Shown: positions 1-58,757 of the stretch, piece by piece
How positions within the stretch are numbered: the stretch's first letter is position 1
Layout: each line of letters opens with the position of its first letter
Assembly: GCA_021789915.1 (NCBI GenBank)
Contig: JAJYIV010000004.1
Coordinates: 1 to 58,757 of the forward strand
Reading direction: 5' to 3'
Length of the DNA: 58,757 nucleotides
Source: a bacterium
Lineage (GTDB): Bacteria; Patescibacteriota; Patescibacteriia; UBA9934; GWF2-40-263
Made by a program: the position numbers and the translations under genes
Notes under the pieces: model-generated
Seen by the model: only the letters and a program-made list of their open reading frames with translations
Databases searched by the model: none
Told to the model about the DNA's origin: nothing

Positions 1-2
1 GC

Positions 3-422
3 CACAAGGCGTTCGCGGCCGCCCAGGGCAAGGACCTCGACACCTACCGCGCCGCGCTGCGCGATTTCGGGATCGCGGACGTCCCGGCGCTGTTCTGGAC
101 CGCTTACGACTGTGGCCAGCTCATCAATTTGTCCAAGGAAGATCCCTTCCTGGTCGCCCAGCTCCCCAGGGTCGCGGCGCTGATGCACCGGGTCGAGGCG
201 CTGGATCCCACCTACTACCACGGCGGCGCTTACCTGTTCGACATGGTCGACGCAGCCGCCCGCCCGCCCATGCTGGGCGGTCAGCCCGCGGTGGCCAAGG
301 CGGCGTACGACAAGGCGCGGGCGATAGATGGCGGCAGGTTCCTGACCACCGACGTCATGTTCGCGCAGTACTACGCGGTGCAGGACATCATCCGCATGCT
401 GCTGCGGCCTTCCGGCTCCTGA
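3..422 (+). CDS. TRAP transporter TAtT (T-component)-like protein, 5' truncated by window edge
   Basis: Frame 3 is open from the window start (HKAFAAAQGKDLDTYRAALRDFGIADVPALFWTAYDCGQLI...). Helical-repeat pattern with 'LDPTYYHGGAYLF', 'LGG' and 'FAQYYAV' as in the TAtT family. Confidence 0.55.
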   Translation, partial: HKAFAAAQGKDLDTYRAALRDFGIADVPALFWTAYDCGQLINLSKEDPFLVAQLPRVAALMHRVEALDPTYYHGGAYLFDMVDAAARPPMLGGQPAVAKAAYDKARAIDGGRFLTTDVMFAQYYAVQDIIRMLLRPSGS

Positions 423-438
423 CGCGCGCAGCGCTTCG

Positions 439-476
439 CCGGCCCTTTCGTCCCTCGGGACGTCGGGCCGGTTTTT
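439..476 (+). terminator. Rho-independent terminator
   Basis: CCGGCCC...GGGCCGG stem followed by TTTTT. Confidence 0.7.
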
Positions 477-534
477 CGTTGCCTGCTGCGCGGAATTATT
501 GACGCTTCCTTCGTTCTCGCCTAGCATACCCGCC

Positions 535-2595
535 ATGAACCTCACCGAACTCGCCCGCCGCCTCCGCGTCGACCCCGATCTCCTGCGCGACAAACTGCCG
601 GAGCTCGGGTTTTCGATCGGCCGGCGCGCGATCAAGATCGACCCGCGCGTGGCCCAGCAAATCGTCGACGCCTGGGGCGAGATGCGCCGCCGCGAGCGCC
701 TCACGGAAAAAGTCGCGGAGCAGAAGCGCGAGCAGGAAATGCGCGAGATGCGCAAGCTGGCGCCGGATACGATGAAGGAAATCCGTCTGCCGAGCGTGCT
801 GTCCGTGCGCGATCTGGCCAGCAAGATGGAAGTGCCGGTGCCGCGCCTCATGCAGGAGCTGATGAAAAACGGCATCCTGGCCTCGATGAACGAACGCATT
901 GATTTCGATACGTCCGCCGTGCTGGCGGAGGATTTGGGGTTCCGCGCATTGCCGGAAGAGAAGGCGGCCGTCGAAACGGCCGAAACGGCGGCGTCGCAGG
1001 ATCGCGTGCGTCAGGCGGTCGAGGGCGAGAAAACGGAGGCCCTGAAGCCCCGTCCGCCGGTGGTGGTCGTCATGGGCCACGTGGACCACGGCAAGACGCG
1101 GCTCCTGGACGCCATCCGCTCCACACACGTCATGGAAACGGAAGCCGGCGGCATCACGCAGCACATCGGCGCCTATCAGGTGGAGCGCAACGGCCGCCAG
1201 CTTACGTTCATCGACACGCCGGGCCACGAAGCCTTCACGGTGATGCGATCGCGCGGCGCCAAGGTCGCCGACATCGCCATCCTCGTGGTCGCCGCCGACG
1301 ACGGCGTGCAGCCGCAGACCAAGGAAGCGATCAACATCATCAAGTCCGCGCGCCTGCCGTTCATCGTCGCGCTCAACAAGATGGACAAGCCGGACGCCAA
1401 CCCGGACCGCGTGAAGGGCCAGCTGGCGGAACTCGATCTGGTGCCCGAAGATTGGGGCGGCAAAACGGTCGTCGTGCCCGTCTCGGCGCGCGCGATGACG
1501 AACATCGACAAACTGCTTGACATGGTGATCCTGACCGCCGACGTGGAGCAGGACCGCATCCGCGCCAACCCGGACCGGCCGGCCATCGGTACCGTCATCG
1601 AGTCGCACGTGGACCCGGGCGCCGGCCCCGTGGCCACCGTGCTCGTGCAAAGCGGCACGCTGCGGCCGGGCGACACGCTGGGCGTACGCGGCGTCCATGA
1701 AGGCCGCGTGCGTTCGATGCAGGACTGGGAAGGCAAGATGGCCGCCAAGGCGCCGCCCTCGATGCCGGTGCAGATCCTTGGTTGGAAGGAGGCGCCGGCC
1801 GTCGGCGACATCATGGAGGTGCCGGCGGATCCGAAGACGCTGCGCAAGCTTAAATCGACGGAGACAAGCAGCCGCGCCACCGAGGAAGTCGCCGCCATCA
1901 AGCACGCGCCGGCGGAGACGTCGGAAGACGGCAAGCGCGTGCTGAACCTCATCGTGCGCGCCGACGTGCTCGGATCGCTGGAAGCGATCCTTGGCATGCT
2001 CGACACCATCCGGCACGAGGACGTGGCGGTGAAGGTGATCGGCAAGGGCCTGGGCCACATTACGGAAACCGACGTGCTGAACGCGGAAGCCGCGCAGGCC
2101 GTCATCATGGGGTTCAATGCGCGCCCGAACGCGACGGCGGAGAGCCTGGCGCGCGACAAGAACGTCGACGTGCGCGAGTACAGCATCATCTACCGCCTGT
2201 TCGAGGACGTCCTGGCGGAGCTGCGCAAGATGCTGCCGTCCGAAACCATCGTGACCGAGCTCGGCCAGTTCGAGGTGCTGGCGCTGTTCCGCAAATCCGA
2301 CGAAGGCCAGATCGTCGGCGGCAAGGTGAAGGGCGGAAAGCTGCTGCCGAAGGCCAAGCTGCGCGTGAAGCGCCTGCCTGCCGGCAGGCAGGCGGCGGAG
2401 ATGGAATACGTCGGCGAAGGCGAAATCGGCGCCCTGCAAATCGGCCGTTCCGACGTGAAGGAAGTGTTCGGCGGGCAGGAATGCGGATTGCAGTTCAAGG
2501 GCCGCGTGAAATTGGAAGTCGGCGACCTGCTCGAAGCGTACACGGAGGAGAAGAAAGCGCGCGACCTTGTCATCAAAGGCATCACGAGACGATGA
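535..2595 (+). CDS. infB: Translation initiation factor IF-2 (likely start at 535; ORF open from 499)
   Basis: GTPase motifs [28 protein letters not shown]-2 C-terminal domains; N-terminal MNLTELARRL. Confidence 0.97.
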   Translation: MNLTELARRLRVDPDLLRDKLPELGFSIGRRAIKIDPRVAQQIVDAWGEMRRRERLTEKVAEQKREQEMREMRKLAPDTMKEIRLPSVLSVRDLASKMEVPVPRLMQELMKNGILASMNERIDFDTSAVLAEDLGFRALPEEKAAVETAETAASQDRVRQAVEGEKTEALKPRPPVVVVMGHVDHGKTRLLDAIRSTHVMETEAGGITQHIGAYQVERNGRQLTFIDTPGHEAFTVMRSRGAKVADIAILVVAADDGVQPQTKEAINIIKSARLPFIVALNKMDKPDANPDRVKGQLAELDLVPEDWGGKTVVVPVSARAMTNIDKLLDMVILTADVEQDRIRANPDRPAIGTVIESHVDPGAGPVATVLVQSGTLRPGDTLGVRGVHEGRVRSMQDWEGKMAAKAPPSMPVQILGWKEAPAVGDIMEVPADPKTLRKLKSTETSSRATEEVAAIKHAPAETSEDGKRVLNLIVRADVLGSLEAILGMLDTIRHEDVAVKVIGKGLGHITETDVLNAEAAQAVIMGFNARPNATAESLARDKNVDVREYSIIYRLFEDVLAELRKMLPSETIVTELGQFEVLALFRKSDEGQIVGGKVKGGKLLPKAKLRVKRLPAGRQAAEMEYVGEGEIGALQIGRSDVKEVFGGQECGLQFKGRVKLEVGDLLEAYTEEKKARDLVIKGITRR

Positions 2596-2662
2596 ACGAG
2601 CCATTAGCCATTAGCCCTTAGCCTTTAGCGGGAGCGCGACTTCCCGCCAACGGCCTTCTCCT

Positions 2663-2986
2663 ATGCCAGAACTCACCCTGACCGAAGCGAATTTCGACCA
2701 AACCGTCCTGCCGTCCGCGACGCCCGTTCTGGTGGATTTTTGGGCGCCGTGGTGCGGGCCCTGCCGCATGATGGGACCGATCGTCGACGAGCTTGCCGAA
2801 GCATGGAACGGCCGGATCGCCGTCGGGAAAGTGAACGTGGACGATCATGGGGCGCTCGCGCAGCGCTACAACATCCTGTCGATCCCGACCTATATTCTCT
2901 TTAAGGGCGGCAAGCAGGTCGATCAGTTCTCCGGCGCCATGCCGAAAGAGGCGTTGAAGGCGCGCGTGGAGAAGTTCTTGAATTAG
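2663..2986 (+). CDS. trxA: Thioredoxin
   Basis: FWAPWCGPCRMMGPIVDELA, cis-Pro SIPTYILFKGG. Confidence 0.97.
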   Translation: MPELTLTEANFDQTVLPSATPVLVDFWAPWCGPCRMMGPIVDELAEAWNGRIAVGKVNVDDHGALAQRYNILSIPTYILFKGGKQVDQFSGAMPKEALKARVEKFLN

Positions 2987-3011
2987 GGGCTAACGGATAA
3001 CGGCTTCCCCT

Positions 3012-3938
3012 ATGCCCGAGCACCTCATCATCATCGGCGCAGGCCCCGCCGGCTACACGGCCGCGATCTACGCGGCGCGGGCGAATCTTTCCCCGCTGCT
3101 GTTCGAGGGGCCTGAGCCGGGCGGCCAGCTGACGTCCACGACGGCCGTTGAAAACTTCCCGGGATTTCCCGACGGCATCCAAGGGCCGGAGCTCATGCAG
3201 ATCATGCGCAAACAGGCCGAGCGGTTCGGCGCGCGCCTCGTCGGCGAGACGGTGGAAAGCGTGGACGTCGCGGCCGCGCCGTTCTCCGTGCGCACGAACG
3301 GCGGAACGTACCAGGCCGAGGCCGTCATCCTGTCGATGGGCGCCTCCGCCCGCTGGCTCGGCGTGCCGGGCGAGAAGGAATACAAGGGACGCGGCGTGTC
3401 GGCCTGCGCCACGTGCGACGCGCCGTTCTTCCGCGGCAAGGACGTGCTGGTGGTGGGCGGCGGGGATGCCGCGATGGAAGAGGCGGACGACCTGGCGAAA
3501 TTCGCCGCGTCCGTTCGCATTCTCGTACGCACCGCCGAACTGCGCGCCTCGCCTATCATGCAGGAGCGCGCCAAGGCGAATTCGAAAATTTCCTTCCTGT
3601 GGAACACCGAAGCGAAGGAAGTCGTCGGCGACGGCGCGAAGATGACGGGCGTCAAGACGTTGAACAACAAAACGAACGAGATGGCGGAGCTCAAAGCCGA
3701 CGGCTTGTTCCTCGCGATCGGCCACCAGCCGAACACCGGCCTGCTGCAGGGCCAGCCCGTCGAGCTCGGGAAAGGCTACGTGATGGTGAAGCCGGGAACG
3801 ACGCAGACGAACGTGCCGGGCGTGTTCGCCGCCGGCGACGTGGCGGACTGGACGTACCGGCAGGCCATCACGGCTGCCGGCACGGGCTGCATGGCGGCGC
3901 TCGACGCGCAGCGGTTTTTGGCGCACGGGGAAAAGTAG
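3012..3938 (+). CDS. trxB: Thioredoxin-disulfide reductase
   Basis: GAGPAGYTAAIYAAR, CATCDAPFF redox motif, GGGDAAMEEA. Confidence 0.97.
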   Translation: MPEHLIIIGAGPAGYTAAIYAARANLSPLLFEGPEPGGQLTSTTAVENFPGFPDGIQGPELMQIMRKQAERFGARLVGETVESVDVAAAPFSVRTNGGTYQAEAVILSMGASARWLGVPGEKEYKGRGVSACATCDAPFFRGKDVLVVGGGDAAMEEADDLAKFAASVRILVRTAELRASPIMQERAKANSKISFLWNTEAKEVVGDGAKMTGVKTLNNKTNEMAELKADGLFLAIGHQPNTGLLQGQPVELGKGYVMVKPGTTQTNVPGVFAAGDVADWTYRQAITAAGTGCMAALDAQRFLAHGEK

Positions 3939-4096
3939 TTGGGAGACGGAGAGACGGTTAAAAGTTAGACGATTAAACGCGGCTCTCGGCTCTTGAACCC
4001 CTCCAGACCTCCCCTTGGCAGGGGAGGATAACGCGTGCCGACATTCGTCTCATTCGCTGTCTTCGTAGGATTCGCAGGCGATTCGTTGATTGGTAC

Positions 4097-4142
4097 ACAA
4101 AGAAAATCCGGCCCGGCTCCGCCATGGAGCTCGGGCCGTTTG
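4097..4142 (-). terminator. Terminator of the minus-strand gene ending at 4160
   Basis: Minus strand CGGCCCGAGCTC...GAGCCGGGCCGG followed by ATTTTC. Confidence 0.6.
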
Positions 4143-4159
4143 CGTCTTCGGACGGAACC

Positions 4160-4744
4160 TCAGAAGAGGCGCGGCTGGCCGACATCGGCCCAGTACTCTT
4201 CCACCTTCTTGAGATACGCGGCGAACGTCATGGCCTCCGGTTCATGATCGATAAGGTGCTCGACGACGTAGTCGCGCGCCGCGTCCCAGCGGAAGCGCAT
4301 GGGCGCGTGTCCGCTGTCGAGGTACAGGCGGAACACGCTTTCGCCGCCGTCCTCCGGGGTGCCTGGCTCCGGCTTCCACTGGCGGGGTTCCAGCGGCGAC
4401 CATTCATCCCGGCCGTCGGGGTGTCGCAGGACGAAGGCTTCGTGCGCCGGCACCGCTTCCCCGGCCACGGCAACGAAGAACGTCGCGTACGAAGACGGAT
4501 TCTTCTGCGGGAAGAAGACGTCACTGGTCACCAGGTCAGCCTGGGTCGGCACGTTCTGTTCGTCCACGTGGATACCGATCTCCGCGGCGCGGAGCACGCC
4601 CTCGAGCTCCGCCGCTTTCGCGTTGATCCGTACGCCTCGCCGCTTCCCGTCCTTCCAGACGAGCAGTACGTCGTCGGCGACGGATGGCTGCACGGCGACG
4701 CCCGACGTCAGTTTGCCGTCCGGCGTCAAGGTAAAGAACCGCAT
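4160..4744 (-). CDS. Hypothetical protein (194 aa)
   Basis: ORF with AAAGGGGG ribosome-binding site before ATG (MRFFTLTPDGKLTSG...); C-terminal part of the listed 313-aa ORF. Confidence 0.75.
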   Translation of the reverse strand: MRFFTLTPDGKLTSGVAVQPSVADDVLLVWKDGKRRGVRINAKAAELEGVLRAAEIGIHVDEQNVPTQADLVTSDVFFPQKNPSSYATFFVAVAGEAVPAHEAFVLRHPDGRDEWSPLEPRQWKPEPGTPEDGGESVFRLYLDSGHAPMRFRWDAARDYVVEHLIDHEPEAMTFAAYLKKVEEYWADVGQPRLF

Positions 4745-4856
4745 CGTTTTGCCCCCTTTCAAGGGCGCTTGGCGCGCGAAGGCGCGGCACAAGACGCGTC
4801 GAAGCGTAGGGGCGGCGCGGCCGCTTGTCAAGCGACGCAGCGCTTTGCACCGCGTC

Positions 4857-4897
4857 AAGAAAAACGCCCCGGCTCCAGCGAGGAGCGGGGCGAGATG
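4857..4897 (-). terminator. Terminator downstream of the gene at 4911-5822
   Basis: Minus strand CGCCCCGCTCC..GGAGCCGGGGCG followed by TTTTTC. Confidence 0.7.
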
Positions 4898-4910
4898 AAG
4901 GGAAGTGCGT

Positions 4911-5822
4911 CTAGGAGCCGTTCGCCGCCTGACACGCCTCCGAGTGCCGCAGGAACTTCTCGGCCGTGTCGCGGCGCGCGAGCGCGGTCCGAGCCTTCTT
5001 GGCGCGCGCGACGAGATCGTCGGCCAGCGCGGTATTGCCGGCGCAGATGGCCGGCGTCTTGCTGTGAAAGTCGAACGGCACGTCGTCGAGCGGACGGCCA
5101 TCGAAATCGCAGACCGTACCGCCCGCGCCCTTCACGATCGCATAGCCGGCGCCGAGCTCGCGCTGGCGCTGCGAGAGACAGAGCGTCGCGGCGGCGATGC
5201 CGGACGCCACGCAGGCCATCTCGTACGACGCGCAGCCCGGGCTGCGCAGCCATCCTTCCTCGCCGCGGAACATCTCGGCGGCGAGTTCCCGTGTGGGAGG
5301 GAAGAACAGATCAGGAAAGAAGTCCTTCGTGCCCAGGTCGATCTTCCGCTCCTGCGCGGGCGTCGGCGCCGTTTCGTGGTTGATGACCGTGCGGTACGCG
5401 CCCTTCTCGTCGCGCCACGCCGTCCACGTGTTGCCGGTGCGCAAATCGATCACGCCGGCGGAAAGCACGTCCTTGAACGTCGCGCGATCCGTACGGTCGA
5501 GCACGGTGAATACGCTCGTGAATGGGAGCCCGATCAGATGGTGTCGGTCCAGGAAGTTCCGCCGGCCGTCGAGCGGCTGGATGCAGATCCACACGCCGTC
5601 GCCTCTTCCTTGGTCAGGCCCTTCCTCGATGGTGAGACGGCCCAGTTTGTGGATCTTGCGCAGGCGATCCTCGAAAAACATGCCGATCTCACGCCGTGCG
5701 TTCGCGTCGCTCTGGACGATGCGGCCGAACTTTTCCCCGACAAGCCGCGAGAGCTTTGCGAGGTCGTAGGCGATGGCCTCTCCCGGCAGCAGGGGAATCG
5801 CCTGTTCGTTCTTCTGGTCCAT
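4911..5822 (-). CDS. Inositol monophosphatase/FBPase-superfamily-like protein (divergent)
   Basis: QPLDGRRNFLDRHHLIGLPFTSV and GCASYEMACVASGIAAATLC..GYAIVKGAGGTVCDFDGRPLDD resemble IMPase motifs; GGAGGAG ribosome-binding site before MDQKNEQ. Confidence 0.65.
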   Translation of the reverse strand: MDQKNEQAIPLLPGEAIAYDLAKLSRLVGEKFGRIVQSDANARREIGMFFEDRLRKIHKLGRLTIEEGPDQGRGDGVWICIQPLDGRRNFLDRHHLIGLPFTSVFTVLDRTDRATFKDVLSAGVIDLRTGNTWTAWRDEKGAYRTVINHETAPTPAQERKIDLGTKDFFPDLFFPPTRELAAEMFRGEEGWLRSPGCASYEMACVASGIAAATLCLSQRQRELGAGYAIVKGAGGTVCDFDGRPLDDVPFDFHSKTPAICAGNTALADDLVARAKKARTALARRDTAEKFLRHSEACQAANGS

Positions 5823-5939
5823 GGATTTCTCCTCCGAAGCGGGCCCGTCGCCCGCGAAACCCGCCAGGAGACTAGCGCGCTCTCCGACGCCCGTCAATCC
5901 GTTGCGGCTTTCCCGCGCGCCTGTTAGGATTTTCGTCGT

Positions 5940-8555
5940 ATGCCAGGCTACGACCATCAAGCCGTCGAAAAGAAATGGCAGGACGTCTGGGAACGCGAGC
6001 AGCCCGGCCGCGTCGAGGAGGATCCGGCGCGCGCGGCGGACGCGCTCTATCATCTCGTCATGTTTCCGTACCCGTCTGGCGCGGGGCTGCACGTCGGCCA
6101 CGTCGAGTCCTACACGGCCGTGGACATCCTGACGCGCTATCGCCGCATGCAGGGCAGGCGCGTGCTGTTTCCGATCGGCTATGACGCGTTCGGTTTGCCG
6201 GCGGAAAACTACGCCATCAAGACGGGCATGCCGCCCGCCGAAAGCACGGCGGCCAACATCGCGAACTTCCACCGGCAGATGAAGGCGCTCGGTTTTTCTT
6301 TCAGCTGGGAGCGCGAATTCGCCACGTGCGATCCGTCGTATTACAAATGGACGCAGTGGATGTTCCTCGAGCTGTTCAAGCGCGGGCTTGCCTATAAAAA
6401 GAAGGCGCCGGTCAATTGGTGCGAGAAGGATCAGACCGTGCTCGCCAACGAGCAGGTCGTGAACGGGGCGTGCGAGCGCTGCGGCACGCCGGTCGTGCAG
6501 AAGGAGATGGAGCAATGGTTCTTCGGCATCACGAAGTATGCCGACCGCTTGCTGAACGGTTTGGACGCGATCGACTGGCCGGAGAAGATCAAATCGATGC
6601 AGCGCAACTGGATCGGGCGTAGCGAGGGGGCGGAAATTGTCTTTTCTTGTCATCCTGAAGGAGCGCAGCGACTGAAGGATCTGTCGTCGGATCCTTCGCC
6701 TGCGGCTCAGGATGACAAATACTCGATCACTGTTTTCACCACGCGTCCCGACACGCTCTTCGGCGTCTCGTACGTCGTGCTGGCGCCGGAGCATCCGCTG
6801 GTGGACATCCTTACGGTTCCCGAAAAGAAAACGGAGATGGACGCGTACCGCGCCGCCGCGCGCGGCAAGTCGGAACTCGAGCGCACGCAGTTGGAGAAGG
6901 ACAAGAGCGGCGTGTTTACCGGAAGTTTCGCGACGCACCCGCTCACGGGCGAACCGGTGCCGGTGTGGGTCAGCGATTACGTGCTGACGACGTACGGCAC
7001 GGGCGCCGTGATGGGCGTCCCCGCGCATGACGAGCGCGATTTCGCGTTCGCGAAGAAGTACGGGCTGGCGGTGAAACAGGTGATCGCCAATCAGTTTGGT
7101 GTGAGAAAACCTGACGGTGATCTTTCTCCCGTCGAGTGTTATACCGGCGACGGACCTCTCATCAATTCCGGGGAATTCGACCGGCTGTCGAATCAAATCG
7201 CCAAGCATAAGATTGTTGAGAAACTTGCCAAGGAAGGGAAGGGCGCGGCGGTGACGAAGTACCGCCTGCGCGACTGGCTCGTGTCGCGCCAGCGCTATTG
7301 GGGCGCGCCGATCCCGATCGTTTATGATCCCGACGGGAAGCCGCATCCGGTGAAGGAGGAACATCTGCCGCTGCGTTTGCCGGAGGACGTCGACTATCTG
7401 CCGCGCGGCACGTCGCCGATCGGCTCGTCCAAGAGCTACGTCGCGCTGGCCGAGAAACTCTACGGCCCCGGCTGGCGCTTCGAGACGGACACGATGGACA
7501 CCTTCGTGGATTCCTCGTGGTACTTCCTGCGTTATTGCGATCCGAAAAACGCGTCGTCCTTCGCCGACCGTTCCAAGATCGATTACTGGTGTCCGGTGGA
7601 TTTGTACGTCGGCGGCGCGGAGCACGCGGTGCTGCACCTGCTGTACGCGCGCTTCTTCGCGTACGCCCTGCATGATGCGGGCCGCATCGGCTTCGAGGAA
7701 CCGTTCCTCGCGCTGCGCAACCAGGGCATCATCCTGGGCCCCGACGGGGAGAAGATGTCGAAGTCGAAAGGGAACGTCGTGAATCCGGACGAGCTCGTGG
7801 CCGAGTACGGCGCGGATGCGCTGCGGCTCTACGAGATGTTCATGGGACCGCTCGAGGACATGAAGCCATGGGACACGAAAGGCATCGTCGGCACGCGGCG
7901 GTTCTTGGACAAGGTGTGGAAGCTGGCGGAGCGCGTCACGGACGTGGAAAACATCTTGGCGCTTCGTCCCGTGCAGAAGACCATCAAGAAAGTGACGGAG
8001 GACGTCGAAGCGATGCGCTTCAACACGGCCGTGTCCGCGCTGATGGTCTGCGCGAATGTGCTGCAGGAAGCCGTCGCGGCCGACCCCGCCGCCGGCCGCG
8101 CACACCCCCCGCCTGCCGACGGACGGCCAGCAGGCAGCCCCTCCTTCGGCTTCGCTCAGGACAGGCCTTGGCAGGGGGGCAATGTCGGCCGGCAGCCTTC
8201 CCCTGATAAGGGGGGGATTCCTCGCAACGCATTCGGCGACTTCGTGCGCCTGCTCGCCGCGTTCGCGCCGCATCTGGGGAGCGAATTGTGGGAGCGCGCC
8301 GGGCTCGACGGCTCCGTCTTCGACGCCTGGCCGTCGTACGAGCCGACGCTCGTGCAGGACGAAACGGTGAAGATCGCCGTGCAGGTGAACGGCAAGCTGC
8401 GCGGGTCGATCGAGGTTCCCGCGGACGCGTCCGCGGACGACATCGTCGCGCAGGCCAAGTCCGAGCCGAATGTCGCCAAGCACCTCGAAGGGAAGACGAT
8501 CGTCAAAACGATTTTCGTGCCAGGCAAGCTCGCGAACTTCGTGGTGGGGGAGTGA
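5940..8555 (+). CDS. leuS: Leucyl-tRNA synthetase
   Basis: PYPSGAGLHVGHVESYTAVDI, TTRPDTLFG, KMSKSKGNVV; FVPGKLANFVV C-terminus. Confidence 0.97.
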   Translation: MPGYDHQAVEKKWQDVWEREQPGRVEEDPARAADALYHLVMFPYPSGAGLHVGHVESYTAVDILTRYRRMQGRRVLFPIGYDAFGLPAENYAIKTGMPPAESTAANIANFHRQMKALGFSFSWEREFATCDPSYYKWTQWMFLELFKRGLAYKKKAPVNWCEKDQTVLANEQVVNGACERCGTPVVQKEMEQWFFGITKYADRLLNGLDAIDWPEKIKSMQRNWIGRSEGAEIVFSCHPEGAQRLKDLSSDPSPAAQDDKYSITVFTTRPDTLFGVSYVVLAPEHPLVDILTVPEKKTEMDAYRAAARGKSELERTQLEKDKSGVFTGSFATHPLTGEPVPVWVSDYVLTTYGTGAVMGVPAHDERDFAFAKKYGLAVKQVIANQFGVRKPDGDLSPVECYTGDGPLINSGEFDRLSNQIAKHKIVEKLAKEGKGAAVTKYRLRDWLVSRQRYWGAPIPIVYDPDGKPHPVKEEHLPLRLPEDVDYLPRGTSPIGSSKSYVALAEKLYGPGWRFETDTMDTFVDSSWYFLRYCDPKNASSFADRSKIDYWCPVDLYVGGAEHAVLHLLYARFFAYALHDAGRIGFEEPFLALRNQGIILGPDGEKMSKSKGNVVNPDELVAEYGADALRLYEMFMGPLEDMKPWDTKGIVGTRRFLDKVWKLAERVTDVENILALRPVQKTIKKVTEDVEAMRFNTAVSALMVCANVLQEAVAADPAAGRAHPPPADGRPAGSPSFGFAQDRPWQGGNVGRQPSPDKGGIPRNAFGDFVRLLAAFAPHLGSELWERAGLDGSVFDAWPSYEPTLVQDETVKIAVQVNGKLRGSIEVPADASADDIVAQAKSEPNVAKHLEGKTIVKTIFVPGKLANFVVGE
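6647..6719 (+). repeat. Palindromic dispersed repeat (TGTCATCCTGA..GAAGGATC/GATCCTTC..TCAGGATGACA) inside leuS
   Basis: Inverted repeat TTGTCATCCTGA...TCAGGATGACAAA inserted in frame; similar sequences occur near 45.6 kb and 58.5 kb. Confidence 0.85.
8100..8214 (+). repeat. Repeat-derived insertion inside leuS
   Basis: Low-complexity segment CCCCCGCCTGCCGACGG..CTTCGGCTTCGCTCAGGACAGGCC..GGCAGGGGGG encodes non-LeuRS residues (HPPPADGRPAGSPSFGFAQDRPWQGG). Confidence 0.75.
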
Positions 8556-8573
8556 AGGAGTGGATAACATGTC

Positions 8574-8602
8574 TTGACAAAAAGGAACATTCGTGTTGAA
8601 AT
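8574..8602 (+). promoter_or_regulatory. Sigma70-type promoter of tRNA-like RNA locus 1
   Basis: TTGACA (8574-8579), 17-bp spacer, TGAAAT (8597-8602). Confidence 0.7.
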
Positions 8603-8608
8603 ACACGC

Positions 8609-8791
8609 AACGAGTGGAGGCCACCACGGCTTCAATCTCGGTGTCAGCAACATCCCCCACATCGGTTTTCCGATTGGGGGATTTTGCGTTCATCCCGGAG
8701 TCCGTGGTCATGCGCGGGCCCGTGGGAGTAACGGCAGCTCCACTCGTTTTGACACCGAGAAGTACGGGTTCGAATCCCGTCGGGTCCACCA
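8609..8791 (+). ncRNA. Candidate structured ncRNA 1: antisense leader plus hairpin plus tRNA-like
   Basis: Leader segments 8609-8619 and 8637-8646 are complementary to 8738-8748 and 8750-8759 of the downstream tRNA-like; hairpin at about 8652-8682. Confidence 0.7.
8716..8791 (+). tRNA. tRNA-like, alanine-identity acceptor (G3.U70, A73, encoded CCA); apparent anticodon UGA, irregular D and anticodon arms
   Basis: GGGCCCG/CGGGTCC acceptor, ACGGG-TTCGAAT-CCCGT T-arm, CCA; 5-bp D-stem GGAGT/GCTCC, 4-nt variable loop. Confidence 0.65.
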
Positions 8792-8842
8792 CCTGTGTCC
8801 GCATTGATTTCGCGGCGGCGTTTCTGTTAAGGTCAGTTCGCT

Positions 8843-10192
8843 ATGAACCTCGTCATCGTCGGCACCGGCTACGTCGGGTTGGTCAGCGGGCTGGGCTTTG
8901 CCAAGCTCGGCCATCAAGTCGCCTGCGTGGATACGGACGCGGGCCGCATCGCGCGGCTGGATCTGGGCGAGGCGCCGTTTTACGAGCCCGGCCTTAAGGA
9001 ACGCCTGGATGAAATGCAGCAGGCCGGCCGCGTCGTCTTCACGACGAGCCTCTCCACCGTGCTGCCGAACGCCGATATCGTGATGATTGCCGTCGGCACG
9101 CCGGCGCGGCCGACCGGCGAGGCCGACGTGGGCGCCGTCTTTTCCGTCGCGGACGAAATCGGGAGCCTGCTCGCCCACGAGGTCCTCCTTGTCGTCAAAA
9201 GCACGGTCCCTGTGGGCACCAACCGCCAGGTGCTCGCGCACGTCCGTGCGGCCATGGCGCAGGCGGGGCGCGCAGACAAGGCGGAGCTCGTCACGATTGC
9301 CTCGGTGCCGGAGTTCCTGGCCGAAGGCCGCGCCCTGGCCGATTTCGACCGCCCGACGCGCCTCGTGATCGGCACGGACACGGAGGCGGACCGCCTGCTG
9401 CTCGATCGCCTGCACGAAGGGGTGGAGGCGCCGCGCGTCTTCCTCTCCGTGGAGAGCGCCGAGCTCGCCAAATATGCCGCCAACGCGCTCCTGGCCACGA
9501 AAATCTCCTTCATCAACGAGATCGCGAACGTCGCCGAGCGCGTCGGCGCGGACGTGCGCGACGTCGTGCGCTCCATGAGCCTCGATCCGCGCATCGGGCC
9601 GCATTTCCTGCAGCCGGGCGTCGGCTACGGCGGCTCGTGCTTCCCGAAGGACGTCGCGGGCCTGTACCAGATGGCCGGCGCCAGCGGCTATGATTTCAAA
9701 CTGCTGTCCGCCGTCATCGAAGTGAACAACCGCCAGCGCGAACGGTTCGTGAAGCGCCTCGAGGAAGCGCTGGGCGGGCTGCAGAAGCGCGCGGTCGCCG
9801 TGTGGGGCCTGGCCTTCAAGGGGAACACGGACGACGTGCGCGAGAGCGCCGCGATCGACATCGTGCAGCGCCTGTTCGCGCGCGGCGCCGACGTGACGGT
9901 GTACGACCCGCAGGCCATGGATCCCGCGCGCCGGCACTTGTCCGACCGCGTGCAGTACGCCGCCACGGCGGTGGATGCGGCCGCAGGCGCGGAGGCGCTC
10001 CTCGTGCTTGCCGACTGGATCGAGTTCCGCGCCGTCTCCTGGTCGACGCTCAAGGGCGTGATGCTCGAGCCGCGCGTGTTCGACGGACGCAACTGGCTCG
10101 CCGACCTCGATTTGCCGTCGTTCGGGTTCGAGTATCACGGCGTGGGATTTTCCTCCGGCCTGCCTGCCGGCAGGCAAGCGCCGCGTGCCTGA
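8843..10192 (+). CDS. UDP-glucose 6-dehydrogenase family
   Basis: MNLVIVGTGYVGLVSGLGFAKLGHQV, VGYGGSCFPKDV. Confidence 0.93.
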   Translation: MNLVIVGTGYVGLVSGLGFAKLGHQVACVDTDAGRIARLDLGEAPFYEPGLKERLDEMQQAGRVVFTTSLSTVLPNADIVMIAVGTPARPTGEADVGAVFSVADEIGSLLAHEVLLVVKSTVPVGTNRQVLAHVRAAMAQAGRADKAELVTIASVPEFLAEGRALADFDRPTRLVIGTDTEADRLLLDRLHEGVEAPRVFLSVESAELAKYAANALLATKISFINEIANVAERVGADVRDVVRSMSLDPRIGPHFLQPGVGYGGSCFPKDVAGLYQMAGASGYDFKLLSAVIEVNNRQRERFVKRLEEALGGLQKRAVAVWGLAFKGNTDDVRESAAIDIVQRLFARGADVTVYDPQAMDPARRHLSDRVQYAATAVDAAAGAEALLVLADWIEFRAVSWSTLKGVMLEPRVFDGRNWLADLDLPSFGFEYHGVGFSSGLPAGRQAPRA

Positions 10193-10211
10193 ATCACAAC
10201 CTTGAGGAGGA

Positions 10212-11690
10212 ATGTTTCGCAAAATTATTGGGGGATCTTTGCAAAACCCCATTCTCGTCATTGCGAGGAGCGAGTCCGCGAGCGACGAATCAATCTTTCC
10301 GCCGTCGGGCGGCAGGATTGCTTCGCCCCGACAAAACGTCGGGGCTCGCAATGACGAGAGGATTTTGAGGATATGGAAGATATGGACTCCGTCGCGCCTG
10401 TTCCGGCTGGGCGCGGTGGCGTTTTGCTGCGCCGTCGCCGTGTTTGATCTCTCCGCGCCGCCCGCCCAGCCCCCAGGCCTCGTCTTCGACGGCATGTCCG
10501 TCATCCGCGGCACCGTTGCCGGAGAAGTCGAGCAGCGCGTGTCGTCGCAGCGCGCCACGCTGGCACAGGTCCTGGTCAACGGGCACCCGACGCCCGCGCG
10601 CGTGCTCGCCTCCTTCGCCTTGGCGCCCGCGCTGCGGCCGGACGACGTCGTCTGGCTGCGCTGCCTGTTGGAGAAGCCGCAGCCGATCAGGGGGTTCGCG
10701 TACGGCCGCTATCTCGCCGCGCACGGCGTCTTCGCCGCCTGCTGGCGGCCGTCCAAGTCGGTCATCGGCCCGCCCGCGCACTCGACGGTTGCCGGCGCGC
10801 TGCAACGCGTGAAAGCCTGGCTGGACCTGCGCCTGCAATCCGCCGTGCCGGAGCCCGCCGCCTCCTTCCTCTCCGGCCTCGTCTTCGGCGGCAGCTCGTC
10901 GCTCTCGCCGGATCTGCAGGCCGCCTTCTCCGCCACGGGGACGTCGCACGTGCTCGCGGCTTCCGGTTTCAACGTGTCGCTTCTGACGGCCGTGTTCCTC
11001 GCCTGGGCGATGGAGGCGTTCGGGCGCCGGCGCGCGCTCGTCGTGACCGCCGTCCTGCTGCCGGCCTATGCCGTCATGGCCGGGGCTTCGGCGTCGGTGC
11101 TGCGCGCCGCGCTCATGGCCTCCGTGCTGCTCCTCGGCGCCTGGACGCGGCGGCAGGCGGATGCCGCGAACCTGCTCCTGGCGGCCGTGGTCCTCCTGCT
11201 CGTCGCTCAGCCGCGCCTGTTGACGGACGACCCGGGCTTCCAGCTGTCCGTCGCCGCCACGGCTGCGTTGATGGCGTTTGCGCCGTCCTGGGAGCCGCAT
11301 TTCGTCTGGCTGCCGAAGCGCTTCGGCATCCGCGCGTCCTTCGTCGCGAGCCTCGCGGCATCCGTGGCCACGCTGCCCGTCTCGCTGTGGCATTTCGGCA
11401 CCGTGTCCTGGATCGGTCCGCTCGCCAACCTGCTGCTGCTTCCGTTCGTGCCCGCCTTGGTCGGCCTCGGGCTGGCGGCCTTCGCGGCTGCGGCCGCGCA
11501 TCCGGCGGTCGGCGCCGTCGCCGGGCTGCCGGCGTGGGCGGGCGCCGTGCTTTTTCTGCGCGCGGAGCAGGCGCTCGCTTCCGTGCCGTTCGCCCAGACG
11601 TCCGTGCCGCATCCGCACGCGCTCGCCGTCGCCGCGTGCCTTCCCATCGCATTTCTCGTATGGCGCTGCGTTCCTCGTTCATCGGATTGA
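10212..11690 (+). CDS. comEC: ComEC/Rec2-type competence channel protein (membrane domain); true start may be further downstream
   Basis: Multi-TM ComEC domain (GTSHVLAASGFNVSLL, RAALMASVLLLGAW); N-terminal about 50 aa are repeat-derived. Confidence 0.85.
   Translation: MFRKIIGGSLQNPILVIARSESASDESIFPPSGGRIASPRQNVGARNDERILRIWKIWTPSRLFRLGAVAFCCAVAVFDLSAPPAQPPGLVFDGMSVIRGTVAGEVEQRVSSQRATLAQVLVNGHPTPARVLASFALAPALRPDDVVWLRCLLEKPQPIRGFAYGRYLAAHGVFAACWRPSKSVIGPPAHSTVAGALQRVKAWLDLRLQSAVPEPAASFLSGLVFGGSSSLSPDLQAAFSATGTSHVLAASGFNVSLLTAVFLAWAMEAFGRRRALVVTAVLLPAYAVMAGASASVLRAALMASVLLLGAWTRRQADAANLLLAAVVLLLVAQPRLLTDDPGFQLSVAATAALMAFAPSWEPHFVWLPKRFGIRASFVASLAASVATLPVSLWHFGTVSWIGPLANLLLLPFVPALVGLGLAAFAAAAAHPAVGAVAGLPAWAGAVLFLRAEQALASVPFAQTSVPHPHALAVAACLPIAFLVWRCVPRSSD
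10256..10356 (+). repeat. Dispersed repeat (TCATTGCGAGGAGCGA...TCGCAATGA inverted ends)
   Basis: CGTCATTGCGAGGAGCGAG...GGGGCTCGCAATGACGAG; partial copy at about 23209. Confidence 0.85.
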
Positions 11691-12550
11691 CAGGATGCCT
11701 GCTCCTGGTCGCCGTCGCGCGCGCCGTCCAGGCGGGGGCGGCGGGTTTCTCCGCGGCCGGGGAGTGCCGCGTCTGGTTCTTCGACGTGGGCGAGGGGGAC
11801 GCGGCGCTCGTTGAGGCGCCGGACGGCGCGCGGTTTTTGATCGACGGCGGGCCGGATCGAAGCGTCCTTGCCAAGCTCGGCGACGCACGGCCGCCGTGGA
11901 GCCGGAGATTGGACGCCGTCGTGCTGACGCGCCCGTCGCCCGCGCGGGCGACGGGGCTGCTTGACGTACGGGCGCGGTATCCCGTCGGCGCCCTGTACGC
12001 GTCCGACGCGGCGGAGACGAACGCGCCGGCGCAGGCGCTCGCGTCCGCGCCGTGGCGCTTCGTGCACGCGGGAGACACGTTCGACGTGGGCGAGGCGCAC
12101 GTGGAGGTCCTGTCGCCGCCGGCCGTGCCGGCAGGAGTCAGAAGTCAGGAGTCAGGAGTCGGGGCGAGCGCCGCGAGCCAGCGCCCCGCAGATTCCGGCG
12201 CGGCGCTCTCGCTCGTGCTGCGCGTCACCTGCGGCAGCGCGCGCCTCCTCTTCACCGGCGACGCGCCCGCCGCCGTCGAGCGGCGGCTCATCGCGTCCGA
12301 TCCGCGCGCCGACGTGCTCGTGGTCGGCGCGCACGGCGGTCTCTCGTCGTCCGATCCGTCGTTCTTGGACGCGGTGCATCCCGCCGCAGCCGTCGTCAGC
12401 GCCGACGGGAGCGCCGGCCACCCGCATCCGGCCGTGCTCGAGCGCCTCGCCGCGCGCGGCGTGCGCACGTGGATTACCGCGCGCGACGGCGACGTGCTGC
12501 TGCGGGCGGCGGGGACGTGGTCGCTCGCGCCGCATCCATTGCCTTTTTAG
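11660..12550 (+). CDS. ComEC-type metallo-beta-lactamase-fold domain protein (separate ORF)
   Basis: WFFDVGEGDAALVEAPDGARFLIDGGP, LLFTGDAP, VGAHGGLSSSDPSFLDAV; start overlaps the end of the upstream comEC ORF. Confidence 0.8.
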   Translation: MALRSSFIGLTGCLLLVAVARAVQAGAAGFSAAGECRVWFFDVGEGDAALVEAPDGARFLIDGGPDRSVLAKLGDARPPWSRRLDAVVLTRPSPARATGLLDVRARYPVGALYASDAAETNAPAQALASAPWRFVHAGDTFDVGEAHVEVLSPPAVPAGVRSQESGVGASAASQRPADSGAALSLVLRVTCGSARLLFTGDAPAAVERRLIASDPRADVLVVGAHGGLSSSDPSFLDAVHPAAAVVSADGSAGHPHPAVLERLAARGVRTWITARDGDVLLRAAGTWSLAPHPLPF

Positions 12551-12616
12551 CCTTTAGCCTTTAGCCTTTAGCCGTCAGCTCGCGTATCTCGTCTAACCGT
12601 CTAATCGTCTTTCCGT

Positions 12617-13120
12617 ATGTCCGACCTGCAGCGCACGCTCGTTCTTCTGAAGCCCGACGCGATTGAACGTGGAATCGTAGGCGAAATCGTCAGCCGTTTC
12701 GAGCGCGTCGGCGCCAAAATGGTCGGTCTGAAACTTCTCGTGTCGCCGCAGGACACGGCGGCGAAGCACTACACGGAGGATCTGGCTCGCCGTCGCGGCG
12801 AGAAGGTGCGCGCGCTGATGATCAAGATGCTGACGTCCGGTCCCATTGTCGCCCTCGCCCTTGAGGGCGTCGAAATCGTCGAGGTCGTGCGCAAGATGGT
12901 CGGCACCACCGAGCCGAAGGCGGCGGCGCCCGGCACCATCCGCGGCGACTACGCGCACGTGTCGTTCAAGCATGCGGACGAGAAGGGCATCGGCGTGTTC
13001 AACTTGATCCACGCGTCCGGCTCGCCGGAGGAGGCGGAGACGGAAATCGCGGTCTGGTTCAAGCCGGAAGAGCTGGTCGCGCACCGCCCCGGCTACGCGA
13101 GGTTCACGCTGGGCGAGTAA
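12617..13120 (+). CDS. ndk: Nucleoside diphosphate kinase
   Basis: RTLVLLKPDAIERGIVGEIVSRFE; NLIHASGSPEEAETEI. Confidence 0.96.
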   Translation: MSDLQRTLVLLKPDAIERGIVGEIVSRFERVGAKMVGLKLLVSPQDTAAKHYTEDLARRRGEKVRALMIKMLTSGPIVALALEGVEIVEVVRKMVGTTEPKAAAPGTIRGDYAHVSFKHADEKGIGVFNLIHASGSPEEAETEIAVWFKPEELVAHRPGYARFTLGE

Positions 13121-13226
13121 AATGTTCACTCGCGCGTCCGCTTGACGGCCGCGCGGGTTTTTGATTGAGTTGATACAGCCGGCATGGGTGCCGGTGTTCC
13201 TTTTCCACGAGACCAGGAGAAACGAC

Positions 13227-14351
13227 GTGTCTTTGCTCCCCGACCTGATGCACTGGCAGCGCGACCACGCGGCTCGTCCGCGTCCGGATGCCGTCGAGCG
13301 CCGCCGGGTGTTGCTGGCATCCGGCACGCTGCCGATGCCGCGCGACCTGCTCGAATACGTGCTGATCCCGCGGGCGCTGCGCGGCCGCGAGCAGTTGATC
13401 CACGAGCATGCGGCGCCGATGGAGGGGCGCATCGGCTTGCGAACGGAAGTGCGCCTCGCCACGACGCTGGATGAACTGCTGGAGCTTGCCTTGGTCGGCG
13501 GCGACGGCGACCACGGCGAGCGGCGACAGCGGCTGGAAGCGCTCGCCACGTTCGACGCCGTTCTCGGCATGGCAGCCATGGAGGCACAGACGACGTTCGC
13601 GCAATCAAAGCACGCGCTCAAGACGTTCGTTTCGCGGCTCGAGAAGGCGCTTTTCGACGGGACGGTCGAAAGCCGCGTGTGGTCGTCGCACGATGTGAAT
13701 CGACACGGGTACGTGACGCGCGTGACGGATCAAGATCCGGGCCCGCATCGAACGCGCTACGTCATGTCCCATCTGCTGTCGCGTCGGCTGATGTATTTGG
13801 AAGGCAAACACGTTCCGACGATTTTCCACTATCGGCTGAAGGATCGCTACGCCGAATGGTTGAAAGTCTTGAAGCAGTGGAACGATCCGAAGCGGCGGGC
13901 GAACGCGTTCCACGTGCAGGACCGCTGCGGCCTCCTGCTGGTCGTGCCGGAGGCGCGGCACATCCAGCCGGCCGTCCAAGCCATTCTGCGTTTCCTTGCG
14001 ACGCTGCCGCATGCGGCCGTCATCGAGGAGCCTTCCGAGCACGACCACGGGAACCCGGACTCGAGCCATGAGTTCAAGGTGGTGAAGATGGTTGTCACCG
14101 TGGACGGCCATACGTTCGAGATCCAATTCCAGACGCTGGCCGACTGGTTCTCCGCATCCACGGCGACCGATACGGTCAATCACGACATGTATCGGTTCCT
14201 GCAGTGCCTTGGCTTCCACTTCCCGCGGCTGTTTCCCATGGACGCGTACGGGGTCGACTGGACGTCGGCTGCCGTGCGGCGCGGGTTGACGGAATACAAA
14301 CGTCGGTCGCTCGGTATCGTCTTTGAATACCGTATGCACCGTCTGCGCTGA
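13227..14351 (+). CDS. Hypothetical; possible RelA/SpoT-like nucleotidyltransferase fold (GTG start)
   Basis: IFHYRLKDRYAEWLKVLKQWN..AFHVQDRCGLLLVV and HTFEIQFQTLADW resemble RSH synthetase spacing; GGAGA before GTG. Confidence 0.45.
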   Translation: MSLLPDLMHWQRDHAARPRPDAVERRRVLLASGTLPMPRDLLEYVLIPRALRGREQLIHEHAAPMEGRIGLRTEVRLATTLDELLELALVGGDGDHGERRQRLEALATFDAVLGMAAMEAQTTFAQSKHALKTFVSRLEKALFDGTVESRVWSSHDVNRHGYVTRVTDQDPGPHRTRYVMSHLLSRRLMYLEGKHVPTIFHYRLKDRYAEWLKVLKQWNDPKRRANAFHVQDRCGLLLVVPEARHIQPAVQAILRFLATLPHAAVIEEPSEHDHGNPDSSHEFKVVKMVVTVDGHTFEIQFQTLADWFSASTATDTVNHDMYRFLQCLGFHFPRLFPMDAYGVDWTSAAVRRGLTEYKRRSLGIVFEYRMHRLR

Positions 14352-14353
14352 TC

Positions 14354-14398
14354 TTCCGCCGCTCGCGTCCTCTCTGGACGCCGGGCGGACTTTTTTCG
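14354..14398 (+). terminator. Rho-independent terminator
   Basis: TCCGCCGCTCGCGTCC-TCTCT-GGACGCCGGGCGGA-CTTTTTT. Confidence 0.75.
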
Positions 14399-14505
14399 TG
14401 TAACCGCTGCCGATGTCAGCCACGGGAGTCGACGGCGCCTTGAGCCTGCCTGCCGGTAGGCAGGGCCGGCAGGCCGGAGGGGCCCGTGGAACGTGGAACG
14501 ACGAG

Positions 14506-14536
14506 AAAAACGCCCCGCGGAGGCGGAGCGTTTTTC
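14506..14536 (-). terminator. Terminator at the end of the minus-strand tRNA cluster
   Basis: AAAAACGCTCCGC-CTCC-GCGGGGCGTTTTT on the minus strand. Confidence 0.7.
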
Positions 14537-14572
14537 TGGTCGGGCTGGCGGGGCTTGAACCCGCGGCCTCTT
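14537..14572 (-). tRNA. 3'-half tRNA fragment (T-arm, acceptor, encoded CCA)
   Basis: Minus strand AGAGGCC-GCGGG-TTCAAGC-CCCGC-CAGCCCG-ACCA with no adjacent 5' half. Confidence 0.6.
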
Positions 14573-14577
14573 CTCTT

Positions 14578-14678
14578 GTCGCACGCTGTGTCGGGCTAGC
14601 CGGACTTGAACCGGCGGCCTCTTGCACCCCATGCAAGCGCTCTAGCCATCTGAGCTATAGCCCGACACAGCGTGCGAC
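14578..14678. repeat. 21-bp perfect inverted repeat extending the tRNA-Pro acceptor stem
   Basis: GTCGCACGCTGTGTCGGGCTA (14578-14598) / TAGCCCGACACAGCGTGCGAC (14658-14678). Confidence 0.9.
14591..14664 (-). tRNA. tRNA-Pro(GGG)
   Basis: CGGGCTA-TA-GCTC..GAGC-G-CTTGC-ATGGGGT-GCAAG-AGGCC-GCCGG-TTCAAGT-CCGGC-TAGCCCG-A; complete cloverleaf. Confidence 0.85.
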
Positions 14679-14773
14679 TCGAGCCGGGGTTGTCCGGCCC
14701 GGCTTCCGCCGTGCATCGGTCAACCCGTTCAGCCGGCTCGGAGCAACGCCGGTTGCTCCTTGCTTCGGCTGAA

Positions 14774-14810
14774 CCCCCATGCAAGCGCGCTACCACTGCG
14801 CCATAGCCCG
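14774..14810 (-). tRNA. 5'-half tRNA-Pro-like fragment (acceptor 5' strand, D-arm, CTTGC-ATGGGGG)
   Basis: Minus strand CGGGCTATGGCGCAGTGGTAGCGCGCTTGCATGGGGG, then unrelated structured sequence. Confidence 0.6.
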
Positions 14811-14820
14811 AAGTGAGGCG

Positions 14821-14849
14821 AGTGTAGCCGATCCGCGCGGCGGCGGCAA
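14821..14849 (-). promoter_or_regulatory. Promoter for the minus-strand tRNA cluster
   Basis: TTGCCG-17 bp-TACACT on the minus strand, just upstream of the tRNA 5' half. Confidence 0.6.
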
Positions 14850-14930
14850 GGAACCCTTCTGGCGTCCCGTTTCGTCCGTCAGTCTTTCCTGCGGCCGGAA
14901 TATCTTCTAGGATGGCGGGGATCCCATCCT

Positions 14931-15917
14931 ATGCGTCTGAACGATCCCGTGTACGGCTCCGCAGAGGTGACAGAGCCCTTGCTCGTCGCCTTGATCGAAA
15001 GCCCCGCGCTGCAGCGGCTCAAAGGCATCAGCCAAAACGGCTACATGACGCCGTGGCATTCCGGCGCGACGACGAGCCGCTTCGATCATTCCGTCGGCGT
15101 AATGCTGATGCTGTGCCGCGCGGGCACTTCGGTGGAAGAGCAGGCTGCCGGGTTGATCCACGACGTCTCTCACGGCGTGTTTTCCCATGCGATTGATTAT
15201 CTGCGCGGCGAAGCGGATTGGGAGTTCCAGGATCGGATCATGGGATCATTCCTGCAGGCGCGCACGGATCTTCCGGCGCGGACGGCGGCGCACGGGTATC
15301 CGATGGATCTTCTGCTGGATGACGCGCGCCATCCGCTCAAGGAGCGGCCGCTGCCGGACGTGTGTGCGGATCGTTTGGACTATTCGCTGCGCGACGGGCT
15401 CGCGTTCGGCGTCCTCTCCCGATCGGAAGCCCGACGTTTTTTGGACGCCCTGACGGCGGAAAACGGCCGCTGGGTGTTTCGCAACCTCGAGGCGGCACGG
15501 GCGTTCTCCGAGATGTTCCGCGTCATGAGTCGCGACTGGTGGTCCGGATTTCCGTCAGCGGTCGCCTTCACCTACACCGTGGCGTTTCTTCGCCATGCGT
15601 TGAAAGCCGGATACGTCACGGAGGATGATTTGTACGGGACGGAATCGGATTTCCTTGCTCGGGCGAATGCGCGGACGGATGACGCCGCCGCGTCCCGGCT
15701 CTGGCGCCGCATGCATGATCCGAACGGATGGCGCAACGATCCGTCGCAGCCGGACGCCAGGATCGTGTGCAAGTCGCGCATGGTCGATCCGCTCGTGAAA
15801 ACGGCGGGCGGCCCCGTCCGCCTCTCGGTGCTGCAGCCGGATTGGGCCGGCATCGTCGCGGCGGAATCCGCGCCGAGGGAGTGGTTTCCAGTGTACGACA
15901 GTGCGCGTGACACATGA
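14931..15917 (+). CDS. HD-domain phosphohydrolase
   Basis: RFDHSVGVMLML..AGLIHDVSHGVFSHAIDYL. Confidence 0.85.
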   Translation: MRLNDPVYGSAEVTEPLLVALIESPALQRLKGISQNGYMTPWHSGATTSRFDHSVGVMLMLCRAGTSVEEQAAGLIHDVSHGVFSHAIDYLRGEADWEFQDRIMGSFLQARTDLPARTAAHGYPMDLLLDDARHPLKERPLPDVCADRLDYSLRDGLAFGVLSRSEARRFLDALTAENGRWVFRNLEAARAFSEMFRVMSRDWWSGFPSAVAFTYTVAFLRHALKAGYVTEDDLYGTESDFLARANARTDDAAASRLWRRMHDPNGWRNDPSQPDARIVCKSRMVDPLVKTAGGPVRLSVLQPDWAGIVAAESAPREWFPVYDSARDT

Positions 15918-16027
15918 AACCCCTCCAGACCTCCCCCTTCGACTCGCTTCGCTCGCTCAGGGCAGGCTCTTGGCAGGGGAGGATGACACGTCGAATATTG
16001 CACGTTTCGCGTCCCACGCTCCACACT

Positions 16028-17329
16028 ATGCCTTCCCTTCGCATTACCGGCGGCCGGCCGCTCTCCGGCACGGTGGAGATTTCCGGCGCCAAGAACGCCG
16101 CGTCCAAATTGATCCTGGCGTCCCTGCTGACGGAAGAACCGGTCGTCCTGCGGAACGTTCCGCGCCAGCAGGAGACGGACATCGCCCGAGAAATCGTCGA
16201 GACGGTCGGCGCGTCGTTCGCGTGGACGGGCGACCACGACATCGAAATCAAGACGCCGTCCGTCCGCGAGACGTCCGTGCTCGGCCTGTCGCGCCGCAAC
16301 CGTCTGTCCATTCTGACGCTTGCGCCGCTCTTGCATCGCGCGGGCGAGGCGTACGTGCCGAAAGTCGGCGGCGACCGGATCGGCCCGCGCCCCGTCAACT
16401 TCCACCTTGATTTGCTGCGCGCGATGGGCGCCGAAATTGAGGAAACGGCGGAAGGCTATCATGCCACGGCGAAGCGGCGCCTGCGCGGCACGCTGATCAA
16501 GCTGCCGTATCCGTCCGTCGGCGCCACGGAGACGGCGCTTTTGGCGGGCGTGCTCGCGGACGGCCGCACCGTCATCCGCAACGCCGCGGGCGAGCCGGAA
16601 GTGAAGCAGCTCATCATGCTGCTGCAGAACATGGGCGCGCAGGTGCAGATCGACAGCGGACGCGCGATCGAGATCGACGGCGTGGATCGGCTCTCGGGCG
16701 CCTCGGCCACGGTCATGCCCGACCGGCTCGAAGCGGCGAGCTTTGCGTGCATGGCGCTCGGCACCGGCGGCGACGTCTTCGTGCGCGGCGCGCGGCAGGA
16801 GCATCTCATCACCTTCCTGAACGCCGTGCGCCAGGTCGGCGGTGCCTTCGAGGTGCGCGAGGACGGCATCCGTTTTTGGACACCCGAGCCGCTGCGGTCC
16901 CTCGAACTCGAGACGGACACGCATCCGGGATTCGCGACGGACTGGCAGCAGCCGTTCGTCGTCGTCCTGACGCAATCTCGCGGCACGTCCGTCGTGCACG
17001 AGACGGTGTACGAGGACCGCTTCGGCTACACGCAGACGCTGCGGGAGATGGGGGCGGACATCGTCGTGTCGCGCAAATGCCTGGGCGAGACGCCGTGCCG
17101 GTTCCGCGGCGGCAACTTCCGGCACTCCGCCATCGTCCGCGGCCCGTCGCCGCTGCGCGCGGCGGACATCGTCGTGCCCGACATCCGCGCGGGCCTGGCG
17201 TTCGTCGCGGCGGCATTGGTTGCCGACGGCGCGAGCACGCTCACCGGCTTGGAGCACTTGGATCGCGGCTACGAGCGGTTGGAAGAAAAACTCGCCTCGA
17301 TCGGAGCGGAGATCGTGCGCGAAGTCTGA
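16028..17329 (+). CDS. murA: UDP-N-acetylglucosamine 1-carboxyvinyltransferase (Asp at catalytic Cys position)
   Basis: MPSLRITGGRPLSGTVEISGAKNAASKLILASLL; VGGDRIGPRPVNFHLD; C-terminal DIRAGLAFVAAALVADG. Confidence 0.93.
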   Translation: MPSLRITGGRPLSGTVEISGAKNAASKLILASLLTEEPVVLRNVPRQQETDIAREIVETVGASFAWTGDHDIEIKTPSVRETSVLGLSRRNRLSILTLAPLLHRAGEAYVPKVGGDRIGPRPVNFHLDLLRAMGAEIEETAEGYHATAKRRLRGTLIKLPYPSVGATETALLAGVLADGRTVIRNAAGEPEVKQLIMLLQNMGAQVQIDSGRAIEIDGVDRLSGASATVMPDRLEAASFACMALGTGGDVFVRGARQEHLITFLNAVRQVGGAFEVREDGIRFWTPEPLRSLELETDTHPGFATDWQQPFVVVLTQSRGTSVVHETVYEDRFGYTQTLREMGADIVVSRKCLGETPCRFRGGNFRHSAIVRGPSPLRAADIVVPDIRAGLAFVAAALVADGASTLTGLEHLDRGYERLEEKLASIGAEIVREV

Positions 17330-17331
17330 GT

Positions 17332-17775
17332 ATGGATTGTCCATTTTGCGGGAACGTTGAGGTGAAGGAAACCCGCCGCTTCGTCTGCGGCGACGATTTG
17401 GTGTATTGTGTCGTGAACTTCGAGCCGTTGAAGCCGCACCACGTCCTGGTCATCCCGCGTCGACACGTGCAACGGCTGTCGGAACTTACGCCGGACGAAG
17501 CGCACGCGCTGAACGTCCTCGTCGACCGCCTCGTGGACATCATCTCCGCGCTGCATCCGAACGAGACGCCCGCGATTCGGGTCAATCACGGGCGGCACAA
17601 GTCGCAGCCGCACCTGCATGTCCATGTGCTGCCCTCCAAGGGCGACCTGCGCGACCACATCAGCACGTTCGAGGGCGTGCCGTGGCGCATGCGGGCGGAA
17701 GACGATGCGCTTACCGCCATGGCCGAGCATCTGCGCGCGGCGCTGGCGGATGCCGACATCCGGCGCGAAGAATAA
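17332..17775 (+). CDS. HIT family protein
   Basis: FEPLKPHHVLVIPRRHV and HLHVHVLP histidine triad. Confidence 0.92.
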   Translation: MDCPFCGNVEVKETRRFVCGDDLVYCVVNFEPLKPHHVLVIPRRHVQRLSELTPDEAHALNVLVDRLVDIISALHPNETPAIRVNHGRHKSQPHLHVHVLPSKGDLRDHISTFEGVPWRMRAEDDALTAMAEHLRAALADADIRREE

Positions 17776-17888
17776 CCCGTAAACCTTTAACCGTTAGCCG
17801 TTCGCACGCGAGCCTTTGGCCATTAGGGGAAACCGCGTACACCATCCTAAAAGCTAATGGCTAACGGCTAAAAGCTAACTGTTTCAAC

Positions 17889-18563
17889 ATGTTCCTCGCT
17901 CTGCTGTTCCAAAACCCGGCGCTGTTTGTCGCCTTCCTTGCGGCCGTGCTCATTTCACTCACGCTGCACGAGTTCTCGCACGCGCTCGTCGCCCGCGCCC
18001 GCGGCGATCACACGGCCGAGCGGGAAGGCCGGCTCTCGCTCAATCCGTTCGCCCACCTCGATCCACTGGGATTTTTGGCCTTCCTGATCGTCGGCTTCGG
18101 CTGGGCCAAGCCGGTGCCGTACAATCCGTACAATCTCAAGGATCCGAAATGGGATGCGGTCAAGATCGCCTTGGCCGGGCCTGGCATGAACCTGATCCTG
18201 GCCGCCGTCTCCGCCGCCCTGTGGCGTCTGCTGTCGCCGTCGTTCGGCGTCCTGAACCTGCTCTCCGCCTTCCTGTACCTGATGGTGTTCCTGAACGTGA
18301 TGCTCATGGTCTTCAACGTCATCCCCGTGCATCCGTTGGACGGCTCCAAGCTGTTCTTCGCGCTCTTCGACGCGCCGAAATACGAAGGCCTGCGCCGCTT
18401 CGTCGCCGTGCGCGGCCCGCAAATCCTCATCCTGCTCGTCATCGTCTCGCTGTTCACACCGTTCAACCCGTTCTTTTTCGTGACCGATCCCGCCAACGCC
18501 CTGTGCTCGGCCTTCACGCGCACGGATTGTCTGAACATGGTGTACCAGCTGTTCGGAGGATGA
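17889..18563 (+). CDS. Site-2 protease family (M50) membrane metalloprotease
   Basis: LHEFSHALVA (HExxH), NVIPVHPLDGSKLFFALF. Confidence 0.92.
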   Translation: MFLALLFQNPALFVAFLAAVLISLTLHEFSHALVARARGDHTAEREGRLSLNPFAHLDPLGFLAFLIVGFGWAKPVPYNPYNLKDPKWDAVKIALAGPGMNLILAAVSAALWRLLSPSFGVLNLLSAFLYLMVFLNVMLMVFNVIPVHPLDGSKLFFALFDAPKYEGLRRFVAVRGPQILILLVIVSLFTPFNPFFFVTDPANALCSAFTRTDCLNMVYQLFGG

Positions 18564-18589
18564 GCTTGAAATCCAACGGACGCCGTGGG

Positions 18590-18619
18590 AACATGAGGCA
18601 AATTCGCTCTCATGTTTTT
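18590..18619 (+). terminator. Rho-independent terminator
   Basis: AACATGAG..CTCATGTT followed by TTT. Confidence 0.6.
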
Positions 18620-18622
18620 GCT

Positions 18623-19894
18623 ATGAGTGAACGTTTGCGCTCCGCACCGAAGCCGGAGGAGTCGTCGAAGCCGGGAGCGGAACATACGCCCGTTAGGCCG
18701 CCGACTTCCAAAAATCGTCCGCCCGCCAAGCCGTCGGACAAACCGCAGCCCGCTTTTACGTCGAAGGAACAGGCTGCCGCCGTCGCAGAGGCGCTGACGG
18801 CGCAGGTTGGGATGATTCCGAAGGCGCAGCGCACGCGCCTGTTGCTTGCTTTGGCGCAGGAGTACATGGGCGAGGCGCGCAATGCGCAGCTCACGGATGA
18901 GGCGTCCGAAGCCGCTCGGGACATCCAGCAGGCGGAAGAGGCGGATCCGGCGCTGATGTTTTTGAACACGTTTTATCTGCAGCAGCTCGCCTTGGCTCGA
19001 GGGAAGCGTCTCGTCGACAGCGCATTGGTCAACAAAAGCCTCAACGAGATCCGCGCCGCGCGCAAAAAGCGTGGGTTTTTCGCCCGCGCGTTCAAGCCGG
19101 AAACGGATACAGCCGTGATCAAAGCCCTGGAAGAAGTACAGGCGGCACTTTCGGAACGCGAAGCGGAGTTGGGAAAAGCGCGTTTGGAACTGGCGCAGGC
19201 GCAGACGAAGCGCGAAGACTTGTTGAAGCAGACGGCGGCGGAAGCGGATCAGCTGTTGGCAAACGCACGGACGCAGTCAGCCGAGATCATCGCCGCGGCG
19301 CGCAAGGAAGCGGACGAGATCGCTTCGACGGCACGCACGGAGGCACGGCAGTCGGCGCAGAGCGCGGAAGAAAAAGCGGATCAGATCGTCGATGAAGCAA
19401 GAAAGGAAGCAAAGATGCAAAAAGAAAAAGTTGAACAATTGGAAAGCAAAATCTCCGAGCTGCAAGCGCTCGAACAGCGGCTTTTGAAAAATCCAGATCT
19501 TTTGGCCGTATACGAGAAAAAACAGGCGACGGCAGAGTTTGAAAGTGAAAAACGCCTCCAAGAGCAATATGTAGAAAAAATATTCACCGATCTTAAATCT
19601 ACGGGCATTCTTTCTTCCAATGCTCTGCCTTTTAATAGCCCTCAATACTTTTCACACTTGTGGAACGCACGTGAGTTTTATTCCAGCCTGTTCTCCCTCG
19701 TAAAACTGCTTCGTTCCGCTTCCAATCACCTTTTATTGTCAGATCTTCGTTTCATTGCTGAAAAAGATGAAGATGACAATAAATTTGCACCTCCTTGGCT
19801 GTCTTCCATTTTGGAATCTGCGAAATCGGTTAGCGATGTCATCGCTTCCCTTGAAAAGATTCTTAAACTTCAAGGCGCCAGCACCAGTGAGTAG
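18623..19894 (+). CDS. Hypothetical coiled-coil protein
   Basis: MSERLRSAPKPEESSKPG...; long Ala/Glu/Lys/Gln-rich helical segment; distinctly lower GC in the 3' third. Confidence 0.75.
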   Translation: MSERLRSAPKPEESSKPGAEHTPVRPPTSKNRPPAKPSDKPQPAFTSKEQAAAVAEALTAQVGMIPKAQRTRLLLALAQEYMGEARNAQLTDEASEAARDIQQAEEADPALMFLNTFYLQQLALARGKRLVDSALVNKSLNEIRAARKKRGFFARAFKPETDTAVIKALEEVQAALSEREAELGKARLELAQAQTKREDLLKQTAAEADQLLANARTQSAEIIAAARKEADEIASTARTEARQSAQSAEEKADQIVDEARKEAKMQKEKVEQLESKISELQALEQRLLKNPDLLAVYEKKQATAEFESEKRLQEQYVEKIFTDLKSTGILSSNALPFNSPQYFSHLWNAREFYSSLFSLVKLLRSASNHLLLSDLRFIAEKDEDDNKFAPPWLSSILESAKSVSDVIASLEKILKLQGASTSE

Positions 19895-20032
19895 AAACCG
19901 GCCATTTCTTGACGCGAAAACGGCGTCATGATACTTTTCCGGCACCTTTATACGAAACGGCCCTTGGCGCTCGGCTTTCGGCGCTCGGAAGACCGAGAGC
20001 CGAATGCCGAGAGCCGAATGCCGAACCCACTT

Positions 20033-20452
20033 ATGCCCACGATCAATCAGCTCATCCGCAAGGGGCGCCGCACGGCCAAAGCCAAGAGCAAGACACCGGC
20101 CATGCAGTACCGGCAGGACTCGCTGCACCGCGTGCGCACCTTCCAGAACTCGCCGTTCAAGCGCGGCGTGTGCGTCAAAGTCACGACGCAGACTCCGAAG
20201 AAGCCGAACTCGGCCATCCGCAAGATCGCCCGCGTGCGCCTGTCCAACGGGACGGAAGTCACGGCCTACATCCCGGGCGAAGGCCATAATTTGCAGGAAC
20301 ACTCCATCGTGATGCTGCGCGGCGGCCGCGTGAAGGACTTGCCGGGCGTGCGCTACCACGTCGTCCGCGGCGTGTACGACACGCAGGGCGTCGCCGACCG
20401 CAAGCGCGGCCGTTCCGTCTACGGCGCGAAGAAGCCGAAGGCGAAGAAATAA
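20033..20452 (+). CDS. rpsL: 30S ribosomal protein S12
   Basis: [41 protein letters not shown]. Confidence 0.98.
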
Positions 20453-20547
20453 AAAACTCGTCGGAGTACCCGTACGCACGGGGAAGCCACCCGCCTACGC
20501 TCCTGACGGAGCTTCGGCGGGCAGGTCCGACAGAATCCATCCTTTTT

Positions 20548-21015
<468 letters not shown>

Positions 21016-21107
21016 CCGATAGCCATGAGCCGATAGCCATGAGCCGTGAGGAAACACGGCAACGGCTCCGGCGAAAAGCTAAAGGCTAAAAGCTAAAGGC
21101 TATCCCT

Positions 21108-23201
21108 ATGCCCCGCGAATACTCGCTGGAAAACACCCGCAACTTCGGCATCATCGCCCATATCGACGCCGGCAAGACGACCACGTCCGAACGCGTCTTG
21201 TTTTACACGGGCAAGAAGCACAAGATCGGCGAAGTGCACGAAGGCGAAGCGACGATGGACTGGATGGAACAGGAGCGCGAGCGCGGCATCACCATCACCG
21301 CGGCCGCCACGACGTGCTTCTGGAAAGACCACCGCCTGAACCTGATCGACACCCCGGGCCACATCGACTTCACCGTCGAAGTGAAGCGCTCGCTGCGCGT
21401 GCTCGACGGCGCCGTCATGGTGTTCGACGGCGTGGCCGGCGTGGAGCCGCAGTCGGAGACGAACTGGCGCTACGCCGAGGACTACCGCGTGCCGCGCCTG
21501 TGCTTCGTGAACAAGCTGGATCGCACCGGCGCCGATTTCTTCAAGGACGTGGAATCGATTTGGGGCCGCTTGTCCAAGCGCGCGCACCCGATCCAGCTCC
21601 CGATCGGCACCGAGGCGGACTTCAACGGCATCGTCGACCTTTTGAAAATGAAGGCGTTTTTTTACCGCGACGAGCTTGGCAAGCAGATCGACGAGACCGA
21701 CATCCCTGCGGCGTATCTGGAGAGGGCGAAGGAGTGGCGCCACAAGCTCGTCGAGGCGATCGCGGAGACCGACGAGACGCTGATGAACAAGTATCTCGAC
21801 GGCCAGGAACTGACGCTTGCCGAGCTGAAGGCGGCGCTGCGCAAGGCGACCATCGCCAATGACGTCTTCCCGGTCTTGTGCGGATCGGCGCTCAAGAACA
21901 AAGGCGTGCAGCTCATGCTGGACGCGGTCGTGGACTATCTTCCGTCGCCGCTGGACATCCCGCCGGTCAAAGGCACGGATCCGAACGACGAGACGGTCGC
22001 CGTCGAGCGCCACGCGAGCGACCGCGAGCCGTTCACGGCGCTCGCCTTCAAGATCGCCGCGGATCCGTTCGTCGGCAAGCTTGCCTTTTTCCGCGTCTAT
22101 TCGGGGACGGTCAAGGCCGGCTCGTACGTGCTGAATTCCAGCACGGGCGAGCGCGAGCGCATCGGCCGCATCGTGCGCCTGCACGCAAACGCCCGCGAGG
22201 AAGTGCAGGACGTGTACGCCGGCGACATCGCCGCGGCCGTGGGTTTCAAGAACACGTTCACCGGCCACACGCTGTGCGACCCTGACCATCCGATCCTGCT
22301 CGAGCCGATCGTCTTTCCGGAGCCGGTCATTTCCATCGCCATCGAGCCGAAGACCAAGGCCGATCAGGAAAAGATGGGCATCGCGCTGCAGAAGCTCGCG
22401 GAGGAGGATCCGACGTTCCGCGTCCGCACGGACGAGGAGACCGGCCAGGTCATCATCTCCGGCATGGGCGAGCTGCACCTTGACATCATCGTCGACCGCA
22501 TGAAGCGCGAGTACAACGTCGAGGCGAACGTCGGCAAGCCGCAGGTGTCGTACCGCGAGACGATCCGCGGCAGCGCCGAAGGCGAGGGCAAGTACATCCG
22601 CCAGACGGGCGGCCGCGGCCAGTACGGCCACGCCGTCGTCCGCGTGGAGCCGAACGAAAAGGGCAAAGGCTTCGAGTTCGTGGAAGAAATCAAGGGCGGC
22701 GCCGTGCCGAAGGAGTTCATCAAGCCGATCGCCCAGGGCGCGGAAGAAGCCGCGCAGCGCGGCGTGCTGGCCGGCTATCCGGTGCTCGACGTGAAGGTGA
22801 CGCTCTTCGACGGCTCCTACCACGACGTCGATTCCTCGGAAGCGGCTTTCAAGATCGCCGGTTCCATGGCGTTCCAGGACGGCGCCAAGAAGGCGGGCCT
22901 CGCCCTGCTCGAGCCGATGATGAAGGTGGAAGTGACGACGCCGGAAGAATTCATGGGCGCCATCGTCGGGGACTTGAACGCCAAGCGCGGGCAGATCCAG
23001 GAAATGGGCGAGCGCGGGGGCGCCAGGCTCGTCGTCGCCTTCGTTCCGCTCTCAGAGATGTTCGGCTATGTGACGACGCTGCGCTCCATCAGCCAGGGCC
23101 GCGCCAACTCGTCGATGACCTTCGACCACTACGAGGAGGTTCCGCCGAACGTGGCCAAGACGATCATCGAATCCCGCGCCGGCATTTCCCGCCGCGCGTA
23201 G
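21108..23201 (+). CDS. fusA: Elongation factor G
   Basis: [46 protein letters not shown]. Confidence 0.98.
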
Positions 23202-23421
23202 CTTTCCTCGTCATTGCGAGGACCCCGCCTGCATGCAGACGGGGGACGAAGCATCCTGTTTTCCAAGAACGACCCCGTGCGAGGTCGTTCTTACGTTGTG
23301 CACAAGTGGCCTTGTCGGATGCCATCGTGGGGGGGTAGACTTTGGCCATCTTATGGGCAAAACGACCCCCGCGCGGGGTCGTTTTGGTTTTCTCCTCGTC
23401 CTTTGGTATAGTGTCTGCACT

Positions 23422-23790
23422 ATGGCGAACGGCGACGTCACGACGGGGGAAATCATGGAGTTCCTGAAGGAACACATGGTTACCAAGGAAGAACTCCATC
23501 AGGAGCTTTCTCGCACCAAGGAAGAACTCCATCAGGAGATTTTGGGTGTCAAAGAGGAACTCCGACAGGAACTTTTTGGTACCAAGGAAGAACTCCGTCA
23601 GGAGCTTTCGCACTTTGCGACGAAAGAAGAGCTGGTGCAATTCAAAGATGAAATTCTCTCCGCCGTGGACGGCCTCGTGGTTCAGTACAAGAATTTCGAC
23701 GTGGAACTGGCGGCCCTGCGCAGTACGACGGGGCGCCATGAAGATCGTCTCGAAGTTGTGGAAAAGAAACTCGGCTTGTCCGCCGCCTGA
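23422..23790 (+). CDS. Hypothetical coiled-coil protein with 11-residue repeats
   Basis: TKEELHQELSR / TKEELHQEILG / VKEELRQELFG / TKEELRQELSHFA tandem units. Confidence 0.75.
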   Translation: MANGDVTTGEIMEFLKEHMVTKEELHQELSRTKEELHQEILGVKEELRQELFGTKEELRQELSHFATKEELVQFKDEILSAVDGLVVQYKNFDVELAALRSTTGRHEDRLEVVEKKLGLSAA

Positions 23791-23825
23791 AAAGCGACCC
23801 CGCGCGGGGTCGTTTTGCATTTTTG
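23788..23825 (+). terminator. Rho-independent terminator
   Basis: GCGACCCCGCGCGGGGTCGTTTTGCATTTTT. Confidence 0.7.
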
Positions 23826-23854
23826 TCGTCGCCGGTTTACCCTATCAACAATCT

Positions 23855-24124
23855 ATGGCTTCCAAGACGCTCGTAAAAAACCGAGCCGTCGGTACTCGTC
23901 ACCGCGACCTGCTGCAAGCGGTGCGTCGGTTGAATTCCAACCAATCGAAAATTGCCTTGGAGATGCTCCGTTCGCTGCGCCTCCATGAAGACGAATGGGC
24001 TGCGACGACGGAAATCCTCTCCGACAAGAAGCTCATGAAAGACCTTGCGGCCGCCCGAAAGGAAATGCGGACGTCGCCGTCGACCCTCACCCCTTGGCGC
24101 AAAATTCGATCCGCGCATGTTTGA
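23855..24124 (+). CDS. Putative antitoxin / small partner of RelE-like toxin
   Basis: 89-aa ORF whose stop overlaps the toxin start (ATGTTTGA). Confidence 0.6.
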   Translation: MASKTLVKNRAVGTRHRDLLQAVRRLNSNQSKIALEMLRSLRLHEDEWAATTEILSDKKLMKDLAAARKEMRTSPSTLTPWRKIRSAHV

Positions 24125-24374
24125 GATCGTCTTTACGACAAAAGCGCGGAAAGCTTACGAACGGCTTTCGAAACGGGCCGTTCGTCTTGTTGATCGAGCC
24201 TTGGCGAGCGTCGAGCGCGATCCTTACGCCGGTCCGCAGATCAAACGGTTGCACGGAACGTTGGACGGCCTGCTCCGCATCCGCGCCGGCGAGTACCGGA
24301 TTCTGTACGAGATTCAGGATAGCAAGCGTGTCGTCGCCGTGCTCGTCATCGGGACGCGCGGTAACGTCTATTGA
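24117..24374 (+). CDS. RelE/ParE-superfamily toxin
   Basis: MFEIVFTTKARKAYERL..IKRLHGTLDGLLRIRAGEYRILYEI. Confidence 0.88.
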   Translation: MFEIVFTTKARKAYERLSKRAVRLVDRALASVERDPYAGPQIKRLHGTLDGLLRIRAGEYRILYEIQDSKRVVAVLVIGTRGNVY

Positions 24375-24375
24375 T

Positions 24376-24906
24376 ATGCGCATCCACGTCGGCTCGAAGA
24401 ATCAGATGAAAATCGACGCCGTCCGCGAGACCTTCGCCGATTATCCGCTGTTCGCGGGCGCCGAGATCGTCGGTGTCGACGTGCCAGTGGAAGAGTTTGG
24501 CCACCCGAAAAGCCTGGAGGAAACCATGCGCGGCGCTTGCGAACGCGCCGAGGCGGCCCATGCGGGCGCAGACTATGGCGTGGGGATCGAAGGCGGTCTC
24601 ATCGCCGTGTCCGGCGCCGAGACGCAGTACGTGGAGACGACCGCCTGCGTCGTGTTCGACGGGACACGCCGCTACGTCGGTTTTTCCCCGGGCTACGAGT
24701 GGCCGAAACGCGTTCTCAATCTCATTCTCGGCGGCCTCGACGGCAGTCAGGCCTTGCGTGCTGTCGGATGGACGGACCATCCAAAGATCGGCACGGCGCA
24801 GGGCGGCATCTGGCTGCTGACGGACGGACGTCTGAATCGCAAGGAGTTCATGAAACAGGGACTGATGATGGCGCTCGTGCGCTTGGAGCATCCCGAACAC
24901 GATTGA
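24376..24906 (+). CDS. Inosine/xanthosine triphosphatase (YjjX/DUF84-like)
   Basis: MRIHVGSKNQMKIDAVRETF; YGVGIEGGLIAV. Confidence 0.85.
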   Translation: MRIHVGSKNQMKIDAVRETFADYPLFAGAEIVGVDVPVEEFGHPKSLEETMRGACERAEAAHAGADYGVGIEGGLIAVSGAETQYVETTACVVFDGTRRYVGFSPGYEWPKRVLNLILGGLDGSQALRAVGWTDHPKIGTAQGGIWLLTDGRLNRKEFMKQGLMMALVRLEHPEHD

Positions 24907-24907
24907 T

Positions 24908-25930
24908 ATGCCCTTCGCCATCCCCGACGACGTCCTCGCCGCCTTTCCGCTCGGCGACGTGCACGCGGTCACGCCGGCGACCGCCGGACTCATCCACTCC
25001 ACGTTCCGTGTCGACGCCGAGCGGGGGAGTTTCATCCTGCAGCGTCTGCATCCCGTGCTGTCGTCGGAAGCGATCGCGGAGGACTTTTGGCAGGTGACGG
25101 AGTTTCTCCGTGGGAAAAATTTCCCTGCGCCGCGCTGCGTGCGCTCGAACGCCGGTTCCGTCCTCGTGCAGGACGCCGAGGGGAAGCCCTGGCGCGCGCA
25201 GACCTTCCTGCCGGACGGCGTCACGCATCTGCGCGTGCGCACGCCGGCGATGGCGGCCGAAGCGGCAGGCTTGTACGCGCGGTTCCATCGCGTCATGTTG
25301 GATTTTTCCCATCCATTCGCTTCCGCGCGCCGCCTTCCTTCGCCGCGCGTCTTTGCCGACTTCGATGAGACGGCGCAGTCACACGAAGGGTCAGATCTTT
25401 TTGATGCGGTGACCGAAGAAGTCGCCTTCATCCGTCAGGAAATGCCGCGCCTGTTCCTGCCCGATGGGTTGAGGGCGCGCGCCGTCCACGGGGATCCGAA
25501 AATTTCGAACATCCTATTCGACACGTCAGATCGCGCGATGGCCTTGGTCGATTTGGACACGTGCGGCCGCCGGCCGATCGCCTTGGAGCTTGGCGACGCG
25601 TTCCGCTCGTGGTGCGGCCTAGAGGAAGACCGCGCGGACAACGCGTTCCGCCTCGACGTCTTCGAAGCGGGATGGAAGGCATACCATGCGGCGGCGGATT
25701 TTCTGACGCCGCAGGAAATCGGCACGGTGGGGCAGGGCATTGCGCTCATCACGATGGAACTTGCGTCGCGCTTCCTCGCCGACTATTTCAACGACCGCTA
25801 CTTCGGGTGGGACGCCGCGCGCTATCCGTCGCGTCGCGCGCACAATCTCGCCCGCGCCCGCGGAGGGCTCGCGCTTTATCGCAACTTCGTCGCCAAGCGC
25901 GATGAGGTGGAAAGGATCCTGCACGACTAA
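24908..25930 (+). CDS. Aminoglycoside phosphotransferase/choline-kinase-like family protein
   Basis: ARAVHGDPKISNILFD..ALVDLDTCGRRPIALELGDAFRS. Confidence 0.85.
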   Translation: MPFAIPDDVLAAFPLGDVHAVTPATAGLIHSTFRVDAERGSFILQRLHPVLSSEAIAEDFWQVTEFLRGKNFPAPRCVRSNAGSVLVQDAEGKPWRAQTFLPDGVTHLRVRTPAMAAEAAGLYARFHRVMLDFSHPFASARRLPSPRVFADFDETAQSHEGSDLFDAVTEEVAFIRQEMPRLFLPDGLRARAVHGDPKISNILFDTSDRAMALVDLDTCGRRPIALELGDAFRSWCGLEEDRADNAFRLDVFEAGWKAYHAAADFLTPQEIGTVGQGIALITMELASRFLADYFNDRYFGWDAARYPSRRAHNLARARGGLALYRNFVAKRDEVERILHD

Positions 25931-26922
25931 TGCAACGCTTCCTTTCGAACCAGGAGCTCACCCCCTTCGTCTCCGCCCACGTGCACGGGGCTTTTTCGCT
26001 GCGCGCGCTCTCCGGCGGTCTGCTGAATCAGAGCGCGTTGATTGAAGCCGGGCGGCAGCGTCTGTTGCTGAAGGTGTATCGCGACAAGATGGATAACGCC
26101 GCCGTCGCGGAAACGCACCGCCTCATGGCGTTCGTCGCCGCGCGTGGCATCCCCGTGCCGCTGCCCGTCGCCGTCGGCGAGGTGGGCGGGCGCGTCGTGG
26201 CTCTCTATCCCTTCGTGGCGGGCGTCCATCCGCCGAAATTCAACGATCCTTACGTGGAGGTAATGGGCGGCATGCTCGGCCGCATCGACGCCGTCTTGGA
26301 CGGGTTCCGCCCGTCCGCACCGAAACCGTTGGCGGCTTCCTTGTCCCGCGCGCAGGACGTACCAGGGTTCCTGCGCGAGATGGACGAAGTTCGAGCGCAG
26401 CTGCACGTCTTGCGGCCGTCGGATCGCGCGTACATCGGACGGTGTCTGGATGATTTGGCATGGGCCGTCCGCGAGGTGCCTTGGCAGGAGACGAACACGG
26501 ACGATCTGCCCGTGCGCGTGTGCCACAACGACTTCCACTCGTACAACGTGCTCATGCGCGGCGGACGCATTACGGCGGTGCTCGATTGGGAAAAGGCCGG
26601 GTGGCAGTTCCGCGGCTTCGAGGCCATGCGTTCGGTCATCTTCAATTGCCGTTCTTCCTGGCGGAAGGTTGACGGAGACTCGGCGGACGCGTACCTGCGC
26701 GCGTATGCGCGGCACGTGCGTTTGAGCGTGCGCGAACGCGAGACGGCGTTTGTCTGCGGGCTGCGCGAAATGACGTTCAGCCTCTGGGCGGTGAGGGAAT
26801 ATCTGCGCGGCCACGCGGCCGTGCGCGCGAACATCCGGCGCCGCACCGCCGTCGTCCGATTTCTTGCCGCGCACCGAGAGGCGTTTGCCGAACGCGTCGC
26901 GCGAGCTTTGACACGGACGTGA
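25930..26922 (+). CDS. Aminoglycoside phosphotransferase-like family protein
   Basis: RVCHNDFHSYNVLMRGGRITAVLDWEKAGW; start overlaps the upstream stop. Confidence 0.8.
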   Translation: MQRFLSNQELTPFVSAHVHGAFSLRALSGGLLNQSALIEAGRQRLLLKVYRDKMDNAAVAETHRLMAFVAARGIPVPLPVAVGEVGGRVVALYPFVAGVHPPKFNDPYVEVMGGMLGRIDAVLDGFRPSAPKPLAASLSRAQDVPGFLREMDEVRAQLHVLRPSDRAYIGRCLDDLAWAVREVPWQETNTDDLPVRVCHNDFHSYNVLMRGGRITAVLDWEKAGWQFRGFEAMRSVIFNCRSSWRKVDGDSADAYLRAYARHVRLSVRERETAFVCGLREMTFSLWAVREYLRGHAAVRANIRRRTAVVRFLAAHREAFAERVARALTRT

Positions 26923-26936
26923 AAACGTGCTAGCTT
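26908..26936 (+). promoter_or_regulatory. Promoter TTGACA-17-TAGCTT
   Basis: Consensus -35, 17-bp spacer, upstream of a structured 5'UTR. Confidence 0.6.
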
Positions 26937-27028
26937 CGCCGTCTGCTTTCCGATGCCCCTGATCGGGTGTCCGGCGCATGGGGCGCCGTCCATGGAGGGG
27001 AAAGCGGAAAACCGGCCTGGAGGGCCAG

Positions 27029-27628
27029 ATGCGGAAAAACAAGAAGGAAATGTCTGAGCTCGAGAAGAAGTATCAGCGGTTCCTGGTGGCGCTCCGGACC
27101 ACGCTGTGGTCGTCGTCCGTCAGCATCCGGCTCGTCAACGGCCAAGATCCGTTGCTCGCCCTGCAGTACGCGCTCGCCAAGCACTTCCCGCCGGAGGCGA
27201 GCTGTATCGGCAGCTGCGTATCGGACGACGGGATGGTGATGATCCCGTACTCCGATCTCGTCCTCGCTCTTTATCGGATCGCCATGCAGCCGGAGAACTC
27301 CGACCATCATCCGGACTCGGACGATCTGCATCTCGTCACGAAGGTGCTCGACCGCTGCAGCAACCACGAGTTCAGGCAGTTCGTGCGGCTCACGAATCGC
27401 CGGCACAATCCGAACCAGCTGACCCGTCGGTGGGCCATCCAGAAGCTGGTGGACATCGTGAAGGGCGTGGCGCCGGAGCACGAACCCTTCGCGTCGCCGG
27501 TGCGCGCGAGCTGGAAGAAGGGCGCCCGGCGCCGGCTTCACGAGCTGTGGAAGTCCGGCCAGCTCGACGACGACGGCATGATCCCCAAACTGCTCGGCCT
27601 TGCCAAAGCCGACCTGACGAACGCCTAG
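27029..27628 (+). CDS. Hypothetical protein
   Basis: Single ORF MRKNKKEMSELEKKYQRFLVALR... followed by a terminator. Confidence 0.75.
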   Translation: MRKNKKEMSELEKKYQRFLVALRTTLWSSSVSIRLVNGQDPLLALQYALAKHFPPEASCIGSCVSDDGMVMIPYSDLVLALYRIAMQPENSDHHPDSDDLHLVTKVLDRCSNHEFRQFVRLTNRRHNPNQLTRRWAIQKLVDIVKGVAPEHEPFASPVRASWKKGARRRLHELWKSGQLDDDGMIPKLLGLAKADLTNA

Positions 27629-27638
27629 CACGCACGCG

Positions 27639-27686
27639 TCTGCGGAACGCGCGGCCCACGCCGCATCGCAGACGCGTTTTCTTTTT
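27639..27686 (+). terminator. Rho-independent terminator
   Basis: CGCGTCTGCG..CGCAGACGCG-TTTTCTTTTT. Confidence 0.75.
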
Positions 27687-27745
27687 GCGCGCGCCTTGAC
27701 GCCGCGCGTGTGATACAATGAAAGCCAAACGGGCTTTCTCTTCGT

Positions 27746-29662
27746 ATGGGAAATCGCGACCACTCCCACCCCCCTGTCCGCCGCCGTGCGGCCGGCGGAC
27801 GTTCCCCCCTCGGGCAGGGGGGAACGCGTGCTTCCGTTCGCGCGCGGCCGACCGTTCGTTCCGCGCGTCTTCGCGTGCATGCGCGCACGGCGCTCAAGAC
27901 CGTCCTCGTTCTTTGCGGCGCCGCCGCTTTGGCCGCCTCGGCCGCCTTTCTGACCGTCCGCCAGTCCGCCACGTATCTTTCGGTTTCCGCGGAAACGCCC
28001 CCGACTTCTTCCGTGCAGCAACCCGGCGCCAAGGATGTGCCGATGCTCGGCCTTCGCCTGCAGGCGTACGCGCAGCCGGTCATGGTTTCGTCGATCAGCT
28101 TCGCCGTGCTGACGGATCGCGACGGCCGGTTCGAAAACGGCATTGCCGACGACGTGGATCCGGCGCAGGCCTTGGAAGCGTGCACGCTGCTGGATGCGTC
28201 CAGCGCGCGACTCTCCGGTCCCGTTGCGCCGTCGTCCGCTTCGCGCACGCTGACCTTCGCGCTCAGCCTCCCGCTTGCGCCGTTGCAGGCGGCGGGGTTG
28301 CAGGTCCATTGCACGTTGGGCGCGCAGACGCTGCCCGGTCCCGGATCGGATCAGATCGCCCTGGCCCTGCTTGGTCCGCAGGACGTCCAGGCAATGACCG
28401 GCGGTTCGGTGCTGCCCGTGTCCGCCGTGTCCTTCGGCTGGTTCTCCTCCTCCATCAATGCCCGCGGAGCGGTTTCCGTGTGGCGGAATCGACCGGCGGC
28501 GTCAAAGCAGGCGGTCGCTTCGTCCGTTTCGCCCGCGGCCGCGCCGGAGGCGGCGTCCGTATCCGTCCAGGCTCTGCCGCTGCCCGCGCGCCAATATCTC
28601 CTGCCGCGCGAGCAAGGCGTGGAAGTCGCGCGCTTCCGGCTGGGCGCGACGCAGGCGACGACCGTGCGCGCGCTGACCTTCGTCGATTGCCTCGGGTATC
28701 AGGGCGGGGACAACTGCCTGTCCGACGGCCAAGCGGCGGGGAATGCACGCTTCATCGCGGCCGCCCACCTGACGTTTGACGACGCTTCCGGCGCTCCGCA
28801 CCGCGTTTCCGCCGTTCCGGACGCCGACGGCACGCTGTTCTTCCGCGACGTTTCCATCCCCGTTGCAACGTCCGCCACGCTTTCCTTGTCGGTGGACACG
28901 TCGGCCTTCGATCCTTCCTTGGAAGGGGCCGCGATCTCCTACGCCTTCGTCGACTCCGGTTCATTCGCGCTCACGCCCGCGCGCCGCATAGCCGCGTCGT
29001 TTGCGAGCGACGGAACGTCTCCCGGTCTCTTTTCGACGGACGACGCCGTGCCGGGCTTGAACGGCGTTTCGTCGGGGACGGCGGCGGTTTTCGTGAAAAG
29101 CCGTCCGGCCTTTTCGATCGCTTCCGGCGGTCCGGACGGATCGGCTCCCGCCGCCATGGGCGAAGTCTTCCGTTTTACGGTCTCGACCCAGGGCGCGGGG
29201 GCCGTTGACCTGTACCGTCTGGCCTTCCGCCTGCATGCGACGGACCGTGCCAAGAGCGGTTGGACCTCGTGCGACCAGCTCGCGACGAGCGCCAAGTGGG
29301 GATTGCGCGACGCTGATGATCCCGGCACGCGCCTGGAAGACCCGGGCGACTGGATTTTTTACCAGGAGGACGGCTCGCCCTGCGTCTCCGGCGGGACGCT
29401 GGCGTACGCGGTCGTGGATTTCACGCGCGCCGGCGACCCGCAGCCGAAGGCCGTGGGGCTGGACGTCCCGCGCACGTGGCTGCTGCGCGTGGACGCTTCG
29501 GGCGCCGCCTCCGGCGACACGCTGCGCGTGGACATCCCCGCCGGGCCGCTCCCCGCGTCCATCGTCTCGCCCGTGAGCTGGACGGACGCGTGGGCGTTGA
29601 AGACGCTTGACGCCTCCGGCCTGCCGGGGCTGCCGCTTTCCGGCGGCACGCTGCGGTTTTGA
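27746..29662 (+). CDS. Hypothetical exported/membrane-anchored protein; N-terminus partly repeat-derived
   Basis: Single TM segment VLVLCGAAALAASAAFLTV followed by a Ser/Ala-rich beta-like ectodomain. Confidence 0.75.
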   Translation: MGNRDHSHPPVRRRAAGGRSPLGQGGTRASVRARPTVRSARLRVHARTALKTVLVLCGAAALAASAAFLTVRQSATYLSVSAETPPTSSVQQPGAKDVPMLGLRLQAYAQPVMVSSISFAVLTDRDGRFENGIADDVDPAQALEACTLLDASSARLSGPVAPSSASRTLTFALSLPLAPLQAAGLQVHCTLGAQTLPGPGSDQIALALLGPQDVQAMTGGSVLPVSAVSFGWFSSSINARGAVSVWRNRPAASKQAVASSVSPAAAPEAASVSVQALPLPARQYLLPREQGVEVARFRLGATQATTVRALTFVDCLGYQGGDNCLSDGQAAGNARFIAAAHLTFDDASGAPHRVSAVPDADGTLFFRDVSIPVATSATLSLSVDTSAFDPSLEGAAISYAFVDSGSFALTPARRIAASFASDGTSPGLFSTDDAVPGLNGVSSGTAAVFVKSRPAFSIASGGPDGSAPAAMGEVFRFTVSTQGAGAVDLYRLAFRLHATDRAKSGWTSCDQLATSAKWGLRDADDPGTRLEDPGDWIFYQEDGSPCVSGGTLAYAVVDFTRAGDPQPKAVGLDVPRTWLLRVDASGAASGDTLRVDIPAGPLPASIVSPVSWTDAWALKTLDASGLPGLPLSGGTLRF

Positions 29663-29687
29663 AGGTCAAGCGAGCTCCCGTTCCCCT

Positions 29688-30818
29688 ATGCCGTGGCAAT
29701 CGTACGCCGGCCCCTTCGCGCTGTATTTTGCGCTGCTGCTCATTCTGGCGGCGCTGTTTTTCGCGCGCCGCCGTCCGCGTGCGCCGTCCGCCGCCTTCCT
29801 GCGCGACCTCACGCAGGCGGCGCGGGAAGGGAAGATCGATCCGGTCGTCGGGCGCATGGACGAAGTCGAGCGCCTCATCCACATCATCTCGCGGCGCACG
29901 AAAAACAATCCACTCCTGATCGGCGCGCCGGGCGTCGGCAAGACGGCGATCGTGGAAGGCCTGGCGCATCGGATGGCATCAGGCGACGTGCCCGACGTCC
30001 TCGCGGGCGCGCGCCTGCTGCAGCTCGACGTGAGCGATCTCATCGCCGGCACGCGCTACCGCGGCGATTTCGAGCAGCGCCTGCGCCGCGTGATGCGCCG
30101 GCTGGAAGCGTTGCCGCGCGCGACGATCCTGTTCATCGACGAGATCCATCTGCTCGAGCAGACCAAAGGTGTGGAAGGCGCGCTGTCGGCATCCGACGTC
30201 CTGAAGCCCGCGCTGGCGCGCGGCGACCTGCCGGTGATCGGCGCGACGACGATGGCGGAGTACGAAAAATACATCCGCGCGGAGCCGGCGCTCGACCGCC
30301 GCTTCCAGCCGGTGTACGTCGGCGAGCCGACGCCGGAGGAGGCGCTGGCCGTGCTGCGCGGCGTAAAAGGGCTTTACGAAGAACACCATGGCGTGGACAT
30401 CGACGACGCGGCTTTGGCGGTCGCCGTCGAGGGATCGAAAAGGCTCAAGACCCGCTCGCTTCCGGACAAGGCCATCGATTTGATCGACGAAGCCTGCGCA
30501 AAGGTCGCCATCGACGCGTCGGAGGCGCATCGCGTGCCGTTCGGCGTGCTGCACGGCGCCGCGCAACGTGCCAAGCAGCGTCAAGAACAAGAAGGATTGT
30601 CGCCGGAACAAACGAAGCGCCGCCGTGCGGCGCGCCGAGCCTTTCGGACGGACGCGACCGGGAAGGAGGCCGACGCCGTGCTGCGGAAGCATCTGCGCGG
30701 GCTTGGCGTGACGAGCGCTTCGACGTGCGCGGGACAGCGGCCGTGCGTCTGCGTCCAGGACGTCGAGTCGGTGCTGAACGAGTGGAACGCGTTGGCGAAG
30801 AGAGAAGCGGGCCGGTAA
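29688..30818 (+). CDS. Membrane-anchored ClpA/ClpB D1-like AAA+ ATPase
   Basis: N-terminal [80 protein letters not shown]; no D2 domain. Confidence 0.85.
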
Positions 30819-30823
30819 TCGCC

Positions 30824-30851
30824 AGTGGATAAACCCGCTGGCTTTTTTTAT
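30824..30851 (+). terminator. Rho-independent terminator
   Basis: GCCAG..CTGGC-TTTTTTT. Confidence 0.7.
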
Positions 30852-30914
30852 CGATCTTCTATGATGGCACCAGCTTAATTTTCAAGAGACTTCTGCGTTT
30901 CAGACGTCTCGTCA

Positions 30915-31625
30915 ATGAGTATGACCGTGGAAAAACCTCCCGTGAGCGCAGAAAAATTCAATCCGCGCGATAAAAAATACAAAAGAGTTGCCGATTTGCC
31001 GGAGCCAATTCGTAAAAAATATGTGAACCTGCCGAAAGATGGGTTCATACGAAAGGCAGCTGCTGAGTTTGATGCGGAGCATAGTGACTACAAAGAGTCG
31101 ACTTTCTTGCACCGGATTATTTTGTTAGCTTCGAGACATCGCCAACACGAATTAGCAGCGGAAAAAGATCCCATAGACATGCTAAAGGAACAAGCGGCGC
31201 TAGAAATAGATGATCAGGTCGATATTGAAGAAGCGGAAAGATGGGAGGAAATGAAAAGGAAATTGACAGAGATGGGTCACACGGGTTACGTCGAAAAATC
31301 TCTACATTCCAGTTTTGAAATGAGGGGAGAAATTGATGGCATCAAGTTTTGGGCTTACAGGGATGGTGGAATGGTTAATGACGTTCAACTCTCCCAAAGA
31401 GAAGCAGAAGAAATTGTTTCGAAATACGAAGACATTGCCTTCGACAGAGATATAGCTAAAGAAGCCAGAGAAGAAAGGAGAAGGAAGGCAAATGCAGAGA
31501 TCGATAAAATACACGGGTCGAATCCTGACATGAATCTTTGGCTGAGGCAGCAGCTGGAGCTTGAACGTAGGGAGGCTGCTGAACAAGGGAAAAAAAGGGA
31601 TCTGCTAGCAAAGCTCGGCTTCTAA
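30915..31625 (+). CDS. Hypothetical protein, AT-rich relative to genome
   Basis: ORF MSMTVEKPPVSAEKFNPRDKKYKR...; marked local drop in GC. Confidence 0.65.
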   Translation: MSMTVEKPPVSAEKFNPRDKKYKRVADLPEPIRKKYVNLPKDGFIRKAAAEFDAEHSDYKESTFLHRIILLASRHRQHELAAEKDPIDMLKEQAALEIDDQVDIEEAERWEEMKRKLTEMGHTGYVEKSLHSSFEMRGEIDGIKFWAYRDGGMVNDVQLSQREAEEIVSKYEDIAFDRDIAKEAREERRRKANAEIDKIHGSNPDMNLWLRQQLELERREAAEQGKKRDLLAKLGF

Positions 31626-31862
31626 TGAAGCCTTAATCCGACGCAAGCAAGTAAAACGCCCCCGCGGAAAGCGGAGGCGTTTTTCCATTCGGACGGAAGA
31701 TCTGGATCAGGCTTTCAATGTGATTTCATCCTGTCTTTTCTTCACGAGCTTCTGTACTCATCTGCCCATGCGGGGCCGTCGGAACGTCTGGGTTGCAACC
31801 AACAGAAGACGGCAGCATAGCAGAACGGGCGGATTCCGTCAAGGGGGTCGGTCCAATCCTGG

Positions 31863-31892
31863 CTTGACGCCGCGGCGTTTCCATGCTAGGTT
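31863..31892 (+). promoter_or_regulatory. Promoter TTGACG-17-TAGGTT
   Basis: Upstream of the CDS at 31944. Confidence 0.55.
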
Positions 31893-31943
31893 CGCCCCAT
31901 CTTGGCCCTCGCAAGACAACCGGCCAGGAGAGGAGAACGGAAG

Positions 31944-32405
31944 ATGACGGTGAAAGAGTGGAAAGAATTGTACATCCTCCTGGCGATCGCGGCGTTTGGC
32001 GCGATCTGGGGCTTGTACGTTTCCTGGTATCACGAGGTCGCGTCTCGGGAAGCACTGCGAGCCGCGCGCGCGGAGACCGTCGCATGGCAGGAGGTCGGCG
32101 CGTACGCGATCAAACGCTTGCGCGCGCAGGACTGCTCGCGGATCGAAACCGGAGCGGTCGCGTCGTGGCTGACGGGAGTCGACGACGGCGGCAATGACGT
32201 GCTCGAGCTCTTCCCTCCGGAAAAAGGTGGCGACCGCGGATTCCTGACGGTACTGACGCCTGTCCCGGGAGCCGCCGGGTCAAAGCAGGCGGCGAACTTC
32301 TGCGTTACCTACGACCGTACGAACACGACCGACGCGGGCAAGCCGTTTTCCGGGTTCATCACAAGCATCGTTTACCGTGGGGACAAAGCGACGGACTGCC
32401 GCTGA
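31944..32405 (+). CDS. Hypothetical single-pass membrane protein
   Basis: MTVKEWKELYILLAIAAFGAIWGLYVSWYHE; GGAGAGGAG upstream. Confidence 0.7.
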   Translation: MTVKEWKELYILLAIAAFGAIWGLYVSWYHEVASREALRAARAETVAWQEVGAYAIKRLRAQDCSRIETGAVASWLTGVDDGGNDVLELFPPEKGGDRGFLTVLTPVPGAAGSKQAANFCVTYDRTNTTDAGKPFSGFITSIVYRGDKATDCR

Positions 32406-32418
32406 CGGCTCGCGTCTT

Positions 32419-32452
32419 ATCCCGCCTCCTTCTTCGGAGGTGGGCTTTTTTC
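32419..32452 (+). terminator. Rho-independent terminator
   Basis: CCCGCCTCC-TTCTTC-GGAGGTGGG-CTTTTTT. Confidence 0.8.
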
Positions 32453-32496
32453 GTCTTGACACGCCCGGGTCTGCCTGCGCAAGATGGATGCGTTCT

Positions 32497-32898
32497 ATGC
32501 ATGATGCTATTAAACGACTCTTGGATCTGGCCCGCCGCACCGGCGATCGGCTCATTGTCACGGATCCCGAAGGCCGTGAGCCCTACGTCCTTTTATCGCT
32601 GGACCAGTACGAGGAGCTTCTTGGCGGCCCTCTGGAAGAGGCGCCTTTGCCCCCTCCGCCTCCGAAAGAAGCCGCGTCCGAAACTTCCGCACCGCCCGTG
32701 GAGCTTCGGTCGCCGCCCGTGGCGACGGACGCATCAGCCATCGCTGCGGCGGACGATTCTCCTCGCGCCATTCCTGTCCGTCGCCTGGATGCCGATCCTG
32801 CCCAGATTCCCGCGCCGATCCCCCCTGTTTCTTCGGTCGAAGACGACCAGACGGGGGAGGCTGGCGAGGAGCAGTTTTACCTGGAACCCGTGGAATAA
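32497..32898 (+). CDS. Hypothetical protein with Phd/YefM-like N-terminal segment and Pro-rich tail
   Basis: RLLDLARRTGDRLIVTDPEGREPYVLLSLDQYEELL. Confidence 0.55.
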   Translation: MHDAIKRLLDLARRTGDRLIVTDPEGREPYVLLSLDQYEELLGGPLEEAPLPPPPPKEAASETSAPPVELRSPPVATDASAIAAADDSPRAIPVRRLDADPAQIPAPIPPVSSVEDDQTGEAGEEQFYLEPVE

Positions 32899-32941
32899 AA
32901 ATCGCCTCTATTTAGGCGGTTTTTCCTTTTAGCGTCAGCTC

Positions 32942-32970
32942 TTGCGGGATTTACGGGCTTCTGCTACACT
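32942..32970 (+). promoter_or_regulatory. Promoter of tuf/S10 operon
   Basis: TTGCGG-17-TACACT. Confidence 0.55.
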
Positions 32971-33062
32971 TCGCCTCACCTTAATCCTAAGGCTCTTAAT
33001 TTCTTGAGGCCGCCGCGCTCCGCCGCCTGGGTCGGGACGCGACGGACCCGACGATCCAACGT

Positions 33063-34256
<1,194 letters not shown>

Positions 34257-34320
34257 CTTACTCATCCGTTCTTTTCGGTCGCTTGTGCCTTCCGCCCGCA
34301 AAACTGAAACGACGGCTGAG

Positions 34321-34623
34321 ATGCCGCGCATCCGGATCAAAATCCGCGCGTATGATCACAAGATCATCGACCAGGCCACCCAGACCATCATCCGCACCGC
34401 GGAACGGTCTGGCGCCAAAGTTCTCGGCCCGGTTCCGTTGCCGACCGAAAAGCGCCGGTATACCGTGAACCGCTCGACGTTCGTCCACAAGGACGCGCGC
34501 GAGCAGTATGAGATGCGCGTTCACAAGCGTCTCATCGATATCGCCGGACCGAATGAGAAGACGATCGACGCCTTGATGACGTTGAACCTTCCCGCCGGCG
34601 TGGACGTTGAGATCAAGACGTAA
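34321..34623 (+). CDS. rpsJ: 30S ribosomal protein S10 (possible GTG start at 34285)
   Basis: [49 protein letters not shown]. Confidence 0.96.
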
Positions 34624-35011
34624 GTGCGAAGCGTTCCCGTTCTTGCCTCTGCCCCGCATGGCTCCATGTGGGGCAGGACGGAGGAACGGGGACCCGCCTC
34701 CGCCGAGCTTCGGCGGGCAGGCATGACGGACGAAGAACCCGGAAGAAAGATCCGCGCCGCTTGGGCGGGGAAAACCTTCCGGACGCTTCCGACCCCGTCT
34801 CCAGGAGGCTTTCATTCCCATTCCACCTAACGCCTTCTCATTTCCGTGCAGGCCAGACCCTGGCCGCGGAACCTCAATGATTTTCCGAGACGTTTGAAGC
34901 CCGAGAGGGGTTTTGCGCGTTTTTCGGAAAACATTGTTCGGCGTTCGCGTTCCGTGTCTGGCTTTTACGTTAGGGAAGCCAGGGTATGTCCCCGGGAGGG
35001 ACCAATGCACT

Positions 35012-35638
35012 ATGCCTTTCATCATCGGTCGCAAGCTCGAAATGAGCCAGGAATTCAAGGGGGACGGAACGGTCGTGCCGGTGACGATCGTCGCCGTCGA
35101 GCCGAACACGGTGACGCAGGTTCGGACGCCGGAGGCGGACGGCTATGCGGCTGTCCAGTTGGGAACGGATCCGCACGGAGGGCTCAACAAACCGGAAGCC
35201 GGCCATCTCAAGGACCTGTCAGCCTTCTCGGTTCTGCGCGAATTCCGCGTTGAGAAGACGGACTTGAAGCGTGGCGACACGATCGACGTCTCCGCGTTCG
35301 CTCCCGGCATGAAAGTCGACGTGGTCGGCACGTCCAAGGGCCGCGGGTTCCAGGGTGTCATGAAGCGCCACCATTTCTCCGGGGGGCCGGCCACGCACGG
35401 CCAGAAGGACCAGATGCGCATGCCGGGTTCCATCGCTTCGCAGCGCCAAGGCCCGGTGTCCAAGGGACAGCGCATGGCTGGCCACATGGGGGATGACCGC
35501 GTGACCGTGAAGAACCTCGAAGTCATCTCCGTGGATCCCGGCGCGCGCGTGCTCGCCGTGAAGGGCGCCGTTCCCGGCGCGCGCGGCGGACTCCTCCTCA
35601 TTATCGCCCGCGAGGGCCAGACCGTATGGCAACGGTGA
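35012..35638 (+). CDS. rplC: 50S ribosomal protein L3
   Basis: GTSKGRGFQGVMKRHHFSGGPATHGQKDQMRMPGSIASQ. Confidence 0.97.
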   Translation: MPFIIGRKLEMSQEFKGDGTVVPVTIVAVEPNTVTQVRTPEADGYAAVQLGTDPHGGLNKPEAGHLKDLSAFSVLREFRVEKTDLKRGDTIDVSAFAPGMKVDVVGTSKGRGFQGVMKRHHFSGGPATHGQKDQMRMPGSIASQRQGPVSKGQRMAGHMGDDRVTVKNLEVISVDPGARVLAVKGAVPGARGGLLLIIAREGQTVWQR

Positions 35639-36258
35639 AACTCTATAACCAGCAAGGCGACATGGTTGGCGACCTGGCTTTGAACGCGAAGCTTTTCAGC
35701 GTGAAGCCGAATGCGGCCCTGGTCCATGAGGCGGCCGTCGCGCAGGCGGCGGAGCGCCGCGTCGCCCTGGCTCACACGAAGGGCCGCGGCGAGGTGGCGG
35801 GCACAGGCAAGAAGCCGTGGAAGCAGAAGGGAACCGGTCGCGCCCGCCACGGGTCGCGCCGTTCCCCGATCTGGGTCGGCGGAGGCATCACCTTCGGGCC
35901 GACGTCGGAACGTGTCTTTGCCGTGAAGATGAACCGCAAGGCGCGCCGCAAAGCCTTGGCCATGGTTTTGACGGACAAGGTCAACGACGGCTGCCTGGTG
36001 GCCGTGGACTCGCTGAAACTCGACGCGCCGAAGACGAAAGCCTTCGCCGGCATCCTGAAGAGGCTCCCGACCTCCGGCAGAAAGACGCTCGTCATTCTGG
36101 AGCCGAAGAACGCGGAGACGTTCCGCGCCGCGCGCAATCTGCCCCGCGTTTCCACCCTCCCGGCAGACAGCTTGAACGTGGTGGATCTGCTCGCGCACGA
36201 CTGCGTACTCGCCTCGAAGGAGGCGATCGAAGTCATGACCAAGACCTTCACGCGCTGA
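35626..36258 (+). CDS. rplD: 50S ribosomal protein L4
   Basis: [38 protein letters not shown]. Confidence 0.97.
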
Positions 36259-36259
36259 T

Positions 36260-36712
36260 ATGGGCATTCTCGACCGCTTTATATCGAAGAAGGAACGGGA
36301 AGTGAAGGCGTCCGTCGGGGCCAAAGCGCCGACGAAGGCTTCCCCGCCGGCCAAAAAGTCTGTCGCCAAGCCGGTTCCCGCCGCCAAGGCCGAAGCGCCG
36401 AAAGCGGTCGCGAAAGGCCCCGTTCCGGCCCACCTGCTCCGCGTGCTCGTGAAGCCGCTCGTGACGGAACAGGCCGCCATCCTCGCGTCTCACGGGCAGT
36501 ATGTTTTCCGCGTCGCCCTGAGCGCCAACCGCGTGGAGGTCAAAAACGCGATGAAGGCCGTCTACGGCATTGTGCCGGCGTCCGTCAACATCCAGCGCGT
36601 GCGCGGCAAGGCCGTCCGATACGGCAAAACCTACGGCCGCCGCCAGACGTGGAAAAAAGCCATCGTAACGCTCCCGAAGGGAGCCGCCATCGACGTTTAC
36701 GCCGGCGTCTAA
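36260..36712 (+). CDS. rplW: 50S ribosomal protein L23 with N-terminal K/A/P-rich extension
   Basis: [35 protein letters not shown]. Confidence 0.94.
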
Positions 36713-36716
36713 CCCT

Positions 36717-37568
36717 ATGCCCGTCAAACGCTATCATCCGACCTCCGCGGGCCGCCGCCTCTCGTCCGTCGACACGTTCGACGACGTGACGAAACAGCGC
36801 CCGGAGAAGTCGCTCACCATTCCGCGCAAGGAGTTCGCGGGCCGTTCGCGCGGCAAAATCACCGTTCGCCACAAAGGCGGAGGCGCCAAGCAGCGCATCC
36901 GCCTGGTGGACGGCCTGCGCCACAAGTTCGACGTGCCGGCGGTCGTGAAGGCCATCGAGTACGATCCGAACCGCGGCGCGCGCCTTGCCCTCCTCGTCTA
37001 CCGCGATGGCGCGAAAAGCTACATCGTGGCGCCCCTCGGCCTGAAGGTCGGGGACGCCGTGGTTTCGACGCGCGGCAAGGGAGACATCCAGATTGGCAAC
37101 CGCTTCCCGCTGGAGCACATCCCCGTGGGCCTCATGGTCCATGATGTGGAGCTCACGCCGGGGAAGGGCGCGCAGATCGCGCGCGGCGCGGGAACCGGCG
37201 TCCAGCTCATGGCCGTCGAAGGCCCGTATGCCACGCTGAAGCTTCCGTCCGGGGAAATGCGCCTGGTCTTCAAGTCATGCATGGCCACGATCGGCCAGAC
37301 GTCCAATCCGGACCGCCGCCTCATCCGCTGGGGCAAGGCCGGCCGCTCCCGCCATCGCGGCATCCGTCCGACCGTCCGCGGCAAGGTCATGAACCCGGTC
37401 GACCACCCGCATGGCGGCGGCGAGGGCCGCAACTCGATCGGCTTGAAGCATCCGAAGACGCCGCAGGGCAAGCCCGCCCTCGGCGTCAAGACGCGCCGAC
37501 GGAAGGCTTCGGACGCGCTCATCATTCAGCGCCGTCCGAAGGGCCGCTTCGTGGGCGGCGCGAGCTAA
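36717..37568 (+). CDS. rplB: 50S ribosomal protein L2
   Basis: GRSRGKITVRHKGGGAKQRIRLVD; VMNPVDHPHGGGEGR. Confidence 0.98.
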   Translation: MPVKRYHPTSAGRRLSSVDTFDDVTKQRPEKSLTIPRKEFAGRSRGKITVRHKGGGAKQRIRLVDGLRHKFDVPAVVKAIEYDPNRGARLALLVYRDGAKSYIVAPLGLKVGDAVVSTRGKGDIQIGNRFPLEHIPVGLMVHDVELTPGKGAQIARGAGTGVQLMAVEGPYATLKLPSGEMRLVFKSCMATIGQTSNPDRRLIRWGKAGRSRHRGIRPTVRGKVMNPVDHPHGGGEGRNSIGLKHPKTPQGKPALGVKTRRRKASDALIIQRRPKGRFVGGAS

Positions 37569-37592
37569 CGGCTAAAGGCTAACGGCTCCTCT

Positions 37593-37916
37593 ATGTCCCG
37601 TAGTTCCAAAAAAGGTCCCTTCGTGGATCCGAAACTCCTCAAGAAGGTGATGGCGCTGAAGCCGGGCGGCAAGACGGTCGTCAAAACCTGGTCCCGCGCC
37701 TCCGCCATTGCGCCGGAAATGGTCGGGTACACCATCGGCGTCCACAACGGCAAGGATTTCATTCCCGTCCGCGTGGTGGAAAACATGGTGGGACACAAGC
37801 TCGGCGAGTTCTCGCCGACGCGCAAGTTCGTCCGCCATGGCGGCAAGCTGCAAAAAGGCATGGAGGCTTCCGCGGCCGCCGCCCCTGCCGCCGCCCCTGC
37901 CGCGGCCAAGAAATAA
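37593..37916 (+). CDS. rpsS: 30S ribosomal protein S19 with A/P tail
   Basis: [40 protein letters not shown]. Confidence 0.97.
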
Positions 37917-37945
37917 CGTCGCTGGCCCGTCCCTATCTCTCATGT

Positions 37946-38314
37946 ATGGAAGTCCGTGCCTACGCCCGTCATATCCGCCAGTCGCCGCGCAAGATCCGAC
38001 TGGTCGTCGACGCCATCCGCGGCAAGCGCGTGGATGACGCCTTGACCCAGCTGCGCTTCATCAACAAGGCGGCCGCGCTGCCCGTGATGAAGCTCCTTCA
38101 CTCGGCGATCGCGAATGCCGAACACAATTTCAAGCTGGAACGGTCGGCCCTGTCCGTACAGGCGATCGCGGTGGACGGCGGCCCCGTGCTCGAGCGCTGG
38201 CGCGCCCGCGCGTTCGGCCGCGCGGCCCCGATCCGCAGGCGCACGTCGCACATCTCGATCGTGCTCTCCGACCTGCCCGCCGTTCAGGCGGCCGCCCCTA
38301 AGTCGCATGCCTAA
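37946..38314 (+). CDS. rplV: 50S ribosomal protein L22
   Basis: ARHIRQSPRKIRLVVDAIRGK; RRTSHISIVLSD. Confidence 0.96.
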   Translation: MEVRAYARHIRQSPRKIRLVVDAIRGKRVDDALTQLRFINKAAALPVMKLLHSAIANAEHNFKLERSALSVQAIAVDGGPVLERWRARAFGRAAPIRRRTSHISIVLSDLPAVQAAAPKSHA

Positions 38315-38320
38315 ACCGCT

Positions 38321-39028
38321 ATGGGTCACAAAGTACATCCGAAAGCCTTCCGGCTCGCGGTCACCCGCGGTTGGGACGCCTCCTGGTTCGCCGCGAAGCG
38401 CGACGCGTTCAGCGCCCTCCTGCGCGAAGACGTGCTGATCCGCGCCTTCCTCCGGAAGGAGCTTCGCGAGGCCCTGGTCGACCGCATCGAGATCGAGCGG
38501 GCGCGCGGGAAGGTGACCGCCACCATCCACGCCGCCAAGCCGGGCATCGTGATCGGCCGCGCCGGCGCCGGCATCGAGGAGCTCGTCAAGAAGCTCAAGC
38601 AACGCTTCTACCGCGGTCGCAAGGTGAACCTGCAGCTGCAGGTGCGCGAAGTTGCGAATCCGAACCTGTCGGCGGCCGTCGTGGCCACGCAGATCGCCTT
38701 CGACCTGGAAAAGCGCATGCCGTTCCGCCGCAGCATGAAATCCGCCATCGAGCGCGTGCTGAAGAGCGGCGCGGAAGGCATCAAGATCACGATCGGCGGC
38801 CGACTGAACGGCGCCGAAATTGCCCGCGTGGAAACCCTTTCCCAGGGAAAGATCCCGCTGCACAACCTGCGCGCCGACGTGAATTTCGCTTCCGTACAGG
38901 CCAATACCATCGCCGGCGCCATCGGCGTGAAAGCGTGGATCAACCGCGGCGAAGTCTTCCAAAAGGCGTCGGAAGCCGAGGCTTCCGGCAAACCCGTGTC
39001 CGGCCCCGTCGGACGGAAGGCCGCCTAA
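38321..39028 (+). CDS. rpsC: 30S ribosomal protein S3
   Basis: MGHKVHPKAFRLAVTRGWDASWFA; PGIVIGRAGAGIEEL. Confidence 0.97.
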   Translation: MGHKVHPKAFRLAVTRGWDASWFAAKRDAFSALLREDVLIRAFLRKELREALVDRIEIERARGKVTATIHAAKPGIVIGRAGAGIEELVKKLKQRFYRGRKVNLQLQVREVANPNLSAAVVATQIAFDLEKRMPFRRSMKSAIERVLKSGAEGIKITIGGRLNGAEIARVETLSQGKIPLHNLRADVNFASVQANTIAGAIGVKAWINRGEVFQKASEAEASGKPVSGPVGRKAA

Positions 39029-39040
39029 CCGCTTCGTCGT

Positions 39041-39460
39041 ATGCTTATTCCGAAAAAGGTCAAGCACCGCAAGTGGCACAAGGGCCGCGCCCGCGGCAAG
39101 CGCGTGGCCTCACAAAAGACCACGCTCGCCTTCGGCTCGGTCGGCCTCAAGGCCATCACGGAAGGGTGGGTGACCTCCCGCCAGATCGAGGCTGCCCGGC
39201 GCGCGCTGACCCGCACGATCAAGCGCGGTGGCAAAGTCTGGATCCGCATTTTCCCCGACAAGCCGGTGACGACCAAGGGATCCGAAATGCCGATGGGGAA
39301 GGGCAAGGGCGCCGTCGACCATTACGTCGCGGTCGTGCGTCCGGGCACCGTCATGTTCGAGATGGACGGCGTGCCGGCCCACCTCGCCCGCGAAGCGATG
39401 TCGCTGGCGGCCTACAAGCTGCCCGTGCAAACCAGGATCGTGAACCGTGACCTTCCCTGA
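39041..39460 (+). CDS. rplP: 50S ribosomal protein L16
   Basis: [38 protein letters not shown]. Confidence 0.97.
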
Positions 39461-39461
39461 T

Positions 39462-39665
39462 ATGGACGCGAACATGCTGCCCAAGACGCCCGCGGCCGTC
39501 CGCGCCGCGATCGAGGACGCGCAGCAGAAGCTGCACGACCTGCGCCTGCAGGCTTCGGCGAACCAATTGAAGCGCGTCCGCGACATCCGCGCGGCGCGCC
39601 GGTCCGTCGCCCGCCTCAAGACCGCCCTGCGGGAAATGAAAAATGAAGGGGGACCCCTCGTATGA
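39462..39665 (+). CDS. rpmC: 50S ribosomal protein L29
   Basis: Position between rplP and rpsQ; QQKLHDLRLQASANQLKRVRDIRAARRSVARLKTAL. Confidence 0.88.
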   Translation: MDANMLPKTPAAVRAAIEDAQQKLHDLRLQASANQLKRVRDIRAARRSVARLKTALREMKNEGGPLV

Positions 39666-39910
39666 ACACGCCTCAACAAACCATGCCGGCCGTCCGCACG
39701 CTCCGCGGCGTCGTGGTCTCCGACAAGATGGACAAGACCATCGTCGTCCGCGTCGACCGCACGGTCGTGCATGCCAAGTACGGCAAACGGTACCTCCGCA
39801 GCCAGACCTATAAAGTGCACGACGAAAAAAACGCCCACAAGACGGGGGACACGGTTTCCTTCGCCGAGTGCCGCCCTCTGTCGCGCGACAAGCGCTGGCG
39901 AGTCGTGTAA
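39662..39910 (+). CDS. rpsQ: 30S ribosomal protein S17
   Basis: LRGVVVSDKMDKTIVVRVDRTVVHAKYGK; GDTVSFAECRPLSRDKRW. Confidence 0.97.
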   Translation: MNTPQQTMPAVRTLRGVVVSDKMDKTIVVRVDRTVVHAKYGKRYLRSQTYKVHDEKNAHKTGDTVSFAECRPLSRDKRWRVV

Positions 39911-40018
39911 ATGTGTAACGGGTAGCGTGCGGCGCGTAGCGTCTGAAGACGCGCGGACTTCCGCGTCCTCTCAAACGTTCCGCGTTCCACGTTCCACGAT
40001 ACACGCCCCACACATCCT

Positions 40019-40390
40019 ATGGTTCAACACCGCACCATGCTCCAGGTCGCCGACAACTCCGGCGCCCAGAAGCTCCAGGTGATCCGCGTGCGCGGCGGGT
40101 TCCGCAAGCACTACGCCGGCATCGGCGACATCGTCAACGCCGTCGTGAAGCAGGCGGTTCCGCACGGCGCCGTGAAAAAATCGGACGTCGTAACGGCCGT
40201 GATCGTCCGCACGCGCAAGGAAACGCGCCGCACCGACGGAACGTACATCCGTTTCGATGAAAATGCCGGCGTCATCATCGACCCAAAGACGAAAGAGCCG
40301 AAGGGGACGCGCATCTTCGGCCCGGTCTCGCGCGACCTGCGCGCCCGCGGCTTCGTGAAGATCATCTCGCTCGCCCCGGAAGTGCTGTAA
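40019..40390 (+). CDS. rplN: 50S ribosomal protein L14
   Basis: [50 protein letters not shown]. Confidence 0.98.
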
Positions 40391-40496
40391 ATGTAGAACG
40401 TAGAAATCGTAGAAACGACTCGCTTCTAGATCCGACGTTTCTACAAGGCCCGTCAGCGGGCCGATTCTACGCCTTCTACGTTTTCTACATCATCCT
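40389..40496. repeat. Short-word inverted repeat (GTAGAA / TTCTAC)
   Basis: ATGTAGAACGTAGAAATCGTAGAAACG..CGTTTCTAC..TTCTACGCCTTCTACGTTTTCTACAT. Confidence 0.9.
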
Positions 40497-40820
40497 ATGA
40501 AAATCAAAACCGGCGACAAGGTCCGCGTCATCGCGGGCAAAGACAAGGGAAAGACCGGCAGCGTGCTGCAGGTTTTCCGCGCCGAGGCGCGCGTCGTGGT
40601 CGAAGGGGTGAATGTGGCCACCCGCCATCTGCGCGCCCGCGAGGGCGTCGCGCCCGGCCAAAAAATCACGTACCCGGCTCCGCTTCACGCGAGCAACGTG
40701 CAGCTGCTCTCCCCGTCGGGGAAGGTCGGCCGCGCAGGGGCCAAGCTCGTGAAGACGGACAAGGGGTTCAAGAAAATCCGCGTCGTCCGCTCCAAGGGGA
40801 TGGCGGAAGAGATCGCCTAA
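40497..40820 (+). CDS. rplX: 50S ribosomal protein L24
   Basis: MKIKTGDKVRVIAGKDKGKTGSVLQVF. Confidence 0.96.
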   Translation: MKIKTGDKVRVIAGKDKGKTGSVLQVFRAEARVVVEGVNVATRHLRAREGVAPGQKITYPAPLHASNVQLLSPSGKVGRAGAKLVKTDKGFKKIRVVRSKGMAEEIA

Positions 40821-40824
40821 GCCT

Positions 40825-41373
40825 ATGCCTCTCCACGCCATCTACGCCAAGGACGCCGTGCCCGCGCTCAGGAAGGAGTTCGGCTACCGCAACGTCCACC
40901 AAGTCCCGGCGGTCCGCCAAGTCACGCTGAACGTGGGGCTTGGTAAGGGCCTCAAGGACGCCAAATACCTCGAGACGGCCGAGCGCACCCTGCGCCGCAT
41001 CAGCGGCCAGCAGCCGGTGAAGACGCGCTCCCGCAAGTCGATTTCCAATTTCAAGATCCGCAAGGACATGGTGATCGGCATGAAAGTCACGCTGCACGGC
41101 AAGCGCATGTGGGACTTCCTGGAGAAACTCGTCCGCGTCTCGCTGCCGCGCGTGCGCGACTTCCGCGGTCTTTCGCCCTCTTCCTTCGACCGGAACGGAA
41201 ACTACTCGATCGGGTTCACGGAACACATCGCCTTCCCGGAAATCCACAGCGACGAAGTGGAAGTGATCCACGGCCTGCAAGTGACCGTGGGCACGACGGC
41301 CAAGACGCCCGAGGAAGGCCGGGCCCTGCTCACCCATCTCGGTTTCCCGTTCCGGGACCGGACGAATGCCTAA
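40825..41373 (+). CDS. rplE: 50S ribosomal protein L5
   Basis: [45 protein letters not shown]. Confidence 0.97.
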
Positions 41374-41374
41374 T

Positions 41375-41560
41375 ATGGCCACTGCGAACCAAATCGCCAA
41401 ATCCAACCGCAAGCCAAAATTCACGACGCGCGTCGTGAACCGGTGCTGGCGTTGCGGCCGCCGTCACGGGTATCTGCGCGACTTCAAGCTTTGCCGCATC
41501 TGTTTCCGCGAGCTGGCGAACCGCGGCGAGATCCCCGGCGTCACCAAGGCCAGCTGGTAA
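41375..41560 (+). CDS. rpsN: 30S ribosomal protein S14 type Z (zinc ribbon)
   Basis: [40 protein letters not shown]. Confidence 0.97.
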
Positions 41561-41572
41561 GCCACCCCTCCT

Positions 41573-41965
41573 ATGATGACCGACCCCATCTCCGACATGC
41601 TGACCCGGCTGCGCAACGCTTCGGCGGTGCGCAAGACCGAGGTCGTCCTTCCGGCTTCCGCGCTGAAGTTCAGCATCGCGAAGATCCTGGAAAAAGAGGG
41701 ATACGTGGCCCGCGCCGAGCGGATCGAGCAGAACAAGCGTCCGATGCTCCGCGTCACGCTTGCCTATGAGGGCAAGCAGCCGCGCCTGCGTTCCGTGAAG
41801 CGCGTGAGCCGCCCGGGCTTGCGCGTGTACGCGAAGGCGGACGGACTGCCGCGCGTGATGTCCGGATTCGGCCTGGCGATCATCTCGACGCCGAACGGCC
41901 TCATGACGAACAAGGAAGCCCGCGCCCGCCGTCTGGGCGGGGAAGTGATTTGCGAAGTGTCGTAG
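41573..41965 (+). CDS. rpsH: 30S ribosomal protein S8
   Basis: MMTDPISDMLTRLRNAS; MTNKEARARRLGGEVICEV. Confidence 0.97.
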   Translation: MMTDPISDMLTRLRNASAVRKTEVVLPASALKFSIAKILEKEGYVARAERIEQNKRPMLRVTLAYEGKQPRLRSVKRVSRPGLRVYAKADGLPRVMSGFGLAIISTPNGLMTNKEARARRLGGEVICEVS

Positions 41966-42047
41966 AAAAGCCGTTAGCCGTTAGCCCTTAGCCATTCGGT
42001 GACGGGCTCAGGCTAAAGGCTAAAAGCTAAAGGCTAAAAGCTTCTCT

Positions 42048-42623
42048 ATGTCGCGCATCGGCAAAAAACCCATCATCCTTCCCGCCGGCGTCACCGCCGA
42101 GGTACGCGCCGAAGGCGGAAAGAGCACGCAGGTGACCGTGAAAGGTCCCAAGGGCGCGCTGACTCACGCCTTTGATCCACGCGCCGCCGTGGAGGTGACG
42201 GACCGGGACGGGGCCAAGGCGCTGGCCGTACGCGTCGCGCATGAGGAAGAGCCGTTCGAGCGTTCCTTGTGGGGAACCGTCCGGGCCGTGCTCGCCAACG
42301 CGGTCACGGGCGTGACGCAGGGATTCAGCACGTCCCTGGAAATCAACGGCGTCGGCTATCGCGCGACCGTGCAGGGCCGCAAGGTCGTCTTGGTCGTCGG
42401 CTTCAGCCATGACGTGGAGGTTGATCTTCCCCAAGGCGTCGAAGCCAAGGTGGAGAAGAACGTCATCACCGTGGCCGGCTTCGACCGGCAGCTGGTCGGC
42501 GAAACGGCGGCCAGGATCCGCGCCGTGCGTCCGCCGGAGCCGTATCTCGGCAAGGGGATTAAATACGTCGGCGAGATCGTCCGCCGCAAAGCGGGCAAGG
42601 CCGCCGGCAAAGCCGCCGCGTAA
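42048..42623 (+). CDS. rplF: 50S ribosomal protein L6
   Basis: [40 protein letters not shown]. Confidence 0.97.
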
Positions 42624-42706
42624 GTCATGACCGGCATCTGGCAGGCGGCATCTCGCGTCTGGCATGGAAGCCAGCCGCCAGAAGCCGGCCGCCAGAAGCC
42701 CTTTGT

Positions 42707-43063
42707 ATGCCCATCAGCATGAAAGCCAAACGCGCCCGCGCCCTTCGGCGCGCGCATCGCACGCGCGCCCGCGTCCGCGGAACGGCGCAACGTCCCCGCC
42801 TGTCGGTGAAGCGCAGCCTCAAGCACATCTACGCCCAGTTGATCGATGATGCCGCCGGCAAGACGCTGGTCGCCGCGAGCGACCGATCGGCCCAGGCCTC
42901 CGGCAAGCCGTTGGAAGTCGCCAAGCGCGTTGGCCAGGCGCTGGGGGAGAAGGCGAAAGCCGCCGGCATTGCCGCGGCGGTGTTCGACCGCGGTCCCTAC
43001 CGCTATCATGGCCGCGTGGCCGCGCTGGCGGACGGCGCCCGTGAAGGAGGGCTGCAGTTCTAA
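42707..43063 (+). CDS. rplR: 50S ribosomal protein L18
   Basis: [61 protein letters not shown]. Confidence 0.96.
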
Positions 43064-43083
43064 GACGGGAACGCACATACTTT

Positions 43084-43758
43084 ATGGAACAGCAAACGAC
43101 CCGTCCCTCCGCCGCGCCCCGCGGCGCGGCTTCCTCCCGCGGCGCGCGCGCCGGCGGCTTTGGCGCCCGAGGCGGCTCCCGCGGGCCTCGCGCCGGCTCC
43201 GACGGACGCCGGAGCGGCGGCCGCGGCCGTCCCGAGCGCGAGGTGCGCGAGTTCGAGCAGAAGACGCTGGCCCTGGACCGCGTGACGCGCGTGACGGCCG
43301 GCGGCAAGCGCATGACGTTCCGCGCCGCCCTGCTGATCGGCGACCGCAAGGGCCGCGTCGGGCTCGCCGTGGAAAAAGGCCTGGACGTGCAGATCGCGAT
43401 GGACAAGGCGTACCGCCAGGCGAAGAAACACCTCGTCCGCGTGCCGCTCGTCAACGACACGATCCCGCATCCCGTCTCAACCAAGTTCGGCTCCGCCGTC
43501 GTGATGCTCAAGCCCGCCCCGCGCGGAACCGGCCTCAAGTGCGGCGGCGCCGTACGCGCCGTGCTTGAGCTGGCCGGCGTGCCGAACGCCGTGTCGAAGA
43601 TCATGAACTCCAGCAACAAGATCAATATCGCCAAGGCGACGTTCGAAGCGATTGCCCAGCTGCGCGCGCCCAGGGCGCCGAAGGCGGAAGATGGGAAGGC
43701 TCAGGAGGCAGGAGTCGGGAGTCAGGACGAGAAACGCGAGCGAACGGCTAAAAGCTAA
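43084..43758 (+). CDS. rpsE: 30S ribosomal protein S5 with RG-rich N-terminal extension
   Basis: VTRVTAGGKRMTFRAALLIGDRKGRVGLAVEKG; KCGGAVRAVLELAGV. Confidence 0.96.
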   Translation: MEQQTTRPSAAPRGAASSRGARAGGFGARGGSRGPRAGSDGRRSGGRGRPEREVREFEQKTLALDRVTRVTAGGKRMTFRAALLIGDRKGRVGLAVEKGLDVQIAMDKAYRQAKKHLVRVPLVNDTIPHPVSTKFGSAVVMLKPAPRGTGLKCGGAVRAVLELAGVPNAVSKIMNSSNKINIAKATFEAIAQLRAPRAPKAEDGKAQEAGVGSQDEKRERTAKS

Positions 43759-43777
43759 CGGCTGACGGCTTCCCCAT

Positions 43778-44215
43778 ATGGCTCTCCGCCTCCACACCAT
43801 CAAGCCCAACCAGGGCGCCCGCAAAAAGGCGTTCGTGATTGGCCGCGGCCTTGCCAGCAAGGGCACGTATTCCGGCCGCGGCGCCAAGGGCCAGCGCGCC
43901 CGTTCCGGCGGCCGCGCCGGCTTGCAGCTCAAGGGCATCCGCAAGCTCATGCTTTCGATGCCGAAATCCCGCGGCTTCCACTCCGCCGCGCCCAAGGCGG
44001 CGATCGTGAGCCTGGGGGCCATTTCCAAGGCCTTCCAGAACGGCGCGGCGGTGACGCCGAAAGCGCTGTACGAGAAGGGGCTGGTCGCCGACCTGTCCCA
44101 TGGCGTCAAGATCCTGTCGGACGGCGGCATCGCTCTCAAGGTGCACGTCGAAGGCTGCCGCTTGTCCGCCGCCGCGCGCGCCAGGGTCGAAGAGGCCGGC
44201 GGCAGCGTGAAATAA
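43778..44215 (+). CDS. rplO: 50S ribosomal protein L15
   Basis: LHTIKPNQGARKKAFVIGRGLASKGTYSGRGAKGQRARSGGRAG. Confidence 0.95.
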   Translation: MALRLHTIKPNQGARKKAFVIGRGLASKGTYSGRGAKGQRARSGGRAGLQLKGIRKLMLSMPKSRGFHSAAPKAAIVSLGAISKAFQNGAAVTPKALYEKGLVADLSHGVKILSDGGIALKVHVEGCRLSAAARARVEEAGGSVK

Positions 44216-44222
44216 AAAACGT

Positions 44223-45491
44223 ATGATCAACCTCGGCCGCATCTGGCGCACGAAGGAGGTCCGCAACAGCCTGCTGTACGTCGCGGCGATGCTGCTCGCG
44301 TTCCGCGTGGCGGCGCACATTCCGGTGCCGGGCGTGAACGCGTCGGCGCTGGCCAATTTGTTCAACGGCAACCAGTTTCTCGGCCTGCTGAACGTCTTTT
44401 CCGGCGGGACGCTGGCGTCCTTTTCCATCGTGGCGCTCGGGGTCGGTCCCTTCATCACGGCGTCCATCGTGTTCCAGCTTCTGGGGATGATTTTCCCGAA
44501 GTTCGAGGAGATGCAGAAGGAGGAAGCCGGCCAGCGGAAGATCAACCAATGGTCGCGCCTGCTCACCGTCCCGCTCGCCGTCCTGCAGGCCTACGGCCTG
44601 CTCCTGCTGTTCAAGCAACAGACGGGCGGCGCGCTGTTTTCGGCTACGGACCTGTGGACGCAGGTCGTCGCCATCGGCAGCATGACGGCCGGCACGATTT
44701 TCCTCATGTGGGTCGGCGAGCTGATTTCGGAGAAGAACGTCGGCAACGGCACGTCCATCATCATCTTCTCCGGCATCATCGCCGGATTGCCGACCTTCCT
44801 GTCGCAGGCGGCGGCCGTGTACGATCCGAGCATGCTCGTGACGGCCATCCTGTTCATCGCCCTGGCGGTCGTCACGGTGGTCGCCATCGTGATCATCAAC
44901 GAGGCGCAGCGTGACATCCCGGTGCAGTACGCGCGCCAGGTGCGCGGCTCGCGACTTTCGGGCGCCGTCACGTCGCACATCCCGCTCAAGCTCAACCTGG
45001 GCGGCGTGATCCCGATCATCTTCGCCGTGTCGGTCATTCTGTTCCCGAGCGTCATGGCGCAGTTCTTCGTGAACGCGCGTTCGGCATGGGTCCGCTCGGC
45101 GGCGACGTGGACGCTGCAGACGTTCCAGAACCAGCTCGTGTACGGCATCGTCTTCTTCCTGCTGGTGTTCGCCTTCACGTATTTCTACGCCGGCGTCATT
45201 TTCCATCCCGACACGGTGGCGGAGAACCTGCAGAAGCAGGGAAGTTTCATCCCGGGCATCCGGCCGGGCGCTCCGACGTCGCAGTATCTCGGTTGGGTGA
45301 CCAACCGCCTGATGCTGACCGGAGGCCTGTTCCTCGCCCTGGTGGCGGTGCTGCCCGTGGCCGTCCGCCAGTGGACGGGCAACCAGAACATCGCGATCGG
45401 CGGCACGTCCATCCTGATCGTCGTCGCGGTCGTGATCGAATCGATCAAGGCCATCGAGGCGCAGATGTCGATGCACGAGTACGAAATGTAG
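44223..45491 (+). CDS. secY: Preprotein translocase SecY
   Basis: Multi-TM; VYGIVFFLLVFAFTYFYAGVIFHPDTVAENLQKQGSFIPGIRPG. Confidence 0.97.
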   Translation: MINLGRIWRTKEVRNSLLYVAAMLLAFRVAAHIPVPGVNASALANLFNGNQFLGLLNVFSGGTLASFSIVALGVGPFITASIVFQLLGMIFPKFEEMQKEEAGQRKINQWSRLLTVPLAVLQAYGLLLLFKQQTGGALFSATDLWTQVVAIGSMTAGTIFLMWVGELISEKNVGNGTSIIIFSGIIAGLPTFLSQAAAVYDPSMLVTAILFIALAVVTVVAIVIINEAQRDIPVQYARQVRGSRLSGAVTSHIPLKLNLGGVIPIIFAVSVILFPSVMAQFFVNARSAWVRSAATWTLQTFQNQLVYGIVFFLLVFAFTYFYAGVIFHPDTVAENLQKQGSFIPGIRPGAPTSQYLGWVTNRLMLTGGLFLALVAVLPVAVRQWTGNQNIAIGGTSILIVVAVVIESIKAIEAQMSMHEYEM

Positions 45492-45665
45492 CCGCGGGTC
45501 GCACCGGAGGCGGCTACATCCTGAGGCCAGCAGGCCGAAGGATCCCGTGCGGGTCGCACCGGATGAGGTGACACCGCTGGCCTCAACGGAGGCGGTGTCA
45601 TCCCGAGCGCACCAGCGCGAGGGACCACGTCATCCTGAGCGCACCAGCGCGAAGGATCCCAGACG
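45484..45665. repeat. Cluster of dispersed palindromic repeats (CATCCTGAGG/CCGAAGGATC type)
   Basis: GCGGGTCGCACCGGAGGCGGCTACATCCTGAGGCCAGCAGGCCGAAGGATCC; inverted match to 58659-58757. Confidence 0.85.
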
Positions 45666-45670
45666 CATGA

Positions 45671-45702
45671 AAACCGCTCCGCACGGGAGCGGTTTTGAAA
45701 TC
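45671..45702 (+). terminator. Rho-independent terminator
   Basis: AAACCGCTCC-GCAC-GGGAGCGGTTTT. Confidence 0.7.
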
Positions 45703-45730
45703 GCGCGCGACCGTGCGAGAATAGGAGCCT

Positions 45731-46294
45731 ATGCGACCCGACATCGTCGCCCAAGCTGATTTCCACAGCGCCGATTTGGCCGGGCGATCCTTTGAGGACG
45801 TCGTCTTTTGGAAGGGCAACTTCGCCTCGACGAAATGGCGCGGCGCCTCGTGCGTCAACGCCGTGTTCGATCATGGCGATTTCACGTTGGCGAATGTGGC
45901 GGACGGCGTCTTCCGCGACGTGCGGTTCAAAGGCTGCAAGCTCGTCGGCGTCGATTTCCGGAAATGCCGCACCGCTCTGCTGGTCATCGCGTTCGAAGAT
46001 TGTTTGCTGGATATGTGCCTTTTCGATCGTTTGTCGTTGGCGGGAACGTGTTTCCGGTCATGCGTGGCGCGGGATTGCCATTTTGACGGCGCCGATCTGC
46101 AGCGGGCGGATTTCCACGGGACGGATCTTGAGCGGTCGTCCTTCGACGGGGCGGATCTGCGTCATGCGGATTTTACCGGCGCGAAGAACTACGCCATCGA
46201 CCCTCGGCACACGAACGTGCAGGGCGCGGCGTTTTCGCTGCCGGAGGCCATCTCATTGCTGGCGGCATTCGACGTGAACCTGCGCGGGGAGTGA
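45731..46294 (+). CDS. Pentapeptide repeat protein
   Basis: A(D/N)F-type repeats: ADFHSADLAG..ADLQRADFHGTDLERSSFDGADLRHADFTGA. Confidence 0.9.
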   Translation: MRPDIVAQADFHSADLAGRSFEDVVFWKGNFASTKWRGASCVNAVFDHGDFTLANVADGVFRDVRFKGCKLVGVDFRKCRTALLVIAFEDCLLDMCLFDRLSLAGTCFRSCVARDCHFDGADLQRADFHGTDLERSSFDGADLRHADFTGAKNYAIDPRHTNVQGAAFSLPEAISLLAAFDVNLRGE

Positions 46295-46411
46295 CCGTGG
46301 ACAATCCGCGACGGTCTGTTATCCTGCGCACGGGAAGCGTTTAGCCATTAGCCATTAGGCGTTAGGACCGACCTAATAGCTAACGGCTAAAAGCTAAAGG
46401 CTCGCGCAACT

Positions 46412-47035
46412 ATGCCATACAAGATCCTCGTGGCCGGTCCCCAAGGCAGCGGCAAAGGCACCCAGTCCGAACGGTTGTCCGAAGCGCTCGGCGTTCCCGC
46501 GCTGTCCATGGGGCAGCTGCTGCGCGACGAGATCGCGGCGGGGACGGAACTGGGCAAGCAGATGAAGGAACTGGTGGACACGGGCCGCTTGGTGCCCGCC
46601 GCACTGTCGGTGGCCGTCCTGCAGGCGCGCCTGGCCAAGCCGGACGCGGAGAGAGGCTATGTCCTCGACGGCTTTCCGCGCAGTCTGGACCAGTACGACG
46701 TCTTCACGGACCAACCAACCCATCTCATCGTCCTGAACATTCCGCGCGAGGAGAGCCTGCGCCGTCTGACGCATCGTCTGACCTGCAGCGCCTGCGGCGC
46801 CGTGGCTTCCGAGCTCGACGGCAAGATGGAAGGCGACGCCTGCGCCTGCGGCGGCCGTTTCCAAAAGCGCAAGGACGACAACACCGAAGCGATTGACCGC
46901 CGGCTCGGCATCTACGAGGAAGAAACGCGCCCCGTGATCGACGCGTACCGCGCGCGCGGCATCGTGCGCGACGTCGACGGCGTGGGGAGCATCGTCGAGG
47001 TGGGCGGGCGCGTCATGGACGCTTTGAAATCCTAG
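46412..47035 (+). CDS. adk: Adenylate kinase
   Basis: MPYKILVAGPQGSGKGTQSERL; GYVLDGFPRSLDQ; lid CSACG...CACGG. Confidence 0.96.
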   Translation: MPYKILVAGPQGSGKGTQSERLSEALGVPALSMGQLLRDEIAAGTELGKQMKELVDTGRLVPAALSVAVLQARLAKPDAERGYVLDGFPRSLDQYDVFTDQPTHLIVLNIPREESLRRLTHRLTCSACGAVASELDGKMEGDACACGGRFQKRKDDNTEAIDRRLGIYEEETRPVIDAYRARGIVRDVDGVGSIVEVGGRVMDALKS

Positions 47036-47043
47036 GGCGACCT

Positions 47044-47856
47044 ATGGCGCTCACCAAAACTCCGCAGGAAATCGAGATCATGCGCCGGGGAGGCGCGATC
47101 CTGTCGCGCGCGCTGGCCGCGGCGGCGGCTTTGGCAAGGCCGGGCGCCATCATCCGGGATCTGGATGCGGCCGCGGAAGCCTCCATGCGCGCGGAAGGCG
47201 CCGCGCCGGCGTTCAAGGGCTATCAAACGGCCCCGTCGGATCCGCCCTTCCCGTCCACGGTGTGCATTTCCGTCAATCAGGAAGTCGTCCACGGTTTGGG
47301 CAATCGCGGCCTCGCGCTCAGGGAAGGCGACATCGTCGGGCTGGACATCGGCTGTTGGTACCAGGGCCTGTGCACGGACATGGCCATCACCGTTCCGGTG
47401 GGGAAGGTGAGCGCGGAAGACCGCGCGCTCATGGACGCGACGCGCGCGGCGACGCTCGCGGGCGTGGCGGCGGCCAAAGTCGGCAATGCCATCCGCGACA
47501 TCAGCGCGGCCGTGGAAGGCTCGATCTCCGCCGCAAGCGGATCCGCCTCTGGCGGAAAGCCGCACGGCTACGGCATCGTGCGCGCGCTGGTCGGCCACGG
47601 CGTAGGCCACAAGGTGCATGAGGCGCCGCAGGTACCCAATTACGTCTCCCCGCTTTACAGGAACGTGAAAATCACCGACGGCATGTGCCTCGCGATCGAG
47701 CCGATGGTCACGCGCGGCGGCTGGCAGGTGAAGACGGCGCCGGACGAATGGACCGTCGTCACCGTGGACGGCTCTCGCGCCGCGCATTTCGAGCTGACGG
47801 TGGCGTGCACGGAGCAGGGGACGGAGATTCTCACGCCGTGGCCGGTCGGCTATTAG
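47044..47856 (+). CDS. map: Methionine aminopeptidase type I
   Basis: MALTKTPQEIEIMRRGG; VGHGVGHKVHEAPQVPN. Confidence 0.96.
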   Translation: MALTKTPQEIEIMRRGGAILSRALAAAAALARPGAIIRDLDAAAEASMRAEGAAPAFKGYQTAPSDPPFPSTVCISVNQEVVHGLGNRGLALREGDIVGLDIGCWYQGLCTDMAITVPVGKVSAEDRALMDATRAATLAGVAAAKVGNAIRDISAAVEGSISAASGSASGGKPHGYGIVRALVGHGVGHKVHEAPQVPNYVSPLYRNVKITDGMCLAIEPMVTRGGWQVKTAPDEWTVVTVDGSRAAHFELTVACTEQGTEILTPWPVGY

Positions 47857-47921
47857 CTTTTGGCCATTGGCTGTTGGCCGGAGTTGTCGTAAGAGCTAAA
47901 GGCTAACGGCTGCGATTTCTT

Positions 47922-48314
47922 ATGCGCATATTCGGGATTGATTACGGCGACCGAAAGATCGGGCTGGCCTTCGGCGACGGAGACACGGGCGTGGCCGTGC
48001 CGCTGGACGTCGTGCCAAACGCGGGCGACGCGACCGTCCGCGCGCTCGCCGCGCAGGTGACGCGCGAGGATATCGATCTGATCGTGGTCGGCGCGCCGCT
48101 CTCGTCGATCTCCACGCAGCAGCTGGACAAGACGCGCGCGTTCATCGCCAAGCTCCGCGCCGCGGTGACGGTGCCGATCTTCGAAGAAGACGAATCGTTC
48201 ACGTCGGTGGAGAGCCGGCGCCTGCAGCGCGAGGAAGACGCGAAGGCCGATGAGGACGCGCTGGCCGCGATGCTCATCGTGCAGCAGTATTTGAATGGAT
48301 TTCACGGCCTTTAG
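47922..48314 (+). CDS. ruvX: Putative pre-16S rRNA nuclease / Holliday junction resolvase YqgF
   Basis: MRIFGIDYGDRKIGLAFGD; FEEDESFTSVES. Confidence 0.93.
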   Translation: MRIFGIDYGDRKIGLAFGDGDTGVAVPLDVVPNAGDATVRALAAQVTREDIDLIVVGAPLSSISTQQLDKTRAFIAKLRAAVTVPIFEEDESFTSVESRRLQREEDAKADEDALAAMLIVQQYLNGFHGL

Positions 48315-48398
48315 CTTTTAGCCATTGGCCAGAAGGAAACCCGTTCGTTTTCTTCTCTGGCCAAAAGCCAAAGGCTAATAGCCAACAGCCTGTTCCAC

Positions 48399-49172
48399 AT
48401 GTCCGCCACGTACACCGCCACCGGCATCGTACTCGGCTGGAGCGACCGCCGCGAGGCGGACCGTTGGTATTCGGTGTTCACGCGCGAGCACGGCAAGCTG
48501 GAGCTCGTGGCGCGCGGGTCGCACAAGCCGCTCGCCAAGCTCGCGCCGCATTTGGAGATGCCGGCGGAAGCCGAGCTGCTCTTGGTTCGCGGCCGTCAAT
48601 ATGATCTCATCGCGGGGGTCGAGCGCCGCTCGGCCTTCCCCGGCCTGTACGGGAATTTGTCGCGGCTCGTCTTGGCACGCAATGCGCTGCACTTGATCGA
48701 CATCGGGGTCCGGCCGATGGAAGCGGATCCGGCCCTGTACGACGTCGTCGCGGGCTGGCTTGGTTTTCTCAACGGCAGTCCGCCGCTCACTGGCGACCGT
48801 GCCGGTTTCCTGCTCGGCGCCTTCGCCTTGAAGCTGTTGGCGCTGATCGGCTATCGGCCGGAGCTGTCGCACTGCCTTTCGTGCAAGGCGCCGTTGGTGC
48901 CTGGCGCGTACCGTTGGCACGCGCTGAAGGGCGGGGTGGTGTGCGAGGCGTGCGCACAGCGCCAGCAGGAACAGTGGTTTGCCGCCCGCGCGATGACGGA
49001 TGCGGCGCTGAAGCTTCTGCGGTTTGCCTTGGAACGCGGGTTCGACGAGCAGCTCCGTCCGCATTTGCCCGGCGCGGCGCTTGCCGAGTACCACGAGGCG
49101 GTCGAGTCCCTCATCGTCGCGCACTTCCCGACGATCCCGGCGAATTCGCTGCGCGCCGCCTGCGCGGTATGA
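48399..49172 (+). CDS. recO: DNA repair protein RecO
   Basis: ATGIVLGWSDRREADRWYSVFTREHGKLELVARGSHK; Zn-like CLSCKAPL..CEAC. Confidence 0.93.
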   Translation: MSATYTATGIVLGWSDRREADRWYSVFTREHGKLELVARGSHKPLAKLAPHLEMPAEAELLLVRGRQYDLIAGVERRSAFPGLYGNLSRLVLARNALHLIDIGVRPMEADPALYDVVAGWLGFLNGSPPLTGDRAGFLLGAFALKLLALIGYRPELSHCLSCKAPLVPGAYRWHALKGGVVCEACAQRQQEQWFAARAMTDAALKLLRFALERGFDEQLRPHLPGAALAEYHEAVESLIVAHFPTIPANSLRAACAV

Positions 49173-49223
49173 CGCTTGTATCCGCCTGCCGGACGCGGCG
49201 TTTTGTATTACCATGGTCGTCGT

Positions 49224-49919
49224 ATGGCCTACGCATGGTTCGAATGGTCGCTGCTGTTCCTGGCCGTGTGGGTGTTGGTCTTCGCGACGCTTCGCCGCCG
49301 AGAGAGCCGGCGCGAGATGTGGCGAACCAGCCTTTGGACGTCGCTGTTCGGGCTCATGGAGCCGCTCTTCGTCCCGGCGTACTGGCGCCCGCCGTCGCTG
49401 TTTGACCTGGCCGCGCGCACGCGTTTCGACCTCGAGAGCTTCCTCTTCTGCTTCGCCGTGGGCGGGCTGGCCGTCGCGCTGTACGAGCGGATCGCGTCCG
49501 CAACTCATCGCACAATCGCCGAGCGCATCCGGCGGCACCCGCGGTTCCACCGCTGGTTTTTCGTCTCGGGCCCGCTGCTGTTCGCCGTCTGCTATCTTCT
49601 GACGCCGTTCAATCCGATCTACGACGTGCTGATCGGCCTTTACGGCGGGGGACTGGCCACACTGTATTGCCGGCCGGACCTCGCGCGCAAGATGCTGATC
49701 AGCGCCGCGGCCTTCGGCGCGCTGTATTTCGCCTGTTTCGTGACGCTGAACCTGGCGTACCCCGGCTACGTCGCGCGGACATGGAACCTGTCGGCGCTCT
49801 CCGGCGTCCTTGTGGCCGGCGTGCCGATTGAAGAGGTGCTCTTCGGCGTCGGCGTCGGCTTTTATTGGTCGAGCATTTACGATCATCTCGCGTGGCGAAG
49901 GGTGAAGCAGACGACGTGA
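49224..49919 (+). CDS. Lycopene cyclase domain (CrtYc/d-like) membrane protein
   Basis: Multi-TM with WNLSALSGVLVAGVPIEEVLFGVGVGFYWSSIYDHL. Confidence 0.7.
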   Translation: MAYAWFEWSLLFLAVWVLVFATLRRRESRREMWRTSLWTSLFGLMEPLFVPAYWRPPSLFDLAARTRFDLESFLFCFAVGGLAVALYERIASATHRTIAERIRRHPRFHRWFFVSGPLLFAVCYLLTPFNPIYDVLIGLYGGGLATLYCRPDLARKMLISAAAFGALYFACFVTLNLAYPGYVARTWNLSALSGVLVAGVPIEEVLFGVGVGFYWSSIYDHLAWRRVKQTT

Positions 49920-49939
49920 ATCTTCAAAACCAGCGGTGT

Positions 49940-49968
49940 TTGACAAAGAGCAAAAAACGTGATTCAAT
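49940..49968 (+). promoter_or_regulatory. Promoter of tRNA-like RNA locus 2
   Basis: TTGACA (49940-49945), 17-bp spacer, TTCAAT (49963-49968). Confidence 0.65.
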
Positions 49969-49974
49969 GTCGTC

Positions 49975-50148
49975 AACCTAGATGAGTCCTCCATGGACAA
50001 TCCTGGTGGCGAAACAAAACCCCCGCTCAAGGCAGGGGTTTTGTTTTTTGCATCGACCCGGGCAGGACCTCGGGCCCGTGGAGGTAATAGGCAACCTCGT
50101 CTAGGTCGCCACCAGAAGTTACGGGTTCGACTCCCGTCGGGTCCACCA
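49975..50148 (+). ncRNA. Candidate structured ncRNA 2: antisense leader plus terminator-like hairpin plus tRNA-like
   Basis: Leader 49977-49986 and 50003-50012 complementary to 50096-50105 and 50106-50115; hairpin CAAAACCCC..GGGGTTTTG-TTTTTT at 50015-50049. Confidence 0.7.
50072..50148 (+). tRNA. tRNA-like, alanine-identity acceptor (G3.U70, A73, encoded CCA); apparent anticodon CGC, irregular D and anticodon arms
   Basis: GGGCCCG/CGGGTCC, T-arm ACGGG-TTCGACT-CCCGT, CCA; 5-bp D-stem GAGGT/ACCTC, 4-nt variable loop. Confidence 0.65.
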
Positions 50149-50213
50149 CGCTTCGCGTGGAACATATTGTCCAGGACCACCACTGCCTCGACGCGGAAGT
50201 CGGGGTGGTTTGG

Positions 50214-50242
50214 TTTGCGCCTTTCTTGGCGTTTGCTACACT
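50214..50242 (+). promoter_or_regulatory. Promoter upstream of asnS
   Basis: TTTGCG-17-TACACT (or TTGCGC with a 16-bp spacer); same -10 as the tuf and tRNA-Pro promoters. Confidence 0.5.
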
Positions 50243-50308
50243 AAAACGGCTCTGATCGTGATGAACGGACGTTTAGAAATTAGACGATTAGACGGTTAGA
50301 CAACCGTT

Positions 50309-51604
50309 ATGCCCGCCCTTCGCATCGAAGAAATATCATCTCACGTTGGAGAAAAAATAGAGCTGCAGGGCTGGGCGTACAACTTTCGTTCCAGCGGCAA
50401 GATCTTCTTTCTCCAGCTGCGCGACGGTTCCGGCCGCGTGCAAATCGTCTACTCCGCCGCCAATCTTCCGGCGGAGCAGTGGGAGCTGCTAAACAAGCTG
50501 CGCATCGAATCGTCCGTGCGCGTTTCCGGCACGGTGAAGGAAGGCCGCCAGCCGGGGAGCTTCGAACTCGACGGCGCTTCGTTCGAGGTGGTGCAGATGG
50601 CGCCGGAGGATTATCCGATCGGCAAAAAGGAGCATGGCCCGGATTTCCTGCTGGACATGCGCCACCTGTGGCTGCGCAGCGAGCGCCAGTGGGCGATCCA
50701 GCGCGTGCGCAACACGATCATCAACGCCACGTTCGCCTATTTCAACGAGCGCGGCTTCATCAAGATCGACACGCCGATCCTGACGCCGACGGCCTGCGAG
50801 GGCACGACGGAGCTGTTCGAGATGGACTACTTCGACCTCGGCAAGGCGTATCTCGCGCAGTCGGGACAACTGTACCTCGAAGCGGCGGTGATGAGCGTCG
50901 GCCGCGCCTTTGACTTCGGGCCAGTGTTCCGCGCGGAAAAGAGCAAGACCCGCCGGCACCTCACGGAGTTCTGGATGATGGACGCGGAAGCCGCGTTCGC
51001 CGACCACGAGCAGAACCTCAAGACGCAGGAGGAACTCGTCTGCCGCATCGTCAAGGACGTGCTCGCGAAGAATCGGGCCGAGCTGGCCACGCTGGAACGC
51101 GACGTCGCGGCGCTGGAAAAGGTCCAGGCGCCGTTCGTGCGGCTCACGCACGCCGAGGCGGTCGGGAAGCTGCGCGCGCTCGGGAGCGACATCGGGCCGC
51201 TGGACGATCTGGGCGGCGACGATGAAACGATCCTCACCAAGCAGTACGACCGGCCCGTGTTCGTGGAGAAATATCCGGCGGCCGTGAAGGCGTTTTACAT
51301 GAAGCGCGATCCCGCGGATCCGCTGCGCGTGTTGAACGACGATCTGCTCGCGCCGGAAGGCTACGGCGAAGTGATCGGCGGCAGCCAGCGCGAGGACGAT
51401 TACGACGAGCTCCTCAAGCGCATCCGCGAGCACCAGCTGCCGGAGGAGGCGTTCCGGTGGTACCTCGATTTGCGGACGTACGGATCGGTGCCGCACAGCG
51501 GCTTCGGCTACGGCCTGGAGCGCCTCGTGACGTGGATCTGCGGCTTGCCGCACGTGCGCGAGTCGATTCCGTTCCCGCGCCTGATCAACCGTCTGACGCC
51601 GTAG
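50309..51604 (+). CDS. asnS: Asparaginyl-tRNA synthetase
   Basis: Class II aaRS; OB-fold start LQGWAYNFRSSGKIFFLQLRDGSG; FRAEKSKTRRHLTEFWMMDAE; GFGYGLERLVTWICGL. Confidence 0.92.
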   Translation: MPALRIEEISSHVGEKIELQGWAYNFRSSGKIFFLQLRDGSGRVQIVYSAANLPAEQWELLNKLRIESSVRVSGTVKEGRQPGSFELDGASFEVVQMAPEDYPIGKKEHGPDFLLDMRHLWLRSERQWAIQRVRNTIINATFAYFNERGFIKIDTPILTPTACEGTTELFEMDYFDLGKAYLAQSGQLYLEAAVMSVGRAFDFGPVFRAEKSKTRRHLTEFWMMDAEAAFADHEQNLKTQEELVCRIVKDVLAKNRAELATLERDVAALEKVQAPFVRLTHAEAVGKLRALGSDIGPLDDLGGDDETILTKQYDRPVFVEKYPAAVKAFYMKRDPADPLRVLNDDLLAPEGYGEVIGGSQREDDYDELLKRIREHQLPEEAFRWYLDLRTYGSVPHSGFGYGLERLVTWICGLPHVRESIPFPRLINRLTP

Positions 51605-51605
51605 T

Positions 51606-51743
51606 ATGTCCTCATCCCTTTCGTCCACGGCCGCCGCGCGTCTGCCCGTCGCCGCCTTCGCCCACGTCGCGTACCGGCGCCAGACGCCGTCCCTGCCGCG
51701 GCGCGCTCCGTCGCCGCCCGGCGCCCCGTCATCTTCCGTATGA
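51606..51743 (+). CDS. Possible 45-aa leader/small ORF coupled to aspS
   Basis: ATG at 51606 to TGA at 51741-51743 overlapping the aspS ATG (ATGA): MSSSLSSTAAARLPVAAFAHVAYRRQTPSLPRRAPSPPGAPSSSV. Confidence 0.3.
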   Translation: MSSSLSSTAAARLPVAAFAHVAYRRQTPSLPRRAPSPPGAPSSSV

Positions 51744-53056
51744 AAAACCGCCTTCTCATCGCCGACCTGCCGTCCAAGCTTGGTCAGCGCGTCCTCGTCG
51801 CCGGCTGGCTGCACCGCCTGCGCGACTTGAAGAACTTCGGCTTCGCCATCCTGCGCGACCGCACGGGCTTGGTTCAAGCCGTGCTGACGCCCGAGCAGCT
51901 CGAGCAGTTGCGCGGTCTGCAGGTCGAGACGGTCCTGTCCGTCGCCGGCACGGTCGTGGAAAAGAAATCCAAGGATCCGAATGCGCCGAAAGAGATCGAA
52001 GTGCAGGCTGAAACGCTGACGGTGCTGGCGCCCGTCACGGACGTGCCCCCCGTGGAGATCAATAACGCAGACCTGAACGTCAACCTCGACACACTGCTCG
52101 ACAACCGCGTCGTGACGCTTCGGCATCCGAAGCAGCGCGCGATTTTCCGCGTGCAGGCGGCGCTCGTGCGCGGGTTTCGGGAGTACATGCACGGCCAGGG
52201 ATTCACGGAGATCTTCTTCCCGGTGCTCTCGGGCGCCGCATCCGAGGGCGGCGCGGAGTTCTTCGACGTCAACTACTACGGCCGCCCGGCGACGCTCTCG
52301 CAGTCGGCGCAGCTTTACAAGCAGATCACCATGGGCGTGTACGAAGGCGTGTACGGGCTGTCGTATTCGTTCCGTGCGGAGAAGTTCGCCACGTCACGCC
52401 ACATCACGGAGTTCAACCAGCTCGAGTTCGAGCTCGGCTTCGTCGACGACCTGGGCGAGCTGATGGACCACGAAGAGGCGGCGATCCGCTCCATGTACGC
52501 CGCCGTCCTGCGCGAGTGCGCGGACGATTTGAAGACGATGGGCGTCACCTTGCCACCGCTCGGCGAACGCTTCCCGCGCATCACCTTGAAGGAGGCGCTG
52601 CGCCTGTACCACGACGAGGGCGGCGTGGACGAGACCGATGAGCCGGACTTGTCGCCGGCGGCGGAGAAGTGGCTGTCGCTCGAGTGGGCGCCCAAGGCGC
52701 ACGGCTCGAGCTTCGTGTTCGTGACGGATTGGTCCACGGCCAAGCGTCCGTTCTACGCGCTGCCAGACCCGAAGGATCCGAAGAACACGCTGACCTTCGA
52801 CGTGATCGGCGCCGGCAGTGAAGTGACGTCCGGCGGCATGCGCATCAACCGCTACGACCAGCAGCGGCAGCGGCTCGTCGAGAAAGGCCTGGATCCGTCG
52901 GATTTCGCGGACTACTTGATGATGCACAAGTTCGGCATCCCGCCGGAGGGCGGCTGGGCCATCGGATTGCAACGCTTCACGCAGAACGTGCTTGGACTGC
53001 CCAACATCAAGGAAGCGACGATCTTCCCGCGCGACGTGCAGCGGCTGAGGCCGTAG
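51740..53056 (+). CDS. aspS: Aspartyl-tRNA synthetase, short archaeal-type
   Basis: AGWLHRLRDLKNFGFAILRDRTG; LSGAASEGGAEFFDVNYYGRPATLSQSAQLYKQ; about 438 aa without GAD insertion. Confidence 0.9.
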   Translation: MKNRLLIADLPSKLGQRVLVAGWLHRLRDLKNFGFAILRDRTGLVQAVLTPEQLEQLRGLQVETVLSVAGTVVEKKSKDPNAPKEIEVQAETLTVLAPVTDVPPVEINNADLNVNLDTLLDNRVVTLRHPKQRAIFRVQAALVRGFREYMHGQGFTEIFFPVLSGAASEGGAEFFDVNYYGRPATLSQSAQLYKQITMGVYEGVYGLSYSFRAEKFATSRHITEFNQLEFELGFVDDLGELMDHEEAAIRSMYAAVLRECADDLKTMGVTLPPLGERFPRITLKEALRLYHDEGGVDETDEPDLSPAAEKWLSLEWAPKAHGSSFVFVTDWSTAKRPFYALPDPKDPKNTLTFDVIGAGSEVTSGGMRINRYDQQRQRLVEKGLDPSDFADYLMMHKFGIPPEGGWAIGLQRFTQNVLGLPNIKEATIFPRDVQRLRP

Positions 53057-53132
53057 CTTTGCTTTCGTCCGTCACCTGTGAGAAAGTCACGTCGCTGGCA
53101 ACCGTGCCGGCCGTTCGCAAAGGAGTCCTTTG

Positions 53133-53837
53133 ATGGGTTGGCCCGAGTTGATCGTGTTCGTCCGGCACGGCGAGTCCGCCGGCAATGTGCTGACGGTGGA
53201 GGAGCGCGCGGCGTTCGAGCAGCCGACGCACGCCTATCCGCTCACGGAGCGGGGACGGCGGCAGGCCGAAATCACGGGGGCATACGTGCGTGAACGCTTC
53301 CGTCCCTTCGACGTCTGTTGGTCTTCCTATTACCGTCGCGCCAAGGAGACGGCCGCGCTCGTGTTCCACGGGAAGGTGTACGAAGACGCGCGCCTGGCGG
53401 AAGGCCAGCGCGGCATCTATCACACGTACACGCGCGACGAATTGATGCGGTACTTTCCGAAGGAGATCGAACGCAAGAAGCGCGAAGGCCTCTACCATCA
53501 CCGGCCGATCGGCGGGGAGAACTGGCCGGACATCGAGCTGCGCATCCACAGCTTCCTCGGGACGCTCGCCCGCGACGGCGATGGGAAGCGCGTGCTGATC
53601 GTGGGCCACGGGCATTGGCTCATCCTGTTTCAGAAGCTCCTGGAGCACTTCGGCATCGAAGAAGCCGAGCGGCGGTATCGCGAAGGCGCCGTGGCGAACG
53701 CATCCGTCACGATGTTCGAGGGTTTTCCGCGCAAGACGTCCGTCTTCACGCGGCTGGTGGAGAACAAGGGAATGTACGCGGTTCCCTGGAAGGGGATACT
53801 CGAGGAAAATCCCCTGACCGTCGCCCCGCCCGTCTGA
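53133..53837 (+). CDS. Histidine phosphatase family protein
   Basis: LIVFVRHGESAGN, SSYYRRAKETAA, VLIVGHGHWL. Confidence 0.93.
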   Translation: MGWPELIVFVRHGESAGNVLTVEERAAFEQPTHAYPLTERGRRQAEITGAYVRERFRPFDVCWSSYYRRAKETAALVFHGKVYEDARLAEGQRGIYHTYTRDELMRYFPKEIERKKREGLYHHRPIGGENWPDIELRIHSFLGTLARDGDGKRVLIVGHGHWLILFQKLLEHFGIEEAERRYREGAVANASVTMFEGFPRKTSVFTRLVENKGMYAVPWKGILEENPLTVAPPV

Positions 53838-53880
53838 CGATCCTGCCCCGTCCCCGGGGCCTTTTCTTTCCATCACAACT

Positions 53881-54330
53881 TCACATCGTCTTGCTCTTGA
53901 GGAGGTCCGCCAGTCGGCCGACTTTGGCCGCGTCAGGTCCGATGACGCAGAAATAGTAGCCGGCCCTGGAGTTGCAGACGCTCGCACGGCCGGAAAAGTC
54001 ATTCGTCTGGGCCGTGCCCCCCGTCACCGCATCGGGCGACCAGGGGGTGGGGAGGATGGAAACGGCGACCAAATTGGTCGTCCCCTGTTCCGCGCCGGCA
54101 ACGGATTCGCCTACGCGGAAATAGCTGACGCCCTTCACTTGGAAACGCGAACCGGATGGGGCCTGCACGACGGGGCGCGTGAACCCCGCGGATTGCAAAT
54201 CGCTTGTGGACACGGTCAGCGACGGCGGCGCCGCCGCGCGCGAAACGGGCGGCGTCAGGAGCGCCTTTCCCGCCGCGGCGACAAGGCACAGGCCGAGGAG
54301 CGAAGCCAGGACATTGAAGGATGTGCGCAT
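53881..54330 (-). CDS. Hypothetical exported protein
   Basis: MRTSFNVLASLLGLCLVAAAGKALLT signal-like N-terminus; C-terminal part of the 346-aa ORF. Confidence 0.65.
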   Translation of the reverse strand: MRTSFNVLASLLGLCLVAAAGKALLTPPVSRAAAPPSLTVSTSDLQSAGFTRPVVQAPSGSRFQVKGVSYFRVGESVAGAEQGTTNLVAVSILPTPWSPDAVTGGTAQTNDFSGRASVCNSRAGYYFCVIGPDAAKVGRLADLLKSKTM

Positions 54331-54450
54331 AGACGATGATTGGTTGCCGCCAGTATAGCTCGAAATTCCCCTTTTGTATTTTCCATGCCGGAATCCTTTG
54401 GTTTTCCCCGGTTTGCGGTGTCGGGAACGGGCCGGTAGAATGGCCCTGCT

Positions 54451-55143
54451 ATGGCGTTTGAAGTCGTGTTGGAGCCGTTTTCCGGACCGCTTCCCCTGCT
54501 TCTTGAACTGATCGAGGATGAGAAGCTGCCGATCACAGAGGTCGCGCTCGCCCAGGTGGCGGAGGCATACCTGCGGTATCTGGACGCGCGCGAGGTGCCG
54601 TCCTCGGATCTCGCCGACTTCCTCGTTGTGGCATCCAAGCTGCTGCTCATCAAGTCCCAGGCGATCTTGCCCGAGCCGGAACCGGAAACGGAGGACGCCT
54701 CCAGGCTGGCCGACCAGCTGCGTCTGTACAAGCTCTTCGCCGATGCCGCCGGGGAGATTGAGGCCCGCTTCGGCGCCGCACCGTCCTTTGCGCGCGAGCG
54801 GCCTGCCGTCGTGCGCGCGGAAGCGTTCGCGCCGCCGGAAGGCGTCGTCCCGGACGATCTGCGCGCGTATTTCGAGCAGCTGCTCAAGCGCCTGGAGCCG
54901 TTCTTCTCCCTGCGCCAGCAATCGCTCGAGCGCGCGGTGTCCGTGCAGCAGCGCATGGAGGACATCCGCCAGGCCGTCCTCGAGCGTTCGCGCCTGAGCT
55001 TCAAGGACGTGATGGCCGGCGCGAAATCGAAAATCGACGTCGTCGTGAGCTTTCTCGCCCTGCTGGAGCTCGTGAAGCAGCGCGTCGTCCGCGCCGCCCA
55101 GTCGGACGCGTATGGCGACATCGTCATCCGGCGTATAGAGTAA
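54451..55143 (+). CDS. scpA: Segregation and condensation protein A
   Basis: LEPFSGPLPLLLELIEDEKLPITEVALAQVAEAYLRYL..SKLLLIKSQAILP. Confidence 0.93.
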   Translation: MAFEVVLEPFSGPLPLLLELIEDEKLPITEVALAQVAEAYLRYLDAREVPSSDLADFLVVASKLLLIKSQAILPEPEPETEDASRLADQLRLYKLFADAAGEIEARFGAAPSFARERPAVVRAEAFAPPEGVVPDDLRAYFEQLLKRLEPFFSLRQQSLERAVSVQQRMEDIRQAVLERSRLSFKDVMAGAKSKIDVVVSFLALLELVKQRVVRAAQSDAYGDIVIRRIE

Positions 55144-55148
55144 AGAGA

Positions 55149-55248
55149 CGGGACCTCTGAAAAACTCAGTTCTCGTCGAGCAATCTCCCCCGTGTCATCC
55201 CTCGCTGCGCTCGGGATGACACAAGAAGAGTTTTGCAGAGGTCTCAGA
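55149..55248. repeat. Large inverted-repeat element between scpA and scpB
   Basis: GACCTCTGAAAAACTC..GAGTTTTGCAGAGGTC around an inner TGTCATCC..GGATGACA palindrome. Confidence 0.85.
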
Positions 55249-55253
55249 CCGCT

Positions 55254-55802
55254 ATGAACCTGACTGCCACGATCGAATCCCTCCTGTTCGCCTCGGCCAA
55301 GCCGGTGTCCTTGGCGTCGCTCAAAAAGGCGCTGCAGGTCGAAGAGACGGCATTGCGCGAAGCCGTGGAGGACATCCGCCGCCGCTTCAACGTCGACAGC
55401 TCCGGCATCCATCTGCTGGCGCACGAGGGCCAGCTGCAGCTCATCACGAATCCGCTCGCCGCCGAGACCGTCCGCGCGTTCCTGAAGCAGGAGCAGACGG
55501 CCGAGCTGACGCGTCCGTCGCTGGAGACGCTCACGGTGATCGCGTACCGCGGGCCGATCACCAAGCCGGAGCTCGAGCAGATCCGCGGCGTCAACTGCTC
55601 GCTCATCCTGCGCAACCTCGCGGTGCGCGGGCTGGTCGAGGAGCGCGACGACGCCGCGCGCCTGCAAACGGTCTACGTCGTGTCGGTCGAGTTTCTCCGC
55701 CATCTTGGATTGCACGCCGTCGACGAGCTGCCGCGCTACGAGGAGTTCCACGCCAACGAGCACATCGACCAGATGCTGAAGGAATTGGCCGGACAGCTAT
55801 GA
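55254..55802 (+). CDS. scpB: Segregation and condensation protein B
   Basis: IESLLFASAKPVSLASLKKAL; LSLETLTVIAYRGPITKPELEQIRGVN pattern. Confidence 0.93.
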   Translation: MNLTATIESLLFASAKPVSLASLKKALQVEETALREAVEDIRRRFNVDSSGIHLLAHEGQLQLITNPLAAETVRAFLKQEQTAELTRPSLETLTVIAYRGPITKPELEQIRGVNCSLILRNLAVRGLVEERDDAARLQTVYVVSVEFLRHLGLHAVDELPRYEEFHANEHIDQMLKELAGQL

Positions 55803-56779
55803 TATTCCAGCTCTTGCTCCAAACCATCGTGGCTATCGGGCTCCTGCAGATGTATCCGCATGATGCGGGGGCGGTGGAACGCCGCGCGACGCTGCCGCAG
55901 GCCGCGCCGCGCGCCGGCGTGTACGAGGCGCTGTCCCTGTTGAACCACGCGCTGCCGCAGGCCGCCGCGTCCGGCCGCGGTCCGACCAAAGTCGACAAGA
56001 CGTCCATCGGCGTCGTGACGTCGGCCGTCAGCGCCATCGTCATGGACCGCCAAACCGGCGAGATCCTGTACGAAAAGAACGCGGACACGCCGCGTTCCAT
56101 CGGAAGCATCAGCAAGCTGATGGCGGTTCTCGTCTTCTTGCAGGGAAAGCCGAATCTGGACGCGTCCGCCTCCATACAGCCGGAGGACGTCCGATTCGGC
56201 GGCGAGCAGCACGTGGCGGTCGGCGACCAGGTGACGGTGCGGGATCTGCTGAAAGCCGCCCTGATCGGTTCGGACAACACGTCCGTCTATGCGCTCATGC
56301 GCCTGTCGGGCATGTCCGAAGGCGATTTCGTTTCCCGCATGAATGAGACGGCGGCGGACATGGGGCTGGAAAACACGACCTTCGAGGACCCGTCGGGACT
56401 GTCCCCGGAGAACCGCTCCATCGCGCCCGATCTCGCCCGCCTCGTGGACGAAGCGGTGAAGAATCCCATCATCCGGTCCCTGACCGAAATGCCGTCGGCG
56501 GACATCGTCGGCACGTCGGGCCGCGTGTACAAGGTGGAAACGACCGACGACCTGCTCGGCAGTTTCCTGAACAAGCCGCCGTATCAGATCGTCGGCGGCA
56601 AGACGGGCTATCTTCCGGAAGCCGGATATTGTTTCGGGTCCGTGTTCTCCAAAAACGGCAAGGACGAGATCGTCGTGGTCGTGCTGGGCAGCCATTCCAT
56701 GCAGGGCCGCTTCCAGGATGCCAAGGCGCTGGCGGCGTGGGCCTACAAGGCGTATGCCTGGCCGGGAGAAAACATCTGA
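55799..56779 (+). CDS. Serine-type D-Ala-D-Ala carboxypeptidase (penicillin-binding)
   Basis: SISKLMAVLVF (SxxK), SDNTSVYAL (SxN), GGKTGYLPEAG (KTG). Confidence 0.93.
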   Translation: MIFQLLLQTIVAIGLLQMYPHDAGAVERRATLPQAAPRAGVYEALSLLNHALPQAAASGRGPTKVDKTSIGVVTSAVSAIVMDRQTGEILYEKNADTPRSIGSISKLMAVLVFLQGKPNLDASASIQPEDVRFGGEQHVAVGDQVTVRDLLKAALIGSDNTSVYALMRLSGMSEGDFVSRMNETAADMGLENTTFEDPSGLSPENRSIAPDLARLVDEAVKNPIIRSLTEMPSADIVGTSGRVYKVETTDDLLGSFLNKPPYQIVGGKTGYLPEAGYCFGSVFSKNGKDEIVVVVLGSHSMQGRFQDAKALAAWAYKAYAWPGENI

Positions 56780-56782
56780 GAT

Positions 56783-57271
56783 ATGCATCCGCTCGCTTCT
56801 TTTTTTCTCGGCTGGCCGCCGTGGCTCGCCACGGCGGCCCTCGCGGCCGTCCCGCTGACGGAGGTGCGCGCGGCCGTGCCTCTCGGGCTGGAAGTCTTCC
56901 GTCTTTCGCCGTGGGCCGCCGTCTGGTGGTCTTTCCTCGGGAGCCTCGTCCCCATGCCTTTCGTGTTTTGGCTGTTCCCGCCGTTTTTGCGCCTTGCGGA
57001 ACGCCGCCTGCCGCCCCTGCACCGCTTTCTGGACAAGCACATCCGGGCCTTGGAGGCCAGGCATCGCTCCTCCTACGAGCGGTGGGGCACGTTCACACTT
57101 TTCCTTTTTATCGCCCTGCCGATCCCGGGCTCCGGCGTGTGGAGCGCCTCGCTCCTGGCCATTCTGTTCGACATCAAGCGGCCGTATGCCGCGGCCGCCA
57201 TCGTCGCGGGAGTTTTCGCCGCCTGCTTGTTCGTCCTCGGCGTGACGCTTGGGGCCGTGAGGATTTTTTAG
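56783..57271 (+). CDS. Small multidrug export-type membrane protein
   Basis: PLTEVRAAVPLGLEVFRLSPW..FIALPIPGSGVWSASLLAILFDI. Confidence 0.75.
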   Translation: MHPLASFFLGWPPWLATAALAAVPLTEVRAAVPLGLEVFRLSPWAAVWWSFLGSLVPMPFVFWLFPPFLRLAERRLPPLHRFLDKHIRALEARHRSSYERWGTFTLFLFIALPIPGSGVWSASLLAILFDIKRPYAAAAIVAGVFAACLFVLGVTLGAVRIF

Positions 57272-57316
57272 CGGGCATCGTGTATGCTCCCTCCAAAGGA
57301 GGTCTGACCACCGCAC

Positions 57317-58465
57317 ATGCGCATTGCCATTGACGCGCGGACGATTTGCGACGCCGGCGGCGGCCCCGGCGCCGGGATCGAACATTACACGCAGGCCGTG
57401 TTGACGCATCTTGTCCGGCGCCATCCGCGGGATGCGTTTTTGGTTTTCGTGCCGCCGTCCTTGACGATGGAAGGGCACCGCGCCCTGGCGGAGGGGCGCG
57501 CCAACGTGCGCGTGCTCACGCTGCCGGCACGGCCGCCCATCGTCGGCCGCCAGATCCTGATGCCGCTCATCGCCCTGGCATGGCGCGCCGACGTTCTCTT
57601 CTGTCCGACGCCGCATCTGCCGGCCTTGTGGCCGCGCCCGTCCGTCATTGCCGTGCACGATCTCTCCATTTTCCGGCACCCGGAATGGTTCCCGGCGCAG
57701 GATGCCGCAGGCCTTTCCACGCGCCGTCTGGTGCCGCGCGCGCTGCGACGGGCGACGCGCATCGTCGCCGTTTCGGATTTTGCCGCGCGCCAGGCCGGAG
57801 ACATGGTTCCCGGCGCCTTCGCCAAAGTGGACGTCGTGCCGCCGGGCGTCCGTGTTCCCGCCGAGGTCTCTGGCACGGACCGCTTCGAGATTCCCGGGGA
57901 ATTCGTCCTGTGCCTCGGCACCGTCGAGCCGCGCAAGAATGTCGAAGCCGCCATCGCGGCCTTCGGCCGGTTTCTCGCGGATCACCCGGAGCGCGCATAC
58001 AAGCTGCGGCTCGTGCTGGCGGGGAAGTGGGGATGGAAAACGGAAGGCCCGGAGGCAGCCATGCGGGAGGCGAACAAGCGCTGGCGCATGGAAGCGCCGG
58101 ACGGCGTCGTGCGGGCGACGGGGCCGGTGACGGAGGAGGAAAAATGGGAGCTGCTCTCGCGCGCCGCCGCGCTCATGATGTCGTCGTGGGAGGAAGGCTT
58201 CGGGCTTCCGGCCCTGGAAGCGATGGCGCTCGGCGTGCCCGTGATCGCCTCGGATCGCGGCGCCCTGCCGGACGTGGTCGGCGACGCCGGCTTTCTGTGT
58301 GCGCCGGAGGATGTCGAAGAGATGGCGCTGCTGCTGGCACAGGTTCTGCTCATGCCGGAAGCCGTCGTGTCGGTGGCCGAAGCGGGCGCTGCGCGTGCCG
58401 CGGCGTTCACCTGGGAAGCGACCGCTGACGGCGTGATGGAGGCGCTGCGCAAGGCGATACGGTAA
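57317..58465 (+). CDS. Glycosyltransferase family 4 (GT-B)
   Basis: GPGAGIEHYTQAVLTHL; LGTVEPRKNVEAAIAAF; SWEEGFGLPALEAMALGVPVIASDRGALPDVVGDAG. Confidence 0.93.
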   Translation: MRIAIDARTICDAGGGPGAGIEHYTQAVLTHLVRRHPRDAFLVFVPPSLTMEGHRALAEGRANVRVLTLPARPPIVGRQILMPLIALAWRADVLFCPTPHLPALWPRPSVIAVHDLSIFRHPEWFPAQDAAGLSTRRLVPRALRRATRIVAVSDFAARQAGDMVPGAFAKVDVVPPGVRVPAEVSGTDRFEIPGEFVLCLGTVEPRKNVEAAIAAFGRFLADHPERAYKLRLVLAGKWGWKTEGPEAAMREANKRWRMEAPDGVVRATGPVTEEEKWELLSRAAALMMSSWEEGFGLPALEAMALGVPVIASDRGALPDVVGDAGFLCAPEDVEEMALLLAQVLLMPEAVVSVAEAGAARAAAFTWEATADGVMEALRKAIR

Positions 58466-58479
58466 GCCGGCCCGAATTT

Positions 58480-58757
58480 GTCATCCCGAGCGAAGCGAAG
58501 GATCTCGAGTATCATGCGCCGGAAGCCTCCGGCAAGCCCAACTTCATCTCGTCATTGGGTTGTAGAAGAATCCGCCGGCGTACCAAGACATACGAAAACG
58601 GAGAAACCGTCCGCAGACGACTCAAGAGATCCTTCGCCCCGCCTGCATGCAGGCGGGGCTCAGGATGTAGCCGCCTCCGATGCGACCCGCGGGATCCTTC
58701 GGCCTGCTGGCCTCAGGATGTAGCCGCCTCCGATGCGACCCGCGGGATCCTTCGGCC
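58480..58757. repeat. Dispersed/tandem palindromic repeat cluster
   Basis: 53-bp direct repeat CTCAGGATGTAGCCGCCTCCGATGCGACCCGCGGGATCCTTCGGCC.. starting at 58659 and 58712 (second copy truncated by window end). Confidence 0.9.

Follow-up and report, generated by a model that had tools for sequence, protein, structure and literature searches.

A two-part RNA gene family, in which an alanine-type tRNA look-alike is preceded by a leader antisense to it, is encoded by genomes of the Patescibacteria (CPR bacteria). The window considered here, that is, the whole stretch of 58,757 nucleotides that was analysed, carries two members on its forward strand. At locus 1 (8574-8791), the initial annotation had described a promoter and two leader segments that are exact reverse complements of two sites in the downstream tRNA-like (8609-8619 with 8738-8748, and 8637-8646 with 8750-8759), and had concluded from the order segment 1, segment 2, A, B that the arrangement is pseudoknot-like in cis. 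All of these coordinates, both complementarities and the order were verified on the sequence. The features of locus 1 are the following:

8574-8579 and 8597-8602, forward strand: leader promoter, with -35 TTGACA, a 17-nt spacer and -10 TGAAAT (sequence).
8609-8619, forward strand: leader segment 1, AACGAGTGGAG, exact reverse complement of target A (also covariation).
8617-8633, forward strand: predicted leader hairpin P1, between segments 1 and 2 (leader RNA fold).
8636-8646, forward strand: leader segment 2, complementary to target B, with the exact core CTCGGTGTCA at 8637-8646.
8648-8688, forward strand: leader 3' hairpin P2 followed by a U run, resembling an intrinsic terminator (sequence, fold).
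8716-8791, forward strand: tRNA-like of alanine type, with G3.U70, A73 and an encoded CCA (ARAGORN, Rfam, fold, alignment).
8738-8748, forward strand: target A of segment 1, CTCCACTCGTT, comprising the D-stem 3' strand plus the anticodon-stem 5' strand.
8750-8760, forward strand: target B of segment 2, comprising the anticodon loop plus the anticodon-stem 3' strand; its portion TGACACCGAG (8750-8759) is the exact reverse complement of the segment 2 core.

The two targets do tile the anticodon arm, as had been proposed, but segment 1 reaches beyond it to pair also with the D-stem 3' strand. What had been taken for an imperfect anticodon stem is instead a conserved 4-bp stem with a 9-nt loop (UUUUGACAC in locus 1), and the tRNA-like alone is predicted to fold into a cloverleaf (-28.6 kcal/mol). 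It scored 44.4 bits against RF00005 and was labelled tRNA-Ser(UGA) by ARAGORN and Rfam. A hairpin at the P1 position is visible by eye in most family members. The gene found upstream of locus 1 is leuS (window 5940-8555).

The second site pointed out in the initial annotation (49976-50148) is likewise a true member, possessing its own promoter, two segments and a hairpin:

49940-49945 and 49963-49968, forward strand: leader promoter, with TTGACA, 17 nt and TTCAAT (sequence, promoter scoring).
49976-49986, forward strand: leader segment 1, ACCTAGATGAG, complementary to CTCGTCTAGGT (50096-50106) with one G.U pair.
50003-50012, forward strand: leader segment 2, CTGGTGGCGA, complementary to TCGCCACCAG (50106-50115).
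50013-50050, forward strand: leader 3' terminator-like hairpin with U run (sequence, fold).
50072-50148, forward strand: tRNA-like with G3.U70 and A73 (ARAGORN 'Ala CGC', 36 bits).

Downstream of locus 2 lies a class II synthetase gene of the Asp/Asn/Lys type (window 50309-51604). The presence of synthetase genes beside both window loci is probably a coincidence, since other copies lack such neighbours. A whole-genome search with the 200-bp element returned eight loci, which later searches raised to ten complete copies, besides one orphan leader (L007). With ten complete loci of differing sequence in which the complementarity is kept, a chance origin of the arrangement is far excluded in this genome. 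In two of its loci (L008 and L029, in G000), which form a subtype, the D arm is shortened (GGGCCCGGGCAYGGTTGCCTC) and the leader match is still perfect.

Plain BLAST found matches in 12 genomes among 40 relatives. A covariance model built from 18 sequences (R1), in which members score above about 55 bits and ordinary tRNAs about 35-52 bits, identified the family in 36 of the 73 genomes of Candidatus Uhrbacteria, the order to which the window belongs. Two more (G060, G061) were found by a model of the tRNA-like (R2) and had their leader confirmed by reading, bringing the count to 38 of 73. Outside the order, R1 matches of about 35-52 bits were mostly ordinary tRNA-Ala and were left out of the counts; the family also extends to other orders within the class and, beyond it, to other classes of Patescibacteria, where the acceptor is GGGGCUG..CAGCUCC. 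The presence of the family is patchy, even within genera. Rfam holds no entry for it and a search of open-access papers found no description, so that the novelty of both the family and the antisense-tRNA-like pairing is provisional, the literature search having covered open-access papers only.

The arrangement is supported by covariation. In the first 18 sequences, 93.8% of cells in the pseudoknot structure were paired and 87 two-sided changes were counted, against 23 in shuffles. When 84 distinct sequences were aligned to a model lacking the pseudoknot, 90.8% of cells in the two leader helices were paired (95.2% for the segment 2 helix), with 452 two-sided changes, compared with 124.6 +/- 15.9 after shuffling and with 46-114 such cells when the helices were slid out of register. 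At anticodon nucleotide 36, each of the four possible Watson-Crick pairs to the leader is represented (UA 54, GC 10, AU 9, CG 8). The proposal of a new ncRNA class in Patescibacteria, which the initial annotation had made dependent on homologues preserving both helices, is supported: the covariance model and the search of relatives that it had called for yielded a family in which both helices are kept and covary.

The cloverleaf of the tRNA-like covaries as well, with 97.1% of cells paired overall (acceptor 100%, D stem 98.6%, anticodon stem 88.4%, T stem 98.9%). Since leader helices and cloverleaf both covary, selection acts on the same strands to maintain pairing with two mutually exclusive partners, and the conservation of the D and anticodon stems implies that the free tRNA fold is itself under selection. 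Pairing between segments 1 and 2 was also considered as a selected leader hairpin and rejected, being weaker and largely a consequence of the three other pairings, as it breaks where A:B uses G.U. The evidence for an outer extension of the acceptor stem (P0) is weak.

It is well established that G3.U70 together with A73 confers the identity of alanine tRNA and tmRNA. G3.U70 is present in all 84 tRNA-likes while neighbouring acceptor pairs change with compensation, and A73 is found in 82, so that the tRNA-like carries alanine identity; judging by these determinants, it is probably alanylated by AlaRS via G3.U70. Other near-invariant positions among the 84 are G1-C72 (83), U33 (84), A38 (83) and C37 (77). 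The central triplet, on the other hand, is UGA in 49 of the 84, the remainder being divided among 13 other triplets (14 in all), yet it covaries with the leader, meaning that pairing and not decoding is what is conserved. With C37 in place of a purine, a shifting triplet and an anticodon arm usually mismatched at 31-39, normal decoding, and hence simple mistranslation, appears unlikely. A serine or suppressor tRNA was rejected because the triplet is not conserved and the long variable arm of tRNA-Ser is absent (the variable loop has 4-5 nt), the 'Ser' label of ARAGORN being due to the triplet only. The suggestion of a tmRNA-like RNA devoid of an anticodon arm did not hold: the anticodon stem covaries, the score against the tmRNA model is 27 bits for a cut-off of 47, the tag is absent, and a separate canonical tmRNA is encoded elsewhere in the genome (133 bits).

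Each copy is matched to its own leader. In this genome each of the ten leaders finds its best match in its own tRNA-like (mean score 53.8, against 28.3 for the others), and of 113 loci, including those from other classes, 93 lie above the 99th percentile of the mismatched combinations. The majority of the remaining loci retain one long arm, and a few outside the order, such as L139 and L123, have no matching leader. The estimated cost of opening both RNAs is about 22 kcal/mol, against about 37 returned by the two helices; calculated without junction terms, clamping comes out favourable in 85 of 85 cases, at an estimated median net gain of -13.9 kcal/mol. The leader is therefore complementary to the tRNA-like and specific to the copy, as is expected of an antidote and its effector in an RNA-RNA toxin-antitoxin pair.

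A leader promoter scoring at least 9/12 is present in 74 of 85 members, against 4 of 85 shuffled sequences, with a 17-nt spacer in 63 of the 74. The median distance from the -10 to segment 1 is 7 nt, which places segment 1 at about +1, at the predicted 5' end of the leader RNA. At its 3' end the leader has a GC-rich hairpin and a U run; in genus g7 (L109, L218-L222, L226) the terminator-like hairpin has loop insertions of about 60-120 nt that share sequence. A second promoter is built into the leader terminator in 16 of 26 members outside Uhrbacteria, its -35 lying within the terminator loop and its -10 after the U run, at a spacing of 16-18 (mostly 17) nt. Of 58 Uhrbacteria copies only 1 was counted as having it, though several copies of family f4 show it by eye. 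A second promoter ahead of the tRNA-like implies two transcription units in most lineages, and outside Uhrbacteria the leader and tRNA-like are thus probably made as separate RNAs and pair in trans. The two may share one transcript in most Uhrbacteria, given that most copies there show no second promoter. The self-clamping cis tRNA of the initial annotation is accordingly plausible for this order, but probably does not describe the other orders.

The reading we favour, to which we give an even chance, is that of a two-RNA module in which an alanine-accepting tRNA-like effector is switched off by a dedicated antisense leader RNA. The leader would be made from its strong promoter and end at its own hairpin. 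Segment 2 would first contact the exposed U-turn anticodon loop, opening the anticodon stem, after which segment 1, at the extreme 5' end of the leader, would take the other anticodon-stem strand together with the D-stem strand, the predicted product being a four-way junction without tRNA shape. When the leader is absent or outnumbered, the tRNA-like would keep its cloverleaf, would probably be charged with alanine by AlaRS, and would act in its free form, most likely on translation. Several observations sit uneasily with this scheme: most Uhrbacteria copies lack a separate tRNA-like promoter, a few members outside the order have no matching leader, the copies lie among housekeeping genes and not in defence islands, some loci have been retained vertically across genera, and C37 with the usual 31-39 mismatch makes simple mistranslation unlikely. 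By analogy, we infer that the logic of such a module resembles an RNA-RNA toxin-antitoxin or standby pair. A more specific version, possible but doubtful, would make the family a phylum-wide RNA-RNA toxin-antitoxin system, with an alanine-charged tRNA mimic as toxin, an antisense antitoxin opening the anticodon and D arms, and the antitoxin terminator doubling as toxin promoter.

Among the alternatives to the antisense-controlled effector, the active species could be the leader:tRNA-like complex itself, acting as a two-piece tmRNA-like RNA that is charged with alanine and enters stalled or idle ribosomes with a pre-paired 'codon' strand. The tmRNA-like alanine identity, the covering of the anticodon loop by the leader helix and the predicted stability of the complex are in its favour. 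Such a role is nevertheless unlikely, as the genome already has a true tmRNA, the leader has no conserved open reading frame (no common start codon or frame was seen by eye), every copy has its own pair, and an RNA working only as a complex would not need the conserved free anticodon and D stems.

An improbable second alternative is that the tRNA-like takes no part in translation and donates alanine to peptidoglycan bridges or lipids, the leader barring it from the ribosome. Staphylococci have a non-translating tRNA-Gly to which such a donor may be likened, and alanine identity without a fixed anticodon, C37 and a T-loop TGC replacing TTC in 9 of 84 tRNA-likes would all suit it. It leaves unexplained, however, both the matching antisense RNA of every copy and the patchy distribution, and no aminoacyl-transferase gene was present beside the copies examined.

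The scarcity of second promoters in Uhrbacteria, the terminator-like hairpin and the possibly extended acceptor stem could instead be read as a cis-acting attenuated tRNA gene, the leader terminator controlling read-through and the pseudoknot holding the precursor until processing. This is distinctly improbable in view of the separate promoters in most members of other orders, and since segments 1 and 2 lie off the terminator stem there is no clear antiterminator. A T-box attenuator was rejected, as the segments and terminator do not overlap and no Rfam T-box match was found in the window. Decayed tRNA genes or functionless copies of a mobile repeat, as might be imagined from the multiple copies and the interruption of some by GIY-YIG elements, are hardly credible given the strong covariation across orders and classes, the invariant G3.U70, the vertical synteny and the conserved promoters.

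Comparison with known systems helps to place the antisense-controlled module. Canonical bacterial tRNA-Ala (RF00005) shares with the tRNA-like the cloverleaf, G3.U70, A73, the TTC T-loop and an often encoded CCA, but lacks its variable 'anticodon' without decoding sense, C37, 4-bp anticodon stem with 9-nt loop and upstream antisense RNA. tmRNA (RF00023) also has an alanine-type tRNA-like end with G3.U70, whereas the family has an anticodon stem, no mRNA-like domain or tag, and a partner RNA that is a separate 5' piece. CreTA and related RNA toxin-antitoxins (PMC8501985, PMC10097628) combine a translation-acting small RNA with a small RNA antidote in orthogonal pairs; here the CRISPR effector is absent, the effector (a putative toxin) is a tRNA-like, and the antidote would bind the anticodon and D arms of this RNA by direct pairing. 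Type I antisense antitoxins and plasmid copy-control RNAs (hok/sok, RNAI/RNAII type) resemble the leader in being short antisense RNAs with a terminator hairpin whose pairing begins at a U-turn (YUNR-like) loop, but their target is an mRNA or primer instead of a tRNA-like, and they lack the two direct-order arms leading to a four-way junction. The tRNAOther of Bacillus cereus (PMC3399842), likened by description, is a tRNA-like not serving translation, but it has no antisense partner and is a single copy on an island. The T-box riboswitch, finally, is an RNA leader reading a tRNA anticodon, unlike the present case in which leader and tRNA-like are encoded together and no antiterminator was seen.

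Many CPR genes annotated 'tRNA-Ser' or 'tRNA-Ala' are alanine-type tRNA mimics with an antisense partner, of which up to ten orthogonal copies occur in genomes of only about 1 Mb. If the proposed control is true, this would be, as far as the searches show, the first tRNA-like under a dedicated antisense RNA, and would supply orthogonal RNA pairs as natural tools, as well as a means of approaching the control of translation in symbiotic bacteria that are uncultured.

The copies have housekeeping genes as neighbours (leuS, ugd, miaA, uvrA/uvrB, metK), with no defence islands, and some loci are orthologous across genera, as in the leuS-ugd pair L001 and L098, where vertical retention was accompanied by changed segments and preserved pairing. 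For this reason, the idea that the variable segments sequester a conserved mRNA was rejected. A phage or plasmid origin was also discarded, with no phage match and plasmid matches limited to 28 bp of an ordinary tRNA end.

Every strong Uhrbacteria tRNA-like with inspected upstream sequence has a leader, as does each of the lower-scoring ones read in this way (segment 2 only in L002). Conversely, four loci, found by chance in a non-exhaustive search, have an intact leader while their tRNA-like is broken or missing (L007, L202, L020, L024), an asymmetry of loss that fits an antidote-effector pair. In L202 (G019, downstream of leuS) a GIY-YIG element interrupts the tRNA-like, whose 3' half resumes beyond it. 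L020 and L024 (G003, G004) contain T-loop inserts of about 80-100 nt, partly self-complementary, that could be an intron, an extension or an insertion element. In L007 (G000:C26) a GIY-YIG nuclease gene occupies the place of the tRNA-like, and the GIY-YIG genes of L202 and L007 are flanked by REP-like repeats. In other orders (L129, L137), GIY-YIG genes lie directly upstream of true tRNA-Ala genes, which suggests a preference of these genes for tRNA-Ala-like sites.

Follow-up and report, generated by a model that had tools for sequence, protein, structure and literature searches.

On the minus strand of the window, by which is meant the whole 58,757-nt stretch of bacterial DNA analysed here, positions 14810 to 14502 hold a complete tRNA-Pro gene enclosed by the two halves of another. 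The pieces described in the original prediction, at 14537-14810 on this strand, were confirmed at the coordinates given for them. Read along the minus strand from 5' to 3', the features of the locus are as follows.

14844..14849, minus strand: possible -35 box, TTGCCG (read from the sequence only)
14821..14826, minus strand: possible -10 box, TACACT, 17 nt from the -35 box (from the letters alone)
14774..14810, minus strand: outer tRNA-Pro 5' half, running through the end of the anticodon loop, CGGGCTATGGCGCAGTGGTAGCGCGCTTGCATGGGGG (tRNA match, 19 bits)
14727..14774, minus strand: family-1 hairpin A (covariance model match and covariation)
14687..14726, minus strand: family-1 hairpin B, GGGTTG..CAACCC (conserved start in other copies, own-strand pairing, fold)
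14665..14678, minus strand: 5' strand of the stalk that carries the inner tRNA (complementary to 14591-14578)
14591..14664, minus strand: inner complete tRNA-Pro(GGG) (ARAGORN; RF00005, 64 bits)
14578..14590, to 14591 in the pairing, minus strand: 3' strand of the stalk (complementary to 14678-14665)
14537..14577, minus strand: outer tRNA-Pro 3' half, with variable loop, T arm, acceptor strand and CCA
14502..14536, minus strand: intrinsic-terminator-like hairpin (14525-14511) and T run

The promoter proposed for this array, TTGCCG-17-TACACT, matches the consensus weakly, and its score lies under the threshold of the promoter scan. What had been called hairpin-rich sequence turns out to be a pair of separate hairpins, A at 14774-14727 and B at 14726-14687, and the first base of hairpin A is at the same time the last base of the outer anticodon loop. 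The 3' half, earlier placed at 14572-14537, is better drawn at 14577-14537, with a short degenerate stretch preceding it. The inner tRNA-Pro(GGG), in which CCA is not encoded, is closed by an extra leader-trailer stem of 13-14 bp, and the 279-nt strand is predicted to fold at -160 kcal/mol (z = -7.8 against shuffles). Leader-trailer complementarity is also found in some other tRNAs of this genome (G000) and is thus not specific to the nested tRNA.

Several G000 tRNAs (L004 Phe, L015 Ala) have such long complementarity, of about 11-17 extra bp, as do tRNA genes of other genomes (L037, L038 and L066, in G011, G001 and G012); among the genes of this type, CCA is often not encoded in tRNA-Pro(GGG). 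They are possibly former nests, or the long stems possibly a general processing feature. Elsewhere in the window, a 20-bp near-perfect palindrome, CCTGCCTACCGGCAGGCAGG, occurs at 14445-14464, 2373-2392 and 10159-10178, where none would be expected by chance, and other genomes have similar palindromes in or close to tRNA copies (e.g. L197). Adjoining the locus on the plus strand, 14931-15917 encodes a 328-aa protein with a single homologue (in G009) among 42 genomes of the family, and hence of patchy distribution.

Comparison with 59 relatives clarifies what the outer halves are: the two match neighbouring parts of one and the same intact tRNA-Pro gene, and the counterparts of the inner tRNA are genes apart from these. 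Because the halves occur in relatives as one continuous tRNA, the outer gene is to be read as a tRNA-Pro that has been interrupted, and the earlier proposal of one tRNA-Pro broken near the anticodon loop is borne out. As for the pairing of the halves, the C1-G72 pair is present as proposed, but there is an A7-C66 mismatch and three of the five anticodon-stem pairs are left. The mismatch and the broken anticodon stem go with a mixed likeness of the outer gene: its 5' half (14774..14810) is 100% identical across 36 nt to a relative's intact tRNA-Pro(GGG), and its 3' half is 97% identical across 37 nt to a relative's intact tRNA-Pro(CGG). In the assembly (1.06 Mb, 95.6% complete), intact tRNA-Pro genes were found for all three anticodons, with CGG on contig C40, TGG on contig C7, and the inner gene of the nest as the sole intact copy for GGG.

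The insert that separates the halves contains a conserved, gene-less double-hairpin element of about 100 nt. Insertions resembling it in both sequence and structure are present in two other genomes (G059 and G065), and a covariance model (R1), followed by a refined model (R2), was used to search for further copies. The window element itself, at 14720-14780, scores 82 bits under R1 and 71 under R2; the window also holds a weak match on the minus strand at 4571-4633 (23 bits, E 0.01), which is probably due to chance. Matches to R1 were obtained in 11 of the 72 genomes of the order, where the highest number per genome was 11 copies (G004), and in 25 of the class's 380 genomes (Candidatus Uhrbacteria and relatives), with up to 10 copies each, and R2 gave a few matches in other Patescibacteria. 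The named records among the matches are Candidatus Uhrbacteria, and an exact core pattern recovered 11 stretches from the genome contig collection, ten titled Candidatus Uhrbacteria and one titled 'bacterium', and none from IMG/VR. No description of the element turned up in the open-access library that was searched.

Hairpin A consists of a 9-bp stem, conserved internal loops and an 8-bp apical stem, and two adjacent positions of its lower stem are conserved G.A-type mismatches instead of standard pairs. Across 53 copies, all 19 of its 19 pairs have changed on both sides, and the covariation score is 0.514, against 0.164 for shuffled and 0.02-0.07 for slid controls. Hairpin B starts with GGGYNNR-NCGATG and ends in RCCC, after which CGGA is often present. 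A best-complement scoring of this hairpin proved biased and was replaced by a swapped-strand control, over which the own-strand pairing stands out; hairpin B is backed less firmly than hairpin A.

One rival reading is a novel small intron, in which the outer tRNA-Pro would be spliced after removal of the element and the inner tRNA, yielding two tRNAs per transcript, a reading implied by the original prediction. The position, the sense orientation and the conserved RNA-like structure would all suit it, and the intron mode of ARAGORN accepts the outer 5' half joined to the inner 3' half; any duplicated tRNA, however, would be expected to give such a join. Contiguous excision never rebuilds a canonical outer tRNA, since it gives no canonical 5-bp anticodon stem in G000 and none that goes with a U33 in G059, and this argues against an archaeal or nuclear-type (BHB) tRNA intron as well. 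Moreover, the Pro anticodons are served by intact genes, and many other copies of the element sit in 5' or 3' tRNA fragments that are incapable of making a tRNA. The proposed search for group I or group II introns gave no match to the Rfam intron models, and a cmscan of the insert and several other copies against Rfam 15, at permissive E-values, returned no non-tRNA match above the gathering score. As excision does not restore the outer tRNA and fragments predominate, splicing is extremely improbable here.

Reading the flanks of 79 copies placed about 28 within partial tRNAs, all in the sense orientation, in D-, anticodon-, T- or variable loops. By eye, tRNA-Pro carries eleven of them in its anticodon loop; D-loops hold about ten, directly after GG (Gln, three Ser, two Pro, Thr, Trp, Ala and Ile), T-loops about five (Met, Leu, Thr, His and Ser) and a variable arm one (Leu). 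The interrupted isotypes include Pro, Gln, Ser, Trp, Ala, Ile, Thr, Leu, Met and His, and this range implies many independent insertions. Nearly all of these copies adjoin or enclose an intact tRNA of their own kind: with D-loop copies, a displaced 5' fragment usually lies upstream of that tRNA, with T-loop copies a 3' fragment usually lies downstream of it, and anticodon-loop copies go with either kind of fragment or with a nest. An intact same-sense tRNA occurs within 300 nt of 31 of the 79 copies, against a chance of about 1.7% for each (binomial P about 5e-34), and only an antisense intact tRNA is nearby for 2 of the 79; counted by genome, 24 of 35 have at least one copy near an intact same-sense tRNA, against about 1.3 expected. 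Copies outside tRNAs, those of G004, G022 and G031, lie between genes and have an outer stem that closes them and varies, and some in G004 and G049 are far from any tRNA. Overall, the element constitutes, across tiny-genome Patescibacteria, a conserved, covarying, dispersed and patchily distributed family that is enriched in tRNA loops and is always in the sense orientation there. Three of the interrupted tRNA-Pro genes (L175 in G261, L137 in G033 and L184 in G094) bear additional hairpin inserts in the T-loop, and those of G261 form a repeated hairpin of yet another type.

The proposal that the structured insert holds a second tRNA gains from equivalent nests in three other genomes. In G059 an outer tRNA-Pro holds the element, and hairpin B in turn holds an intact tRNA-Pro(CGG) mounted on a stalk. 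The nest of G261 has the same make-up, its outer halves being identical to the inner tRNA, and it has another insert in the outer T-loop. In G018 an outer tRNA-Pro(GGG) encloses hairpins of a second family and an inner tRNA-Pro(GGG), which stands on a 14-bp stalk; at the syntenic position, the congener G001 has one intact gene.

Insertions also vary between close relatives, namely G064 and G065, and G031 and G004, and for the second family G001 and G018. In G064 a single tRNA-Pro(CGG) lies between the same promoter region and terminator as in G065, where the equivalent site carries a tRNA 5' half, the element, a 3' scrap and then an intact tRNA. An intergenic copy of G004 is absent from the orthologous region of G031, in which the exact junction is not readable. 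For the copy in the window, no direct empty site was present among the genomes compared, none of which is of the same genus; synteny gave none because the flanking protein has one homologue in the family, in G009, and a protein scan of the genome contig collection for synteny with the locus found nothing.

These comparisons bear on the alternative, raised together with the nested arrangement, of a recombination or deletion scar alone between tandem tRNA-Pro genes, with the hairpins arising by chance template switching. The Pro(GGG)-like 5' half and Pro(CGG)-like 3' half of the outer gene speak for it, as do the tandem tRNA-Pro(GGG)-Pro(CGG) pairs of relatives such as G012 and G010, and a tandem duplication is probably part of the history of the locus. 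But duplication does not supply the element, and the inserted hairpins match a covariance family found in dozens of genomes; because the insert is a recurrent, covarying and dispersed element, a deletion scar between two tandem tRNAs is insufficient, and as the whole explanation it is very improbable.

A second double-hairpin family, unrelated to the first, is represented by nine copies in G008 and three in G018, where the hairpins read CCCCGACGC..GTCGGGG and GTCCGACC..GCGTCGGAC; a weak match in G062 lies outside a tRNA. In G008 and G018, every copy viewed is in a tRNA gene, mostly at position 15/16 of the D-loop, where it follows GCTCAG or GCGCAG and is followed by a few tRNA bases, a short spacer and an intact tRNA. 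The intact tRNAs that follow such D-loop copies are Ala, Arg, Ile, Val, Met and Thr, and two copies are of the downstream type (Pro and Ala). At one site in G008 (L253-L255, C5:17412-17638), three tandem 85-nt units, each a 5' fragment of tRNA-Val plus the double hairpin, precede an intact tRNA-Val.

Such tandem units, along with the strong structural constraint and the invariable sense placement near an intact tRNA of the same isotype, could indicate that the element-bearing fragments are selected as a functional RNA that shares a transcript with the intact tRNA and acts in leader or trailer control or in processing, instead of being selfish insertions. Yet the distribution is patchy, presence varies between sister genomes, isotypes and loops differ from genome to genome, and some copies in G004 and G049 lie far from tRNAs. 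A mobile element may likewise preserve its structure, since mobility needs structure. Selection for such a function is unlikely.

The explanation that we consider probable is that palindromic mobile elements lodge in tRNA loops, leaving the outer tRNA as a displaced, dead copy while the inner one works. A complete tRNA-Pro would thus come to be nested in a broken one because a gene-less double-hairpin element lodged in the broken copy. At the present locus, the element of about 100 nt, comprising hairpins A and B, would have entered the anticodon loop of a tRNA-Pro at about position 38/39, adjoining GGG, turning the interrupted copy into a displaced, non-functional shell that presumably yields no tRNA. 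The intact tRNA-Pro(GGG), placed on its stalk inside the insert and adjoining hairpin B, would be released from a shared precursor through RNase P cleavage and 3' processing and would gain its CCA afterwards, and the cells would have survived because this intact gene sits in the same transcription unit. Further, insertion may accompany or require duplication of part or all of a tRNA, and would be tolerated for the sole reason that a full tRNA remains. The arrangement is real and unusual, and its explanation is evolutionary, not one of splicing.

Some results count against the mobile-element explanation: no transposase or integrase partner was identified, no simple target-site duplication was present at the copies, and those of G004, G022 and G031 lie outside tRNAs. 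The Y1 (HUH) transposase (PF01797), which would be the partner in an ssDNA element of the IS200/IS605 or REP-RAYT kind, does not appear to track the element, being present in 19 of 34 element-positive and 15 of 23 element-negative genomes and absent from a one-contig genome (G570) that carries two copies. The GG of the hit loops lies on the sense strand, and the sense-only orientation could stem from target sequence, selection or insertion at the RNA level. For the last of these, hairpin RNAs and tRNAs would be joined into opened loops in tRNA transcripts, copied into DNA and recombined back, a route that would account for three things: that the orientation is strictly sense, that hairpin loops are the chosen sites, and that a tRNA lies in a hairpin in a tRNA. 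We hold it to be quite unlikely; if true, Patescibacteria would have a cycle of retro-insertion based on tRNAs.

The wider element families are a more interesting discovery than the nested arrangement itself. Since the tRNA genes of Patescibacteria are mostly single-copy, an element that enters tRNA loops must avoid killing its host. Two unrelated families seem to have arrived at one solution, in which the interrupted copy has an intact one beside it or nested in it. They offer a comparative system for the movement of gene-less palindromic elements and explain odd 'split' or 'nested' tRNA annotations in Patescibacteria genomes, and the covariance model of the element can be searched anywhere.

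Among known systems, group I introns also sit as structured inserts, in sense orientation, in the anticodon loops of bacterial tRNAs. The element differs from them in that it has no group I core, does not leave a good tRNA upon excision and occurs in D- and T-loops and tRNA fragments as well. Rickettsia palindromic elements and bacterial small mobile repeats or MITEs are short, non-autonomous palindromes that insert inside functional genes (PMC2229807); the present element is distinguished from them by its sequence, its preference for tRNA loops and its layout of a displaced fragment plus an intact tRNA. Genomic islands of tyrosine integrases split a tRNA such that the intact target and a displaced fragment mark their ends (Islander, PMC4383910), and the same pairing is seen in nearly all tRNA-resident copies. 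Unlike in such islands, the inserted stretch is about 50-150 nt, gene-less and too short for an integrase gene, the displaced piece is often the 5' part, and D-loop sites are used. The mitochondrial double-hairpin or repetitive hairpin-forming elements (RHE) are short, gene-less, GC-rich and dispersed, with a patchy occurrence between close relatives and an unknown mode of mobility, and most of those described in sponges lie between genes (PMC2800124 and the studies it cites). Compared by layout, the 79 family-1 copies likewise show two adjacent hairpins, repeated, dispersed and with no ORF, and insertion varies between close relatives among the hosts of both families; unlike RHE, they reside in bacterial chromosomes, covary strongly and prefer tRNA loops in sense orientation with an intact tRNA as neighbour. 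Judged by analogy, the element, which can be placed demonstrably in neither lineage, behaves like an RHE with the tRNA-sparing outcome of an integrase island.
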